Source: an uncultured Candidatus Poseidoniales archaeon
GTDB taxonomy: Archaea; Thermoplasmatota; Poseidoniia; Poseidoniales; Thalassarchaeaceae
Reading direction: 5' to 3'
DNA: 62,410 nt
Assembly (NCBI GenBank): GCA_902625325.1
Contig: CACOAW010000009.1
Location: 1-62,410, forward strand
The translations under genes were made by a program, and so were the position numbers. A model generated the notes under the pieces. That model had not been told where the DNA came from and did not search any database. It was given only the letters and a program-made list of their open reading frames with translations. Numbering within the stretch: position 1 is the first letter of the stretch; every line of letters begins with the position of its first letter. This document shows positions 1 to 62,410 of this stretch, in pieces.

Positions 1-337
1 AGGACTCAACGGACCCCGAGAAGACGTGGTAGGTCAGGATGTCGACCAGTGTCGCATTCTCCTCGTCGGTGTCGAAGGAGGCCAGGTCGATCCCGGCATC
101 CGCGAAGGCCGCGTCGGTGGGTGCGAAGACCGTGAAGGGCCCGTCTGCCTGCAGCGCCGTCACGAGGTCTGCATGGTCCAGAGCGGCTACCAGTGAGTTG
201 TGCTCACCCGTATTTTGTGCGTTCGTTGGTATATCATCAGATTCCTCTGCCGCCACGATCGGACTGAGGGACATCGCACCGATAGTGAAAGTCACATACA
301 TTCCTACAATGATTGGCATAATCATCCTTGCATTCAT
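1..337 (-). CDS. Fasciclin (FAS1) domain secreted protein, N-terminal part
   Basis: The gene runs off the left edge, so only the first 112 residues are visible. An N-terminal hydrophobic stretch (about residues 5-30, ending SPIVAAEE) looks like a signal peptide. It is followed by a FAS1 domain with the hallmark FTVFAPTDAAF motif and the later LTYHVFSG element. FAS1 domains are extracellular adhesion modules. ATG at 337 is the first start after an in-frame stop at 359-361. A TATA-like box lies about 55 bases upstream. The region just downstream of the next gene is only a promoter-sized gap, so this gene seems independently transcribed. Family assignment is firm; the ligand is unknown. Confidence 0.85.
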   Translation of the reverse strand, partial: MNARMIMPIIVGMYVTFTIGAMSLSPIVAAEESDDIPTNAQNTGEHNSLVAALDHADLVTALQADGPFTVFAPTDAAFADAGIDLASFDTDEENATLVDILTYHVFSGSVES

Positions 338-390
338 GCCTTTTGCGATGTCTATCCATTAATGAAGGAGTGTATGTTTTTCAGAATCGG

Positions 391-400
391 CCATATATAC
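391..400 (-). promoter_or_regulatory. TATA-box candidate for the FAS1 gene
   Basis: On the minus strand the sequence reads GTATATATGG in the 90-base gap upstream of the FAS1 start. A TSS about 25 bases downstream would give a leader of roughly 30 bases. The assignment rests on composition and position only. Confidence 0.4.
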
Positions 401-427
401 CTGTGTTTCTGATTGACCATTCTCTGA

Positions 428-1792
428 TTAAGTCATTATCAGATTGTACACATGGAGTGCTTCTGGTTCCTTGGAGACAACTTCCCTTGCGACTGCAATC
501 TCTCCTCCCTCTGGATACCTGGACTGCAACGCTCCCTCTATGATTCCGTCGTCCAGCGCCCACACCGGCAATTCTCCACCTTCTGGGAATTCAGAAAACT
601 GGACCTTGATGTGGAACTCCGGTTCGAGATCATAGCTCAGGGTCCCTAAGCCCGCGTGTTCCCACCAATCCATCATCTCATTGAGAAACTCGATTTCCTG
701 GCTGATTCCTCTCAGGCTAAATGCCAACTCCTGACCGACCCTGTTCCCAATCTGCCTCATCAATGACTCCAGGTCAATCCCGAAATCTCTCAGACTTGCG
801 ATTCCACCATGATTCAACTTTTTCCTAGCATCGCTTATCTCTAGTCCCGAGGCCATGAAAGCTTCGATATTGAAAGGCGTATCCTCCTCTGGGAGGTCCT
901 TTTCTATCATCAGAACCTCGCGGATTTTCTCCAAGAACGACCCTTCATTGAGGGTTAGCCTCAATGGATCCGTAATCCTCTCCTCGGTATACCTTTTGGA
1001 TGCGATATCGAAGGGAATGGCCTCTTCCCAAATCGTCTCAATCAGATTTCTCTGATTCTCAGCGAATTGTGCAGATTCGATTACCAGAGCAGCGTCGTTC
1101 TTCCCCTTCCCAACCGGGTTATCATCGGAGTTCAGGTACTGAATAACTTCATTTTGATCCATCACTGCTCCCTGAGCCTCCATCTCTTCCGAATGGCGAA
1201 CTTCGATAGATTCGTGAAGGTCGTTGTAGAATCGCACTGTCCTCTTGTCCAGTTGAGCCAGGACTCGTACTCGGACACCTCTCTTTGCCGCATCGTTGAT
1301 GGAAGTAATAGTAGCATTCCTGCATAGCGGTAGAATCCCAAATCTTCCGAGAATCATCACCAAGTCGGATTTAGAATCATTACCCATTTTCTCCAATCTA
1401 CCGAGAATCCTTACCCTCTCTTTGAGAATCGTGAACTTGGGGTTATCTTCGGCCTCCACCTCTTGGAACTCGAAATTCGAACTCTCAACCGAGGACTGAA
1501 TCTCTTGGAAACTACTCTCTATTCGGTTCAACTGTCTCCTGCGAATCTCAATCAGTTGTTCTACAGCTTGGTCTATTCTTGGGCAAGTGAATCTCATTGG
1601 CCTGTCAGCAATTACGGATACCATCCCCTTTTCTTGCAGGTCTTCTAGAGCCTTGTAGGCATCCAGCCTGGTCACTCCCAACTCCTTAGCAACTTCACTG
1701 GCTTTCATGCTAGGCTTACCAGCAAGTACATTCACCACCGAGACCTCTCTTTCTGAAAGTCCCGAATCACTCAGAATCTGATTCCACTCCAT
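428..1792 (-). CDS. TrmB-family transcriptional regulator
   Basis: 454 residues. The N-terminal ~75 residues form a winged helix typical of TrmB (MKASEVAKELGVTRLDAYKAL, recognition helix, then a wing with GMVSVIADRPMRF), followed by a short coiled coil (about 80-105). The middle part (about 120-290) has the phospholipase-D-like effector fold seen in TrmB proteins, without HKD catalytic motifs. The C-terminal ~150 residues resemble a small-molecule-binding V4R-like module (ends EALHVYNL), which is a low-confidence reading. ATG at 1792 directly follows the stop of the peroxiredoxin gene (1793-1795), so the two are probably one transcript. This is a cytoplasmic DNA-binding regulator; its targets are unknown, with redox or sugar control possible. 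Confidence 0.75.
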   Translation of the reverse strand: MEWNQILSDSGLSEREVSVVNVLAGKPSMKASEVAKELGVTRLDAYKALEDLQEKGMVSVIADRPMRFTCPRIDQAVEQLIEIRRRQLNRIESSFQEIQSSVESSNFEFQEVEAEDNPKFTILKERVRILGRLEKMGNDSKSDLVMILGRFGILPLCRNATITSINDAAKRGVRVRVLAQLDKRTVRFYNDLHESIEVRHSEEMEAQGAVMDQNEVIQYLNSDDNPVGKGKNDAALVIESAQFAENQRNLIETIWEEAIPFDIASKRYTEERITDPLRLTLNEGSFLEKIREVLMIEKDLPEEDTPFNIEAFMASGLEISDARKKLNHGGIASLRDFGIDLESLMRQIGNRVGQELAFSLRGISQEIEFLNEMMDWWEHAGLGTLSYDLEPEFHIKVQFSEFPEGGELPVWALDDGIIEGALQSRYPEGGEIAVAREVVSKEPEALHVYNLIMT

Positions 1793-2257
1793 CTATTGTC
1801 CCCCTTCACCGCTCAAAGCCGAAATAATCTGAGCAACGTGCTTCCTAGGTCTAAATAGCCAATCGTACACGTGCTGTACTTTGTTGTCTGGCCCGATAAC
1901 AAATGACGATTTAGAGGGAAACAAACCCAAGTGTAGCGGAACTCCGAATTTCTCGGCAACGTCTCTTTCCTGGTCAGAAAGAAGTGGGAATGGAAGGTCT
2001 AACTCTTTCTTGAATTTCTTATGCTGTTGGACTGTATCTTGGCTAATTCCGATAACTTCTACTGGTGGCTGGAGGGACTGGAAGAGTTCATATTGCTCTT
2101 TGAAACTCAGACAACCCCTCTTACATGTTGGAGAACCACTCTTCGCAAAAAAGAAGATTACCTTCCACTGACCTTCGAGCTCGGACGATTTGAATACGCT
2201 GCCCTCACTCGTCTCTAGCTCAAATTCAGGAGCTTCTTCGCCAATTTTGAGAACCAT
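1793..2257 (-). CDS. Peroxiredoxin, BCP/PrxQ-like
   Basis: 154 residues, the normal size for bacterioferritin-comigratory-type peroxiredoxins, which reduce H2O2 and alkyl hydroperoxides with thiol electrons. The peroxidatic site is FAKSGSPTC, with Cys45 as the likely attacking cysteine and Ser in place of the usual Thr of the PxxxTxxC motif. A second cysteine, Cys49, follows after three residues, one fewer than in classic PrxQ (C-x4-C), so the disulfide geometry may differ. No signal peptide, hence cytoplasmic. It is the first gene of a two-gene unit with the TrmB regulator. A TTTATAAA box at 2338-2345 is a possible promoter. Confidence 0.85.
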   Translation of the reverse strand: MVLKIGEEAPEFELETSEGSVFKSSELEGQWKVIFFFAKSGSPTCKRGCLSFKEQYELFQSLQPPVEVIGISQDTVQQHKKFKKELDLPFPLLSDQERDVAEKFGVPLHLGLFPSKSSFVIGPDNKVQHVYDWLFRPRKHVAQIISALSGEGGQ

Positions 2258-2427
2258 GCTATTTTCACTAAATCCCCTTTATGACACCTATTACGGGAAA
2301 AAATACCCTTTGGTAAAAATTTGGTGTAATCAGAAGTTTATAAAGAAGTGTTTCAATCTCATCCAGTTAAGAAAGTCAGATTGCGATCTCAATCTCGATT
2401 TGCTGTACCGTATTGAATCATCCCGCA

Positions 2428-2694
2428 CTAGGCTAGATGTGGCCATCTCTTCTTGATGGCCCTAAAGATCACCCTGGATATCACCATTGATGATAGGAGG
2501 AAGAAAACAGAAATCCAAATTGGCGCTTCATCGCTTGTAGCAAGGAAATATGTGATAAAGACTATCCCGGCTCCATAAATCGCTCTGAATATGGAGAAAA
2601 TCAGAAAAGATCTCAGTATCTGGTTTTCGGGTAACCATGACATCGGACCCGCCCCTTCTCCGGACATGTCTACAATTAGCGAAACCACAGACAT
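2428..2694 (-). CDS. Small two-helix membrane protein, unknown function
   Basis: 88 residues with two predicted membrane helices (about 28-50 and 57-76) and a basic C-terminus (RAIKKRW). No recognised family. It lies between the peroxiredoxin and the divergently transcribed GTPase gene. The 136-base AT-rich gap 2695-2831 probably holds divergent promoters. Coding status is inferred from the membrane pattern and absence of a competing frame. An alternative start is Met10. Confidence 0.55.
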   Translation of the reverse strand: MSVVSLIVDMSGEGAGPMSWLPENQILRSFLIFSIFRAIYGAGIVFITYFLATSDEAPIWISVFFLLSSMVISRVIFRAIKKRWPHLA

Positions 2695-2831
2695 CTACAT
2701 TTTCCTGTTTTGGATTGTCGAACTCCTGAAACAACAGACCAAACAAGCTCGGGGGTTGAAAAAAAGTACTCTATTAATTCAAAATGGAACAATTATTAGT
2801 CTGCATTAAATAAATAATTTAACAGGAATAA

Positions 2832-4034
2832 ATGAAAAACATGTCAGCTGACGAAGCCGTGGAAGAAAACAAACGCATCCCAGTCACCGTATTGACAGGT
2901 TTCCTGGGTTCCGGTAAGACCACTCTACTGAATCATATCCTCACAAGTACCGAACACAAGATGAAATTCGCGGTAATCGAGAATGAGTTCGGAGATGTCG
3001 GGATAGACGAGAATATACTCGTTGAAAGCTCAGAGGAGAGCATTATCGAGGTGATGAATGGGTGCATCTGTTGCACTGTAAGAGGAGATCTGACAGATTT
3101 GCTGAAAAGGATGCATGAGAGGATAGAGGACTTCGATGGAGTCCTGATCGAAACGACCGGTTTGGCAGACCCGGCACCAGTCGCTCAAACATTCTTCGTT
3201 GATGACGAAATCGTTAGCAAATACAAGCTAGACGGAATTATCACGGTAGCCGATGCCAAACACATCACCCAGCACCTGGACGAAGAAAAGCCAGAAGGCG
3301 TCGAAAACGAGTCCGTCGAACAGATCGCCTTCGCCGATAGAATCATGCTAAACAAGATCGACCTAGTCTCTGAGGAGGAACTAACAGAGGTTGAAACCAA
3401 AATAAAGTCCATCAATAGGTTCGCGCCAATGTATCGCACCGAGAACAGCATCATTGATCCGGCGAATCTGATTAACATAGGTTCATTCGACCTAGAGAAG
3501 ACCTTGGAAATGGACCCTGAGTTCCTGGATACCGAATCCGAGCATGAGCATGACGACCGAGTAACCTCCACGAGCTCCAAGTTCGTCGGAGCACTGAATG
3601 TGAACAAACTGGAACGATGGATAGGGGAACTTATGCAGAGCAAAGGCGAAGATCTGTTCAGGTACAAGGGAGTTCTGGCTGTCAAGGGAATGGATCAGAA
3701 ATTCGTCTTCCAAGGGGTGCACATGCTCTTCGGCGGAGGCTTCAGTTCCGAAGTAGCTCCCTGGAAGGAGGGGGAGACTCGGGAGTGCCGCTTCGTCTTC
3801 ATTGGTCGAAATCTGGATCACAAAGAGCTTCAGCAAGGGCTGATGGACTGCAAGGCAGAGGAACTAAGATTCAACGTTGGTGACACCGTTTACGCAAACA
3901 TCGGAGAGTTCACAGAAGGCAGGATCCTGAAATGCTGGGATGAAGGCAACCCGTATCGAGTAGAAATCCAGAACGAGGAGAGGTCAAATGTCTGGGTCCC
4001 CATCGACAGCGATGACTATGTCATTCCGGGGTGA
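2832..4034 (+). CDS. CobW/ZNG1-type G3E GTPase (metallochaperone)
   Basis: 400 residues. Walker A GFLGSGKTT at 23-31, the family metal site CxCC at Cys78/Cys80/Cys81, an ETTGLADP switch and NKID base-recognition motif place it in the COG0523 G3E family, whose members load zinc or cobalt into target enzymes. A HEHDD patch (about residues 237-241) adds metal ligands before the CobW C-terminal domain. The last ~50 residues (from about 348, VGDTVYANIGEFTEG onward) form an extra small beta domain not present in ordinary CobW proteins. It heads a locus of pirin, ZnuBCA and a NikR-like regulator, which supports a zinc role. Start ATG 2832 has AGGAA just upstream; Met4 is an alternative. Confidence 0.88.
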   Translation: MKNMSADEAVEENKRIPVTVLTGFLGSGKTTLLNHILTSTEHKMKFAVIENEFGDVGIDENILVESSEESIIEVMNGCICCTVRGDLTDLLKRMHERIEDFDGVLIETTGLADPAPVAQTFFVDDEIVSKYKLDGIITVADAKHITQHLDEEKPEGVENESVEQIAFADRIMLNKIDLVSEEELTEVETKIKSINRFAPMYRTENSIIDPANLINIGSFDLEKTLEMDPEFLDTESEHEHDDRVTSTSSKFVGALNVNKLERWIGELMQSKGEDLFRYKGVLAVKGMDQKFVFQGVHMLFGGGFSSEVAPWKEGETRECRFVFIGRNLDHKELQQGLMDCKAEELRFNVGDTVYANIGEFTEGRILKCWDEGNPYRVEIQNEERSNVWVPIDSDDYVIPG

Positions 4035-4095
4035 TTGGATAAGTATCCGACCAAAACCCCAGACTAGTGATTATATCTAATCCTCGATAGGCTCG

Positions 4096-4977
4096 ATGGT
4101 GCGCAGAGTTGTCGAAATCGTCCCAACCCATACCGTAAGGGAAGGGGGGGGATTCAAGGTTCGCAGACCTTCGAGGATGAATAGTTTACAGAGTCCGTTC
4201 TTACTGATAGACGAAATGGGCCCGGTGGATTATGGTCCAGGCGAGGCAGTCGGAGCCCCATGGCACCCTCACAGGGGGTTCGAAACTGTGACCTATCTAC
4301 TTGACGGGAGGATGCGACACGAGGATAGCGCTGGAAACAGTGGCGAGTTGAACCCGGGGGACGTTCAGTGGATGACTGCGGGCAGGGGAATAATTCACTC
4401 CGAGGAGCCTCACGAGGATTTCATGAGAACAGGGGGGCGAACACACGGTTTCCAAATTTGGGTAAACCTCCCGTCAGAACACAAAATGATGGCACCGAGA
4501 TACCAAGAAATCCCTGCAAAGGAATCTCCCACTATTCGAGAAGAAGGAGTTTGGGCTCGGGTCATTGCAGGAGAATGTCTGGGCGTTTCCTCATCCATAG
4601 ATACAGTCATCCCAATCACACTAATCCATGTCAAGATGGAGGGAGGCTCTGGGCTGATACAAGAAATAGCACCGGATTTGAACGCAATGATCTATGTTTT
4701 CGGTGGCAGAGTTAAGCTAGAAGACCCGCTCAGTGTGAGAGACCACCCACTTCCATTCGGTCTGGGCGTCAAACAGTTTGTGAGCGATGGGGAATTAGCG
4801 CTGCTGTCTCCAGGGGGGAAGATTGAGATCAAGTCCGAGTCAGAATCGGAATTTCTGATATTAGCGGGCCCAGAGATAAATGAGCCAATCGCCCGCTACG
4901 GTCCGTTTGTGATGAATACTAGAGAGGAAATTAATCAGGCCTTCCTAGATTACCAGAATGGTACATTTGCAAATTGA
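4096..4977 (+). CDS. Pirin family protein
   Basis: 293 residues, bicupin fold. The N-terminal cupin contains HPHRGFETVTYLL and GRGIIHSEE. His57, His59, His101 and Glu103 correspond to the Fe(II) ligands of pirins. Family members are metal-dependent oxygenases (quercetinase activity in some) or transcription cofactors. The gene follows the G3E GTPase after 61 bases on the same strand, so a shared metal-response role is possible but inferred. It contains no signal peptide. Confidence 0.88.
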   Translation: MVRRVVEIVPTHTVREGGGFKVRRPSRMNSLQSPFLLIDEMGPVDYGPGEAVGAPWHPHRGFETVTYLLDGRMRHEDSAGNSGELNPGDVQWMTAGRGIIHSEEPHEDFMRTGGRTHGFQIWVNLPSEHKMMAPRYQEIPAKESPTIREEGVWARVIAGECLGVSSSIDTVIPITLIHVKMEGGSGLIQEIAPDLNAMIYVFGGRVKLEDPLSVRDHPLPFGLGVKQFVSDGELALLSPGGKIEIKSESESEFLILAGPEINEPIARYGPFVMNTREEINQAFLDYQNGTFAN

Positions 4978-5010
4978 GAAACCAGCTGAAATCAAAATTT
5001 CCCCGCTCAC

Positions 5011-5946
5011 CTATCTTGCAAGAAGGGGGTTCGTTCTGAAAAATGGAAGAATAACTAGCTGAATTAGCGCTACTACAAGAAAAATTGATGCTGAGGTTAG
5101 AGCTATCGTGGAGCCCGTACCAGTCCTTAACTCCGCAGAGACATAAATCCCGATAATGGTTGATGATAGTCCGAACACCTGCGCCCATATGAGGCATGAT
5201 CGGAAGCTCCTTGATACGATCTGAGAAGTCGCAGCGGGAGTAACCAAGAGGGCGGTAACCAACAGAGCTCCAACAAACTGCACCATGCTTACCACTACTA
5301 CGGCAGTGACTATGCTGAATGTCCTCCCTATTCTATTTACAGGGATGCCCTGGATCTGGACGGAAATAGGGTCGATTGCAGTTGCCAGCAAGACATGACG
5401 GAAAATTCCGAGGAAGGCCATGGAAAAAAGACTCATCCAGACAATGATTTCGAAACTATCTTCATAGATAAGGAGGATATTTCCAAACAAATAACCCTCC
5501 ACAGTATGGGTGATCCCCCCTCCCCAATAAGAAAGACCAAACAGTCCCAATGCAAGCACTCCTGTCGAGAATATTGCAATCGCTGCATCCCCTGTTAGTA
5601 TTCCCCTGGTCTGCAACTCGTGGATTAGGAGTGATGAAACGACACTGAAGAATAATGCATACCAAAGAGGAGATGCGGCACCCAATACGAGCCCTACTGC
5701 AACTCCGCCGAATGTAACATGGGCTAAGCCATCACCGATTAATGCGAGATTCCTAATCAATAGGAATGAGCCTAGATATGAAGCCACCATCGTTACCAAC
5801 AAGGCAGCAACAAACGCATTTTGGAATAATGGTACTGTGAAGAACGAGGGGAAAATCTCTCCGGGAACATGTGGAGCTATGCGTTCCATTATCGGGGATA
5901 TATAATGCATTAATTCAGAACCGAGTTTCATATTCATCATCCTCAT
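5011..5946 (-). CDS. znuB: Zinc/manganese ABC transporter permease (ZnuB-like)
   Basis: 311 residues with about eight hydrophobic helices. It has the ABC-3 family hallmarks near LIGDGLAHVTFGGVAVG and the cytoplasmic coupling region DPISVQIQGI. It forms the membrane channel of a metal importer with the ATPase encoded immediately upstream (3 bases between stop and this start) and the binding protein before that. Several Met codons follow the annotated start (Met3, Met4, Met6), so the exact N-terminus is uncertain. Manganese instead of zinc cannot be excluded from sequence. Confidence 0.9.
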   Translation of the reverse strand: MRMMNMKLGSELMHYISPIMERIAPHVPGEIFPSFFTVPLFQNAFVAALLVTMVASYLGSFLLIRNLALIGDGLAHVTFGGVAVGLVLGAASPLWYALFFSVVSSLLIHELQTRGILTGDAAIAIFSTGVLALGLFGLSYWGGGITHTVEGYLFGNILLIYEDSFEIIVWMSLFSMAFLGIFRHVLLATAIDPISVQIQGIPVNRIGRTFSIVTAVVVVSMVQFVGALLVTALLVTPAATSQIVSRSFRSCLIWAQVFGLSSTIIGIYVSAELRTGTGSTIALTSASIFLVVALIQLVILPFFRTNPLLAR

Positions 5947-5949
5947 TAA

Positions 5950-6747
5950 TCATTGGTGCTCATGACTATGGTCGTCATGGACGTGTATTATCCCCCTCAA
6001 TCCAGCCAGGGAGGAAAAGTCAGGGACCTCATCTGACGGTCCATCGAATCTCACGCTCCCTTCAAGGTAGACGATTCGATGGGCTGCCTGTGTTATCGTG
6101 GTCAAATCGTGAGAAACCATCAGCACAGTCATATTTTCTTTGTGACACAGGCCATCTAACAATTTCAGCAGAGAATTTCTCGAGGGCAGATCCACTCCTA
6201 CCAGAGGCTCATCCAAGAGTAGGAAATCGGCTTCAGATGCTAGTGCTCTAGCGATTACTGAACGTTGAAGTTGACCCCCCGATAGTCTTCTTACGTCAGT
6301 ATCCGCCATATCGACGAGTCCGACCATTTCCAATGCGCTGTTAACTCTCGCATTCCTTTCTGAGCTTCCCATAATGAGCATACTCTGCGGATTTAGAGTA
6401 CCCAATCTAACCAGTTCTCTAACAGTGATTCGAATATTGCTAGACAGGTTTGAAGCGGCCTGTGGCACCCACCCTATTCTTCCATGATCAGAGTTCGAGA
6501 AACGCTCTTTTCCGTATACTCGGACTATGCCACTCGTGTTGGGGACAGGTTCCAGAAGCCCCAGGATGGTCAGAAGAAGTGTCGTTTTACCACTCCCATT
6601 CGGGCCGACCAATCCTACGAACTCGCCCTTTCTGATTTCTAAGTCCACATCTTGGATCACTATTTCGCCAGAACGTGCCACAGATAAGTCACTTATTTGC
6701 AGGAGGGGGGCCGTTGACTCCACTCCCTTTAGAGAACTCAGCCCCAT
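5950..6747 (-). CDS. znuC: Zinc/manganese ABC transporter ATPase (ZnuC-like) with His-rich tail
   Basis: 265 residues. Walker A GPNGSGKTT at 48-56, ABC signature LSGGQ at 155-159, Walker B LLLDEP near 176-181 and the switch His in MVSHDL. It powers the ZnuB channel. The last residues (HVHDDHSHEHQ) form a histidine-rich tail, unusual for the ATPase and possibly a cytosolic metal sensor or acceptor. ATG 6747 is preferred because GGAG lies about 11 bases upstream; a TTG at 6756 would add three residues. The middle gene of znuA-znuC-znuB. Confidence 0.9.
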   Translation of the reverse strand: MGLSSLKGVESTAPLLQISDLSVARSGEIVIQDVDLEIRKGEFVGLVGPNGSGKTTLLLTILGLLEPVPNTSGIVRVYGKERFSNSDHGRIGWVPQAASNLSSNIRITVRELVRLGTLNPQSMLIMGSSERNARVNSALEMVGLVDMADTDVRRLSGGQLQRSVIARALASEADFLLLDEPLVGVDLPSRNSLLKLLDGLCHKENMTVLMVSHDLTTITQAAHRIVYLEGSVRFDGPSDEVPDFSSLAGLRGIIHVHDDHSHEHQ

Positions 6748-6810
6748 CTCACGCAACTCTCCTAGAAGCCCTCGAGAGGATGGCCCTCAAGAGGGACCTC
6801 CTCAATCCTC

Positions 6811-9759
6811 CTAGCAACCCAGGCCAGTTTTCAGAGCCTCGAGGTTCTTCCTCATCAACGAAAGATAATCATCGTCACTATCAATCGGCGGTAGTTCCAT
6901 GGTGTAGAGAGTCTTAACCTCAAGTCCACTGGTCTGTTCCACTATTGCGGCAACTGCATTTGGAGAGGTGTACTCTTCCACGAAAAATACTGTGATGCCC
7001 TCTTCCTCGATTTTATCTATTACCTCGAGAATGTCGGCAGCCGATGGCTCTCCTTCTGGATCCAGGCCGTGGACGGTTACAAATTCCAAACCGTATCTCT
7101 TGGCCATGTAAGCATAGGCATTGTGATTTGCAGCAACTGTGGTCCCTGTACAGGTGCTCGTTGAACCGAATGCGGAGTCGAAGTCTGAATGTAGGGAATC
7201 CAACTGTTCTACGAATGCCGCAGCGTTCTCTGTGAAAGCAGCCTCCCCGCTTGGGAACGCTACTATTAGGGCATCTAGTACAATGCCGATTTGCTCCTTG
7301 TATGACAAAGGATCTAGCCAGCTGTGTGGGTCAAATTCGAATGCTTCCTCGCCTTCACCAGCGACAATCTCCTGATCCGAGTGTCCTTCTGTCCACATAT
7401 GGCCTGCAGCCACGCAATCAGCCTCGTTGGATTCGTAGTTCTGGTGGCTTGTTGTGTTGTGGCAACCTCCTCCTACGTGATCGCCATGATCATCACCCTC
7501 GATCCACATGTGACCTGCAGCCACGCAATCAGCCTCGTTGGATTCGTAGTTCTGGTGGTCTGTTAGGTTGTGGCATACTCCTTCGTGGTGGTCATCGTGA
7601 TCGCCATGGTCGCCATGGTCACCATGGTCACCGTGGTCACTGTGCCCACCCTCGCCCATCAGAATGAAGAATTCCACGCCCATGGGCAAAGCGAAACCGT
7701 AATCACCCTCTTCCTCTATGTGAATAGTGGCATAACCAACTGGGCCATCGTGCTTTGCGTGTTCTTCGTGACCATCTCCCATAAGCTCGATGAATGCAGA
7801 TAGTTCTGATATGTTCAGTAGTCGGTTACCATCGACATCTGACATGTTGAACATCTCCATCAGGACTTCCTCCTCATCGTGGTGTTCGCCATGGTCGTCG
7901 TGGTCGTCGTGGTCGTCGTGGTCGTCGTGGTCGTCATCCTCGATAATCCATCCATTCCAAAACTCATCCCAAGAGATGTTGCTGTCGTTATTCGCATCGA
8001 AATGCTCCATGACCGTACCTGGCGTCATTTCTACGTAATCTTCCTCGAACTCCTCTACGAGTTCCATGAAGGCCATCAGTTCTGACATGTTCAGTAGTTG
8101 GTTACCATCGACATCTGACATGTTGAACATCTCCATGAGAACTTCCTCCTCATCGTGGTCGTCGTGGTCGTCGTGGTCATCGTGATCATCCTCAGTCACG
8201 TTTTCCTCATCGTGGTGTTCGCCATGGTCGTCATCCTCTGCAGTCCAAGCGGCCCAAATCTCATCCCATGAGAGATTGCTGTCATTGTTGGTGTCAAAGC
8301 TCTCCATGGCCTCCTCTGCAGTCATGTGATCTTCGTGGTCATCGTGATCGCCATGGTCGCCATGGTCGTCGTGGTCGCCATGGTCGTCGTGATCGCCATG
8401 GTCGTCGTGGCCGAGCGCATCGGCTCCTTCCTGAGCGATGGGCTCTATTGGATTTCCAGCAGAATCATGAAGGTAATGTTGGTCACGCTCAAATTCAGTT
8501 GGTACGTGCTGGGCATACATTGCCAGTCCAGAAATTCCAGCCGTTTCAATCGTGAAGGTAGAGTCGTCACCCGAACCGACGTGCAGTTCGAAGCATGATC
8601 CCGCTGTGTCAATTGAGGACATAGTCTCGCCGTCTTCCACTATTGTGCATGAATCACCTTCGATCAAGGCTTCTACCCCATTTTCTAGTGCGTGCATTGT
8701 TGCCTCAGTCGGAGTGTCAGTCGGGATTAGGACAAGGCGCATGGTAGGGTCGGCGTATGCTCCGTCAACTTTCTGCATCGTCCATGTGTGAGTTGAATCG
8801 CTCATCGAGAACATTCCAGCCCACTCGAATGGTCCAGCACCGTGACCGTGGTCATGGTGATGATGGGCGTGCCCACCAGGCATCTGCAGAGCTACCATGT
8901 TGAAATCGTGAATATCCTCGGATTCGAATTCTATTACGTGTTCTCCCTCTTCTAGGTGGAAAATCATGATAACTGTCCCTGTTGGGCATCCTGCTGGGTT
9001 CTCAATCGTCTGTTCGGCAGCAGCATGATTGTGACCATCATGGTGATCTTCGTGGTCATCGTGGTCGTCGTGGTCTCCATGGTCATCGTGGTCATCGTGG
9101 TCTCCATGGTCATCGTGGTCGTCGTGATCCTCCTCATCACTTTCGGGGATTGTCAGCGAATGTGCCACGCGCTCTGCATGAATCTCCACCTCTCCAGCGT
9201 GTGACTCCTCGTCTGCAAGGATAACTGGTTCGTATGGGCCCTCCGACATGGTCTCACACAGGTCTTCGATCAATATGGACCCGTAATCCAACGAAACCTC
9301 TCCTGAGGGCATTGCATGGGTCTGAATTGCGGTCGGCGCATTGTTACCCAGGGCATCCATTGTCACATCGACCCATGGTTCCAGGTTCAATCCGTGATAG
9401 AAGAACAGGTCTGCATCCATGAATGCCACATAGTCGGCCACTGTAGGCTCGAAGTCGTGAAGAGGAACGTTCTCTGGAATGAGCATCTGTACGTTTAGAT
9501 GCTCGCCCCCTACTGCGGATACTAGTTGCTCTATATGATAAGTCGAAACTAGAACATCTCCAAGAATCTGCACCTCTGCGGTCCCGTTATCCAATGTTGT
9601 CCCGTTTTCCACCGCGGTGTTGTTTTCGTTCATCGAATCGTCAAGCTCTTCTTCAATTAAGTCTTCGATCTCTTCCACTGCTTCGTCCTCAAGACATCCT
9701 GCGACGCTCGAGAAGATCAGCAACAAGCTCGCCAAAATTGCCATTCTACCGTTGTTCAT
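6811..9759 (-). CDS. znuA: Giant ZnuA-like zinc-binding lipoprotein with His/Asp-rich EF-hand insert
   Basis: 982 residues against about 310 for ordinary ZnuA. A lipobox VAGC puts the lipid anchor at Cys22. The cluster A-I binding-protein halves are intact: N-lobe with LHDFEP (His101), then C-lobe with FDPHSWLDP (His812), AANHNAYAYMA (His879) and FFVEEYTSPN (Glu928). Between His101 and His812 lies a ~640-residue insert made of dozens of HD/HG/DH units, a Cys-containing beta domain (about 255-425, with HAHHHHDHGHG), four canonical EF-hand loops (489-500, 549-560, 588-599, 641-652) and two near-identical Cys/His repeats (about 729-755 and 766-792). ATG 9759 is chosen because a TTAAATA box at 9783-9789 predicts a near-leaderless mRNA; GTG 9768 is possible. 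It acts outside the membrane, delivering metal to ZnuB. Confidence 0.9.
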   Translation of the reverse strand: MNNGRMAILASLLLIFSSVAGCLEDEAVEEIEDLIEEELDDSMNENNTAVENGTTLDNGTAEVQILGDVLVSTYHIEQLVSAVGGEHLNVQMLIPENVPLHDFEPTVADYVAFMDADLFFYHGLNLEPWVDVTMDALGNNAPTAIQTHAMPSGEVSLDYGSILIEDLCETMSEGPYEPVILADEESHAGEVEIHAERVAHSLTIPESDEEDHDDHDDHGDHDDHDDHGDHDDHDDHEDHHDGHNHAAAEQTIENPAGCPTGTVIMIFHLEEGEHVIEFESEDIHDFNMVALQMPGGHAHHHHDHGHGAGPFEWAGMFSMSDSTHTWTMQKVDGAYADPTMRLVLIPTDTPTEATMHALENGVEALIEGDSCTIVEDGETMSSIDTAGSCFELHVGSGDDSTFTIETAGISGLAMYAQHVPTEFERDQHYLHDSAGNPIEPIAQEGADALGHDDHGDHDDHGDHDDHGDHGDHDDHEDHMTAEEAMESFDTNNDSNLSWDEIWAAWTAEDDDHGEHHDEENVTEDDHDDHDDHDDHDEEEVLMEMFNMSDVDGNQLLNMSELMAFMELVEEFEEDYVEMTPGTVMEHFDANNDSNISWDEFWNGWIIEDDDHDDHDDHDDHDDHGEHHDEEEVLMEMFNMSDVDGNRLLNISELSAFIELMGDGHEEHAKHDGPVGYATIHIEEEGDYGFALPMGVEFFILMGEGGHSDHGDHGDHGDHGDHDDHHEGVCHNLTDHQNYESNEADCVAAGHMWIEGDDHGDHVGGGCHNTTSHQNYESNEADCVAAGHMWTEGHSDQEIVAGEGEEAFEFDPHSWLDPLSYKEQIGIVLDALIVAFPSGEAAFTENAAAFVEQLDSLHSDFDSAFGSTSTCTGTTVAANHNAYAYMAKRYGLEFVTVHGLDPEGEPSAADILEVIDKIEEEGITVFFVEEYTSPNAVAAIVEQTSGLEVKTLYTMELPPIDSDDDYLSLMRKNLEALKTGLGC

Positions 9760-9782
9760 AATCCGCACCGGCTGATAATATC

Positions 9783-9789
9783 TATTTAA
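9783..9789 (-). promoter_or_regulatory. TATA-box candidate for znuACB
   Basis: TTAAATA on the minus strand, centred about 26 bases before the ATG at 9759, the spacing expected for a leaderless archaeal transcript. Confidence 0.45.
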
Positions 9790-9795
9790 TTTAGT

Positions 9796-9806
9796 CTAAT
9801 AATTAG
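9796..9806. promoter_or_regulatory. Perfect palindrome in the znuA/nikR-like divergent promoter
   Basis: CTAATAATTAG is an 11-base perfect inverted repeat (5+1+5) lying just upstream of the znuA TATA candidate in the 89-base divergent region. It may be a second operator half or chance in AT-rich DNA. Confidence 0.3.
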
Positions 9807-9808
9807 GT

Positions 9809-9833
9809 TATTCAAAATTATTATTAGTGAATA
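9809..9833. promoter_or_regulatory. Candidate operator: TATTCA-N13-TGAATA
   Basis: Inverted repeat with 6-base arms and a 13-base spacer, 16 bases before the regulator ATG and about 50 before znuA. NikR-type proteins bind widely spaced dyads (E. coli NikR uses GTATGA-N16-TCATAC), so the geometry suits the adjacent regulator. Binding is inferred. Confidence 0.45.
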
Positions 9834-9848
9834 GCAGTTCTCGTGTTC

Positions 9849-10280
9849 ATGACACAGATAATATCCTTCAGCGCGGACACAGATTTCGCTAAAGATCTGG
9901 ACAATATGATTTCCAAGTCCGGCTACAGCAACCGAAGCCGTTTCATTCGAGATGCATCGCTATTCTATGCTGAGATGCAGCAGAGAGGGGACTTGGAGAA
10001 TATGGATGGGGAACTGACAATCGAGGGGCATCTAGTCGTTTATTACCAGCATGACCATGGAGATAGTCAGAGGCTTTTGGACCTGCGGCACTCCGAACTA
10101 ATCGAGGTGGCATCATACAGTCATAGCAGTCTCAAGCACAGCCACTCGTGCGTTGACGTTCTTCAGGTAAAGGGCAAAGCTGCTAACATCAGGTCCGTGA
10201 TATCCCGCCTCAATAATACCCCTCACGTGGACAAGGTTTCTTTCATCATCGCCCCGATGCGTGAGGATGGATGCTGCTAA
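9849..10280 (+). CDS. NikR-like ribbon-helix-helix metal regulator
   Basis: 143 residues. An N-terminal ribbon-helix-helix DNA-binding domain (1-45, with GYSNRSRFIRDA) is followed by the ACT-like metal domain of NikR (about 58-137). If aligned to E. coli NikR, His81, His92 and Cys101 match ligands H76, H87 and C95, while the H89 position is Ser94. Extra histidines occur at 97 and 99 and the C-terminus ends GCC. The ligand set therefore looks altered. Divergent placement from znuACB suggests it represses zinc uptake instead of nickel uptake. ATG 9849 fits the family start; GTG 9843 adds two residues. Confidence 0.8.
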   Translation: MTQIISFSADTDFAKDLDNMISKSGYSNRSRFIRDASLFYAEMQQRGDLENMDGELTIEGHLVVYYQHDHGDSQRLLDLRHSELIEVASYSHSSLKHSHSCVDVLQVKGKAANIRSVISRLNNTPHVDKVSFIIAPMREDGCC

Positions 10281-10340
10281 TCGTTTTTCGAGTATCGATT
10301 ACAACGAGGCATTCAAGGGGCTGCTCCTTGACCGACCGTC

Positions 10341-12083
10341 GTGCAAATACCCCCAGAGCTCAAATCCATGCTTGGTGGAGGCATGGGTCCGACTAAGCAG
10401 AAGGCCGCTCGTCTGGTAGTTGACCTGGCATCTACTGCTGGAGCTACAGAGTTCATCCGAGTAGACAACGCCCACGTTTCTGGAGTGAGTGTGATTACCG
10501 GGGGGCATGGTCTTCGGAGATTCCTCTCAGACCTCTCTGGAGACCCCAATGGAGTGGTCTCGATACCCACGACATTGAACTCGGCAGGCTGCGATCATGA
10601 GAAGTTGGACGAGATGGGGATCGATTACCCAGACTTCCTGGAACAGCAGTTCGAGATTGTCCAAGCATACTCAGGACTGGGAATTGAGGCCACTCTTTCC
10701 TGTACTCCCTATGACCGGGGAATAGAGAGTTCGGAAGGCATCGGATCTTGGGCAGAGTCCAACGCAGTATGCTTCTCTAACTCCTACACTTCTCTGGTGA
10801 CGAACAGAGAATCCGGGCTCTCGGCTCTTGCCACAGCCCTAACCGGATGGGCCCCAAAGTGGGGGTTGCATATCGAGTCAAACAGGAGGCCGAACATATT
10901 GGTTAACGTCGAAGCAAAGATGTCCAACGTCACCGATTGGAGCATAATGGGGGATTGGATAGGGAAGCAGATAATGCCCACCTGGAATCTTCCATGGGGG
11001 CCCATGCCAAGGTTCGTGGGCCTCCCTCGGGCGAACTTCGAGATGCAAAAGGCACTGACTGCCTCAGCAGCCAATTACGGCTGCCCGATGCTCTGGGCCG
11101 ATGGGATTACTCCGGATGCTCCGCTCGTCGAAGAATTCCAGGGAGAGCTCAATTTCACAGATGAAGATCTTGAGGGGAGATATCGCGAACTGTCTCCCAA
11201 GGGGAAGGTGGATTTGGTCGTGATTGGTTGCCCGCAGGCAAGCGTAGGGGAGGCAAGGGAGACTGCAGCAGCGGTCAGGGCGAGGATGGAGCTTGGAGAG
11301 GCGATACCAAATAACAGACTCTGGCTCTTCATGAGCTCCTATAATTACGACCTGATTTCATTAGATGGGACTTTAGACATACTGCAGGAGGCCGGTGCTT
11401 TGGTTCTGAGGGACACTTGCCCGGAGGTGACTCCGTACAACCGTTCCAAGTACAACCACCTACTCACAAACTCTCTCAAGGCGGAGCACTACCTTACTAG
11501 CGGCCTGAACCGCATTCCCACTAGCGTAGCACCCATCATGGAATGCGTGGCTCACGCCTTCGACGAGTCTCTAATTGACGCCCCGCGCCCTGAATTAGAA
11601 AGTCAACATGCTTCACCCATGCACACGGCAAAGACACTCCAGGAATCTCCATTCTCAACCACCGGAAAGGGAATTCCAAGCCAGTCTGAATGGGAGGTAT
11701 CTGGGAGGGCCCTAGTGACGGACGTCCCAATTACATATCTGGGATACGTGAACAGAGATACTGGGGTTATCGAGGAACCTGGACACCCACTTGACGGCAT
11801 CCCAATCCGGGATACGGTGCTAATCTACCCAAAGGGCTCTGGGTCGACCGTAGCACCATTTGTGTTGATGGGCCTGATATATACAGGATTCGGGCCTAAA
11901 GCAATATTGAACAGAGACGTTTGCCCACTCACTCTTCCGGCAGCATCCCTGTTGGGAGTCCCTTACGCGCACGGCTTCGAGGAGGATCCAACATTGGGGG
12001 TGAACACCGGAGACGTGGTTTCTCTGGGCCTCTCATCCGGGATAGTTTCTCTGAAGGTGGAATCTAGGCATACCGAGGTTTGA
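10341..12083 (+). CDS. Aconitase X, fused large and small subunits (phosphomevalonate dehydratase)
   Basis: 580 residues, GTG start. The large AcnX (DUF521) part covers about 1-430, with cysteines placed as Fe-S ligands in SCTPY (Cys121), IGCPQAS (Cys297) and RDTCPE (Cys360). The swivelling small domain (DUF126) follows at about 440-575 (GRALVTDVPITYLG, then PKGSGSTVAP). In most archaea the two are separate proteins that dehydrate (R)-5-phosphomevalonate to trans-anhydromevalonate 5-phosphate in the modified mevalonate pathway. HMG-CoA reductase is also in this window, which agrees with that role. A proline-metabolism AcnX is the alternative. It appears cytoplasmic. Confidence 0.85.
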   Translation: MQIPPELKSMLGGGMGPTKQKAARLVVDLASTAGATEFIRVDNAHVSGVSVITGGHGLRRFLSDLSGDPNGVVSIPTTLNSAGCDHEKLDEMGIDYPDFLEQQFEIVQAYSGLGIEATLSCTPYDRGIESSEGIGSWAESNAVCFSNSYTSLVTNRESGLSALATALTGWAPKWGLHIESNRRPNILVNVEAKMSNVTDWSIMGDWIGKQIMPTWNLPWGPMPRFVGLPRANFEMQKALTASAANYGCPMLWADGITPDAPLVEEFQGELNFTDEDLEGRYRELSPKGKVDLVVIGCPQASVGEARETAAAVRARMELGEAIPNNRLWLFMSSYNYDLISLDGTLDILQEAGALVLRDTCPEVTPYNRSKYNHLLTNSLKAEHYLTSGLNRIPTSVAPIMECVAHAFDESLIDAPRPELESQHASPMHTAKTLQESPFSTTGKGIPSQSEWEVSGRALVTDVPITYLGYVNRDTGVIEEPGHPLDGIPIRDTVLIYPKGSGSTVAPFVLMGLIYTGFGPKAILNRDVCPLTLPAASLLGVPYAHGFEEDPTLGVNTGDVVSLGLSSGIVSLKVESRHTEV

Positions 12084-12107
12084 TGGCATCCACTCCATGC
12101 AAGCCCC

Positions 12108-14234
12108 ATGGCAACGCGTCCCGATCCGGAACCATGCAGGGAACAAGACCTAGGTCTATTCGAGATAATACAGAGGGACGGTGCTGCAAGAATCGGTAAG
12201 CTACACACTAAACACGGCATGGTCACTACTCCTATGCTGCTTCCAGTTATCAATCCGAATCTGCGAACTATCGAACCAAGGGAGATGTGGGACAAGTATG
12301 GGATAGAGGCCCTGATAACCAACTCCTACGTTATCTGGAAGCATGAGGACCTGAAATCTCAGGCACTTTCGAATGGGATCCACTCACTACTGGACTTCCC
12401 AGGGGCAGTAATAACTGACTCAGGAACATTCCAGTCATATGTCTACGGAGACGTGGAGGTTGGCCCAGAAGAGATAGTGTCCTTTCAGAGGGATATGGGC
12501 GTGGATGTAGGAACGATGCTCGATGTATTCGGAAGACCTGACATGTCTAGAGATGAGTTGGAACACGCAGTTTCAGAGACCGCCAATCGCTCAGAAATCT
12601 CACTTTCCGCAGCAGGCCCGGACATGCAGTTAAACGGACCAATACAAGGGGGCACTCACGCAGACCTCAGGGACGAGTCATCTCTCCTGATGGGTTCGGC
12701 AGAGGTGGACGGTAAGAGATTCGCAATCCATCCGATAGGGGGGATCGTGCCTCTGATGGAACAACAGAGGTACAAGGAACTTTTCGAGATTCTACTGGCA
12801 TCCAAAGCCTCACTGCCCCCTGACAGGCCAGTTCATTTCTTCGGTTGCGGCCACCCTCTCCTCTTCCCTATGTCAATAGCTCTGGGAGTGGACATCTTCG
12901 ATAGCGCCGCCTATGCGATTTTCGCCAGGGACGACAGACTCCTGACCCCTGAGGGTACCGTAAAACTAGACGATTTGGAGGAGTGGCCGTTCCACTCACA
13001 TGCCCTTTATTCCAAGACCCCGAAAAGTGTCAGGGCCATGTCTCATGAAGATCGCTCTAGAATTCTGGCCGAGCATAATCTCGAAGTTACCCAGGCCGAG
13101 CTAGCAAAGTGCAGAGAAGCAGTAAGGAAGGGCACGATATGGGAGCTGGCAGAGAGGAGGAGCCACTCCTCCCCTTACCTTAGGGAGGCCTTCGTGTGGC
13201 TGCAGGATCAACTGGACGACCCCGATGATGGACCGGTCGGGGAGTCAGTGTTGCGGATGATAGCATCCAGCAACCCTCTGAGGAGTGGTGGAGAGCAGCT
13301 TGGAGAGGAAATCGAGTACAGGCCGCACATCCTCCACATTCAGGCTCTTCTAGCCACTCGATGGAGGGTCCCGGGATCATGGTGGGACTCCAGTGCTGGC
13401 CCTGCAGAGCGAGTACTCCTGCTCGAGGGAACCTCTCCTCCTTGGCGTAACAAGAAGAGCGCTCTGATTGAGCACCTGTCTAGGGAGCCGAGGACCGTGG
13501 TTATGATTTCCACTCCCATAGGGCCCATACCATACTCTCTGGAGGATTTATCTCCATGGTGCCATCTGACCGGTCCAGACGGGATTTGGCAACCAATCTC
13601 CGATGACCACGAGATCCGTGATGCTCTTGATGAACTGGGCCTATCCCAACTTCCTCTAACGAGGATAACTCCTGAAGACGATTTAGACGAGATTCCCGAT
13701 TCAGAGGATATCAGAGACTGGCTCGATCGGTGTTCAATCGTCGACAAACTGTCCGTTCTTTGCTCGATTCACCCATTGGATGCTTGCAAGATGACGGATG
13801 AGATGACCTGTCGGAGGTCCAGAACGGATAGGGTCGTCAACGTAAGTTCTGGAGACTCACACATCTTATCACCCAGACTGACAGATGGGGGAATCTCGCT
13901 CACCGTCGAGGGAGCCTCGATAGCCAACGACTTGAATGCCTCACCAACCCCAGAGTTCGGGAAAACGGAGGATGATTCAGATTTCTCAGGAATTCCAAGG
14001 GTGTGTATCGTTGACGATGCAATACCATTCGTTGGAAAGGGCAGGAATGTAATGCACGGTTACATCTTAGGCGCAGACTCACACATTATCCCCGGACAAC
14101 CGTGCCTAGTCGTCGACTCGAAAGGGACACTGGTCGCTCATGGAACTCCATTGACTTCCCATCTGGAGATGCAGTTCCTAAGGAAGGGAATCGCTGTCAA
14201 AGTCAGGGATGGGGCGTTCAAGCAAGGCCAGTAA
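12108..14234 (+). CDS. tgtA: Archaeosine tRNA-guanine transglycosylase (ArcTGT)
   Basis: 708 residues. The TGT barrel spans about 15-340 with TDSGTFQS (Asp104), MLDVFGRPD (137-145) and DIFDSAAYA (Asp262/Asp265), the catalytic aspartate regions that exchange guanine-15 of tRNA for preQ0. A middle domain (about 400-600) and C-terminal PUA RNA-binding domain (about 625-705) complete the archaeal architecture. The structural zinc site is odd: the usual CxCxxC following the LTPEGT segment is replaced by PFHSHALYS (294-302), while the downstream His of AEHNL (His323) is kept. It starts 24 bases after the aconitase-X stop, so a common transcript is likely. Confidence 0.85.
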   Translation: MATRPDPEPCREQDLGLFEIIQRDGAARIGKLHTKHGMVTTPMLLPVINPNLRTIEPREMWDKYGIEALITNSYVIWKHEDLKSQALSNGIHSLLDFPGAVITDSGTFQSYVYGDVEVGPEEIVSFQRDMGVDVGTMLDVFGRPDMSRDELEHAVSETANRSEISLSAAGPDMQLNGPIQGGTHADLRDESSLLMGSAEVDGKRFAIHPIGGIVPLMEQQRYKELFEILLASKASLPPDRPVHFFGCGHPLLFPMSIALGVDIFDSAAYAIFARDDRLLTPEGTVKLDDLEEWPFHSHALYSKTPKSVRAMSHEDRSRILAEHNLEVTQAELAKCREAVRKGTIWELAERRSHSSPYLREAFVWLQDQLDDPDDGPVGESVLRMIASSNPLRSGGEQLGEEIEYRPHILHIQALLATRWRVPGSWWDSSAGPAERVLLLEGTSPPWRNKKSALIEHLSREPRTVVMISTPIGPIPYSLEDLSPWCHLTGPDGIWQPISDDHEIRDALDELGLSQLPLTRITPEDDLDEIPDSEDIRDWLDRCSIVDKLSVLCSIHPLDACKMTDEMTCRRSRTDRVVNVSSGDSHILSPRLTDGGISLTVEGASIANDLNASPTPEFGKTEDDSDFSGIPRVCIVDDAIPFVGKGRNVMHGYILGADSHIIPGQPCLVVDSKGTLVAHGTPLTSHLEMQFLRKGIAVKVRDGAFKQGQ

Positions 14235-14312
14235 GGGAAACTTTCCGGGGATTCATTCAAGTGATTGTCGCACGACCAAGGGTCTGCTCCCAGAGGGAGT
14301 CGGGGCTAGATA

Positions 14313-15308
14313 ATGTCAGACGAAGAACTCCTCGGAGATACGCCGATAATCTCCACGAGGGGCCTTAGGAAGATGTATGGCCCTCACCTGGCGCTGGACG
14401 ACATCAACCTCGAGATAAAAAAGGGGGCAATAGGGATACTAGGGCCTAACGGTGCTGGGAAATCGACTCTCTTCAAGTGCCTACTCGGTCTCATAACGAC
14501 CACTTCCGGAGAGGGGACCGTCCTCGGTCACGACATCAGGACACAAGGCGAGATGATCAGATCCAGGATAGGATACATGCCGGAATACAATGCCCTTGAC
14601 CCGAATCTCTTTGCAATCGACCAAGTCAGGTACTCGGGAGAGCTTCTCGGGATGAACACTAAGCATGCCACACAGAGGGCGCACGAGGTCCTCGAGTACG
14701 TAGGCCTGAAGGACCAGAGGTACAGGAAAATAGAGACGTTCAGCACGGGGATGCTCCAAGCAACAAAGCTGGCATGCGCCCTGATCCATGACCCAGACAT
14801 ACTGATCTGCGACGAGCCAACCAATGGATTGGACCAGAGGGCTCGCTCATTCATGTTGCAGACCCTGAACAGGACCGTCAGAGAAGGCAATAGATCGGTT
14901 CTGATGAGCAGTCATGTGATGGACGACGTACAGGACCTATGCCAAAGCATAGTGATGATTCACAAGGGTAGAATCGTGGTCCAGAGAAGCATAGAGGAAC
15001 TCGTAGAACAAGTGGACAAGGAGGTCGAGATGGTGATATGGGGAGGGGCTAGCAAGATGGAGTATGAGCTGAACTCGATGGGCCTGGAACTAAGGCGTCT
15101 CGGAAGGGTGATTCGAGTCAAGGTAACTAGTGAGAAAACGATCGACCAGATTCTCCAAGCGGCGGTTTCAGCAGGAGTCCAAGTTCGCCAGATGAAAGAA
15201 TACGAACCAGACCTGGAAGACATCTTCTTGCTTGTGATGGACAAGTTGGGCTCTCAGATTAAGGGAACTGGGGACCTGATGACTCCCGAGCATACAGGAG
15301 GAGTTTGA
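14313..15308 (+). CDS. ABC transporter ATP-binding protein (exporter type)
   Basis: 331 residues. Walker A GPNGAGKST, Walker B ILICDEP and the switch SSHVMDD are visible; the signature region reads FSTGMLQ instead of LSGGQ, common in ABC-2 drug/lipid exporters. The C-terminal ~95 residues form the regulatory extension of CcmA/YhaQ-type ATPases. It opens a coupled four-gene operon. The next start lies directly after its stop. Confidence 0.85.
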   Translation: MSDEELLGDTPIISTRGLRKMYGPHLALDDINLEIKKGAIGILGPNGAGKSTLFKCLLGLITTTSGEGTVLGHDIRTQGEMIRSRIGYMPEYNALDPNLFAIDQVRYSGELLGMNTKHATQRAHEVLEYVGLKDQRYRKIETFSTGMLQATKLACALIHDPDILICDEPTNGLDQRARSFMLQTLNRTVREGNRSVLMSSHVMDDVQDLCQSIVMIHKGRIVVQRSIEELVEQVDKEVEMVIWGGASKMEYELNSMGLELRRLGRVIRVKVTSEKTIDQILQAAVSAGVQVRQMKEYEPDLEDIFLLVMDKLGSQIKGTGDLMTPEHTGGV

Positions 15309-16319
15309 TTGGCAAAGGAGCAAGTCGAACTCGAAGGCGGCACCACTCGGATGGAGGCAGCATTCGGATCCGGAGACGGAGACGATGAGGCTACGGCCGT
15401 AGTCGCCAGATCACAAGCTTCGTTAGGGCAGGTCTTCGAGCAGAAGTACCGTCCGTGGGATGGCGATCTAGGGCCAAGGTGGATGAGGAACTACGCTATT
15501 TTCAGACATCATGTGTATGGTGTGTTCACAGGAAAAGGACACAGGCAGTACCATCCAATGGTCAGACTGCTAATACTGATTATCTTCCTAGCCTCACTCA
15601 CTCCCATCCCTATGCTCTTCCTATCCTCATTTATCGGGGATCAGGGTGGCTTGTTCGAGAAAATGTGGGGAATCAATAGGTACAATCTGTGGGGCCAAGT
15701 TCTAGGTTACTTCCCGAGGAACTTGTGCATGTGGCCTCTTTTAACTGCCGTAATAGTAGGTGGCATGATCTCCGATGACAGGCAGCATGGAACCAGCGCT
15801 ATCTACTTCTCAAGGCCCGTCTCTAGACTGGATTACACGGCGATGAAGTATCTGAGCGTAGCAATAATTCTCGGATTCGTGATCGTCTTCTCCTACTTCG
15901 CATACTACACTAGTGCCATCGTGTTCAAGTCAGAGGGTTGGGCATACCTCGCGGATACTCTCCCGATCTTCTTTGGAGGGATGCTGGCTGGAATAATCCT
16001 GGTGATAACTTACACCTCGATTGGATTGGCACTCTCCAGCATCAGCCGGAGTCGCTTCTTCGCAGCAATCGGATTCTTGAGTATTATTTATGGCACCAAA
16101 CTGGTCTCCCTGCTAGTCGAACTACAGTTCGAAACCACGTTTATGTATGCCTTGAGCCCCTACGATTGTTTGGCTCACTTGGGCCAGTTTCTGCTAGGAA
16201 TACCATCAAATTACGAACACCCAGTCTCCATATCTGCAGTTTCCATATTGGCCATGAACTCCTTGGCAGTCTGGCTCCTAGTTTCCAGAGTGACCTCATT
16301 GGAGGTGACTAGGGAATGA
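15309..16319 (+). CDS. ABC-2 type transporter permease
   Basis: 336 residues, TTG start immediately after the upstream stop with AGGAG a few bases before. A ~95-residue cytoplasmic N-terminus is followed by six hydrophobic segments (about 92-115, 140-160, 185-210, 218-245, 253-275, 300-325). The SRPVSRLDYTAMKY segment is the coupling element characteristic of ABC-2 permeases. It pairs with one of the two flanking ATPases. The substrate is unknown. Confidence 0.75.
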   Translation: MAKEQVELEGGTTRMEAAFGSGDGDDEATAVVARSQASLGQVFEQKYRPWDGDLGPRWMRNYAIFRHHVYGVFTGKGHRQYHPMVRLLILIIFLASLTPIPMLFLSSFIGDQGGLFEKMWGINRYNLWGQVLGYFPRNLCMWPLLTAVIVGGMISDDRQHGTSAIYFSRPVSRLDYTAMKYLSVAIILGFVIVFSYFAYYTSAIVFKSEGWAYLADTLPIFFGGMLAGIILVITYTSIGLALSSISRSRFFAAIGFLSIIYGTKLVSLLVELQFETTFMYALSPYDCLAHLGQFLLGIPSNYEHPVSISAVSILAMNSLAVWLLVSRVTSLEVTRE

Positions 16320-17263
16320 CCATGCAATCCAAGGAACCTCCAGCCGTATTGATTGATCAGGCCTCGAAGTGGTACGGCCAGGTGATCGGAATCAACGATC
16401 TATCACTGGCTATCGACGGGGGGGTAACAGGGGTGCTGGGACCTAACGGAGCTGGAAAGTCGACTCTGTTCAAGCTCATGATGGGCCGCATAAAGCCCAG
16501 CCAAGGCTCCATCAGGCTCTTCGGAGTGGACCCTTGGGCCAACACCTCCCCATACAGGAGGGTGGGCTACGTCAGTGAGTCCGAGAAGCTGTATGAGTGG
16601 ATGACAGCATTGGACTTCGTCTCAACTCTGGCCAGGCTTCATGGGATGACTAGGGAGGAAGCCACTGAAAGGTCGTCTCACGTGCTGGACTTCGTAGGGC
16701 TAACAGATGTGATCCATAAGGAGCTCGGAAAGTTCAGCAAGGGAATGAGGCAGAGGGTCAAGATTGCGCATGCACTGGTGCATGACCCAGACTTGATCAT
16801 TCTGGATGAACCCCTCCATGGATGCGACCCATTGGCTAGGACAAGCATAATGAGCGTAATCCGTGAATTGGGGGAGCAGGGCAAGACCATCCTAGTTTCA
16901 AGCCATATTTTAGAGGAGATAGAGAGGATTACTGAGCAGATAGTAATCCTGCACAACGGCCGATTACTCGCAATAGGCAATCTGCACGCCATTCGAGACC
17001 TACTGGATAAGCACCCGCATAGGATACTAATCAATTGCGAGGACCCAAGGAGTCTGGCGGGCCTATTCATAGAAGAAGACCCGATATTCGGCGTCAGATT
17101 TCCCAGAGAAGGGCAACTAGAAATCCACACCAACAACCTATCCGCAGCTCACTCCATCCTACCGTCCATAGTAGTGAAATCAAAACAGAAGATATCCAGT
17201 ATCGAAAATCCGGATGACAATCTGGAGTCTCTACTCAACTACCTAATCAAGGAGGGCCAATGA
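16316..17263 (+). CDS. ABC transporter ATP-binding protein (second ATPase)
   Basis: 315 residues. Walker A GPNGAGKST (about 41-49), signature FSKGMRQR, Walker B LIILDEP, switch SSHILEE. The start overlaps the preceding stop as ATGA, showing translational coupling. It is about as similar to the first ATPase as paralogues that form a heterodimer would be; two permeases follow the same pattern, suggesting a hetero-tetrameric exporter. Confidence 0.85.
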   Translation: MTMQSKEPPAVLIDQASKWYGQVIGINDLSLAIDGGVTGVLGPNGAGKSTLFKLMMGRIKPSQGSIRLFGVDPWANTSPYRRVGYVSESEKLYEWMTALDFVSTLARLHGMTREEATERSSHVLDFVGLTDVIHKELGKFSKGMRQRVKIAHALVHDPDLIILDEPLHGCDPLARTSIMSVIRELGEQGKTILVSSHILEEIERITEQIVILHNGRLLAIGNLHAIRDLLDKHPHRILINCEDPRSLAGLFIEEDPIFGVRFPREGQLEIHTNNLSAAHSILPSIVVKSKQKISSIENPDDNLESLLNYLIKEGQ

Positions 17264-18972
17264 TGGACAAGAAGGGCCTAGACCTTTCCGAGACAGTTTG
17301 GACAAGGCTCGACCGCAAGGCTGGAGCCATAGTAGAGCTGACAATGAGGCAACTCCGACATAGGATCTCCACTTGGGTGGTATTGGGCGTGGGGGCTCTA
17401 CTGATGGCACTTCTTCTCTCCTTCTACGTAGACTCCGTAAGGGAGTCTTTCGAACCCATAGACAACGATGGGGACAGTGAGGACAATGATGGTGATGGGT
17501 ACACGATGGGGCAGGAGAGAAAGTATGGCACTCCTGACTGGGATCCCAACGTTTTCCCAGGAGCCAGCATCTTCATCCCAGAGAGTGACATAGACTGGAA
17601 CGACGCTGAAAGGACGTTCTCCGCCAACAAGTCGTGGGAGGGAAGAGCATTCTTCGAGGCCCGATGGATTGATCTGGAGTACAGCGGAGAGTGGTGGGAC
17701 ACCCACATCGAGTGGAACCCCGACGCATCAGGCATCCCCGATCTTACCGATTGCTCGGAATGGGATTTGGATGAGATTTACGAGACCATATGGAGGGATG
17801 CGTGCGACCTCGGGGACCAAGACGGGAACGGCCTGACAACATACTACGTCTCAGGCAAGTGGAGGGGGGACGGAGAAGTCATAGTGCCCGAGGGGATGTA
17901 TCTCAATTGGGGGTACTGGACAGAGGAGGTATACGTGGAACCAGAACCCCCGGAGATGTATATCAACGAGGACGGAATAGACTGCTTCAACGGCCTCTCT
18001 CTTCGAGGGGAGGGCTGGGAGGAGAGTAGGGTTGACTGCCCATCAGATGTGAGGCTTGGCGGTAGCCACGGATTCGATGATGACGGCGACTGCCTCGCTA
18101 TGAACGACGGGCTAGGAGATGATGACAACGGCAATGGGATCCGCTGCGATGTACAGTGGGTAGCGCCCAACGGAGTGGTCACCGATATCCGGTCCGACGA
18201 CCTTGTCGATGAGGACCCAGATGAACAGGAGTACATCGGAGAACTAGGCCACAGGACATTCGTCATAGCGGTCGGGAAGATGGCCTTTGTCATCCTCCTG
18301 GGATTGTTCATCCCTCTGTTCCTCTCCCTTGGATTGGTCAGGGACGAGACAGAGAACGGGACACTCCACCTTCTACTATCGAAACCCATCCATCGTGCTG
18401 AGTTCATCGTTTACAGGTTGATGGGTTATCTGGCAATTGCGGGTACCTACGTCGTTACACTCTCCCTTGTCGTTGGGCTAATCGCCTCGTTGCTGGGGCC
18501 GGGCGATCAAATCATTCGACTCTCGGATATGCCGGTATGGCTGGGGATAGGACTCGCGACGACTTTGGTCCTCGCAGCATACGGCTCTATCTTCAACGCG
18601 ATGGGGCTGATATCCCCCAAGTACGGGGTGTATCTATGCATAGTGTTCGGGATTTGGGAGTTCATGATGGGAAGCTTTTCCATAGTGAACCCGAATTGGA
18701 CGGTTGCGAGCGTGTCCATCTCGCATTGGGCTCTACAGATGATAGATGCCATGGTGCTCCTGGCATGGCCGGATACAATCCAATGGGCAGAGATGGACAA
18801 CGCGTTCGGGATTGACTCGGGCCTCTCCGTCTTCTGGCAGCCTCCAGTCCATACGCTAGGGACGGCATCAGCGGGAGTGGCGCTGCTAAACAGCGTCCTA
18901 GTCCTTTTGATAGTCTCCGTTGCCTGGGTGTTCATAGCAAAGTCAGTCTTCAGCAGAAGAGAGATAATGTGA
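17260..18972 (+). CDS. ABC transporter permease with Asp-rich extracellular domain
   Basis: 570 residues. One helix at about 35-58 precedes a ~270-residue extracellular domain (about 60-330) rich in DxDxDG-type loops (DNDGDSEDNDGDG, GDQDGNG, DDDGD, GDDDNGNG) resembling thrombospondin type-3/dockerin calcium loops and containing five cysteines. Five membrane helices follow (about 340-565), with the LLLSKPIHRAEFIVYRL coupling motif of ABC-2 permeases. The start overlaps the previous stop (ATGA) behind a GGAGGG ribosome-binding site. Calcium binding is inferred from motif pattern. Confidence 0.8.
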   Translation: MMDKKGLDLSETVWTRLDRKAGAIVELTMRQLRHRISTWVVLGVGALLMALLLSFYVDSVRESFEPIDNDGDSEDNDGDGYTMGQERKYGTPDWDPNVFPGASIFIPESDIDWNDAERTFSANKSWEGRAFFEARWIDLEYSGEWWDTHIEWNPDASGIPDLTDCSEWDLDEIYETIWRDACDLGDQDGNGLTTYYVSGKWRGDGEVIVPEGMYLNWGYWTEEVYVEPEPPEMYINEDGIDCFNGLSLRGEGWEESRVDCPSDVRLGGSHGFDDDGDCLAMNDGLGDDDNGNGIRCDVQWVAPNGVVTDIRSDDLVDEDPDEQEYIGELGHRTFVIAVGKMAFVILLGLFIPLFLSLGLVRDETENGTLHLLLSKPIHRAEFIVYRLMGYLAIAGTYVVTLSLVVGLIASLLGPGDQIIRLSDMPVWLGIGLATTLVLAAYGSIFNAMGLISPKYGVYLCIVFGIWEFMMGSFSIVNPNWTVASVSISHWALQMIDAMVLLAWPDTIQWAEMDNAFGIDSGLSVFWQPPVHTLGTASAGVALLNSVLVLLIVSVAWVFIAKSVFSRREIM

Positions 18973-20168
18973 TTGAGATGCAGGATGACCCAATTAAGTT
19001 CGAAGGAGACTTCTCATCACTGTGGCGACTAGATGTCATGCCGCCCATCTACGGACTTTCCTGGTGGTGGTACTGGGTCCTGATCCTGGTTCCTGATCCT
19101 GACAAACCCAGTAGGTCTAGGCAGCTGATGACCCTCTGGTCTACTAAGGAGACCAAGGCAGTTCGGGTCAGCGGTCACTGGTGGGAGCCAGGTTCTAGGA
19201 TGCATAAGGATGAGCATGGCGGTTTCGTAATCCCTGGGATGGTATGCGCATGGTGGTACGATGGCGAGACAATGCACGAACCACTGACAATGCGAGAATG
19301 CCGAATGGCTGTCGTTGGCGATACTCACCCATTGTGGCCCGGACAGGGGGATGGTCTCGGAGCAGGCGCAGTGATCCCGATAGAGAGAGAGGACCTTTCC
19401 ATGGGGATGTCCCCGGGAAACGAGTCCATGTGGGTTAGTCTTTCTAGTGACAGGGAAGCTAGGTCGAGGGGAGCGCCTTCTTCCTTCGAAGCGCATCTAA
19501 CACCATGGTGGGGCCCTCCGAGCGAACTCACATACAGGAATAACGAGATTGCACTTGGTATGGGTTACGACATACTAAGGCTGCAGGGAATGAAGTCCAG
19601 ATTGGTCGTAGATGGTGAGGAAATGGAGGGGACGGCCTACTTCCAGAAGGTCACAGTCCAGGCTCCATCAGTACCCTGGTTCTGGGGAATGGTCCACTTT
19701 GACGACGGATCATACTTGGATTGGTTCATGCCGCACTTGACCCCACTATCCACAACCAAGGATGACAAGCCTTGGCGGAAGAGGGACGCAGTTAGAGTCC
19801 CTCTGAAAAGAGCCGGAATTTTCCATGATAGGAAGCGAGGCATGACACATGAGTTCGATAATTGTGAGGTAGAGGTCAGGAAATCTGATAAGGGCCTTTT
19901 GGATTCTAATGGAGATTTACTTCCAAACTTCAGAATTAGGGTCTGGAACGACTCTTCCAAGGTCTCAATGGATATCAGGTCGGTTAGTCGCGCTAGGTGG
20001 ACATTCGACCAGCCAACTCGAATGGGCTTAGTTAGCCATCTGACATATAACGAGTACCCATTCGAGGTGTCTAGACTAGAGATCGAGGATGAGGAAGGAT
20101 CCAGGACCTTGACAGACTATGATTGGATCCATGGGAATGCAGAGCACTCCTGGGGATTTTTACATTGA
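18969..20168 (+). CDS. Uncharacterised Trp-rich beta protein (possibly AttH/CrtC lipocalin-like)
   Basis: 399 residues; GTG start overlaps the permease stop, ATG 18978 is an alternative. The protein is rich in Trp and beta-strand-like segments. The central GTAYFQKVTV and FWGMVHFDDGSYLDWF segments recall the duplicated lipocalin fold of AttH/hydroxyneurosporene-synthase proteins, but I cannot confirm this. There is no clear signal peptide; one hydrophobic, Trp-rich stretch sits at about 28-42. As the last coupled gene of the exporter operon it may modify or bind the exported lipid-like substrate (inference). Confidence 0.6.
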   Translation: MIEMQDDPIKFEGDFSSLWRLDVMPPIYGLSWWWYWVLILVPDPDKPSRSRQLMTLWSTKETKAVRVSGHWWEPGSRMHKDEHGGFVIPGMVCAWWYDGETMHEPLTMRECRMAVVGDTHPLWPGQGDGLGAGAVIPIEREDLSMGMSPGNESMWVSLSSDREARSRGAPSSFEAHLTPWWGPPSELTYRNNEIALGMGYDILRLQGMKSRLVVDGEEMEGTAYFQKVTVQAPSVPWFWGMVHFDDGSYLDWFMPHLTPLSTTKDDKPWRKRDAVRVPLKRAGIFHDRKRGMTHEFDNCEVEVRKSDKGLLDSNGDLLPNFRIRVWNDSSKVSMDIRSVSRARWTFDQPTRMGLVSHLTYNEYPFEVSRLEIEDEEGSRTLTDYDWIHGNAEHSWGFLH

Positions 20169-20217
20169 TGAACCCGGATGGCAATCACTTAGAAACAACC
20201 ATCGAAGCTGATAGCGC

Positions 20218-21165
20218 ATGTCTGAGTTCGTTGAGCAGTTCAGGTCCAACATCGATGCGGACGCTGCTCGTTCCGATTTCCCCGAAATCACGGATTCGGA
20301 GACTCCAATCTGGAGAGGGGGGCCAGCAACGTCTTCAATGGCCGACAAGTACATTCTCTCGATTATGGTTCTCCTGGTCCATATTGCGTTCTTCCTTGGA
20401 GAACTGCTAGACACTCCGGAAGGGGAAGGGCAGGTCAACTTCGTCCTATCTGCGGTAATTTGGCTGATAGACAAAACTGGAGTTATGGGGTTTGTCATAT
20501 GCATGCTTATTCTTACCAAGATCAATCACTATGCAAATTTCTCCACTTCTGGAAAGTGGACAACATCCTGGCTTCTGATTTGCTGCATTATCCCACTATT
20601 GTGGAAACTCATGGATGTAGTGGAGTGGATAGGGGGTTTCTTTGACTCCGGCTTCTCGAGCCCTCTTCCAGCATGGAACTACTCTTGGTTCGCTCCACTG
20701 GGCCTTCTATCCTTCCTAGTCATGGTTTCACTCACAGTTCTGTACCAGAGATCTTTCCACTATGCTATAACAGACAAGAGGATACACATCAGACAGAGCT
20801 TCCTGTACTTCGAAACCAGTGCGCATGGGATTTCCTACCACAAAGTCGAGAATCTTAAGGCAGATCCAACGATACTGGGAAGGATCCTAGGGTTTGGCAA
20901 TATACACGTGGTTACAGGTTCGGGAGTAGGCTTGCAGGTCGAATCTCTGAGTACTTCCGCAGGAGCTGCGCCCGAGATTACTCAACCTCCCGTGGGTAAA
21001 ATGAGAATTTCCTCATTCCTTCTTGGTTGGATAACTTTGCAAAGAGATAGAACCGTTGAGGCAAGTGACCCAGCAGACTGCCTTTATGGGGTAAGGCGCC
21101 CGATGGACGTTTACCGATTGATCAACGAACTGATGGATGCCAATGTCGGACCAGCAGTTGAATAA
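20218..21165 (+). CDS. Membrane protein with bacterial PH-like domain
   Basis: 315 residues. Four hydrophobic helices occur at about 40-60, 78-100, 115-140 and 155-180. After them the YAITDKRIHIRQSFLYF segment and following strands (to about 245) match the bPH2 domain found in YdbS-type membrane proteins. The function of these domains is unknown. It lies 49 bases after the exporter operon on the same strand. Confidence 0.7.
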   Translation: MSEFVEQFRSNIDADAARSDFPEITDSETPIWRGGPATSSMADKYILSIMVLLVHIAFFLGELLDTPEGEGQVNFVLSAVIWLIDKTGVMGFVICMLILTKINHYANFSTSGKWTTSWLLICCIIPLLWKLMDVVEWIGGFFDSGFSSPLPAWNYSWFAPLGLLSFLVMVSLTVLYQRSFHYAITDKRIHIRQSFLYFETSAHGISYHKVENLKADPTILGRILGFGNIHVVTGSGVGLQVESLSTSAGAAPEITQPPVGKMRISSFLLGWITLQRDRTVEASDPADCLYGVRRPMDVYRLINELMDANVGPAVE

Positions 21166-21244
21166 TTGAAGGTCGAAGTGAAATCAAGAACCCAACACTC
21201 CGCACCGTTCATAACCCTGAGTCCTCCCACAGGCACTGATAGAT

Positions 21245-21790
21245 ATGTCGAACGAGGAAACGATAACTAAGGCGGCTCAATGCATTACTCAGGGAGATTT
21301 CATGGGGGCTATGGAAATCTTTGAGGCACACATCAACTCCAACAGGGATGACCCTGCAGGTTACCATGGTTGGGCCGAATCCGCACTATTTGAGATACAA
21401 GAGAACGGGAACTTTGACGAGAAGGGCAATGACCGGATAAACGAGGGGCAGGTTGCAGCTTACTTCAAGAAAGCAGCCGCACTAGATGCAGAGAGCACAG
21501 AGTATCAGGCTGCCTATGCGAACGCACTAATTGAGTTCGATAGGATTCCAATGGCAATTCGCGAACTGAGGAAACTCAAGGACCTAGGCGATTCATCTGA
21601 CGATTTCGATGTCACTCAGGATCTGTATCAGGCAGCGAAAATGCTCATCGATAACATCGATTTCAAGACCAACTTCGATAGAAGTGAGGGCTTCGCAAAG
21701 CAGTTCCTTCCAGTAGCAGTGGAGTTCGCTCTCCTTGGAATGGGCTTCGCTTCCGCTGAGGAAGCCCTGGAGTACCTCCAGACCGAGTAG
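21245..21790 (+). CDS. TPR-like repeat protein
   Basis: 181 residues, cytoplasmic, helical throughout. Helix pairs such as ITQGDFMGAMEIFEAHI and YFKKAAALDAESTEYQAAY have tetratricopeptide spacing, giving roughly three repeats. Related acidic TPR proteins occur at 37.8 and 38.6 kb. It probably acts as a protein-interaction scaffold. It ends 10 bases before truA. Confidence 0.6.
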   Translation: MSNEETITKAAQCITQGDFMGAMEIFEAHINSNRDDPAGYHGWAESALFEIQENGNFDEKGNDRINEGQVAAYFKKAAALDAESTEYQAAYANALIEFDRIPMAIRELRKLKDLGDSSDDFDVTQDLYQAAKMLIDNIDFKTNFDRSEGFAKQFLPVAVEFALLGMGFASAEEALEYLQTE

Positions 21791-21800
21791 GGGTGAATGA

Positions 21801-22673
21801 TTGAGCGACCGTTATTTGGTCGCCCTGGGCTATCATGGAAACTCATTCCACGGGTCACAGATCCAGCCAGATGTTGGAACCGTCGAGGGTTCCATGAGGG
21901 ATGCCCTGAGAAGACTTACTTGGTGGTCAGAGGGTTGCTTGGAGATGTCGAGCAGAACAGATTCTGGGGTAAGCGTTAGGGCGAATCTAGCCAGAATAGA
22001 TCTTCCCAAATCAGTCTCCTCCAGTACAAGCAATGACTCAATAGTACGAGCCTTAAACGACCACCTTCCTGTAGGTGCAGTAGCTATTTCAGCAAATCGT
22101 GCACCCTCCACCTCCAAGGTTAGGTATGCGGAATCACGATGTTACCTATATCGCTTGGAGACCATAGAGGAATGGCCGTCCGAATGCGAAAACGATGCTA
22201 TTTCAACAGCCTGCTCCTTGGTCGAGGGCCAGCACGACTTCACAAACCTCTCTAGATTGGAATCCGGCACAAATCCGGTCAGAACAGTAGACAGCTGTAT
22301 TCCTTGGACTTCCGATGACGGGAGACTGATAGGATTCTCCATACAGGCAAAGTCATTCATCTGGAACCAAGTCAGAAGGATTGCATCAGCTTTCTCAGGA
22401 ATAGTATCTGGTAGAATATCTATCCTAGATCTAGAATCCGCACTAAACTCTCCCAAGGTGAGTGTGGATCTGGGCAGGGCTCCATCCGAGGGACTCGTTC
22501 TTTGGGATATATCTCACAAGGACTTCGACTCTCCTTTCTCCAGCGAATTGCCAATTTCCACTACATTCTCTGTTAGGCCCAGCGACTCCCGAGAGTATCG
22601 GAGATGGCTTTCACTATCAAAATATGAAATGGGATTACTATTGGAGCGGGAGTGGATGTCAAGGCTCAATTGA
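21801..22673 (+). CDS. truA: tRNA pseudouridine synthase A
   Basis: 290 residues. SSRTDSGVSVRANLARI carries the catalytic Asp (RTDSGV). FSIQAKSFIWNQVRRI is the second conserved TruA block. The enzyme makes pseudouridine at positions 38-40 of tRNA anticodon stems. TTG 21801 is the only start compatible with the in-frame stop directly before it; GGGGTGA just upstream serves as ribosome-binding site. The 3' end overlaps the convergent riboflavin kinase gene by 8 bases. Confidence 0.9.
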   Translation: MSDRYLVALGYHGNSFHGSQIQPDVGTVEGSMRDALRRLTWWSEGCLEMSSRTDSGVSVRANLARIDLPKSVSSSTSNDSIVRALNDHLPVGAVAISANRAPSTSKVRYAESRCYLYRLETIEEWPSECENDAISTACSLVEGQHDFTNLSRLESGTNPVRTVDSCIPWTSDDGRLIGFSIQAKSFIWNQVRRIASAFSGIVSGRISILDLESALNSPKVSVDLGRAPSEGLVLWDISHKDFDSPFSSELPISTTFSVRPSDSREYRRWLSLSKYEMGLLLEREWMSRLN

Positions 22674-23100
22674 GCTCAATTTCCACTTCTTCACCATCTG
22701 AGCAGGGTAGCGTTTCACGAAGGAAGACCCCAGAAATCACCTCTGCGGTACTGGTGTGCCTGGTTAGGTCGGGAACCAGGATGGCACATTCCTCCCATTT
22801 ACCTCCTGCTCTACGAATCCTCCCTCTGAAGGCCGTTGCCCCGCCGAAGGACTTACCGTCCCTTTCGAAACCCTCGATCCTGTGGGCTTCGATTGAATCG
22901 GCGGAGACCCCTTCCTCCAATCCGGATAGTACCCTCAATTGGAGGAATGCATCCATGCTGCCCCCTTCTACATCTACATTCAGGGTACCTGGCCAAGCAC
23001 CTACTCCCAAGACTCCCTTGAACTGTGATTGGTAGTGCTTCTGGAACATGAATACGTGAGCTCTCCCTAGCCCACTGCTCACCTTTCCACTGACTCGCAT
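22666..23100 (-). CDS. ribK: CTP-dependent riboflavin kinase (archaeal RibK)
   Basis: 144 residues. Signature segments are SGKVSSGLGRAHVFM, YQSQFKGVLG, PGTLNVDV, the IEGFERDGKSFGG loop and LPCSDGEEVEIEL, all typical of the DUF120 fold. This enzyme converts riboflavin to FMN with CTP as the phosphate donor and is specific to archaea. Here it stands alone, without the winged-helix domain fused in some species. Tail-to-tail overlap with truA. Confidence 0.88.
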   Translation of the reverse strand: MRVSGKVSSGLGRAHVFMFQKHYQSQFKGVLGVGAWPGTLNVDVEGGSMDAFLQLRVLSGLEEGVSADSIEAHRIEGFERDGKSFGGATAFRGRIRRAGGKWEECAILVPDLTRHTSTAEVISGVFLRETLPCSDGEEVEIELN

Positions 23101-23142
23101 GAATCCGGGCTATGCTGGCGACTCATAATATTCCGCTTAAAA

Positions 23143-24021
23143 TTACAAAACAAATGTAGACCCTTGTTCGCCAATTGACCAACCCAGTCCTACCAACTCT
23201 CGATATTCAGCAGAGTCGCTGTCTATTGCCGGATTTGTGTGGTTAAGGTGGAAGAAAATCACCTCTGGATCCCCATCTTCCCTTCTCCCCAGCCTTCCTA
23301 TTGTATCAGAAATGGTCGGGTGTGGGATTTGGGACATATCTCTTCCATCCAACTCGTCTCCGCTCCAGAATGTCCCATCAATAAGTGCGAAATCTACCTC
23401 GAGTGAGTTCAGCCAATCCCTGATGCTATTCTGGCCGGCCATATCTAACGTTCCCGTCCAGTCATCGTGATCTGGGAGGAATAGTAGGGAGGAACTCGGC
23501 CCAATTATCTTGATGGCATGTGTATCGGAGAACTCGTCTCGGTGAGGTACCGGTATGAACTCGAATTGGAAACCACACTGTCCAGAGGGAGAAAAAGAAA
23601 CACTACTCTCAACATTATTTGCTTCGAAGGGAGAAATCAAACCTCTTTTTCGAATGAAATCTATGACGCTCTTGCTCGCAAAAAGACTGGTTCCGCTAGA
23701 TCCCATAACTTCCTTCCCGAATTGGCCCAATCCGTCTATGTGCCCTAGATGGGCATGTGTGAGGCTTACAGTTTCGGGAACCACAGTGTTGCCTATCCCC
23801 AGAGACTTGGCGGCTATCCCAAGTTGCTGAGGAAGAGCTCTGGATGCTTCTATGAGGTGGAGGCTTCCATCCGATCCAATTACCAAACAGCATGCTGGGT
23901 GCAGGACCTTGGATGGGTCGCTCAGTGCAGCAATGCACCTATCGCACGCGCAACCTGCCTGGGGCACCCCTCCATCTTGCGCGGTCCCGACCAATACTAC
24001 TCTCACTTCATCCAGTACCAC
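23143..24021 (-). CDS. PqqB-like metallo-beta-lactamase-fold hydrolase
   Basis: 292 residues. The N-terminus VGTAQDGGVPQAGC with CDRC gives the structural-zinc cysteines of PqqB. The metal motif reads THAHLGHIDGL in place of the usual HxHxDH, as in PqqB. Further ligand candidates are LPDHDDW and HLNHTNP. No other PQQ genes are visible, so a role in PQQ synthesis is unlikely from context; a related hydrolase or transport role is possible. GTG start. Divergent from the aminotransferase-fold gene. Confidence 0.78.
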   Translation of the reverse strand: MVLDEVRVVLVGTAQDGGVPQAGCACDRCIAALSDPSKVLHPACCLVIGSDGSLHLIEASRALPQQLGIAAKSLGIGNTVVPETVSLTHAHLGHIDGLGQFGKEVMGSSGTSLFASKSVIDFIRKRGLISPFEANNVESSVSFSPSGQCGFQFEFIPVPHRDEFSDTHAIKIIGPSSSLLFLPDHDDWTGTLDMAGQNSIRDWLNSLEVDFALIDGTFWSGDELDGRDMSQIPHPTISDTIGRLGRREDGDPEVIFFHLNHTNPAIDSDSAEYRELVGLGWSIGEQGSTFVL

Positions 24022-24107
24022 AGGCTGCGATGGAATGCTTCACATCAACTCTCTCTTGGAGAAACCTTCCTCGGATTAATCAAAAACTAGAGTGCCTTCT
24101 GAGGTAT

Positions 24108-25286
24108 ATGCCAGTAGATATGTCATGGATGAGGGACCGGTACTCGGAACTCCGGGACCAGGGACTGGACTGGGATCCGCCTACGCTGGAGGCTGCAAGT
24201 GAGCCGAGGTGCACAATTGATGGCAGGGAGATGATTATGCTGTCGGCCAATAACTACCTCAACCTCACTACTCACCCCAGAGTGGTCGAGGCTGCGGTGG
24301 AGGCAACTAGGAAGTACGGTGCGGGGTCAGGATCCGTGAGAGCAATAGCCGGAACAATGGACCTTCATTTAGAAGCAGAAAGGACCTGTGCCGAATTTAA
24401 GGAAGTCGAGGCATCACTAATCTACTCAGCAGGGTATACGGCGAACGTCGGCCTCATCCCTACCCTGGTAAGAGGGCCACAAGACGTAATCATCTCAGAT
24501 GAGCTGAATCATGGGTCAATAATCGATGGGGTAAGGCTGACTAAGGCATCAAGAGCAGTTTATCCGCACAACGACATGGAAGCTCTGGAGAGGGTCCTCA
24601 GGGAGAACAACGACTCGGAAAGGAAGCTGATCATCACCGATGGGGTATTTAGCATGGATGGCGATATCGCCCCTCTCGACGAGATTTCCGATCTCGCAGA
24701 GGAGTTCGGTGCTATGACGTTCGTAGACGACTGTCACGGTGAGGGTGTTCTTGGAGAAGGTAGGGGAATAGTATCACACTTCGGTCTCCAAGGCAGGGTC
24801 ACCTTCGAGGTAGGGTCCTTCTCCAAGGCCCTCGGAGTACAAGGGGGCATCCTTGCCGGAAGCGATGATGTCAGGACTCACGCACTCAATCACAGCAGGT
24901 CCTGGCTACTCTCGGGAAGCCAGCCACCGGGAGTCGCAGCCGCTCAGAAGGCTGCAATAGAGGTCCTTATGTCCGAGCCTGAGCATGTCAGGAGGCTTTG
25001 GGAGAATACCACATATTTCCGAGACGAACTAGAGTCCATGGGTTTCGATACTGGGGTCAGCGAGACTCCCATCGTGCCTGTGATGTGCGGAGAGAGCGGG
25101 AAAGCCCAGGAACTCTCGTCTCTAATGAGAGATGAAGGAGTGATGGTCGGAGCCATAGTCTTCCCTATGGTCGCACGCGATAAGGCTAGGGTAAGGACGC
25201 AGATGTCAGCGGGTCTAAGCCGCGATGAGTTGAACTCGGTCCTCGAATCATTCGACAGGTGTGGAAGAAAGATAGGCTTGATCTGA
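24108..25286 (+). CDS. kbl: Glycine C-acetyltransferase / AONS-like PLP enzyme
   Basis: 392 residues. Alpha-oxoamine synthase family: ANNYLNLTTHPRV, GSGSVRAIAGT, DELNHGSIIDG, VDDCHGEGVLG (Asp207) and the PLP lysine in SFSKALG (Lys240). Such enzymes condense or cleave acyl-CoA with an amino acid; glycine C-acetyltransferase (2-amino-3-ketobutyrate CoA ligase) of threonine breakdown is the best fit, 8-amino-7-oxononanoate synthase the alternative. ATG 24108 follows GAGGT; ATG 24120 is also possible. Upstream in-frame codons cross the divergent gene and are not counted. Confidence 0.82.
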   Translation: MPVDMSWMRDRYSELRDQGLDWDPPTLEAASEPRCTIDGREMIMLSANNYLNLTTHPRVVEAAVEATRKYGAGSGSVRAIAGTMDLHLEAERTCAEFKEVEASLIYSAGYTANVGLIPTLVRGPQDVIISDELNHGSIIDGVRLTKASRAVYPHNDMEALERVLRENNDSERKLIITDGVFSMDGDIAPLDEISDLAEEFGAMTFVDDCHGEGVLGEGRGIVSHFGLQGRVTFEVGSFSKALGVQGGILAGSDDVRTHALNHSRSWLLSGSQPPGVAAAQKAAIEVLMSEPEHVRRLWENTTYFRDELESMGFDTGVSETPIVPVMCGESGKAQELSSLMRDEGVMVGAIVFPMVARDKARVRTQMSAGLSRDELNSVLESFDRCGRKIGLI

Positions 25287-25289
25287 TTC

Positions 25290-25295
25290 TTATAA
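25290..25295 (+). promoter_or_regulatory. TATA-box candidate for citrate synthase
   Basis: TTATAA just after the preceding stop codon, about 75-105 bases before the plausible citrate synthase starts, would place a TSS near 25317. Confidence 0.4.
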
Positions 25296-25396
25296 CCAAA
25301 AGAACGCCGTTTTTCCATATTTCCCTTGTATTTGCACGAGGGTATTGTCGGAGGGATTATGATGGGGTGTCTGTTACCCCTAATGTTGGTGGACAC

Positions 25397-26566
25397 GTGA
25401 GTGACGAAGAGACCATTTTTTCCATTACAGAAGGTCACTTGGATTCAGGCCTTCGCGGGATACCAGTAGGCACCTGTCAGACCTCCTATGTGGATACGAT
25501 TGACGGTGTGCACTATGTTGGCTACCCAGTTGGGGACCTTGCCAACCTGGAGGAGGAGGACGTAATCTTCTTAATGATGCACAAGAAGTTGCCCGACTCC
25601 GATGAATCAGCGGAATTTCGCAAAGAACTAGCTTATCGCGGGGAGAGAATGCCAACCGGTGCCTTGCGAGTTTTGGAGCACCTTACTCCGGGGAGCGGCC
25701 ACCCCATGGACTGGCTTTCTATTGGGATTATGGCTCTGGGCGCCGCTGAGACCACGGGAGACGGTAGGGTTGACTCAATGAACCTAATCGCTAGGATGCC
25801 AGAATTAATGGCAAGGATATTCCTTTTGAGGGGTGGCAATCCATACAATTTGCGCCCAAGGAATACTGAATTGGGACTTGTGGAAAACTTCGTTCACATG
25901 CTGGGCGTTGAGGGCGAAGAGGCGGAGAGAATGAATAGGGTTCTGAGATTCTTTTTCATTCTCCATATGGATCATGGTGGAGGAAACCTCTCTACCTTCT
26001 CGGGCAAAGCAGTAGCATCTGGATGGGCATCGATTTACGCATCACTGGCCAGTGCAATGAACGCTCTATCAGGGCCACTCCATGGAAGAGCGAACCAGGC
26101 GTGTCTGGAATTCATACAGAGAATAGGGACCTCTGATCCCGAAAAGATAGAAAAGTTCGTCAGAGCAGAGTTAGCAGCCAAAAGGCCAATCTACGGATTC
26201 GGTCATGGGGTTCTAAGGGGGGAAGATCCTAGGGCTAGTTTACTTTTGGAACTCGGATCCGAGGTATGTCCCGACGATGAGTATTACAAAATTGCAAAAG
26301 CGCTCAGGGAGGTGGTACCCCCGATTCTCAAGGAGCACCCCAAGATTAGCAACCCATACCCTAACGTGGATTTAGCCAGTGGCAGCCTTCTCCACGCAAT
26401 AGGGTTCAGAAAGCCAAACTACTACACCACCTTCTTCGGATGGGCTAGGGTGGCAGGAATCTGCGCACAAATTCTCGACGAGCGGAATGCTAGGGGTGGA
26501 AGGGGCGTTCCAATTTACAGGCCGAAATACATCGCGAAAGACCAACCACACAGAAGGCTGGACTGA
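25397..26566 (+). CDS. gltA: Citrate synthase
   Basis: 389 residues with GTG 25397 as start (VSDEETIFSI); GTG 25367 is an alternative, and longer in-frame starts give non-conserved sequence. Diagnostic blocks are the catalytic His regions LHMDHGGGNLSTF and GPLHGRANQ, and GFGHGVLRGEDPR. The enzyme condenses acetyl-CoA and oxaloacetate as first step of the TCA cycle. It ends exactly where the convergent GDPD gene ends, with no spacer. Confidence 0.88.
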   Translation: MSDEETIFSITEGHLDSGLRGIPVGTCQTSYVDTIDGVHYVGYPVGDLANLEEEDVIFLMMHKKLPDSDESAEFRKELAYRGERMPTGALRVLEHLTPGSGHPMDWLSIGIMALGAAETTGDGRVDSMNLIARMPELMARIFLLRGGNPYNLRPRNTELGLVENFVHMLGVEGEEAERMNRVLRFFFILHMDHGGGNLSTFSGKAVASGWASIYASLASAMNALSGPLHGRANQACLEFIQRIGTSDPEKIEKFVRAELAAKRPIYGFGHGVLRGEDPRASLLLELGSEVCPDDEYYKIAKALREVVPPILKEHPKISNPYPNVDLASGSLLHAIGFRKPNYYTTFFGWARVAGICAQILDERNARGGRGVPIYRPKYIAKDQPHRRLD

Positions 26567-27679
26567 CTAAACGCTATGCCTAGCACCGGACCCTCTGTGT
26601 CCAATAATCCGAGGACTGCCCCAGGGTAGACCTCCTTCGGCGTATTTCGACCACCTCTCCGAATTTCCCGCCCACAGCATCCTACTGCCCTGCTCCTCTA
26701 GAATGCCCATCTTTCTGCCGACTTCCATCTCGTCCCACATCGGGAGGGAAGATGCAGCCTCTGCAATGACGTCTCCCCTCTCATCCGTGCTAGACCGATC
26801 AATCCTTCTTCTCCACTCTTCATCAAGTGGCTGGCTACCTGGCCTAGGCCACCTAGGACTGCCATCCGGCTTTTCGAATACCGTTGGGTCCATATTGTCA
26901 GAAACCAGCGACACTCCGGCATCCAGCAATTCATCTTCGTGCTTCAGCGGGCAAGGCCAGACGAATGCCCCCATTCCCCTGCGTGCTTCGAAGAATCTCC
27001 TCAGGCCCGGGCCATGTAGGCCCACGGACTTTCCAGGATGGATGTATCTTGGCCAGCCCTTTAGGTAATGGAGGGCTATTCCGATAGATTCCATCCCCTC
27101 GTTGCGAAGACTGTTGGCAACTCCCTTCACAGTAGTCCTAGCAAAATTCGGAATCGCCATGACTCTTTTTATCCTCCAGAACCTTCCCCAAGCCCTGATG
27201 TGGGGGACCAGCCGAGTAACCGGGATGGACGAGTCAACCGATTTGGCCGCCTCTCCAATCTTGGGCGAGAAGCATGAAGCGAATACGGTCCTTTCCGGCA
27301 GTTCAAGGGGCTCAAGAGCGAGTTCAAGTCTCCGAATCATCGATCCCAGATGACTCACAGTCTCGATTTTGGTAGATGGGTGAGGAAGCTTGAATTCTAT
27401 GTCCACAGTTTTCCCTCCTCTTTGCCAAGAATCCGTGAACTTCCGATTCGCGAGAAGTTCGTCCAATGTAGAAACCCCAACAGAACGGATGTAGTCAGTA
27501 GGCAATTTCTCCACGCATCGGTCCAACATACGACCCGAACCCGGAACGAATTCGTCATGGAAGATGACGAACTTCCCGTCTCCATCCACTCTGAGGTCAA
27601 ACTCGACCCCATCCGCGAACTCCATTCCGTGCACGAGTCCCTCAATCGAGTTCTCGTCCGGCCTCTCCCACGCGCCCAT
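26567..27679 (-). CDS. GDPD-like phosphodiesterase with C-terminal HRG motif
   Basis: 370 residues from ATG 27679 (TTG 27697 is possible). The start matches glycerophosphodiester phosphodiesterase after its first strand: PDENSIEGL, ADGVEFDLRVDGDGKFV, IFHDE with the metal-binding Glu/Asp pair and following His, VDIEFKLP, and a final SLVSDNMDP strand. The family's first strand and catalytic HRG loop are missing at the N-terminus; upstream codons end at a stop and no HRG exists in other frames. Instead, after an ~85-residue linker, the protein ends PRIIGHRGSGARHSV. This looks like circular permutation. Likely role: hydrolysis of glycerophosphodiesters. Confidence 0.75.
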   Translation of the reverse strand: MGAWERPDENSIEGLVHGMEFADGVEFDLRVDGDGKFVIFHDEFVPGSGRMLDRCVEKLPTDYIRSVGVSTLDELLANRKFTDSWQRGGKTVDIEFKLPHPSTKIETVSHLGSMIRRLELALEPLELPERTVFASCFSPKIGEAAKSVDSSIPVTRLVPHIRAWGRFWRIKRVMAIPNFARTTVKGVANSLRNEGMESIGIALHYLKGWPRYIHPGKSVGLHGPGLRRFFEARRGMGAFVWPCPLKHEDELLDAGVSLVSDNMDPTVFEKPDGSPRWPRPGSQPLDEEWRRRIDRSSTDERGDVIAEAASSLPMWDEMEVGRKMGILEEQGSRMLWAGNSERWSKYAEGGLPWGSPRIIGHRGSGARHSV

Positions 27680-27819
27680 TACTTCTGCGAGAAACAATCA
27701 CACGAAGAATACTGAGGGTTGACCTATGAGGCATTTACCCCTGTAGTTAGTGAAAAATATTACAGTCGGTGTTCGTAACAACACTAATACTCCTAGACTT
27801 CTACGTATCCCCGAATATT

Positions 27820-29604
27820 ATGGCAGGAGAGACGTGGAAGAAAAAGGAAGTAAAGGGTTTCGCACTCTATGATTGGGCAAAGTCTGGCTTTGAAACAAGC
27901 ATCACAGCAGGAGTCTTCCCTGGTTGGTTCGCAGCTCTATTCGTCACCGCTAACGGCCTTAATATTGAGATTGCCAGTATAGAGATGAATGCCGACAACA
28001 TCATGACCCTAACTGTTACTTTCGGGGCTATTATCGTAGCACTTCTAAGCCCTTCACTTGGTGTAATTGCAGATAGGAAGCCTATAAAGAAAAGAACTCT
28101 AAAACTGCTTACAAATCTAGGAATATTTTCAGTAGTGGTGATGGGGCTTGCTCCATTTCTGTCAGTTGATCTGAAATGGGTTTGTCTGCTAATTTTCTAT
28201 GTTTTAGCTACTTGTTCAAACAACTTGGCTAGCGTATTCTACAACTCTCTCTTGCCTCACATTGGAACTGAGGATGAGATGAACGAGATATCCAACCTGG
28301 GCTTCGCGACGGGGTATGTTGGAGGTTGCGTTCTTCTTATAATTCACTTGGCACTGCTTCTGGGCTCCGGTTTTGCAGACTGGGCCTTCACAGCTTCCAT
28401 GGTCACGACCGGACTCTGGTGGTATGGTTTTGCAATCTTCACCTTCAGGTGGATCCCAGAGCCAGAGGTAGAGAACCCTATGGAAGACCTAAGTTTCAGG
28501 GATAGCACGAGGCTTGCCGTTTCCGAGGTCATGTCAACATTGAGGGAGTACAAGAACTTCAGGACCCTGTTCCTATACATCATCGCATACTTCCTTTTCA
28601 TAGATGGAATAAACAGTATCCAGACAGTAGGGGCCATTTACTTCGTCGTGACTCTTGGTTTGACCACATTTGACCTGATACTTCTTGTTCTAGCACTCAA
28701 CCTGTTCGCAGCCCCTATGGCTATAGTTTTCTCCAGAATCGCGGATAGGACGTCGACTCAAGGGACTTTGCAGGTTGTTCTCGTCATCGCCACTGTAGTG
28801 ACTTTCTTGGGAGTGACATTTGCCCCCCTCGAGCTTGAGGAACATGGGGACTTCGATATACAGTACGAGCATATGGATGATGGCGGGGACGCAATTATCC
28901 AGGTGAGTGTGAATAGTGGAATCAAAGCATTAGTTCAAGATCCCGATGACCAAGAGCAGATTTGGGCTAGTGAATACTCCAATATTCTACCTCTGGAACC
29001 AGACACGAGCTCACCAGATGATATTCTTAGATGGAAAATTACACATGCAGATAACGATACTTCTTACAGCATCTCCTTCTCAGATACGAGTGAAAACAAT
29101 GCTAAAATTTCCTCTTTGATGGAAGAGTTGGAAGACAGTAGGTTCAGCATATCTGTCCTGGGTAGCAGTGAGGACGTTCAGATGACCGGCACCGACCACG
29201 TGACTAGCTTGGGCGATCAAGCATTGGATGGGGTAGCCATTGCAATGAGGGATTTGGTTTGGGCCCCTCTAGGTGTCGCGATCGGCGTTCAAGCCCTAAT
29301 CCTTGGTATGCTTTTCGGCTCTATCCAAGGTGCGTCCCAGGGACTCGCAAGGAGCCTGTTCGGTAAGATGGTCCCGGAATCAAGATCGGCCGAGTTCTTC
29401 GGATTCTTCGGATTCTTCGGAAGGGTTGGAAATGTAATCGGACCTCTCGTTTATACCCTGTGCTCAATCTTCATTGGCTCCAAGGTGGGGATTCTAGCTA
29501 TTGCTTTCATAATCCTCGCAGGGACACTAGTTCTATTCCGCGTAGACGTCGAAGACGGCATAAGGGTTGCAGAGGAGTACGAAGCCAGCGTCAACAAGGC
29601 TTAG
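27820..29604 (+). CDS. UMF1/Atg22-type major facilitator transporter with large insert
   Basis: 594 residues. FALYDWAKSGFETSITAGVFPGWF is split over the N-terminus as in UMF1/Atg22 proteins (FALYDWAxS), which export amino acids from vacuoles in fungi. About twelve membrane helices. A hydrophilic, acidic ~140-residue insert (about 337-475) separates helices near 315-335 and 480-500; it has a beta-like composition and should face outside. ATG 27820 fits the family start. A GTG at 27769 would add residues without conserved features. Confidence 0.78.
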   Translation: MAGETWKKKEVKGFALYDWAKSGFETSITAGVFPGWFAALFVTANGLNIEIASIEMNADNIMTLTVTFGAIIVALLSPSLGVIADRKPIKKRTLKLLTNLGIFSVVVMGLAPFLSVDLKWVCLLIFYVLATCSNNLASVFYNSLLPHIGTEDEMNEISNLGFATGYVGGCVLLIIHLALLLGSGFADWAFTASMVTTGLWWYGFAIFTFRWIPEPEVENPMEDLSFRDSTRLAVSEVMSTLREYKNFRTLFLYIIAYFLFIDGINSIQTVGAIYFVVTLGLTTFDLILLVLALNLFAAPMAIVFSRIADRTSTQGTLQVVLVIATVVTFLGVTFAPLELEEHGDFDIQYEHMDDGGDAIIQVSVNSGIKALVQDPDDQEQIWASEYSNILPLEPDTSSPDDILRWKITHADNDTSYSISFSDTSENNAKISSLMEELEDSRFSISVLGSSEDVQMTGTDHVTSLGDQALDGVAIAMRDLVWAPLGVAIGVQALILGMLFGSIQGASQGLARSLFGKMVPESRSAEFFGFFGFFGRVGNVIGPLVYTLCSIFIGSKVGILAIAFIILAGTLVLFRVDVEDGIRVAEEYEASVNKA

Positions 29605-29606
29605 TT

Positions 29607-30926
29607 TCACTGGCCCCTTAACCCTTCGAGTTCCTCAACCACAGATGCTTGGGTAATCCTTCCGCCCTTCTCCCTCAGCCTAGAGGCCACCAAATCAACC
29701 TCCTCGCCCACAGCTCCAGCTGTGACTGCCATGTTCCTGACGTGCAGCTTCATGTGGCCTGCTTGGATTCCCACAGTAGCCAGGGCACGCAGTGCTCCTA
29801 GGTTCTGAGCAAGACCAGATGCCGCCATCACCTTGGCCAGCTCGTCCGCGCTCTCAACCCCTAGAAGTGCGACATTAGCCTGTGCAGCGGGGTGGACCCT
29901 TACGGCCCCACCAACGAGGCCAACTGCCATGGGGAGCTCGATTGACCCAACCAGATTGCCCTCTTCGTCCTTGGACCACTTGGTCAGAGAACCATACCTC
30001 CTCTCGTGAGATGCATAGCTGTGCGCACCCGACTCTATCGCCCTCCAGTCCTGACCACAAGCTAGGGCCACTGAGGAAATTGCATTCATGATGCCTTTAT
30101 TGTGAGTTGTCGCCCTAAAGGGATCCGCCTCTGCGAAGTGGTAAGCCTGAATCACGCCATCGATAACTTCTGCGCCCTTCACGGCATCATCTCCTCTGTC
30201 CGACATCTCCTCGGGAGTGAATACGGCACTGACCCTGGCAAGACGGAGGACTGCCAGATTGCTAATTATCCTCAGTATCACGGTGCCTCCGGTTATATCC
30301 TCCACCTTGGGGGCGATTGTCTCCGCCATCGTATTGACAGCATTTGCACCCATAGCATCCCTGCAGTCTACGTGAATATGCACGATTACCATCGGTCCTG
30401 AGCCCGTTTCGATAACTCTGGCATCTAGGTCCTTGCAACCACCCCCGAACTTGACTAGTATCGGGTCAACCTCGTTGCAACTAGAAACCAACTCTTCCTT
30501 GGATGAAATGACCGAGTCTCTCGCGCCTTGCGGGTCGTTGCACCCCACGACCTGAATCTGCCCGATCATCACTGGATCATCGTTGTCCGACTTGAAACCC
30601 CCATTTGCAAGGCACCTCTTGGCCATGTTGCTTGCAGCGGCTACGACACTCGGCTCCTCCAGCACGAACGGTATTGCGTAGTGTGAACCGTCAACAACGA
30701 AGTTCGTTGCAACCCCTATCGGCAGGGAGTATGTCCCTACGACGTTCTCGATCATCCTGTCTGCGGACTCCTCATCCAACTCCCCTGTTCGGGCCCAGGC
30801 CTCGACCTGCTCCTCACTCAATTGTGCTATCTCTGCGAGCAGCTCCCTTCTCTCAAAAACTGATAGTTTGTAGAACCCTCCGATGCGACTGTTCTCTATT
30901 GGCATAGTACTCAATCCCATAGACAT
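29607..30926 (-). CDS. hmgA: HMG-CoA reductase, class II
   Basis: 439 residues. Class II features are RMIENVVGTYSLPIGVATNF, EEPSVVAAAS, CRDAMGANAVNTM and the late LHVRNMAVTAGA. It reduces HMG-CoA to mevalonate, the committed step for archaeal isoprenoid lipids. Class II enzymes are mostly bacterial or found in Thermoplasmata relatives and often prefer NADH. Starts at 30926, 30920 or 30905 are possible; the last (MPIENSRIGGFYKL) matches the family N-terminus best. A CGTTAA array lies directly upstream. Convergent with the transporter, 2 bases apart. Confidence 0.9.
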   Translation of the reverse strand: MSMGLSTMPIENSRIGGFYKLSVFERRELLAEIAQLSEEQVEAWARTGELDEESADRMIENVVGTYSLPIGVATNFVVDGSHYAIPFVLEEPSVVAAASNMAKRCLANGGFKSDNDDPVMIGQIQVVGCNDPQGARDSVISSKEELVSSCNEVDPILVKFGGGCKDLDARVIETGSGPMVIVHIHVDCRDAMGANAVNTMAETIAPKVEDITGGTVILRIISNLAVLRLARVSAVFTPEEMSDRGDDAVKGAEVIDGVIQAYHFAEADPFRATTHNKGIMNAISSVALACGQDWRAIESGAHSYASHERRYGSLTKWSKDEEGNLVGSIELPMAVGLVGGAVRVHPAAQANVALLGVESADELAKVMAASGLAQNLGALRALATVGIQAGHMKLHVRNMAVTAGAVGEEVDLVASRLREKGGRITQASVVEELEGLRGQ

Positions 30927-30973
30927 GGCAACGGGCTTCTAACCTTTTTCGAGTCGAAGGCACTCCAAAAAAG

Positions 30974-31032
30974 CGTTAATTTGATCGTTAACGCTTCGTT
31001 AACGCTTCGTTAAACCGTTAACAATGCGTTAA
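30974..31032. repeat. Helically phased CGTTAA(CG) array
   Basis: CGTTAA cores start at 30974, 30986, 30997, 31008, 31016 and 31027; two are full CGTTAACG palindromes (30986-30993 and 30997-31004). Most spacings are 11-12 bases, about one DNA turn. A further core lies at 31104. It occupies the divergent region between HMG-CoA reductase and the degenerate AAA+/winged-helix gene. Protein binding (operator or origin element) is inferred from regular phasing. Confidence 0.7.
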
Positions 31033-31196
31033 TCTAATATGAATAGAAATTGACTACTGCTTAGGAATTTCATAGCAAAGCCATCCGGATTTCCAAATTG
31101 ACCCGTTAATTCGACCTGTGAGACCCGTAATTATGCGTGAATATTAAGAATCCCAGATGTGACTGCTCGCCTATGGTAGTCAGGAGGGTTTCATCA

Positions 31197-32969
31197 TTGG
31201 ACATCCCTACTCTCAGAGGCAACCCCTTCGACTCCAGGCCCATTGAGAGGAATCGTGCGAGCGAGATAGTAGGGCGACAGGAAATTCTGATTCGATGGAA
31301 GGAGCACATGCACTCCCAATCCCCCCGGCTAATCCTACTTTCCGGGGAGAGAGGGTCTGGAAGGACCTCACTCATCAATGCCATTTCTTCTCAGACCAAC
31401 GAACGCTTCATCGGCACGTATTGGCATAGTGAGGATCCCCTAAATTGCGCTCTGGACGAACTAGCAATCACATTCTGTGGTTACGAGATTCCCCCAACTA
31501 TGCACCAAAAGGTGGAGAGGGTGGTGGAGACTCTAGACTCGGGCTCGGGACCACTCCCCCTCGTAGCCCTCGACTACCCTGCTCATGTCGATGTATCTTC
31601 ATTCCTGCCATTGATTGTCCCCATTCTTCTGCGCTTCCGGGCACTGGTCATCATCTCTCTTTCCAATTCCCAACTGGCTTCTCTGGATGAAGGCGTAAGG
31701 GAGCTTTTCGACGAATACGCGACAATTGCTCCCTTTTCGAATGATCAGATCCAAACTCTCTGCAATCGCAGAATAAGAAAAATGTCCCCTGAGAAGTGGA
31801 ACATCAATGAGGAACTCCTGGAAGCTATCTCGTCTAGGACGGGGGGGAATGCAAGATCGGTAGTCAGCCTGCTAAGAGACCTAGTGGATGAGAGGAGGAA
31901 TATGGGCAAGGAGGGAACTCTCGAATCTCTAACTAGTTGGAGTCCTCCAGAAATCAACGACGCTGGTGAACATCCCGCATATGAATCAGTGCAAGAGGAT
32001 ATTCCCGAGGAACCTGAAAATAGAGAAAAACAGGTAGAAGACCAGACTAGTAAATCTGTTTTCGATTTCGAACCTTTGGAGGTCGAAGAGCAAATAGAAC
32101 AAGATCCAATAGATGAAGAAGATTGGGATTTAGAGCCCGATGACATGTGGGAAGAAGAGGAATCCGAGGATATCGAGAGCCTCAAAGAAGATATCGAAGA
32201 AGCCAATCACCCTCAAATAGCTGAGGATATGAGAAATAAAACAGATTGGTCAATGGATGATGGTACTGCGCTTTCCATGGAGGCCGGAACAGAACCTCCT
32301 CAGCGAGACTCAACCAGGAGTTTCTTTGGACTCGTAAGTAGATCTAGAATAACTAATGACGAGATGCCAACTGGCCCCGACCACTCCGTTCCTGTACGGG
32401 ATGCCGATGTAGAGGACCCACCTCAAGTTCCAGAAAGCGTGCAAAAATCCTCAAAAGATTCAGTTATTGATGAACACCGAATGTCCGTGAATACCGACGA
32501 CCCCCGATTAGAGGAGAAACAGGTATTGTACTCGGAGGGGGAGCTATGGACTGTCGACTCAGAATTGGAGGATACTCTGCCAGAAATCCAAGAAGATGAC
32601 GACTTCGAGGCTGAAGAGGACCTCCTAGAAGCGGAGACCGCACCTCAAAATGAAGTGGAAGAGACGGACATGGAGGTTCAAAGGCCAATTACCCTCCTTG
32701 GACCAAAGTGGGAGTCAGAGAAAACTGTGGACAGTAGCCACCTATCAGCTATGAATGACGCAGAGAGGCTCATAGTTTCCATAGCCTCCTCCAGGGAGAT
32801 ATCTCCCTCCGATGCCGAGATTCAAGCCCGCCTGGAGGTCGGAAGGCCCCGTCTTTCACAAATATACAATTCCCTTCAGAAATCCGGAATCCTTGCAGTA
32901 AGGAAGCAGGGGAGGAGTCGACTGTTCAAGATTAGCGAGGCGGCGGGAGAGCTGCTAAGGGCGGGGTGA
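31197..32969 (+). CDS. Degenerate AAA+ protein with acidic linker and C-terminal winged helix
   Basis: 590 residues from TTG 31197, chosen because AGGAGG lies nine bases upstream (GTG 31137 and ATG 31173 are longer options). NPF...IVGRQE and LLSGERGSGRTSL resemble the start of Orc1/Cdc6-like AAA+ domains (about 10-250), but Walker A has Arg for the catalytic Lys, and the Walker B position reads VALDYPA without the DE pair, so ATP hydrolysis is unlikely. Residues about 260-510 are highly acidic and presumably disordered. The last ~75 residues form a winged helix (ISPSDAEIQARLEV, LQKSGILAVRKQGRSRLF). A DNA-binding regulatory role is inferred, perhaps on the CGTTAACG array upstream. Confidence 0.7.
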   Translation: MDIPTLRGNPFDSRPIERNRASEIVGRQEILIRWKEHMHSQSPRLILLSGERGSGRTSLINAISSQTNERFIGTYWHSEDPLNCALDELAITFCGYEIPPTMHQKVERVVETLDSGSGPLPLVALDYPAHVDVSSFLPLIVPILLRFRALVIISLSNSQLASLDEGVRELFDEYATIAPFSNDQIQTLCNRRIRKMSPEKWNINEELLEAISSRTGGNARSVVSLLRDLVDERRNMGKEGTLESLTSWSPPEINDAGEHPAYESVQEDIPEEPENREKQVEDQTSKSVFDFEPLEVEEQIEQDPIDEEDWDLEPDDMWEEEESEDIESLKEDIEEANHPQIAEDMRNKTDWSMDDGTALSMEAGTEPPQRDSTRSFFGLVSRSRITNDEMPTGPDHSVPVRDADVEDPPQVPESVQKSSKDSVIDEHRMSVNTDDPRLEEKQVLYSEGELWTVDSELEDTLPEIQEDDDFEAEEDLLEAETAPQNEVEETDMEVQRPITLLGPKWESEKTVDSSHLSAMNDAERLIVSIASSREISPSDAEIQARLEVGRPRLSQIYNSLQKSGILAVRKQGRSRLFKISEAAGELLRAG

Positions 32970-32971
32970 AG

Positions 32972-33259
32972 ATGTCAGAAACCATCACACTCGAGAGGAT
33001 TGAGAGGTACCTCTCACTAACTGCAGAGGCTAGGGAGAAGGCAACACCCATCACCTCAAACAAGCTGGATGAAGTCAGGCTAGCAGACATGCTTCGGATG
33101 TGCGATGACTATGCCCGAGACGCCAGGCATTTTGCATCCGAGGGGGATCTAGTTAGCTCGTTCGGGGCGATAAATTACGCTCATGCATGGCTGGATGCGG
33201 CAGTAAGAATCGGCTTTCTCGACGGGCATGGGGATGATAGGCTGTTCACACTGCCTTAG
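32972..33259 (+). CDS. DUF357 family protein
   Basis: 95 residues. The ARHFASEGDLVSSFGAINYAHAWLDAAVRIG block is the hallmark of archaeal DUF357 (helical, function unknown), here split by normal spacing. ATG 32972 sits behind GGGGTGA and 2 bases after the stop of the preceding gene. The 3' end overlaps the convergent PIN gene by 4 bases. Confidence 0.8.
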   Translation: MSETITLERIERYLSLTAEAREKATPITSNKLDEVRLADMLRMCDDYARDARHFASEGDLVSSFGAINYAHAWLDAAVRIGFLDGHGDDRLFTLP

Positions 33260-33618
33260 GCCTCTACCAGCCTCAAAGATGGCCCCGAGGTGACTTCGAT
33301 AAATGAGCACCCTCTTTCCACCAGCTTCCTCTTCAGGCCCCTGTCAACTGTCAACACGGGCCATCCCATCTCAATCGATATCTCTACCAGGTTTGTGTCG
33401 GTATGCCCTTCCTCCGATTTTACGAACTCGGCTCTGGAGTAGAGGAGATCTAGAAGAAGCCCCCCTCTACTTCCAGCCAATGCATCCAGCTCCCTCCTAA
33501 CTGAATCCGTGACCTTCAGATTGGCCTCCCCTACCGTCTCGTTCAGGGAAATGTCTAGATTCAGGCCTGCATCGACCAGAGAAACCCAGCCACAGGCATC
33601 TACTAAGACGCCTACCAT
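33256..33618 (-). CDS. PIN-domain nuclease (Fcf1/VapC9-like)
   Basis: 120 residues from ATG 33618, five bases after the aIF2-gamma stop; ATG 33642 would overlap that gene. The acidic metal ligands appear in LVDACGW (Asp7), SVRRELDAL, GHTDTNLVEI and LTVDRGLKRKL. PIN proteins cleave RNA. In many archaea one of this type follows aIF2-gamma and S6e, suggesting a role in rRNA processing (known linkage, inferred function). Confidence 0.78.
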   Translation of the reverse strand: MVGVLVDACGWVSLVDAGLNLDISLNETVGEANLKVTDSVRRELDALAGSRGGLLLDLLYSRAEFVKSEEGHTDTNLVEISIEMGWPVLTVDRGLKRKLVERGCSFIEVTSGPSLRLVEA

Positions 33619-33622
33619 GGAA

Positions 33623-34864
33623 TCAGCCCGAGATAGTTCCATGCCCGATCAGCCGCCATCTAGACCCGACCCTTCTGGAAAGGGTAATCCTGCTTCCCTC
33701 CTTGGCACAAATCGGAAGTCTGAGGGACAGCTTCGCCTTCTTCCCCTTGATGTTGGCCACAGTGCCCACGCTCGTCGCAGTAGCAGAGTTCACCATCAAC
33801 ATCTCATTGGGCTGGAGAGGCCTTATGCCACCTTCGACATCGTCTCCTGACACCATCTTCTCCAACAGTTCCAATTCCAGGCTCAACTCCTCCCATATCG
33901 GAGGCAACTCCCCCTCCCTGGCCATTACCTGTCCGGAGAGGTCGTCGGCCTTCGTCGCAAGGGGGTCTAGTGGGGTGGCAACCCCGCAAAGGCCTCCTGC
34001 AAAAGCAGTCTTCAGGTTGCTACCGCCACCCTGAATACCCTCTATCGTGGTCTTTAGTGGCTCCCATCTGGTCTTCCCTCCTTCCTGGATTCTCCTACCG
34101 GGTGCTATTAGGATGCTATCTCCTACGCTGAAGGAACCCTCAACAATGCTCCCACCAATCACGCCACCTCTGATTTCTGTCGGTCTCGATCCAGGCCTGT
34201 TGACGTCGAAGGAACGAGCAACGTACATCAGGCCGCTCTCGTCCTCGGTCCTGTCTGGAGTGGGGATGGTCTTCTCTATCGTCTCGATGAGGATATCAAG
34301 GTTCACGTCGTGATGCGCAGAAACGGGAATTATAGGGGCATCCTCGGCTATGGTTCCGCTAACGAAGTCCTTAATCTCGTTGTATGACTCTATCGCCCTC
34401 TCCTTGCTGACTATGTCTATCTTGTTCTGCACTACGACTATGTTTTCTATCCCTGCTATCTCGAGAGCAGCCAGGTGCTCCTTCGTCTGCGGTTGTGGGC
34501 ACTTCTCGGTTGCTGCTACCAATAGAAGAGCACCATCCATAATCGAAGCACCCGAAATCATCACTGCCATCAGTGTCTCGTGTCCAGGAGCATCCACGAA
34601 CGAAACAACCCTCAGGAGGTCACCCTTACCCTTGTCACCATCCGGGTGCTTGCCCTTGGCGTAGTGCTCTCCTCCCTTGGTCACGTGGAAAGAAGTATCC
34701 GCGTATCCCAGTTTGATGCTGATCCCCCTCTTCCTTTCCTCGGAGTGAGTGTCCGTCCAGGTCCCAGAAAGAGCCTGCGTGAGTGTCGTCTTCCCGTGGT
34801 CGACGTGCCCAACCATGCCGATATTGACTTCGGGCTGCTTGCTTTTCAATTTAGACAGCTTCAA
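33623..34864 (-). CDS. eif2g: Translation initiation factor aIF2 subunit gamma
   Basis: 413 residues. GTPase motifs GHVDHGKTTL, DAPGHETLMA and VQNKID are followed by two beta-barrel domains. It binds GTP and initiator Met-tRNA and delivers it to the small subunit. Switch and tRNA-binding regions look complete (GGVIGGSIVEGSF, MVNSATATSVGTV). Transcribed in the order S6e, aIF2-gamma, PIN with small gaps, a cluster widely kept in archaea. Confidence 0.95.
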   Translation of the reverse strand: MKLSKLKSKQPEVNIGMVGHVDHGKTTLTQALSGTWTDTHSEERKRGISIKLGYADTSFHVTKGGEHYAKGKHPDGDKGKGDLLRVVSFVDAPGHETLMAVMISGASIMDGALLLVAATEKCPQPQTKEHLAALEIAGIENIVVVQNKIDIVSKERAIESYNEIKDFVSGTIAEDAPIIPVSAHHDVNLDILIETIEKTIPTPDRTEDESGLMYVARSFDVNRPGSRPTEIRGGVIGGSIVEGSFSVGDSILIAPGRRIQEGGKTRWEPLKTTIEGIQGGGSNLKTAFAGGLCGVATPLDPLATKADDLSGQVMAREGELPPIWEELSLELELLEKMVSGDDVEGGIRPLQPNEMLMVNSATATSVGTVANIKGKKAKLSLRLPICAKEGSRITLSRRVGSRWRLIGHGTISG

Positions 34865-34876
34865 TCACCCCAGTCG

Positions 34877-35368
34877 TCACTCCTCTTCACCAGAGGACTG
34901 TTCGACTGCGGCTTCCTCTCCACCAATGATGGCGGCCAGAGAGCCCTTTCCAGATTCTACTACCTTGAGGTTAATCTGGCGCGTGTCTTGGCTGATTACG
35001 TTGCCCCTCAGATTCCTTCTTCTCCTCAGGCCGTCGTACTTGTATCGGTACTCCTTGCTGTTCTTGTTCACGAACTTCTTCCCCTTGTATCCTATTCCGG
35101 CTGTGATAAGTACTGACTTGACTCCAGATCCATCCAAGTCTGGCCTCATCGGCCTACCAGTGATATCGGAGCCACCGGTTATCTCCAGTTTGTAGCCATT
35201 CAGGACGATATTGCCGTCCCCCACGAACATTCCGTCCACAGAATCCCCTATCTTCTTTCCAAGAAAGTGATTGTAGTTGGCCCCTGTGATGTCCAGCGCG
35301 TAGGATTTGCCACCAGAGTCGGGATTGGTGTCGTTCACCACTGCCTTGAAGGACTGCTCACCTGCCAT
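34877..35368 (-). CDS. rps6e: 30S ribosomal protein S6e
   Basis: 163 residues from ATG 35368, preceded by AAGGTGACC as ribosome-binding site; the in-frame upstream codons to 35473 are not conserved. YALDITGANYNHFLGKKIGD, LEITGGSDITGRPMR and GLRRRRNLRGNVIS are S6e signatures. The tail is acidic (EQSSGEEE), an extension beyond the ~125-residue core. It sits 12 bases ahead of aIF2-gamma. Confidence 0.93.
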   Translation of the reverse strand: MAGEQSFKAVVNDTNPDSGGKSYALDITGANYNHFLGKKIGDSVDGMFVGDGNIVLNGYKLEITGGSDITGRPMRPDLDGSGVKSVLITAGIGYKGKKFVNKNSKEYRYKYDGLRRRRNLRGNVISQDTRQINLKVVESGKGSLAAIIGGEEAAVEQSSGEEE

Positions 35369-35435
35369 TTGGTCACCTTGGACGGCATCCCGACATAAGC
35401 CCCCTATAAGAGCGGTTCGGAGTCTCACGGCTCCT

Positions 35436-36617
35436 CTATCCTTCGAGAAGCCCCTTCTCAATCCTATCTCCAATTACCGCAGGTACTGAATTGGGCATAG
35501 TGATGTACTGTGTCCTCCCTCTGCCCCTGAGGGAACTAGATGCCCTGCTTACAATCAGTCCCTGCGACTCGAGGTGTTTCAGATATTTCCAGAAAGTCGT
35601 GTAGCCGCGCGCCTCCTCGTTATTTTCCTCGCATACCAGTTCGTACAACTTCCTAGCATCGCCACTAGAAATCTCCTCTTCCTTCTTCAATCTCCGGCAA
35701 ATCCCCAGCAGGACCATCCTCTGATGGACATTCAGCTTGTCTATCTGGCTAGGTTCTACTGATGGTGAGCGCACCTCACTAGGCAGTACGTCTTCTTTCA
35801 AGACCTTCTCCCTCCCATCCATCTCCGCCCTTCTGATCGAATTATCGAGTAGTTCAATGGCCATTCTAGCATCGCCACCCGACTCCTCGGCAAAGACGCC
35901 AATCTTAGCTAGTACCTCGTCGCTAATGGCACCAGGTCGACAAGAGGCATCGTAACGTTGCCTAGCAATCCCCTCCAAATCAATAGCCGCATAGGGGCCA
36001 AGCTGTATCGAGTTGCTCGCGCCAAGTCTTGATTTAATCGCCTTCTCGAAAAGGGAAAAGAGCGTATCGTCCTGACTCACCAAAATCAATGAGAGCGATC
36101 CATCGCCCTCTTGGTCTTCGTCTATCCTGAGTAGTTTGTAAATCAGGTCAGAACTATCCCTCCTGACGAGGACGTCAACTTCGTCTAGTATCAGTATGAG
36201 ATGTGATTGATGATGCCTTAGATTTCTTCTGATGTTCTGAATTACCTCTGCCGAGCTGAAACCACGCTCTGGATGGCCAGAATCCAGAGAGAGGGCGATT
36301 TGCTGGAGAACTTGGGAAGAGGACGGGTGATTCCTACAATTGACGTGAGCAAGAGCAACCTTTCTTCTCCCTTCCAATTTTGAAGAGACATCTATGCAGA
36401 ATCTACGAGTCAGAACGGTCTTTCCAGATCCGACGTTTCCTGTTACGACCGCCTTGCAACTAACATTATGGTTCTCTATGCCAAGGAACATCGATGCTAG
36501 CTCTCGAAGCTCTTCCCCCCTCCCAATTAACTCTGGAGGTGTCCAGTCATATGACAGGGGCTCCTTCGAAACAAGGATCAACCCCTCTCCTATCCTATCG
36601 AGGTAGTCCGCCATCAT
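35436..36617 (-). CDS. orc1: Orc1/Cdc6 replication initiator
   Basis: 393 residues. AAA+ domain with intact Walker A GNVGSGKT and Walker B LILDEVDVL, sensor-2 region GGDARMAIELLDNSIRRAE, and C-terminal winged helix (about 300-393) with a wing RASSSLRGRGRTQYI. It marks replication origins and loads the MCM helicase. Its gene often lies beside an origin, but the short upstream gap (36618-36747) shows only a CTCGAGACTCGAGA element and no obvious ORB array. It heads the S6e/aIF2-gamma cluster. Confidence 0.92.
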   Translation of the reverse strand: MMADYLDRIGEGLILVSKEPLSYDWTPPELIGRGEELRELASMFLGIENHNVSCKAVVTGNVGSGKTVLTRRFCIDVSSKLEGRRKVALAHVNCRNHPSSSQVLQQIALSLDSGHPERGFSSAEVIQNIRRNLRHHQSHLILILDEVDVLVRRDSSDLIYKLLRIDEDQEGDGSLSLILVSQDDTLFSLFEKAIKSRLGASNSIQLGPYAAIDLEGIARQRYDASCRPGAISDEVLAKIGVFAEESGGDARMAIELLDNSIRRAEMDGREKVLKEDVLPSEVRSPSVEPSQIDKLNVHQRMVLLGICRRLKKEEEISSGDARKLYELVCEENNEEARGYTTFWKYLKHLESQGLIVSRASSSLRGRGRTQYITMPNSVPAVIGDRIEKGLLEG

Positions 36618-36747
36618 TTAGTTGTCTATTTCGACGTTCTTAGACATATTCGGCTATCGACTACCTCGAGACTCGAGATAGTACATTTCCTATTTTCTTC
36701 GGTGTTTTGATAGGCTTGTCCGCATCAGCATTGACTGAGGCAGTGCC

Positions 36748-37719
36748 ATGGTGCTGAAGCGGATTTTTAAGAAGCCCACCAGATTAGGGCTTTTCGGGGC
36801 CACAATTCTTGCTCTATTCCAGTCAATAAATGGCTCCGGTTTCTCCGACAACGTTGCACTTAGAACCGGCCTGCAAGAACGGCAGATTTGTAATCCTGTC
36901 AATTCGGGAGGGGAATTGACCCAGCAATGCATATCGGGGGGGATACCAGAGGGTAAGGAGAAACTAGTTTTCCCCGAGGATTTACAATTCGAAATTTGGG
37001 GAAACCTGGAAGTAGGCACAATTGATTATGCAATTGTTGCGTTTCTAGCTTACACTCTGGCAGCGCTTTGGATACACAGGCCCATTGACAACTCTCTCGG
37101 GGCCAAGAAGAAAAGGAAAATGGTCGCCCTCAAGTCGATACGCTGGATTCGCATAGCAGTACTTTCACTTGTTCTGGCTGCAATGTCCACGGCTAACAAG
37201 ATGGGGAGATTCGCAGAAATATACAACTCTTGGGGGTTCGGAACCAGGACTGAAGGATCATTAGGATGGCACGACGGATCTTTCGGATTTCAGCCATTTG
37301 AATGGGGGGTTCTGGATGTTGTGGAGCTCATAGCCCTCGTTTCACTCTTCGTTTACGCAATTTCTAGAGGCGTGGAAGTAGATAGAGCGATTCTGAACCC
37401 TATTCCTGATAATCGAAACTACATCGAGAAGATTTGGGGGGGAATAAGTGAAGCAGAGAGAGCCCAGAGATTCGACGTCGAGGGAGGAGCCGCCAAGGCC
37501 AACGAGTCGTTCACCAATCTAGTAAAGCTACTCGGGGCCTCTGCGTCCCTGAATGTCGCCGCAGCATCCCTGGACGAGGGTAATGTGAAAGTGGCCTTCA
37601 ACAAGTGGAAGAATCTGACGCACAGCAAGGGGAAGCAGAACAGGGATTGGAAGGCCTTGTCTGAGTCTCTGGATCAGGCAGGCATTTTCCCGGAGGAAGA
37701 GTCGGGAGAAGAGGAGTGA
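36748..37719 (+). CDS. Membrane protein with TPR-like cytoplasmic tail, unknown
   Basis: 323 residues. Hydrophobic segments at about 12-30, 92-112, 130-150 and 190-212 suggest four helices with an extracellular loop holding two Cys (about 47-61). After the last helix a ~110-residue soluble part includes GASASLNVAAASLDEG and FNKWKNL, TPR-like, and ends in an acidic tail (EEESGEEE). Unrecognised. First of four same-strand genes encoding acidic or coiled-coil proteins. Confidence 0.65.
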   Translation: MVLKRIFKKPTRLGLFGATILALFQSINGSGFSDNVALRTGLQERQICNPVNSGGELTQQCISGGIPEGKEKLVFPEDLQFEIWGNLEVGTIDYAIVAFLAYTLAALWIHRPIDNSLGAKKKRKMVALKSIRWIRIAVLSLVLAAMSTANKMGRFAEIYNSWGFGTRTEGSLGWHDGSFGFQPFEWGVLDVVELIALVSLFVYAISRGVEVDRAILNPIPDNRNYIEKIWGGISEAERAQRFDVEGGAAKANESFTNLVKLLGASASLNVAAASLDEGNVKVAFNKWKNLTHSKGKQNRDWKALSESLDQAGIFPEEESGEEE

Positions 37720-37771
37720 CTAATCGGCGGGTTAAAGCCAAGATATCAGCTGGAGCATTTGGGGAGAGTAA

Positions 37772-38467
37772 ATGGCAGACGAACTCAACAGGCAAGAAGT
37801 GTCTGACAGGCTCGTCGCCATCTTCTCCGCCTCCCTAGAAGGTAGCGAACTGGAGAAGGCAATTGCGAGCGTGGATAAGAGACTCGATAAGTTCGAAGGA
37901 AAGTGGGCAGGACTGATTAAATGGGCCGAACAGAAGTACGGACTTCCAGAGGAATCAGGGGCAGAGGAAGTAGTAGAAGAGACTGAGGAGGTAAATGGAA
38001 CAGAATCTCAACCAGAGGTCCGTGAGGAACCTGTGGAGAGGACGAATGAATCCTCTGAACTTACTAGAGAGGAAGCATCGGCAAGGCTAGAGGCAATTTT
38101 CCGCTCTAACCTTGAGGGCCAAGAGTTGGAGAAATTAGTTGCAAGCATCGACAAGAGGTTAGACAAGTTCGAGGGGAAGTGGCGGAAACTCATTCTGTGG
38201 GCTGAGGAAAAGTACGGTCCAGCCTCAGAAGTTCCAGCCCATACAGAAACAGAGCACGTAGAAATCTCTGAAACCTCGGAAATCGAACAAACACTGGAAT
38301 TGATTATCTCCGGGAATTCCGAGGCTGCCCTATCAAATATTAAGAAAATGGTTTCCGATAATCCATCCGATCCAGATGTCTGGAATGTCTTCTCGTCCTA
38401 TTTCTCATCAATAGGAAAGCCCGGAAGGGCCAATGCATGTGAGCAAAAGTCCCAATCTCTTTCTTGA
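37772..38467 (+). CDS. Internally duplicated helical protein with TPR end
   Basis: 231 residues. Two copies of a ~55-residue unit (about 3-57 and 89-143) share REEASARLEAIF, LEGQELEKLVASIDKRLD and KFEGKWRKLILWAEEKYG-type sequence, separated by an acidic Glu/Val-rich linker. Residues about 170-231 look like two TPR helices pairs. No signal peptide. The duplication is visible directly; function unknown. Confidence 0.7.
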   Translation: MADELNRQEVSDRLVAIFSASLEGSELEKAIASVDKRLDKFEGKWAGLIKWAEQKYGLPEESGAEEVVEETEEVNGTESQPEVREEPVERTNESSELTREEASARLEAIFRSNLEGQELEKLVASIDKRLDKFEGKWRKLILWAEEKYGPASEVPAHTETEHVEISETSEIEQTLELIISGNSEAALSNIKKMVSDNPSDPDVWNVFSSYFSSIGKPGRANACEQKSQSLS

Positions 38468-38558
38468 CTAACAAGAACGAATTCCCCTCAGAAACCGGGA
38501 ATATTCGCTTGGACCACAATTAAATGTGACACTTACTCCCAAGGGGTTGGTAGTTTCC

Positions 38559-39242
38559 ATGGCTAAGAAGATCCCACAGGATGTCGCCTTCAAACTTGCC
38601 CAAAAGGCGAAGGATGCAGAAAAGAAGGCGAAGCAAGCGGAAAAGAAGGCGAAAGATGCAGAGAAGAAGATAAAAGAAGCAGAGAAAAAAGTCAAAGAGG
38701 CAGAGAAGAAGGCCAAGGAAGCCGCAGAGTCACTAGCAGACGACGACTTCGACGACCTAGACGACTTCGACGACCTAGACGACTTCGACGACCTAGACGA
38801 CTTCGATATTGATGTAGATTCAGCAGAAGATTCCGGTGGGTCAGCAGAAACCAATCAAGATGAATCACTAGAAGAGGATAATGACCTTGACGCCCTGTTG
38901 AAGCAGGCATCTAGCTCTGAATCTAGCGAGCAAAGGGTGCAAAGGGCTCAAAAACTAGCAAAAGAGGGTGATTTTTCCGGGGCTCTGGAGATTTGGAAGG
39001 AACTAACCGCAAGCGATGCAGACAACCCAGAAAACTGGCGAGGACTTGCCTCCGTTCTAGATTCCAGAAATCAGCCAGGAGACGCTGCTAAGGCACAAAC
39101 AGCCCGGGACCATGCAGATAGGATAGAGACCCAGGCAATCGCAGAAAAGACCGGAAGAAAGATGGAAGACATCATTGCAGACCTTATGGATGACGGAATT
39201 CTAAATTTCAGTGCCGGATCCGATGCAAAGGACTCTGAATAA
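38559..39242 (+). CDS. Heptad coiled-coil, DDFDDL-repeat and TPR protein
   Basis: 227 residues from ATG 38559 (GTG 38526 would add eleven). Residues about 10-52 are six near-perfect heptads of the type KAKDAEK, a highly charged coiled coil. Next comes an acidic stretch of tandem DDFDDL units (about 61-82), then a hydrophilic linker and a TPR-like region (about 125-185). The C-terminus is unrecognised. It may be a scaffold; expansion of the repeats is seen at the DNA level as exact 18-mers. Confidence 0.65.
   Translation: MAKKIPQDVAFKLAQKAKDAEKKAKQAEKKAKDAEKKIKEAEKKVKEAEKKAKEAAESLADDDFDDLDDFDDLDDFDDLDDFDIDVDSAEDSGGSAETNQDESLEEDNDLDALLKQASSSESSEQRVQRAQKLAKEGDFSGALEIWKELTASDADNPENWRGLASVLDSRNQPGDAAKAQTARDHADRIETQAIAEKTGRKMEDIIADLMDDGILNFSAGSDAKDSE
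38745..38807 (+). repeat. 18-bp tandem repeat within a coding region
   Basis: Three exact copies of the unit GACTTCGACGACCTAGAC (38745-38762, 38763-38780, 38781-38798) followed by a partial fourth, encoding DFDDLD. Identity at synonymous positions points to recent slippage or unequal exchange. Confidence 0.85.
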
Positions 39243-39327
39243 ATCAAGCATCTCTATACGTGAAAAACAATCTTGGTTACCATTCACATTAAGAACTCAA
39301 TGCCCTTGGGCTTGTTTAGGTAATACT

Positions 39328-39624
39328 ATGGTAGAGTTAGGCGACACACAGAGAATGGGACTTCTTATTGGTGCAGCGGCGATTTTAATTTTCGTTGTTG
39401 TAAACATGGCAGGTTTGCTTGGTGGTGGTGACGAAAAGCTGTTCATAATCGATCTTATTGGAGTCGGTAGCATGGACGCAATGAGGCCGGATACCGGCTT
39501 CAGCACTCAAGATATCGTCGGTCTGCTGGTTGCGGCTGTTATGGGTGCACTGTACTTCCTGTCTGCGGAGGAAGAACTCGACTGGGAGGCACTCCTAGGC
39601 GACGATGACGACGAAGAAGAGTGA
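39328..39624 (+). CDS. Small membrane protein with acidic tail, unknown
   Basis: 98 residues from ATG 39328. Two helices (about 10-30 and 62-82) flank an acidic, extracellular or cytoplasmic loop; the tail DWEALLGDDDDEEE is strongly acidic. It resembles in style the acidic tails of the neighbouring proteins. Unrecognised family. Ends before a T-rich/A-rich convergent intergenic stretch. Confidence 0.6.
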   Translation: MVELGDTQRMGLLIGAAAILIFVVVNMAGLLGGGDEKLFIIDLIGVGSMDAMRPDTGFSTQDIVGLLVAAVMGALYFLSAEEELDWEALLGDDDDEEE

Positions 39625-39639
39625 AAATCCTCATCTCCG

Positions 39640-39652
39640 TTTTTGTAAAAAA
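39640..39652. terminator. Candidate bidirectional oligo-T terminator
   Basis: TTTTT followed by AAAAAA between two convergent genes gives a T-tract on both strands, the usual archaeal intrinsic terminator form. No stable stem is obvious. Confidence 0.35.
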
Positions 39653-39686
39653 TATCCTCTTTCCCTTGTTTGTAGGGGATTTCCAT

Positions 39687-40796
39687 TTAGTGGATTTCGT
39701 CGAATTTGTACCCTAATTCCCATTTCTTCTCTCCAAGCGCTACTTCTAGCTCGAACGGAGTGATTAGCGGCTTTGCGTATCGAACCGAGTCATCGATAGC
39801 AATCCTAGGACAAGCGGTGTTGACAAAGGCATCAACGGGGTAGAAGTCGATTAATTCAGGACCGATATGTTCCAAAGCCAGAAGATAACCCTTTTTTCCA
39901 TGCTTTTCGATCTTCCTCTTCATCCTGAGTGCAAGATTTCTTCTCATCTGCCCAGGCTTCTCTCCGATTAGGATTCCGAACGACTTTGCCTCGTCACAGG
40001 ACATTATCAAGCCAAATCTCTGCCTAAGTATTCTCTCAATCCTTTCGAAAGACATTTCTTCTGCTCCACCGGTATATGGGTCCAGCATCGCAAGCGGCTT
40101 TCCAGTATGCAGGACTAGTCCAATCGGATGGAAGTCACCACTGCCAAGGAAAAGGTAGTGGCCTATTTCATCACTATCCCCAGAGTAGTTACAACCTAGG
40201 ACTTGACCAGGGAAAGATAGCCTGGCCCCTCCAACAGGAATCTCTACCTCATAGCCTACTGCTTCTAGCCTTTCTTTGTATTCGAATATTAGGTGTAGAT
40301 GTTGTATGCTACCTACCAGCCCCAACTTTGTTCCTTTGAGAGGGGACACCCTACCAACAGCGTCAACGAACAACTCCTTCGCTTCTTCCTCGCTCATCTG
40401 CCTATCTTCTTCAACCCTGGATAGGCGAGACTCGGCTATCCGCCTGTGCTGTGCTAGAATCGGAAGAACGGGATCAATTGCAGGATCTCCATCATAAGTT
40501 ACATTGATGAACTCAGTAGGCATTCCTGAGTCTATGTTCATCTGAGAGTGACCCATATGGGCTACTAGCTCTACACCCATCCTCTGCATCTTGTCATGTA
40601 CAAGGTCACAGGCCCCGTAACACGGATCAGCTGCCAATATGATTCTCGCTGAAGTATCCTCTTCTATGGTGTCCATCATCTCCAATGCCTGCATTTTCAG
40701 CCCTTCTGGAACTTGTAGCGCCACGAGTCGATTGTCATTGGCCTTAATTCTCTCAATCAGGTCGTCCAACTGGAACTCATGTCTATTCATGTCCAT
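39687..40796 (-). CDS. dph2: Diphthamide synthase Dph2
   Basis: 369 residues. The three cysteines that hold the [4Fe-4S] cluster, one per domain, appear in DPCYGACDLVHDKM, VLGCNYSGD and NTACPRIAIDD. This noncanonical radical-SAM enzyme transfers the aminocarboxypropyl group to His of elongation factor 2. Last gene of the L10e-phosphoribosyltransferase-Dph2 unit. Confidence 0.9.
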   Translation of the reverse strand: MDMNRHEFQLDDLIERIKANDNRLVALQVPEGLKMQALEMMDTIEEDTSARIILAADPCYGACDLVHDKMQRMGVELVAHMGHSQMNIDSGMPTEFINVTYDGDPAIDPVLPILAQHRRIAESRLSRVEEDRQMSEEEAKELFVDAVGRVSPLKGTKLGLVGSIQHLHLIFEYKERLEAVGYEVEIPVGGARLSFPGQVLGCNYSGDSDEIGHYLFLGSGDFHPIGLVLHTGKPLAMLDPYTGGAEEMSFERIERILRQRFGLIMSCDEAKSFGILIGEKPGQMRRNLALRMKRKIEKHGKKGYLLALEHIGPELIDFYPVDAFVNTACPRIAIDDSVRYAKPLITPFELEVALGEKKWELGYKFDEIH

Positions 40797-40807
40797 TCTA
40801 TTACCTA

Positions 40808-41386
40808 CTATTCAACAATCTCAACTCTGCCTTCAACGATGTCAATCCTTGCTAGGGTCTGAATTGGCCAATTTGGACGCTCCTTAGCCAATCTCTCTCT
40901 CCCTTTCCCCTTCTCGATGGCAATAACCACTCCTTTCAGGATTGCTCCCATTTCCTCTAATGCTTGCAGGAGGGGCTCAAGAGTCCCCCCTGTTGAGATG
41001 ACGTCATCTACAACCAGGACTCTTTCTCCGGGTTTGATATCGTTAATGTAAGCCGTCGAACTTGAATATCCCGTTGAGATGTCCACTCTAACTTCTCCTT
41101 CCATCCCGTATGACCTCTTTCTAATCACAACTGTTGGCTTTCCTGTTGCTTCCCCAACCGCTGCTAGCAATGGTAGACCCATAGCCTCAACACTTACTAC
41201 TATGTCAATCTCCGACCAATCGACCATATCAACAATCAGATCTCTGGTTGCTCTGAGGACTTCTGCTTCCATACGGGGGATCCCATCAGAGATTGGATGG
41301 ATGAAGTAGGGGTAATCTCCCTTCCAGATAATTGGGGCTCCCCTGAGGGAGTCTTGTAGTGTTTCAAGAGGATTTGCTCGGGACAT
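40808..41386 (-). CDS. Hypoxanthine/adenine-type phosphoribosyltransferase
   Basis: 192 residues. The PRPP-binding motif VLVVDDVISTGGTL is diagnostic; VSVEAMGLPLLAAVGEATG and RKRSYGMEGE fit the archaeal HGPRTase-like (Hpt) family, which salvages purine bases to nucleotides. Adenine specificity cannot be excluded. It lies 11 bases upstream of dph2 and 12 downstream of the L10e gene. Confidence 0.82.
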   Translation of the reverse strand: MSRANPLETLQDSLRGAPIIWKGDYPYFIHPISDGIPRMEAEVLRATRDLIVDMVDWSEIDIVVSVEAMGLPLLAAVGEATGKPTVVIRKRSYGMEGEVRVDISTGYSSSTAYINDIKPGERVLVVDDVISTGGTLEPLLQALEEMGAILKGVVIAIEKGKGRERLAKERPNWPIQTLARIDIVEGRVEIVE

Positions 41387-41398
41387 GTCCCGTTGACC

Positions 41399-41938
41399 TC
41401 ACACTAGGCCCTTCAATTGCTCGGCACCTTCTACTACATTGATAGTACAGGGGGTTGGGAATTTACAACCCGCCTTCCTCAATGCCTCCTTTGCAGCAAT
41501 GTAATTCTCAGCCTCGGTTTTGATGGAGATAACCGTTTGTCCTCTTTGAACTCTCGCTGCAGTGCCGACATTCTTGCCGAAAGAGAGGCGCATCCCCTGG
41601 GAGACCCTATCAGCACCCGCACCAGTGGCCTGTTTGTTTTCCCTTAGAATTTGGTGGGGGTATGTATGCATTCTGAGGGCATATCCCATTGCCCCAGCAT
41701 CTTCCCTGATTGTTGAGTTCGCCACCTGTCTAGCAGATTCCAGAGCCGAATCCCTGATTTGGCAAGCATTGTCTGCCGTTAACTCAAGAGTGATCGGAAA
41801 GCCTCCGGTCTCGGCCCTCTTCCTGTTGCCCATGTGGTAGCGTAGAATTCTGTTGTTGGGAACTCCGCCTGTGTACTCTCTCCTAGTGAACGACTGCCCC
41901 TTGATCTGCCTGTACATCTTTGCGGGTTTGCGTGCCAT
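41399..41938 (-). CDS. rpl10e: 50S ribosomal protein L10e (uL16)
   Basis: 179 residues. Starts MARKPAKMYRQIKGQSFTRR and contains YTGGVPNNRI, HPHQI-like TYPHQILRENKQATGAGADR and GKNVGTAARV, all L10e/L16 signatures. A GAGGTGA ribosome-binding site lies four bases before the ATG. First gene of a three-gene unit with a clear TATA candidate. Confidence 0.95.
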   Translation of the reverse strand: MARKPAKMYRQIKGQSFTRREYTGGVPNNRILRYHMGNRKRAETGGFPITLELTADNACQIRDSALESARQVANSTIREDAGAMGYALRMHTYPHQILRENKQATGAGADRVSQGMRLSFGKNVGTAARVQRGQTVISIKTEAENYIAAKEALRKAGCKFPTPCTINVVEGAEQLKGLV

Positions 41939-41969
41939 TCAATCACCTCGATGGCGGTCCACCGACCTC

Positions 41970-41980
41970 CCGTATTTAAC
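41970..41980 (-). promoter_or_regulatory. TATA-box candidate for the L10e unit
   Basis: On the minus strand GTTAAATACGG, about 35-40 bases before the L10e ATG, at proper distance for a short leader holding the GAGGTGA site. Confidence 0.45.
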
Positions 41981-41999
41981 GGTGAGGCAGTACTCTAGT

Positions 42000-42965
42000 T
42001 CAGGAATCAGCCGATAACCGTTCGTTTTCCCTTTGCACTTCTGTAACTCCGTATACAATCAGAATGAATCCGAGTATCATGGAAGCGCCGACTTCCTCGT
42101 CTAGAAGCAACCATCCCCCAATAACTCCAAACACTGGAACAAGGAAAACGTACGAAGATGCGGCAGTAGGGCCGATGACCTCGATTCCCCTAGCGAACAA
42201 AACGTATGATAGGACTGTGGAGACTATCCCCAGATAAGCGATAGTAACCCACTCTGCCTCGCTAGGATATGGAATGGGTGACCCCCAGTTCTCAACGATG
42301 ACCCACGGAGATAGTAAGACCCATCCAGTTACGGAGTACCAGACTACAATCTCAAGCGACGAGTAACCCCTATCCCAGGAAAGCATGATCTTAGTCAGGT
42401 TAGTGGTAGCCGCCCATGATAGCGCAGCAAAGAGAATCATCAAATCCCCTATTGCTCTATGCTCCAACGGAATTCCTGAGTTAGGACTCCAACCAACAAC
42501 AACTGCTACGCCAGAAATCCCAATCAATAGTCCTAAAGACATTCTTGCTGAAATTTTCTGACCTAGCATAGGCACAGCTAGAAGAATCGTAAAAACTGGA
42601 TTCATTGGAATGATTAGCGATGCATCGCCCGCTGCAGTCCAACTCATTCCATGCATAAAGAGAAGCTGGTAAGCCATAGTCCCCAAAAGCCCTAGCCAGA
42701 TAGAGTAAACCCACGATTTTCCATCCGGTGGGAGAAATCTGAATGATCCCTCCCCTCTATTTGAAATCGACCACAAAAAAAATACCGAAACTGCGAAGGC
42801 ATATCTTAGCCAAGCAGAAGTCGCAGGACTGAGCGTTGCCAGGGCGTCTTCATTCAACCCGTAACTCAGAAATCTTCCTGCGGCCCAAGTTGAGCCCCAA
42901 ATCGCAGCGACCAGAACTAGAAGTAAATGGGTCCCGAGATTCTCCTTCCAATAACTGCCCAACAT
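42000..42965 (-). CDS. EamA/DMT-family transporter
   Basis: 321 residues from ATG 42965 (AAGGA upstream; ATG 42986 would overlap aroA). Ten hydrophobic helices in two EamA repeats (about 10-150 and 165-310); IWGSTWAAGRFL and the second-half YLGIVSTVLSYVLFARGIE are typical. Drug/metabolite exporter superfamily, substrate unknown. It sits directly after aroA. Confidence 0.82.
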   Translation of the reverse strand: MLGSYWKENLGTHLLLVLVAAIWGSTWAAGRFLSYGLNEDALATLSPATSAWLRYAFAVSVFFLWSISNRGEGSFRFLPPDGKSWVYSIWLGLLGTMAYQLLFMHGMSWTAAGDASLIIPMNPVFTILLAVPMLGQKISARMSLGLLIGISGVAVVVGWSPNSGIPLEHRAIGDLMILFAALSWAATTNLTKIMLSWDRGYSSLEIVVWYSVTGWVLLSPWVIVENWGSPIPYPSEAEWVTIAYLGIVSTVLSYVLFARGIEVIGPTAASSYVFLVPVFGVIGGWLLLDEEVGASMILGFILIVYGVTEVQRENERLSADS

Positions 42966-42969
42966 AATT

Positions 42970-44166
42970 TCAGATCCTTGAATCATTGGTGATAATCATC
43001 TCAAAGAAACCAGGATGTGTGACATCTGATATTTCATATCCAGACAAATTCGCTCCAACTTTCGTCGCCAGAACTCCTGCTGTCATGGCCAATCTGTGGT
43101 CCAACTCGCAATCGAAAACTCTCATCGGGCTTCCTGGAAACTGCCCTCCGGGGATTTTTAGTCCAGTATCAGTTTCACTCGCTTCCATTCCGAATGAGGA
43201 TAGCAATCTAACTGTGGATAAGATCCTGTCAGACTCCTTCCCCCTAGCATGGGGCACTCCCAAAATTTCACCTCCAGTTCCGAGTGCCATTATGGCAGCA
43301 CACGGTGCGATGATGTCACTGGAATCTCTCAGGTCGACCTCATCTTTCTCTGACGATAGAGCATTACTAGTAGCTTCGAGAACAGGGCTTCGAAAGCTCG
43401 TTAGGTCCTGTTCCAAACTTCTGGTTCCATGAAGAAGGTCGAAAAGAACAGATAAGGGAAAAAGGCTAATCTCGGGAGGTATTTCCACTTTTTTGGGAGT
43501 TTTAACTTCCCAATTAGACAGAATCATCTCTTCCTCGAGGGTTCCCGACCAGCCACAATCGTTGCAAATTTCTATTGTTAGATCCCTATACCATCTACTT
43601 ACTGCATCTCCAAAAAGACTCACTTCAATCTGCTTCTGGAGTCCTCCAGAAGCCAGAATTATGCCACTTAAAACCTGACTAGAAAGGGACTCATCAATCC
43701 TTGTCCTCCCGCCTGTTATCGGCCCTGTTATCTCTAAGGGAAGCCTATCTGAGGATACATTGCACCCCAAATCTTCCAATGACTTTGTTAGTTGGGTGAA
43801 GTCTCTTCTCCTCAAGGAGGAATCTCCATCGATAACTACTGGGGAATCGAAGCAGGCGACAAGAAATGATAGAATTTTAGCGGCAGTAGCCGAGTTTCCG
43901 CAGTCTAGATTTGTCTTTGGAGGATTCAGACCTCCACTCCCTCCCCGAATTTTCCATTGTCCCGCCTCCCTCTGTATCGAAGCTCCCATTTCTTCGACAC
44001 AGTCCGCCATTGAGATGATATCTCGACCAGGAACCCCTCGAAAGATCAATTTAGTACTAGTACTGCACTGGGATGAGAGCGCTATCCATCTAATCATGTG
44101 ACTCTTTGAAGGTGGCAAGAACCACTCGACTTCATCCGGGTGGTCGATGATGGGGATGGCTAGCAC
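42970..44166 (-). CDS. aroA: 3-phosphoshikimate 1-carboxyvinyltransferase (EPSP synthase)
   Basis: 398 residues, GTG start, slightly shorter than the ~430 of bacterial enzymes. PPSKSHMIRWIAL, LRRRDFTQLTKSLEDLG, the ESDRILS region and DHRLAMTAGVLA are active-site blocks. The CGNSATAAK loop (89-97) has Ala93 where most class I enzymes have Gly (E. coli Gly96) and Lys97 for the usual Arg. The enzyme joins shikimate-3-phosphate and PEP. AroD lies 6 kb away on the other strand. Confidence 0.9.
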   Translation of the reverse strand: MLAIPIIDHPDEVEWFLPPSKSHMIRWIALSSQCSTSTKLIFRGVPGRDIISMADCVEEMGASIQREAGQWKIRGGSGGLNPPKTNLDCGNSATAAKILSFLVACFDSPVVIDGDSSLRRRDFTQLTKSLEDLGCNVSSDRLPLEITGPITGGRTRIDESLSSQVLSGIILASGGLQKQIEVSLFGDAVSRWYRDLTIEICNDCGWSGTLEEEMILSNWEVKTPKKVEIPPEISLFPLSVLFDLLHGTRSLEQDLTSFRSPVLEATSNALSSEKDEVDLRDSSDIIAPCAAIMALGTGGEILGVPHARGKESDRILSTVRLLSSFGMEASETDTGLKIPGGQFPGSPMRVFDCELDHRLAMTAGVLATKVGANLSGYEISDVTHPGFFEMIITNDSRI

Positions 44167-44181
44167 ACAACCGCATCGTAG

Positions 44182-45078
44182 TCATTCAGTTGAATGCTCG
44201 TATTGGGCATGTTCCCTAATCCAGTCTCCGAAGTCAGAATCTCCACTCCATGACTTGGCCCTCTCATCGATAATGCTCCTTTGCAGTGTCTCCTCAATGG
44301 TCCCATTCATTCTGACCAGATTGTTTCTCTGTAGAATCTTGGGACTAAGTCCTGGAAGGAGTATTGCCAGTGCCCTTGGAACTCTACCCGGATAGACCTC
44401 GTTTACATGCCTGACGATATTGGTGGTGCAGGTGTTTGTTATGGTGTTGTACCACTCCGGGCTTTCACCCAACTTATTTGTTCTCATTAGATATGACTCT
44501 AGCATCCTTCGCTCGTTTCCCGGGCCTAGGACTACCGCCTCGAATAGGTGTGTGACTGATCTCTTCCTGCATCTGGTCCTTACTCCGATAACGTCTCTTT
44601 CCGTGGCCCAGACGTAGATTAATTCGTATTGTCTAAATAGGCCTTTGATTGGGTGGTACCTCTCTCCTCTCTCCCTCCTCACCTCAATTGAACATGCTAA
44701 CCTAGTCCCATCGCTCATCTCGAAACTCATAATGGTGTGCGCCATCTGTCTTCTTCTCGGGTCAAAGTACTCGAGAACGAACCATATCTTCTCTACTTCA
44801 GTAAGATTCAGTTTCAAGTCAATCCATCTTTCATCGTAGTCCCTGCCGCTCCTCCACTCGAAGTCCCTGACATTACGAATGGTCACCTCGTCCCCGTTGA
44901 ATTCGGCTTCAGCCTGTCTTTCGTTATCATTTACCCACGACCTGTCATTGGATGGCCTCAGACTTAGGTGCCTCATGATTGCCCAGATTACCGATAAAAA
45001 TCCTAGAGAAAAAATGGCCAGAGATAACCAGCCCGGCATCTTGAAGGGGTCAAGCACGGGTTCCTGAGCCCCTCTCAT
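44182..45078 (-). CDS. DUF4105 (Lnb N-terminal periplasmic-like) membrane protein
   Basis: 298 residues from ATG 45078, preceded by GGGGAGG; longer in-frame starts run into the tRNA. One membrane helix at about 18-38. The rest matches DUF4105: FVLEYFDPRRRQMAHTIMSF, SIEVRRERGE, LFRQYELIYVWATERDV and EWYNTITNTCTTNI, holding conserved His and Cys that suggest a papain-like catalytic pair. It should face the outside. Lnb-type domains are known from bacteria; here it directly follows tRNA-Ser. Confidence 0.78.
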   Translation of the reverse strand: MRGAQEPVLDPFKMPGWLSLAIFSLGFLSVIWAIMRHLSLRPSNDRSWVNDNERQAEAEFNGDEVTIRNVRDFEWRSGRDYDERWIDLKLNLTEVEKIWFVLEYFDPRRRQMAHTIMSFEMSDGTRLACSIEVRRERGERYHPIKGLFRQYELIYVWATERDVIGVRTRCRKRSVTHLFEAVVLGPGNERRMLESYLMRTNKLGESPEWYNTITNTCTTNIVRHVNEVYPGRVPRALAILLPGLSPKILQRNNLVRMNGTIEETLQRSIIDERAKSWSGDSDFGDWIREHAQYEHSTE

Positions 45079-45102
45079 TGAATGAATCCTCCCCATTTTT
45101 GG

Positions 45103-45189
45103 TGGCGCGGCAGGGGAGATTCGAACTCCCGAGGTGAGACACCACTGGATTAGCAATCCAGCGCAATGGCCAGGCTATGCGACTGCCGC
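45103..45189 (-). tRNA. tRNA-Ser (anticodon GCT), CCA encoded
   Basis: Acceptor stem GCGGCAG/CTGCCGC, discriminator G, encoded CCA at 45103-45105. Anticodon stem CTGGA/TCCAG encloses loop TTGCTAA with anticodon GCT. A long variable arm (type II) precedes the T-arm GGGAG-TTCGAAT-CTCCC. Reads serine codons AGC/AGU. No intron. Confidence 0.95.
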
Positions 45190-45234
45190 AGTAATTACAC
45201 GACCAGAGATTCGTGCTTAAGCAGAACGGTGCTT

Positions 45235-50002
<4,768 letters not shown>

Positions 50003-50088
50003 TTAGCGATAATAGTGAAGAAACTGGATACTTCAGAAAGATTTCTTGCACGACACGATTAAACCGGCCTTATATTTCCCGGAACCTC

Positions 50089-50883
50089 ATGAATAAGCCC
50101 TCGGTATGCGTTACACTGAGGGGCAGAACCTCTGAAGAAATGATTTCTGACGCCCCTAAGGCAATTAAGATGGGTGCAGATTTATTGGAGGTTCGTTTGG
50201 ATTTTCTTTGGACCACTGAGGAAAAAATACGAACGACGAAGATTTCTGATGAAGACGAGAAGGATGAAGTTGAGGTGTTGGTAGGTAAATTGGGTTTCGA
50301 GGAAGTAGACTTCCAGAAGGAGATAGAGAGTATCTCTTCTTCTATTGAAGCCCCTATTATGATGGTCTGCAGACCTCGGGACCAAGGCGGTTTTTTCCCC
50401 TCAAGTGAGGATGAGAGGTTTTCCGTCCTGAGGTCAGCGATTAGCGCTAATCCTAGTTGGATAGATTTGGAGATTGATATCCCTGCCCAAGAAAGGGAAG
50501 AGCTAGTCTCGTTGGCGGAAGGGGGGCAGACCCAGGTAATCGCCTCTTTCCATTCATTAGAAGGCGTCCCATCAACTTCGGAGATAACAAAGGACATCTC
50601 CGAAGCTCAAGAGATGGGGGACATCGTCAAGGCTTGCTACTCGACCAGTGATCGGAAGGACGCTCTAAGGATTTTTGAGGCCGCTCTTGAGTTGAAGTCT
50701 ACAAGTCACAAGTATTGTCTTATGGGACTTGGACCCGGGGGGGACTGGGCTAGAATCCACGCCCCTGTTCTAGGCCAAGGACTCGTTTTCGCAACCACCG
50801 AGTCTGGCTGGCACCTCGCACAGCAAGGCAGGATAAATGCGGCTGATCTGAGAGTGGCCTGGGAAGTTATGGAGTATTCCTAA
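50089..50883 (+). CDS. aroD: 3-dehydroquinate dehydratase, type I
   Basis: 264 residues from ATG 50089. Type I features: LEVRLDFL, the general-base His in ASFHSLEGVPS and the Schiff-base Lys in VKACYST; MGLGPGGDWARIHAPVLGQ closes the barrel. It dehydrates 3-dehydroquinate in the shikimate pathway. Upstream in-frame codons to 49978 are not conserved. An ATTAAA at about 50058 would suit a leaderless mRNA. Overlaps the convergent gene by 4 bases. Confidence 0.88.
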   Translation: MNKPSVCVTLRGRTSEEMISDAPKAIKMGADLLEVRLDFLWTTEEKIRTTKISDEDEKDEVEVLVGKLGFEEVDFQKEIESISSSIEAPIMMVCRPRDQGGFFPSSEDERFSVLRSAISANPSWIDLEIDIPAQEREELVSLAEGGQTQVIASFHSLEGVPSTSEITKDISEAQEMGDIVKACYSTSDRKDALRIFEAALELKSTSHKYCLMGLGPGGDWARIHAPVLGQGLVFATTESGWHLAQQGRINAADLRVAWEVMEYS

Positions 50884-51785
50884 TCAGAGGAATCATCATT
50901 CAAGAAAGGGACCTCAATCATCTCCTGATCTTCCTTTCTCAGTGCAGTTGAGTGATACTTCGAGTGAATGATCAGGGGGATAATAATGCACGAAAGGGGG
51001 AGTGAACCAATCAGAACGTACGCTGTGGTCTTCGGAAGCATGAACCTATCCTCTACGTCAATCAGCACCTCTACGCTCATATTTCCCGAAGCAGGCTGGT
51101 CTCCCTGCCTGCTATTGTCCCAACCATCTAGAACCAAGAAGAACTCCTGGTCAGCCGAACTACTCCCAAAACCTGCAAATGACCATGCCGATCCGGATGA
51201 ATCTATAGCTACAGAGAATTCCTGGTAGGAAACCGACTCGTATGCATGGGTATCTCTGAATGGAATCCATGTAAAGAGGTCCCTGTATTCGACTGGAACT
51301 GCATCCAATGCTCCCTCTTCACAGATTAACTCCCATCCTTCTTCTTCGCATAGCATATCGACTTCATACATTTCCATGTCACTCGGAGTGAGTAGGTACA
51401 CGTCTCCCTTTGAACTGAAATCTATACAGAACGTGTACCTTTTCCCAGGCATGAGTACCAATTCTATGGTAGTCGCAGAACCGTTATCCACTTGGATTCC
51501 TGGAAATCCTTCCCAGGAACCGTCCGACCATTCGGTGCTGACATCCTTGTCAAGGGCCCTAAGCCCGGACCTTCCGTCAAAACCGAACAGCTCTCCGCCT
51601 CCGCTCCCAGGGATATCTATGGAAAGGTAATCTTTCGGGTTCTCTCCTTGATCCCAGTCACTGCTAGGAGAAACTCCACAGGATGAAGATTGTGAACTTG
51701 CGGGTACTGAGGCAAAAATGATAGCGCTCATGGTTGCTAAAATTATTGACACACCAACACCAGTGGAATAAAATCTTGAAATCAC
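50880..51785 (-). CDS. Secreted/membrane-anchored protein, unknown
   Basis: 301 residues, GTG start sharing one base with the preceding stop. Signal peptide at about 8-32, an extracellular domain with four or more Cys (about 36-250), and a C-terminal helix (about 254-275) with short cytoplasmic tail. The extracellular part (MPGKRYTFCIDFSSKGDVYLLTP, FFLVLDGWDN) resembles pre-peptidase C-terminal-like beta sandwiches, a weak resemblance. Coupled with the PKD protein gene upstream. Confidence 0.65.
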   Translation of the reverse strand: MISRFYSTGVGVSIILATMSAIIFASVPASSQSSSCGVSPSSDWDQGENPKDYLSIDIPGSGGGELFGFDGRSGLRALDKDVSTEWSDGSWEGFPGIQVDNGSATTIELVLMPGKRYTFCIDFSSKGDVYLLTPSDMEMYEVDMLCEEEGWELICEEGALDAVPVEYRDLFTWIPFRDTHAYESVSYQEFSVAIDSSGSAWSFAGFGSSSADQEFFLVLDGWDNSRQGDQPASGNMSVEVLIDVEDRFMLPKTTAYVLIGSLPLSCIIIPLIIHSKYHSTALRKEDQEMIEVPFLNDDSSD

Positions 51786-54700
51786 TATTTTCGCCTCGTT
51801 CTTATCGGCCTCACATAGCCGGACTCTCTGTTCGTACGCTGATCAGAGGTAAGATATCTGGGTTGCGGAGGGGGGCTATGCTGATCCATCCCGGGCAGCC
51901 CTCCCTCGGCTTCGACTTCGTCAACGTCGTACTTCTTGACCATCTCCATTGCATCCAACTCTTCATCGTCTCTCTCTCTGAGAATCATCCATCCTAGAAT
52001 AGCCACTAGTGCGACTAGGGCCAAGAGTCCGGCACTCTCTTTTCCAGGCGTTAGGTCAGCAATGGTCAGGTCGGCTAGAGTCTTTGGTGGGGTAGTATCC
52101 TGGATTGATAGAACGGTGATGACATAATCTCTGAATTCGCATACCCCTGCTCCATCGCAAACAGTCATAGAAATCCTGATTTCACCTGGCTCGGTCCAAG
52201 TTTGATTGGCTCCTATCCAGTCATTCCTCGTATTTCCGTCGCAACCTTCCAATGTCAGACAGTCATCATCCACGTAGGCATTGATGTCCCAATTGAACTC
52301 TAGAGTGTCAGTCAAATTCCTGTCTCTATCGTTGGTTGGATCTCCATCTCCGTCGCTGTCGAAGAGGGCATCATCATCTATCCAAGCATGGATTCCGAGG
52401 TCCAGATCATCATCTCTGGCTTCTCCAGAAAGATTGACCAATTCTCCAACTACCACATAATCCGTCGCAATTGGGCTGATTGTCGTTATTTCTGGTGGTG
52501 ATGAGACTCTGACTTTCATGTCGGTGGTGTTCGAGTCCCCCCCTCCAAAACCATCGATTACAGTAAGCCTTACCGTATATTCTCCGGGTCTGTCATAGCT
52601 ATGCCAAACCACAGGCCCAGAAGACGAAGGGCTAGCATCTCCGAAATCCCAAATCCATTTCATAATCCCGCTCCATTCCGGGTCGCTCATGTCAGTGGAA
52701 GATTTGTCTTGGAACACCGGATCTGCGTCGAAACTGCTTCTCCCATCGAACCTAATCAAATCACCAGGGGCAATGAAAGCTCCCCCCTCTTCAGTTTGGG
52801 GGACGCGCCAGACTATGTCGGACTCGCTAGAATCAGGGATTATGGACAAAATCCTGCCTTGATTGCTCGGACAACTGAATGATATAATCGGAATTGGGAG
52901 GGGATTTTCGATATAGATTAGGAAATTCTTGGGAGCCGAATCAAGCCCCCTCTCGTCAAAAACCACTAGAGTAACGCTGTACAGTCCCGGTTGCGAAAAG
53001 GTTCTGCTAACAGAGGTGGTGTTTTCTATCGGGTCTTCTCGGTCTGAGAATGTCCATGAATGGGATAGTTCTGAGGAATCCCCATCAGGATCGAATGAAG
53101 AACTACTGAAGATGTACGTGTCTCCAATCTGTCCATCTAAAGGACGTTCGAAGAGTGCCACTGGTCGTTGATTCAGTATGTTTACAGTTAGATGAGCGAC
53201 CGAGATGTTACCATCATCGTCAACCACCTCTAGTGTTGCATTTTTCTGACCGGGCTCCCTCCAACTCACTACGGGGTTAGATTCGAATGAACTCGTCTCT
53301 GAGAATTCAGAGGCAAGTGAAACTCCCTCTCCATCGAGATTTACCCCCTCATCGAATGTCCACCTATATTCTACAATTATTCCATCTTCATCTAAGAAAA
53401 CTTCCGGCATAATTAGTGGCGTTACTGCAAATGCTTCCAATTCCTCTGAGAATACTTGACTGGGCTCTCGGTTTAGGACCTTCACTAGCACTGTTTTCTG
53501 AGAAGACTGGAAACCATCGCTGACAAACAACTCTAGGGAATAAGTAGTGCCCTCGCCGCTTCCATCGATCCACAAGTGACTAACTTCGTATAGTCCAACA
53601 CCCGACTCAGTATCTCCATCTCCCCAGTTCCATGAGAAAAATAGACGATTGACAGGGACATTGTCCGAGGTTCCGAAGGCAGAAAATTGTACTCTCTGGT
53701 TGGTCTGAATGACCAACTCTTCTTGAATCGGCAATCCATCAACTGAGATATCGGGGACTGGCTGCGAAGTATCGTTGACCGATACATCCCATGATTTAGT
53801 CTCGGAGAAGTATCCCCCTTGGTCTTCAACAACAAGCGTGATTACGTAATCTCCCTCTTGCGTGTATGTATGGACCGGATTCTTCAGACTTGAAGAGTTG
53901 CCATCGCCTAGTCCCCAGATGTATGATTTAAGAGAATCATTATGGCCAAAAGACCCGTTTTGATAACCAAACCCCCACGAGTCATACCCTCCTCCATAGA
54001 TGTAGGTCGGCAACCAGGTTTCAGTTTGATTAGACGAAATAGAACCCGAACTCTCGGGCTTCATGTTGAATATCTCTATGGGGAGGGTTTGCGCTATATC
54101 CTGTAATTCACCTGTAATGTCACTAGCTCTCGCTGTTATTGTCCATTCAGCAGTGAATGGGGGTGTGAACCATACAGATCGAATCTCAGGCTCTGAGTTT
54201 CCCGCAGAAATTGTGAATTCTGAGGAGTCATACAAGGAGTTCTCAGTGAATGCTGATAGCTCAATCGAAAGGGTTTCGAAGAACGCACTGGAACTTACCC
54301 CGATCCCTATTTCCACACTATCATCTAGTAAGTCGCCATCTCTATCAAATCCCTCAACCGATTCTATGGTTAATTCAGCAGGATCAGTGACCTGGCTAGC
54401 ACTGACGGAAAAACTACCTGTAGGGTAGTTTCCCCCAGGAAGAACTCCACAGTTTGCGAAATCGAAATCGCAGTCATCTACTAAAGAGTTATACCACACG
54501 AGGAGCCATACTTCGCTGGTTAAGTTTCCAAATCCATTAACAAATCCTGTCCCCCTTCCGTCTTCTGAGTCTATCCTCAGCCTGTCCATGCTCCATGTGC
54601 CAGTGGAGTCTTCCTTGGACAAAACTGCTCCTTCGAAGCCAAACCTATCTGGTTGGACAAGGATGCTCAGTGGGTATCCATCCCCTCCGGAAAATCTGAA

Positions 54701-55735
54701 CGATTTGAGGCCCCAACCCTCCAACAAGTGTCCAGAAGATTGCCATGTCTCGTTCCAATCATTGTTTTCTGCGCTGGCTACGCCTCTGCAGAATCCCCCA
54801 GAAGAGCAGTCGTCCAATAATTCGATTTCAGAGAACCCGAATGCTCCCTGATCGCTGTCTAACGTTATCGCAGCACTAAAGTTAGCAAAAATTTCACTCA
54901 TTGTCAAGCCGATAGGTGTCGACCCGGTCCCTGGGTTCCTAGCCAAATTCTCTATTCCATTTCCACCTATGGAGGGATTAGAAATCAATTGCTGAATCCC
55001 TGTGGGCCCTCCTAGTTTGTCAGATAGGTAGGTTAGGAAAAGAAAGCTTGAGCCCATATCGGCGGTACGTCCGTCCCACCATCGAAGACTAGTGGTGGAA
55101 TTTTGCGTCCAAGAGTTGGCCTTTTCCTCTAATTGCTGGGACTCTCCATAGCTCATGAACTCAGATAGCCTAGCAGCACCTTCCTTCACCCAGAGGTACT
55201 CAAATGGATCGTAATCATGATGTATTAGCTCGCCGAACTCGCTGGTCAGAATCCTATTTCTCTCAGAAATATCATCGATATCGATGAACAAAGCCTCCCG
55301 TAAAGTCGAGACTCCAGTCTCGAAGTAACCCTCATCTCCTCCTGGTCCATCAATGGGGATTATTGCTATCTCTATCTGACAATTCCCGTCTATGTCTGGG
55401 GGGGTACCAAAGAAATTTGTCGTTGTAGGGAAAATGATTGATTCCCAGTTCGATACGATGTCATTCAGGATGGTGGATGAGACTATTTGCTCGTCTTCCA
55501 CAAATATTGCAGAGTTGGAGGAAATTTTCTCCACGGTTACTTCGAACGTACCGTCACTCGTAGTGATATTGTCCCCATCACCTACTGACCATGAGTTCAG
55601 ACAGCTTCTTGGTTGACCGTCCGAGGAGACTCCCAAGACGCTGGTGGAAATCATAGGCAAAACGAACACAAGTAGTAGTGCAATTGCGATAATAACAGGT
55701 TTTCTGTTTGTGGTAAAATCTGTACCGCGGACCAT
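51785..55735 (-). CDS. PKD-repeat surface protein with inactive M30-peptidase-like head
   Basis: 1316 residues from ATG 55735, chosen because AGGAGGTG lies six bases upstream. A signal anchor (13-35) leads into a peptidase-like domain (about 75-300). SEFGELIHHDYDPFEY and WVKEGAARLSEF (165-193) align with the HExxH...EG pattern of hyicolysin-type (M30) peptidases, but both zinc-binding His of HExxH are absent. Several PKD domains follow (for example SYIWGLGDG, FFSWNWGDGD, HSWTFSDRE, WIWDFGDASP), then a C-terminal helix (about 1245-1262) and basic tail. A cell-surface binding or adhesion role is inferred. Confidence 0.78.
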   Translation of the reverse strand: MVRGTDFTTNRKPVIIAIALLLVFVLPMISTSVLGVSSDGQPRSCLNSWSVGDGDNITTSDGTFEVTVEKISSNSAIFVEDEQIVSSTILNDIVSNWESIIFPTTTNFFGTPPDIDGNCQIEIAIIPIDGPGGDEGYFETGVSTLREALFIDIDDISERNRILTSEFGELIHHDYDPFEYLWVKEGAARLSEFMSYGESQQLEEKANSWTQNSTTSLRWWDGRTADMGSSFLFLTYLSDKLGGPTGIQQLISNPSIGGNGIENLARNPGTGSTPIGLTMSEIFANFSAAITLDSDQGAFGFSEIELLDDCSSGGFCRGVASAENNDWNETWQSSGHLLEGWGLKSFRFSGGDGYPLSILVQPDRFGFEGAVLSKEDSTGTWSMDRLRIDSEDGRGTGFVNGFGNLTSEVWLLVWYNSLVDDCDFDFANCGVLPGGNYPTGSFSVSASQVTDPAELTIESVEGFDRDGDLLDDSVEIGIGVSSSAFFETLSIELSAFTENSLYDSSEFTISAGNSEPEIRSVWFTPPFTAEWTITARASDITGELQDIAQTLPIEIFNMKPESSGSISSNQTETWLPTYIYGGGYDSWGFGYQNGSFGHNDSLKSYIWGLGDGNSSSLKNPVHTYTQEGDYVITLVVEDQGGYFSETKSWDVSVNDTSQPVPDISVDGLPIQEELVIQTNQRVQFSAFGTSDNVPVNRLFFSWNWGDGDTESGVGLYEVSHLWIDGSGEGTTYSLELFVSDGFQSSQKTVLVKVLNREPSQVFSEELEAFAVTPLIMPEVFLDEDGIIVEYRWTFDEGVNLDGEGVSLASEFSETSSFESNPVVSWREPGQKNATLEVVDDDGNISVAHLTVNILNQRPVALFERPLDGQIGDTYIFSSSSFDPDGDSSELSHSWTFSDREDPIENTTSVSRTFSQPGLYSVTLVVFDERGLDSAPKNFLIYIENPLPIPIISFSCPSNQGRILSIIPDSSESDIVWRVPQTEEGGAFIAPGDLIRFDGRSSFDADPVFQDKSSTDMSDPEWSGIMKWIWDFGDASPSSSGPVVWHSYDRPGEYTVRLTVIDGFGGGDSNTTDMKVRVSSPPEITTISPIATDYVVVGELVNLSGEARDDDLDLGIHAWIDDDALFDSDGDGDPTNDRDRNLTDTLEFNWDINAYVDDDCLTLEGCDGNTRNDWIGANQTWTEPGEIRISMTVCDGAGVCEFRDYVITVLSIQDTTPPKTLADLTIADLTPGKESAGLLALVALVAILGWMILRERDDEELDAMEMVKKYDVDEVEAEGGLPGMDQHSPPPQPRYLTSDQRTNRESGYVRPIRTRRK

Positions 55736-55793
55736 AACAAGCACCTCCTTATTCATTCTGTACTAAACTGTTCGAGGACTTATTTTAACATCG

Positions 55794-56744
55794 ATGGAGC
55801 ATCGTTCGTACATGCGGGGGCGACTGGAGGCATCGATAGTTTTTATTCTCGTTTTTTCTATTTCCTTTTCTGCGGAATCTATGGCCTCGGATCCAGTCGA
55901 AGAAGCGGAGGAAAGAGGATTCAAGGTAATCAAAACAATTCCTCTCGAAAAAACCTCCTTCACTCAAGGTCTTGAGGTCGTGGATGGTTCGATTTTCCAG
56001 AGTTCTGGCCTCTATGGGGAATCTCGGCTTAGCGAGATAGACTTGCAAAGCGGGAATATAATAAGAGAAATGCCGATCAATGACTCGTACTTCGCCGAAG
56101 GAATCACGGTTTTGCATCAATCAATAATAATGTTAACCTGGATGGGAGAACAAGCATTCCGGATAGATATCTCCAATTTCAGTATTGTAGAGAACTTCAC
56201 CTTCGAGGGAGAGGGATGGGGAATTTGCTTCAACGGCGAGTTCTTGGTGATGTCTAACGGTACCTCACAAATTTCCTTTAGAGATCCTGAAACATTCGAA
56301 ATTAACCACACTATTCAGGTTACTTGGGATGGGCAACCAGTCCCCAATATCAACGAACTGGAATGTGTCGGAAAAGAAATTTTTGCAAATATATGGCTGC
56401 AGGACGTCATTATTAGCATCGATTCGATTTCAGGAAATGTACAGTATTTCATTTCCCCTACTTCGATCTCTTCAACCCAGGGGACTAAATCAAATGAAGT
56501 TTTGAATGGAATAGCATTCGATAAGTCATCCGGAGGTTTTTGGATTACAGGTAAGAATTGGACACATATTTATCTGATAGAAATCACAAATCAAGTAACC
56601 CCTGGTGAAATTCAAGAAACTAGTGGATTAAACAGGTTTTCAAAAATCTTCATTATTTCTATAACGCTGTTGTTGCCTTTATCGGTATTTTTTCGAAACA
56701 AGAACAAACCCGAAACGCCCAACTTCAAGGACTCCCTCCGGTAG
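55794..56744 (+). CDS. Glutaminyl-peptide cyclotransferase, membrane anchored
   Basis: 316 residues. Signal peptide (about 10-32), a five-bladed propeller typical of plant/bacterial-type glutamine cyclotransferases (TSFTQGLEVVDGSIFQSSGLYGE split over two motifs, FAEGITVL, WGICFNGEFLVMSNG, NELECVGKEIFANIW), and a C-terminal helix (about 283-303) that holds it in the membrane. It forms N-terminal pyroglutamate on secreted proteins. Start at Met1 or Met7. Divergent from the PKD gene. Confidence 0.8.
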   Translation: MEHRSYMRGRLEASIVFILVFSISFSAESMASDPVEEAEERGFKVIKTIPLEKTSFTQGLEVVDGSIFQSSGLYGESRLSEIDLQSGNIIREMPINDSYFAEGITVLHQSIIMLTWMGEQAFRIDISNFSIVENFTFEGEGWGICFNGEFLVMSNGTSQISFRDPETFEINHTIQVTWDGQPVPNINELECVGKEIFANIWLQDVIISIDSISGNVQYFISPTSISSTQGTKSNEVLNGIAFDKSSGGFWITGKNWTHIYLIEITNQVTPGEIQETSGLNRFSKIFIISITLLLPLSVFFRNKNKPETPNFKDSLR

Positions 56745-56752
56745 GAATCATC

Positions 56753-57493
56753 ATGTCCGAAGACGAAGATGCTGGTGGGATAGACCTCGAGTACTTTCTG
56801 GAGGATATCTCGGAGGAGTCATCAACAAGAATTGCAGGTGCCATTTTGATAATCGCCGGAAGCCTGCTTGGCGTTTTGCTAGGCTTGCTGCTGGTTTCTT
56901 CCAACCCAAGTCAAATCATGGATGAAACTCTCGACTCTTCTGAGGATTACTCTGACGTATCTGGAATCGTCATATCGGGACTCTCTGGAAATGATTCTGG
57001 TGGCGACCCTGTTGAGGGTGTAAGAGTGAGGCTACTTTCAGTCGAAGGAGCCTCTACTGGTAGGGAGACGACCACTGATTCTGATGGTAGGTTTTCACTA
57101 ACTGATATCAGAAGAGAGCCCGCCCTACTATCCTTCACACATCCGGGAAACAATACTACCAAGCTATACTTCGTTCCCGGAGACGAGACGCAGTTGACTA
57201 TCACGATGTCTGAGGGAGATGGAGAAAATGTCCTAGATAGGAGAGGAGAAAGCTATCAATATCAATCTGTATTTACTGCTAATCTGATTGCATTCATGAC
57301 TATATTACTAGGTCTAATGGGAGTATACGGGGGTGTTGAGGCATACAGAGGGGGCAGTTATCGCAGATCCTGGTGGTTTTCATTCCTCGGACTCTGGAGT
57401 AGGGGGATGATTTTCATCGGCCCCCTGTTGATTCTTGTCGGCATGGGGATGGTGACCCTTTCTAAGGAACAGTTTTCCGGTAACCACGATTAG
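56753..57493 (+). CDS. Membrane protein with carboxypeptidase-regulatory-like domain
   Basis: 246 residues. Helix at about 27-50, then an extracellular CarboxypepD_reg-like beta sandwich (about 65-150; VRVRLLSVEGASTG, TDSDGRFSLTDI), then two or three helices (about 175-240). No catalytic motifs. Eight bases after the glutaminyl cyclase gene and 15 before the kinase-like gene, so probably co-transcribed. Function unknown. Confidence 0.7.
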   Translation: MSEDEDAGGIDLEYFLEDISEESSTRIAGAILIIAGSLLGVLLGLLLVSSNPSQIMDETLDSSEDYSDVSGIVISGLSGNDSGGDPVEGVRVRLLSVEGASTGRETTTDSDGRFSLTDIRREPALLSFTHPGNNTTKLYFVPGDETQLTITMSEGDGENVLDRRGESYQYQSVFTANLIAFMTILLGLMGVYGGVEAYRGGSYRRSWWFSFLGLWSRGMIFIGPLLILVGMGMVTLSKEQFSGNHD

Positions 57494-57508
57494 AAGCAGG
57501 AGAGTACC

Positions 57509-58852
57509 ATGTACCTGTTCTCAATTGAAGGCGGAGATGGAAGTGGGAAGGGCCTTGCCGCGGAGATAGTCTCTGAAATTCTCCAATCTGAGTTCTGTTT
57601 TACTTCCGTTGAAGCTACCGCGGAGCCTAGAAGAGATCACGCACTTGGTAGGCTGGCAATAGATTCGGTGAGAAAGCAGACCCTTACTCCCGAAGAAGAA
57701 GCCGGACTTTTTGCTGCGGATAGGCTTGACCATTCTCATGGTTGGATCCTACCTCGCCTCCACGAGGGTAAAGCCGTAGTAAGTGGTAGAAACATACACT
57801 CTTCCTTGGTATACCAGGGCATAGTTGGCGGTATCGGTCTGGAGAAGGCAGCCCAAATGAACTCCGCAGCATTAATCCCAGATCTGTGCATATGGGTTGA
57901 TTGCGATCCGAAAATCGCACTTGAGAGAATTAGAAGCGGAACTCTTCGGGGAATTTCAAACAAGGAAGAGTACTTCGAGACGTCTAATTTTCAGATCAGG
58001 ATTAGGGAGGGATACCGACAACTTCTTTCTGGGGAATTGGAAATGCCCGTCCCATTCGACATGGGAGCGGTAGTTGGACCAGTATCTAATGAGGGGACAC
58101 AAATCCAACTTCGAACGCAGCTGAAAGAGGTAATTCGCGGATTCTTGCACAGCAGACCAAACCCAATCAATGTGCAAACCGAACAAGTCGACCAGTTTCG
58201 AATAAGGAAGATTGTAAGCGAGTCAAAAAATCAAAGTAGACTTTCCGATATCGGCCTGGAAAACCTAAAGCGAAAAACGGACTGGTTGGATGGTAAGAAG
58301 CCATGGAAGATACTGAAGGAAGCCCAAGATAGCCATCTACACTACATAGAATCAGTATCTGGGGATTCCGAGTATAATCAAAACCTTCCAAAGAATATTT
58401 TGAATCACTCGATGTCCTCTGTGTGCGGCACTCTTGCACTACTAAATTCGGTAGAGATTCCAGAGATGAGGTCTGCAATGGGGCCAGTTAGATGCGTTTC
58501 AGAGAGGCACACACAAAGAATCGTCAAGTTCCTCAGGGAGATGGGTTGGATAACACAGAGGAAGAATCTGATAGGCAGGGAAGCGCCGAAATCACGGCTC
58601 AGAGGTGAGCTGTTCTCCTTTGGTTACCTTGCTCTCGCTATCTGGCCACTGAGGAGGGCAATATCCCAATGGCAGTCTAGAAACCCAGATACACACTTGC
58701 GATTCTCTCTGGGCCAGTTAGCAAAATCTGACCTACACGAGAGGGCTTTGTTGGATACAATCAGTCGCCTATCCATTCTCGGGAGTGGCACAGGATCTAG
58801 AAGAAATCCAGAGACAATTGACGCCTTGGTCGATTGGTGGTCTGGCAAGTAG
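57509..58852 (+). CDS. Thymidylate-kinase-like protein fused to an unknown C-terminal domain
   Basis: 447 residues. The first ~210 follow thymidylate kinase: EGGDGSGKG P-loop, EPRRDHALG, FAADRLDHSHGWILPRL, SGRNIHSSLVYQG and PDLCIWVDCDPKIALERI. Two key positions are changed: the P-loop Thr/Ser after Lys is Gly, and the DR of the DRY motif is GR. The remaining ~235 residues are unrecognised, helical and basic (FLREMGWITQRKNLIGRE, LALAIWPLRRAI). Either a divergent dTMP kinase or a kinase-derived regulatory protein. Confidence 0.7.
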   Translation: MYLFSIEGGDGSGKGLAAEIVSEILQSEFCFTSVEATAEPRRDHALGRLAIDSVRKQTLTPEEEAGLFAADRLDHSHGWILPRLHEGKAVVSGRNIHSSLVYQGIVGGIGLEKAAQMNSAALIPDLCIWVDCDPKIALERIRSGTLRGISNKEEYFETSNFQIRIREGYRQLLSGELEMPVPFDMGAVVGPVSNEGTQIQLRTQLKEVIRGFLHSRPNPINVQTEQVDQFRIRKIVSESKNQSRLSDIGLENLKRKTDWLDGKKPWKILKEAQDSHLHYIESVSGDSEYNQNLPKNILNHSMSSVCGTLALLNSVEIPEMRSAMGPVRCVSERHTQRIVKFLREMGWITQRKNLIGREAPKSRLRGELFSFGYLALAIWPLRRAISQWQSRNPDTHLRFSLGQLAKSDLHERALLDTISRLSILGSGTGSRRNPETIDALVDWWSGK

Positions 58853-58853
58853 A

Positions 58854-59600
58854 TTACTTGATTACAAGCCTGGAACCAGCTGGAAGCTCTACGCCATCGG
58901 CCCCTTCGAAGAACTTTGGCCTAGCCGAGAATGCAGAGGAGAACCACAATCCGCCGACCAGTCCTGCCCCAGCCCCTGTGATTAGCCTCAAGGGATTGTT
59001 TGACTCGTATGAGTCGAGAAGAAGTTGTGTGAAACCATCGACTCCCATGGGCACCAGACCTAGACTCATTACGAATAGCATCAGTGGTAGTCTAATGTCC
59101 TTCTCGTAGACTCTTATCATCGAATCATCCGGGAATACTGACAGGAATGTGTCCCTTACCGTCCATCTATTGAATCCCCTAAGCCCAAAGATTAGACAAC
59201 CAATTGAGAATCCGAGGAAAATTCCGATATCCCTGGCGCAGACGGGCATCTGGTTCCCATTGATTTCCCAGGACCTCTCATGCTTCTGGTGGCAATTCAA
59301 GTCCCCAAAGCCATATGTTAGGGCCCATAGTGGATTCAACTCTGCCCATGCGAAACTTCCCCCATGCTGAGATTGATCGTGCCCCACTTTGCCGCTTTCT
59401 CCGTGATCCTTGTTTCCCCAGCTACTCTCAAAAGCGTAATCTATCGCATTAGCTCGACCAGAAAGCTCCGGTACCGAGTCTGTAGGCATCAGAAGCGGAG
59501 CGAGAAAGCACAGTACAAGATATGTAGCCGCAACCCCTCCCAGAATGGAGGAGACCCTTTTTTCGTGCCTCCGGGCCTCCAAACCATTCTTTTGTGCCAT
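58854..59600 (-). CDS. DUF2085 membrane protein
   Basis: 248 residues with five or six helices. NCHQKHERSWEINGNQMPVCARD... and the later PMGVDGFTQL with NNPLRLITGAGAG are the defining DUF2085 blocks; Cys/His in CHQ and PVCAR are kept, though the usual second Cys after CAR is Asp. An extra loop of ~40 residues (about 45-90) rich in His/Asp/Gly separates helices. Function unknown. Convergent with the kinase-like gene. Confidence 0.75.
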   Translation of the reverse strand: MAQKNGLEARRHEKRVSSILGGVAATYLVLCFLAPLLMPTDSVPELSGRANAIDYAFESSWGNKDHGESGKVGHDQSQHGGSFAWAELNPLWALTYGFGDLNCHQKHERSWEINGNQMPVCARDIGIFLGFSIGCLIFGLRGFNRWTVRDTFLSVFPDDSMIRVYEKDIRLPLMLFVMSLGLVPMGVDGFTQLLLDSYESNNPLRLITGAGAGLVGGLWFSSAFSARPKFFEGADGVELPAGSRLVIK

Positions 59601-59650
59601 ATTCTCACTCTGTCTCAGTTCGCATTCTCAAAAAAAAACTCTTCGTACTA

Positions 59651-59797
59651 TCAGTAATATTCTGGAATACCTTCGCAACAGGCTTCTACAACCCTGTAGC
59701 AGCGAGGGCACTCCATATGTTGGCGCATTGGTACCGCCCTCCCTCTGTAGCCGCATAGGCAGGAGATATCCTCACAATGGTCACTATCCATAGCCAT
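59651..59797 (-). CDS. Small zinc-ribbon protein next to suf genes
   Basis: 48 residues. Cys/His pattern: C8, C13-x-C15, C30-x2-C33, then C40-C41, with MECPRC as the second knuckle, consistent with a zinc ribbon or Fe-S-binding miniprotein. ATG 59797, or 59791 for a 46-residue form. It lies 34 bases after sufD on the same strand, so it may serve Fe-S cluster assembly (inference). It fills an otherwise empty 231-base gap. Confidence 0.55.
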   Translation of the reverse strand: MAMDSDHCEDISCLCGYRGRAVPMRQHMECPRCYRVVEACCEGIPEYY

Positions 59798-59831
59798 AGC
59801 ACAACATATTGGTACAAATCAGTTTCTCATT

Positions 59832-60935
59832 TCATGAGCGTAGTGCTTCAAGTTGTAGAGTCAACTCGCCTACGAGCCACTCGTGCAAGTTTTCCCCCCC
59901 CATATCCGAGAGTGTAGAGTTGAGGAAGGCCGCAATCAGGGCTCTCTTTGCTTCTTTCTCATCAAAGCCCCTTGTCTTTAGGTAGAACATCTGTTCCTCA
60001 TCGATTGGACCATTCGCGGTTCCGTGGCCGCAACCAACTACGTCATTCTCCATAACTTCCAGTTCTGGTATTGAATCGGCTTCAGCAGAATCTGATAGTA
60101 ATAAATTATGGAAAATTTGTCCAGCATCAGCCCCCTTTGATCCCTTGCTAACATGTAGCATCCCTGTTCCTATGGTTCTACTCTCCCCTCCACAAGCGGA
60201 GTGCCAAGACAGCCTACTGAATGTCTCGGGCGCCGTGTGGTGGATTTCGATGTGGTGATCAAGATGCATAGACTCTGCTGATAAAATAGATCCTAGCACC
60301 TTGATGCTGCCGCCTCGCTCTGCCAATTTGTAACGCAAATCGGATTTAGTTCGCTCCGAACCTGAAGATACAGTTCCCGCTCGTACCTGTGCGTCATTAC
60401 CAATTTCTATGGCATCGGATCTTAGGAATGTTCCATTGTCTTGGATACCTACTAGGACATCGTTAAAAATGCTGCCCCTGCCTATATTACCCGTTCTCAG
60501 AAGCCCAAACCAATCACTTTCTCCAGAGACCCTGGTAACCAATTCCAAGTCTGCCATTTCTCCGATTTCTAGCGAGATATGAGCCACCGAAGCAACCTCT
60601 CCGATTTGCACATCTAGAATTATGGGACTCTCGATTCTGAAACCATTTTCAACAGTAAGCAACCAGTTGGAAGAACTCGAAATAGCGTGAAGAAACGAAT
60701 TGGTCAGAGCGTTATCCATCGACAGGTCAAGATTCCCTCCTTCCCCTCTGACAAGTCTAATTCCTGAGGGGATCTCCGATCCATCCATCATCGAAAGACC
60801 AAGAGTGGCACTGGCTAACTCGGGTATTTCTGTTACCTTACCGGTAGGATGAACTCTTCTCCAAGGAGTATACCTCCACAGGTGGTTTGACCTCTCAGGC
60901 CGGTCCATGCTAAGGTATTTTGAGGCAGAATCCAT
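59832..60935 (-). CDS. sufD: Fe-S cluster assembly protein SufD
   Basis: 367 residues. Right-handed beta-helix core and C-terminal SufBD signature: LDHHIEIHHTAPETFSRL, SEAD... and CGHGTANGPIDEEQMFYLKTRGFDEKEAKR. It pairs with SufB, forming the scaffold with the SufC ATPase. The N-terminus (about 1-60) is short of the usual SufD helical domain, making it compact (E. coli 423). Nine bases after sufB. Confidence 0.9.
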   Translation of the reverse strand: MDSASKYLSMDRPERSNHLWRYTPWRRVHPTGKVTEIPELASATLGLSMMDGSEIPSGIRLVRGEGGNLDLSMDNALTNSFLHAISSSSNWLLTVENGFRIESPIILDVQIGEVASVAHISLEIGEMADLELVTRVSGESDWFGLLRTGNIGRGSIFNDVLVGIQDNGTFLRSDAIEIGNDAQVRAGTVSSGSERTKSDLRYKLAERGGSIKVLGSILSAESMHLDHHIEIHHTAPETFSRLSWHSACGGESRTIGTGMLHVSKGSKGADAGQIFHNLLLSDSAEADSIPELEVMENDVVGCGHGTANGPIDEEQMFYLKTRGFDEKEAKRALIAAFLNSTLSDMGGENLHEWLVGELTLQLEALRS

Positions 60936-60944
60936 TATTTGTCC

Positions 60945-62366
60945 TCATCCTATGCTGCCTTCCATCTCTAGAGCCATTAGTTGATTCAACTCTACTGCGT
61001 ATTCCATAGGCAATTCTCTAGTAAAAGGCTCGAAGAACCCATTGACAATCATTGCCAAGGACTCTTCTTCAGAATGCCCCCGACTCATCAAGTAGAATAG
61101 TTGGTCGTCGCTTACTTTCGAAACACTGGCTTCATGCTCGCATCTGGCGGTTGCGTTTGCAACCTCCATTGTTGGATATGTGTCGGATCTGCTTCCTTCG
61201 TCCAGAATCAAAGCATCACACACAACATTCAGTTTACAATTATCAGCCTTAGGAGAAACAGTGACCATTCCCCTATAACTGCCTCTTCCCCCATTCTTGC
61301 TTATGCTCTTCGAGAGGATTTTGCTGGTAGTGTTTGATGCCAAGTGATGAATTTTCGCCCCAGCGTCCTGATGCTGACCCTCTCCAGAGTATGCTACTGA
61401 TATGACCTCACCGTGACTACCTTCGCCCTTCAATATGACCGCAGGATACTTCATTGTTAATTTGCTTCCAATATTCCCGTCTACCCACTCTATCTTGGCT
61501 TCCTCATGGGCGATACCCCTTTTCGTGACAAGATTGTATACATTGGAACTCCAGTTCTGTATTGTTGAGTATCTGATGTGGGAACCCGGAAGTGCCACTA
61601 GCTCGACTACCGCGGAGTGTAGCGAATCTGTAGAATAGGAAGGCGCGGTACACCCCTCCACATAGTGGATACTGCTGCCCTTGTCAGCAATAATGAGAGT
61701 CCTTTCGAATTGTCCCATGTTCTTCGCATTTATCCTGAAATATGCTTGGACGGGCATCTCAACATGTACTCCCTCTGGGACGTAGATAAACGACCCACCA
61801 GACCATACTGCAGTGTTTAGTGCAGAGAATTTATTATCCGAGTAAGGAATTACGGAACAGAACCATTTCTTCACAAGATCCGGGTGTTCCTTTAGTCCAG
61901 TATCCATGTCTAGGAAGATTACTCCTTGTTTCTCCAAGTCTTCACGGATACTGTGGTAGACTGCTTCAGATTCGTACTGTGCAGTAACTCCAGACAACCA
62001 CTTCTGCTCGGCTTCTGGGATGCCTAATCGATCGAATGTGTTCCTGATATCTTCTGGCACATCTTCCCAGTCTCTTTCAGTTGAATCAGAGGATTTGAGA
62101 TAATAGCAGATGTTTTCGAAGTCAATTTCCTCCAACATGGACATGTTCCCCCATGTCGGCATCGGCCTTTTCTCAAAATGTTTGAAGGCCTTAACACGAA
62201 TATTCGTCATCCATTCCGGCTCCTCCTTCAGCTTGGATATCTGTCTTACAACATCTTCTGAGAGTCCAAAATCGAATCTAATAGTTGAGTTTTCTGGATC
62301 GTGCCAGCCAGCTTGGTATTCTCCCACAGCACCCCTTGCTTCACTATCACCTGACATACTGCTCAT
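60945..62366 (-). CDS. sufB: Fe-S cluster assembly protein SufB
   Basis: 473 residues from ATG 62366, which overlaps the sufC stop as ATGA; AAAGGAG lies just upstream, and ATG 62357 or 62381 are alternatives. Signatures: YKLKSSDS-like [64 protein letters not shown] and [22 protein letters not shown]. SufB is the scaffold on which the cluster is built, with SufC and SufD. Cytoplasmic. Confidence 0.94.
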
Positions 62367-62410
62367 TTCTCCTTTAGCCATTCATAGCCTCTCTCTTCAA
62401 GTTTTGTTGC
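62363..62410 (-). CDS. sufC: SufC ATPase, C-terminal end only
   Basis: The last 15 codons before the stop read [15 protein letters not shown], very like the E. coli SufC tail (LEEQGYGWL). The rest lies beyond the right edge. The stop overlaps the sufB start, giving the classic sufCBD order. Confidence 0.75.

Follow-up and report, generated by a model that had tools for sequence, protein, structure and literature searches.

A modular insert in the histidine-rich loop of a ZnuA-type receptor of Poseidoniales, a candidate surface antenna for zinc

Introduction

Metal receptors of the ZnuA type (cluster A-I, including ZnuA, AztC and AdcA) have two ZnuA halves with His3Glu ligands, an operon shared with an ATPase and a permease, and a metal-rich loop that is typically rich in histidine. 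AdcA, a ZnuA-ZinT fusion, has its His-rich loop at the domain interface and carries an additional folded metal-binding domain, ZinT-like and C-terminal (PMC7858048). ZrgA of Vibrio cholerae has another fold and a long His-rich region of about 60 residues (deleted as 124-184), which was reported to add zinc sites in vitro and yet not to be essential, so that uptake does not have to depend on a large loop; no EF-hands are mentioned in the accessible part of that report (PMC9820375). As an analogy only, S100A12 is described as having EF-hands beside His-rich zinc sites and calcium-dependent zinc binding, but it is an animal protein without ZnuA, with its zinc sites at a dimer interface (PMC4762610). 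The exoprotein ZepA, also considered as a relative, is reported to be absent from archaea and was set apart by its description only (PMC10957091). In Poseidoniales, a zinc transporter has been reported for most members and as missing from deep genera (PMC6461757).

The locus described here lies in a stretch of 62,410 nucleotides (the window) from a Poseidoniales (MGII) genome. Its receptor shares the halves, ligands, operon and loop position of the cluster A-I proteins; unlike them, its family has a loop of 215-815 residues (43 of 54 proteins measured) with folded-looking modules, and it misses the AztC and ZnuA equivalog cut-offs. Like AdcA, it is predicted to join the receptor to an additional folded metal-binding domain, which sits inside the loop, and no ZinT domain is among the Pfam matches of the window. 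With ZrgA it shares a long His-rich region.

Results

The receptor and its operon

The znuA frame runs uninterrupted on the minus strand from the ATG at 9759 to the stop at 6811, and the following features were annotated around it:

6811..9759, minus strand: znuA, lipoprotein metal receptor of 982 residues with insert (PF01297, E 1.2e-58)
9694..9759, minus strand: signal peptide and lipobox VAGC, residues 1-22 (by reading the translation)
9292..9564, minus strand: ZnuA N-lobe, residues 66-156, with ligand His101 (Pfam match and alignment)
6814..7344, minus strand: ZnuA C-lobe, residues 806-982, with His812, His879 and Glu955 (Pfam match, alignment and AdcA comparison)
5950..6756, minus strand: ZnuC-like ATPase (profile matches)
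5011..5946, minus strand: ZnuB-like permease (PF00950, E 1.6e-52)
2832..4034, plus strand: COG0523/CobW GTPase near the operon (cobW and CobW_C matches)
9843..10280, plus strand: divergent NikR-like ribbon-helix-helix regulator (PF08753, 36.9 bits against a cut-off of 22; 49 of 54 loci)
9797..9823, no strand: inverted repeat TAATAATT-N11-AATTATTA between znuA and the NikR-like gene (by reading and spacer scan)

The product is predicted to be a lipoprotein that binds the substrate for an ABC importer of the zinc type, with zinc as the probable metal. The family assignment of the ZnuA halves made by the sequence-only reading agrees with a PF01297 match of 199.1 bits (cut-off 29) split into two stretches, although the equivalog cut-offs of NCBIfam are missed (AztC 127.8 against 350; PRK09545, ZnuA, 40 against 268). 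The three ligands proposed by that reading, His101, His812 and His879, stand at the positions it gave and are invariant in all 54 aligned proteins, the window's included, as is Glu955, a fourth ligand candidate that it overlooked. Glu955 pairs with a Glu of AdcA in the C-lobe alignment, by our reading probably the ligand Glu279. The lipobox-like VAGC places Cys22, and A20, G21 and C22 are almost invariant across the 54 proteins. ZnuC-like and ZnuB-like genes were found in 54 and 52 of the 54 loci, respectively; at L042 the ZnuC match is 3.2 kb away.

The relatives

The relatives were chosen by hand from matches with long open frames, so that 54 of 54 does not describe a random sample; the window is counted among them and G050 contributes two. 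Before counting, L048 and L052 (copies of L041 and L044), eight contig-cut genes and two overlapping-frame genes were left out; L052 represents L044 in the alignment, L115-L118 were fetched later and are part of no count, and the open frame of G022 is given as 1342 codons in one listing and as 936 in two others. L066, of 534 codons, is an example of a short natural form. Both ZnuA halves share one open frame in 54 of 64 distinct genes (one, L077, begins at a contig end), eight of the remaining ten being cut by contig ends and two having the halves in overlapping frames. Eight further genes were found with the C half only, seven open into a contig end and one (G066) broken at an N run. Among the PF01297 matches listed, from 85 ZnuA-positive of 145 genomes searched, none spans the model end to end: N-halves end by position 101 and C-halves start at 57 or later. 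No related loci were found in viral contigs, and no separate protein corresponding to the insert in the genomes searched; its FEWAG part does stand alone, as haloarchaeal lipoproteins.

Anatomy of the insert

The insert, about 650 residues long, occupies the site of the His-rich loop of ordinary ZnuA and separates the first ligand from those of the C-lobe, as the sequence-only reading had recognized. It contains 78 His and 101 Asp (646 residues within the measured boundaries), and its parts are:

7345..9291, minus strand: whole insert, residues 157-805, about 649 residues (boundaries read from ZnuA matches and alignment)
9130..9291, minus strand: core0, residues 157-210, with invariant Cys168 (54/54 proteins)
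9022..9129, minus strand: His/Asp tract 1, residues 211-246 (by reading; substitution analysis)
8854..9015, minus strand: core1, residues 249-302, with invariant Cys258, His297 and His302 (GGHAHHHH; 54/54 proteins)
8431..8835, minus strand: FEWAG domain, residues 309-443 (21/54 proteins; model pTM 0.59; no Pfam match)
8320..8409, minus strand: His/Asp tract 2, residues 451-480 (by reading)
8236..8319, minus strand: EF-hand 1, residues 481-508, loop 489-500 (Pfam and loop pattern)
8149..8235, minus strand: His/Asp linker between EF-hands 1 and 2, residues 509-537 (loop-pattern scan)
7942..8148, minus strand: EF-hands 2 and 3, residues 538-606, loops from 549 and 588 (EF-hand_7 at 538-600 and loop pattern)
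7873..7941, minus strand: His/Asp linker between EF-hands 3 and 4, residues 607-629 (loop-pattern scan)
7774..7872, minus strand: EF-hand 4, residues 630-662, loop from 641 (loop pattern)
7642..7740, minus strand: core2, residues 674-706, second half of the split core (51/54 proteins)
7582..7641, minus strand: His/Asp/Gly tract, residues 707-726 (by reading)
7393..7581, minus strand: two Cys/His repeats CHNxTxHQNYESNEADCVAAGHMW, residues 727-789 (39/54 proteins, 91 copies)

In place of the one additional Cys-containing beta domain of the sequence-only reading, the insert has two probable beta parts, a split core (residues 157-302 and 674-706) and FEWAG. A core is common to all 54 aligned proteins, with Cys168, Cys258, His297 and His302 invariant. 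The modules around it are optional: FEWAG, His/Asp tracts, EF-hands and repeats of the Cys/His and LDL-receptor-A-like kinds. The best matches of the core profile to solved structures, a ubiquitin chain (E 0.0029) and Apaf-1 (E 0.0044), were not credited because the profile includes a His-rich stretch. Aligned with the FEWAG profile, that of the core scored 22.5 in hhalign, where 30 column shuffles reached 19.3 at most, but the probability was 9.9%; that the core is a divergent FEWAG domain is at most suggested. A full-length AlphaFold2 model from six sequences was discarded (mean pLDDT 40.9, pTM 0.26), and a core positioned at the cleft is therefore proposed from sequence only.

FEWAG is an unnamed domain of 135 residues without a Pfam match up to E 10. 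A structure predicted from two sequences reached pTM 0.59, and Foldseek with this model returned nothing down to the threshold of E 0.001. A similarity to the GOLD domain 7rrm had an E of 0.35 despite a probability of 0.72 and is not claimed, and the best E of the FEWAG profile against solved structures was 0.29. The 20 other aligned copies are 52-96% identical to the window's. On the tree of the ZnuA lobes, its distribution needs 16 changes, compared with a mean of 16.7 for shuffled labels, and it is present in one and missing in another of closely related species; since its presence changes so freely, the module cannot be essential. Within the phylum, FEWAG outside the class Poseidoniia gave one weak match (G503, E 8e-4). 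It was also found in the same loop of haloarchaeal metal receptors, those of Halorubrum (L119, 523 residues) and Halorientalis (L120, 511 residues), each with one copy between His/Glu/Asp tracts and, by reading, without the Poseidoniia core, EF-hands or Cys/His repeats. COG0523 GTPases of Pantoea (L123) and Paraburkholderia (L124), presumably cytosolic, carry it between cobW and CobW_C and, by reading, none of the other insert modules. Moreover, it is part of separate haloarchaeal lipoproteins, one of which, in Natrinema, adjoins ureGDEF.

All four EF-hand loops of the sequence-only reading were recovered by a loop-pattern scan and Pfam, starting at residues 489, 549, 588 and 641, with EF-hand_7 at 45.8 bits (cut-off 30) and EF-hand_1 at 42.2 (cut-off 25.4). 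The filtered pattern gave 117 occurrences, spread over 37 of the 54 proteins, and one shuffle of those 54 gave 4; the EF-hand module is present in 34/54 and the LDL-receptor-A-like module in 4/54. The two Cys/His repeats (729-752 and 766-789) are indeed nearly identical (22 of 24 positions, by reading) and occur in their own genome, 79% complete, only at this znuA; across the family, the counts of the CHN and CYD modules overlap.

His/acid tracts lie on both sides of 20 of 25 FEWAG copies, compared with 55 of 420 random stretches, and the share differs by module: 43/91 for the Cys/His repeats, 6/11 for a DUF4430-like module, 0/7 for LDL-A-like copies and 0/2 for another module. In the single pair on which all substitution values rest, the window and L041, dN/dS was 0.063-0.068 for the ZnuA lobes, 0.026 for core1 and 0.061 for FEWAG, which looks to be under purifying selection there; the His/Asp tracts gave dN 0.03 and dS 1.7. 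EF-hand 4 (0.64) and the Cys/His repeats (0.58), with few sites each, seem little constrained.

Regulatory region

The NikR-like gene misses the NikR equivalogs of NCBIfam (TIGR02793, 36.1 against 175.45; best model NF003381, 55.1 against 105). When 24 spacer lengths were scanned for the inverted repeat, 11 performed best: 16 of the 53 upstream regions have perfect arms of 8 bases at this spacing, compared with a mean of 2.7 in shuffles. A hand-made operator pattern occurred in 31 of 53 upstream regions against 10.5 in shuffles; we rely on the scan because that pattern was devised after looking.

Discussion

Established here are the anatomy of the insert and how far it is conserved, constraint on several of the modules in the one pair compared, the variable presence of FEWAG and its recurrence in other metal proteins. 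The picture of a metal-binding extracellular insert fused to the receptor holds as far as sequence goes. What had been overlooked is that the insert occurs across the lineage, is built of modules and changes readily in content, and that its FEWAG domain recurs elsewhere. The likeliest explanation, which we consider reasonably probable, is a surface antenna that would capture a transition metal, probably zinc, and feed it to the ZnuA cleft. The His-rich loop of the importer's receptor would have expanded into a modular structure whose conserved beta core, probably closed by a disulfide, would hold the GGHAHHHH cluster near the mouth of the cleft. Around it, the His/Asp tracts and FEWAG may bind metal at many weak putative sites and so enrich it locally next to the His3Glu site of high affinity, from which it would pass to ZnuBC. 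Modules would come and go as cassettes, probably through recombination in the repetitive His/Asp DNA.

The sequence-only reading had also suggested storage or buffering of zinc, which stays a putative role, and that the insert possibly senses calcium. Seawater calcium is steady at about 10 mM. Calcium sensing is not supported, because at that concentration the EF-hands would always be loaded; with binding predicted from their sequence, EF-hand pairs are probably calcium-loaded staples rather than sensors, and together with the disulfide-type Cys/His repeats they may form folded elements that space the tracts.

The invariant ligands, the ZnuC-like and ZnuB-like partners (54/54 and 52/54 loci), the position of the insert in the His-loop, the invariant Cys and His of the core, the dN/dS constraint, and the occurrence of FEWAG in other metal proteins, its in/out pattern and its flanking tracts count in favor of the antenna, as does the zinc transporter reported for most Poseidoniales. 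The non-essential loop of ZrgA, the little-constrained EF-hand 4 and Cys/His repeats, the dispensability of FEWAG and a tract flanking that is not general among modules count against it, and the NikR-like regulator, as suggestive of nickel as it is of zinc, counts against zinc as its metal.

More tentatively, and with appreciable doubt, these receptors may form a combinatorial family in which ZnuA and the beta core are fixed while modules that fold and handle metal (FEWAG, Cys/His repeats, LDL-A-like repeats and pairs of EF-hands with their His/Asp linkers) are swapped in a cassette bay at the scale of species through His/Asp-repeat recombination, giving each lineage its own antenna. FEWAG would then be a general metal-handling domain, so far unrecognised, that archaea and bacteria plug into the His-rich loops of ABC receptors and into COG0523 metallochaperones. 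The EF-hand pairs, loaded with calcium, would hold each His/Asp linker shut as a loop that binds zinc.

We regard it as fairly unlikely that the importer serves mainly nickel (or cobalt) under NikR-type regulation, with the insert as a nickel antenna. This reading draws on the divergent NikR-like gene with conserved His94, His101 and Cys103, on the Natrinema FEWAG lipoprotein beside ureGDEF and on nickel superoxide dismutase (NiSOD) being reported in many MGII clades (PMC10783094). Against it, the gene falls short of the NikR equivalog cut-offs, the C-lobe ligands align with AdcA, a zinc receptor, and neither the window's own genome nor the 10 other genomes of the genus listed has a NiSOD match. 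Nickel import was also not supported by co-occurrence, ZnuA and NiSOD being associated at chance level (both in 59, ZnuA only in 26, NiSOD only in 34 and neither in 26 of 145 incomplete genomes; p 0.16, kinship ignored).

An adhesin-like surface structure or spacer, whose EF-hands, LDL-A-like and Cys repeats bind calcium, whose acidic tracts are salt-adapted linkers and whose transition-metal capture is incidental, is in our view unlikely. The frequency of EF-hands and the presence of LDL-receptor-A-like modules would suit it, and folded transition-metal sites in the insert remain putative; however, the tracts are rich in His, with residues kept while synonymous sites change, the core His of GGHAHHHH are invariant, and the FEWAG matches read are metal receptors, COG0523 GTPases, lipoproteins and one membrane protein, with no adhesin among them. 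We give little credence to a decoy loop diversified against phages or grazers, in which metal-binding repeats are merely tolerated: gain and loss of FEWAG about as frequent as with shuffled labels, and its differences between close species, would fit such a loop, but diversifying point substitution was not seen in FEWAG, either in its low dN/dS in one pair or in the 52-96% identity of the other copies. Finally, the assembly or binning artefact, including the frameshift of which the sequence-only reading had warned, is practically negligible, because the window belongs to a Poseidoniales genome and 54 of 64 genes hold both halves in frame despite the truncated, overlapping and N-broken ones, with L041, a separate named isolate record, encoding a protein 94% identical over aligned columns and the single-contig genome G148 having an open frame of 864 codons.

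The NikR-like gene and the conserved inverted repeat beside znuA suggest a zinc-uptake regulator in archaea. A description of 2009 had archaea without Zur and predicted a DtxR-like ZntR for Methanosarcina (PMC2770081). It is unusual for a nutrient receptor to gain or lose a whole module between closely related species. FEWAG ties metal receptors, COG0523 GTPases and stand-alone lipoproteins together across archaea and bacteria, and one biochemical study could therefore explain an unnamed part of several pathways. Poseidoniales are abundant in surface seawater and uncultured. Free zinc is reported to be low in these waters (PMC6461757), and the insert offers a testable idea for how Poseidoniales may gather this scarce metal.

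Genomic setting and authenticity of the gene

The zinc receptor gene and its divergent neighbour were located as follows:

6811-9759, minus strand: znuA, a single open frame of 982 codons beginning with ATG
9843-10280, divergent to znuA: NikR-like regulator

Both ends of the 982-codon protein matched the ZnuA family PF01297 (E 1.2e-58), EF-hand families exceeded their Pfam cut-offs in its middle, and the N-terminus reads as a signal peptide followed by a lipobox-like VAGC. Genes for ZnuC-like and ZnuB-like proteins lie 3' of znuA, the NikR-like gene lies on the opposite side, and a COG0523 GTPase gene is found near the operon. The window is one contig of the host genome (1.42 Mb in 33 contigs, 79% complete), which yielded one znuA; among named records, the closest relatives come from Ca. 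Poseidoniales and Marine Group II archaea.

The possibility of an assembly error, raised in the sequence-only reading, can be set aside, since both ZnuA halves share one open frame in 54 of 64 distinct genes, a set made up of the window's gene and those of 65 further loci (L041-L105), less two copies. Eight of the 64 genes are truncated by contig ends, two (L074 and L082) carry the halves in overlapping frames, and one counted among the 54 (L077) begins at a contig end. Of eight further genes for which the C half alone was found, seven stay open up to the edge of their contig and one (genome G066) is broken at a run of N, indicating that assemblies often break within this gene, probably in its repeats. 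Moreover, a separate record, that of isolate AG-422-I18 (L041), contains a gene whose product is 94% identical to the window's over aligned columns and has a longer insert. PF01297 detected ZnuA in 85 of 145 genomes of the order, and among the matches listed there was no uninterrupted ordinary ZnuA, none spanning the family end to end. The 60 genomes with no match, in a set including many incomplete genomes, are in line with the reported absence of the zinc transporter from deep-water genera (PMC6461757).

Architecture of the insert

The insert comprises residues 157-805. It follows the N-lobe, precedes the DPHSW motif and occupies the position of the ZnuA His-rich loop. Alignment of the 54 proteins, among them that of the window, showed invariant His101, His812, His879 and Glu955 in the lobes, and Cys168, Cys258, Gly272, Phe278, Phe286, Met293, Gly295, His297 and His302 in the insert. 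Two parts of its split core, which is probably a beta structure, core0 and core1, occur in 54/54 proteins and core2 in 51/54. The optional modules include Cys/His repeats (39 proteins, 91 copies), EF-hand_6 (34 proteins), the 135-residue FEWAG domain, residues 309-443 in the window's protein (21 proteins, 25 copies), a DUF4430-like module labelled by reading, without Pfam support (11 proteins), an LDL-receptor-A-like module (4 proteins; the single one tested scored 28.3 bits against PF00057, vs a cut-off of 24.1) and one additional type (2 proteins). LDL-receptor-A-like repeats were seen within the archaeal inserts of L069 and L088. Insert length ranged from 215 to 815 residues in the 43 of 54 proteins where our script set both boundaries, its motif having missed 11. 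By reading, the insert of a further relative (L117) consists of the core and His/Asp tracts only. Across the class, 135 of 292 genomes yielded the core; a search of 389 genomes from the phylum gave 63 with it, every one a member of the class. One genome (G050) carries two znuA loci (L063 and L064; frames of 826 and 680 codons) with differing inserts, and in a relative from another family of the class a small, secreted-looking DUF4430-like protein, identified by reading (L115:1579-2058), adjoins znuA.

The four EF-hand loops reported for the window's protein were recovered by loop pattern, and 117 such loops occur in 37 of the 54 proteins vs 4 in one shuffle. Of the 80 pairs of adjacent loops, 34 are joined by a linker that contains four or more His and in which His, Asp, Glu, Gly or Asn make up 55% or more of the residues, and 17 by one no longer than 45 residues that contains at most one His. 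By these counts, two EF-hands separated by a His/Asp linker are a recurrent unit, which might, speculatively, form a calcium-closed metal loop. EF-hands would be permanently calcium-loaded in seawater, so the calcium sensing suggested earlier is unlikely.

Distribution and evolution of the FEWAG domain

The FEWAG domain matched no Pfam family up to E 10. Searches of plasmid records by tblastn (7 to 11 matching records of 72,556 per search) found it in the same loop of haloarchaeal metal receptors, with His/acid tracts on its flanks, and in haloarchaeal lipoproteins that stand alone, their lipobox assigned by reading. In Pantoea and Paraburkholderia it lies inside COG0523 GTPases (L123:2347-3699 and L124:2593-3696), separating cobW from CobW_C, and likewise has no Pfam match there. 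One stand-alone lipoprotein gene, on a Natrinema plasmid (L125:2875-3426), directly follows ureG, ureD, ureE and ureF, a setting that hints at nickel. In addition, an Alicyclobacillus gene (L121:3782-4693), whose neighbourhood includes a metal-sensitive regulator and genes annotated as cation transporters, encodes what reads as a membrane protein with FEWAG in a loop and without a Pfam match. A model built from two sequences (pTM 0.59) has two helices and seven strands that reach the listed minimum length, and six of the strands fall into two groups of three; it showed no significant match to solved structures. The strand order of the split core resembles that of this model by reading, and profile comparison of the two was suggestive but not convincing of a relationship.

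In the single pair compared, the window and L041, dN/dS was 0.061 in FEWAG, 0.063-0.068 in the ZnuA lobes, 0.026 in core1 and 0.146 in core0. Constraint looks looser in EF-hand 4 and the Cys/His repeats, at 0.64 and 0.58 respectively, on few sites. The His/Asp tracts gave dN 0.03 and dS 1.7, owing in part to repeats that have no one-to-one alignment. On a lobe tree built by a quick method, FEWAG presence required 16 changes (11 counting starred branches only), compared with a mean of 16.7 for shuffled labels, 207 of 500 shuffles being as low. In five hand-chosen close pairs, FEWAG is present or absent at tract borders, and His/acid tracts flank both sides of 20/25 FEWAG copies vs 55/420 random stretches (DUF4430-like 6/11, Cys/His 43/91, LDL-A-like 0/7, remaining module 0/2). 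Three genes (L047, L049 and L054) each contain two FEWAG copies without a single difference over 402-405 bases, reflecting recent duplication, gene conversion or collapse of near-copies by the assembler; the copies of a fourth such gene differ.

Regulation and metal specificity

The NikR-like gene was found in 49 of 54 loci. In its alignment (54 rows, copies included) every row has His94, 93% have His101 and 94% have Cys103, and a C-terminal Cys pair is present wherever that end is aligned. By reading, the His/His/Cys metal site has a shortened spacing. The upstream region common to both genes holds an inverted repeat, for which a spacer of 11 bases was the best of 24 tried; perfect 8-base arms at this spacer occur in 16 of 53 upstream regions vs a shuffled mean of 2.7. 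We infer a zinc role for this regulator.

A nickel importer in place of a zinc one is a weakened alternative: ZnuA and nickel SOD did not co-occur beyond chance (p 0.16; of 145 genomes, 59 had both, 26 ZnuA alone, 34 nickel SOD alone and 26 neither), and the ligands are AdcA-like, the C-lobe being alignable with AdcA, a zinc receptor with named residues His63, His140, His204 and Glu279 (PMC7858048). His-rich loops and fused accessory domains of zinc receptors have already been described (PMC9820375, PMC7858048). Judged by title and start of abstract, none of the open-licence papers listed in literature searches described the insert or the FEWAG domain, and none was listed on archaeal zinc receptors with an EF-hand. 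The insert is best read as a zinc-gathering antenna on the surface of these archaea, which would collect zinc and hand it to the ZnuA site.
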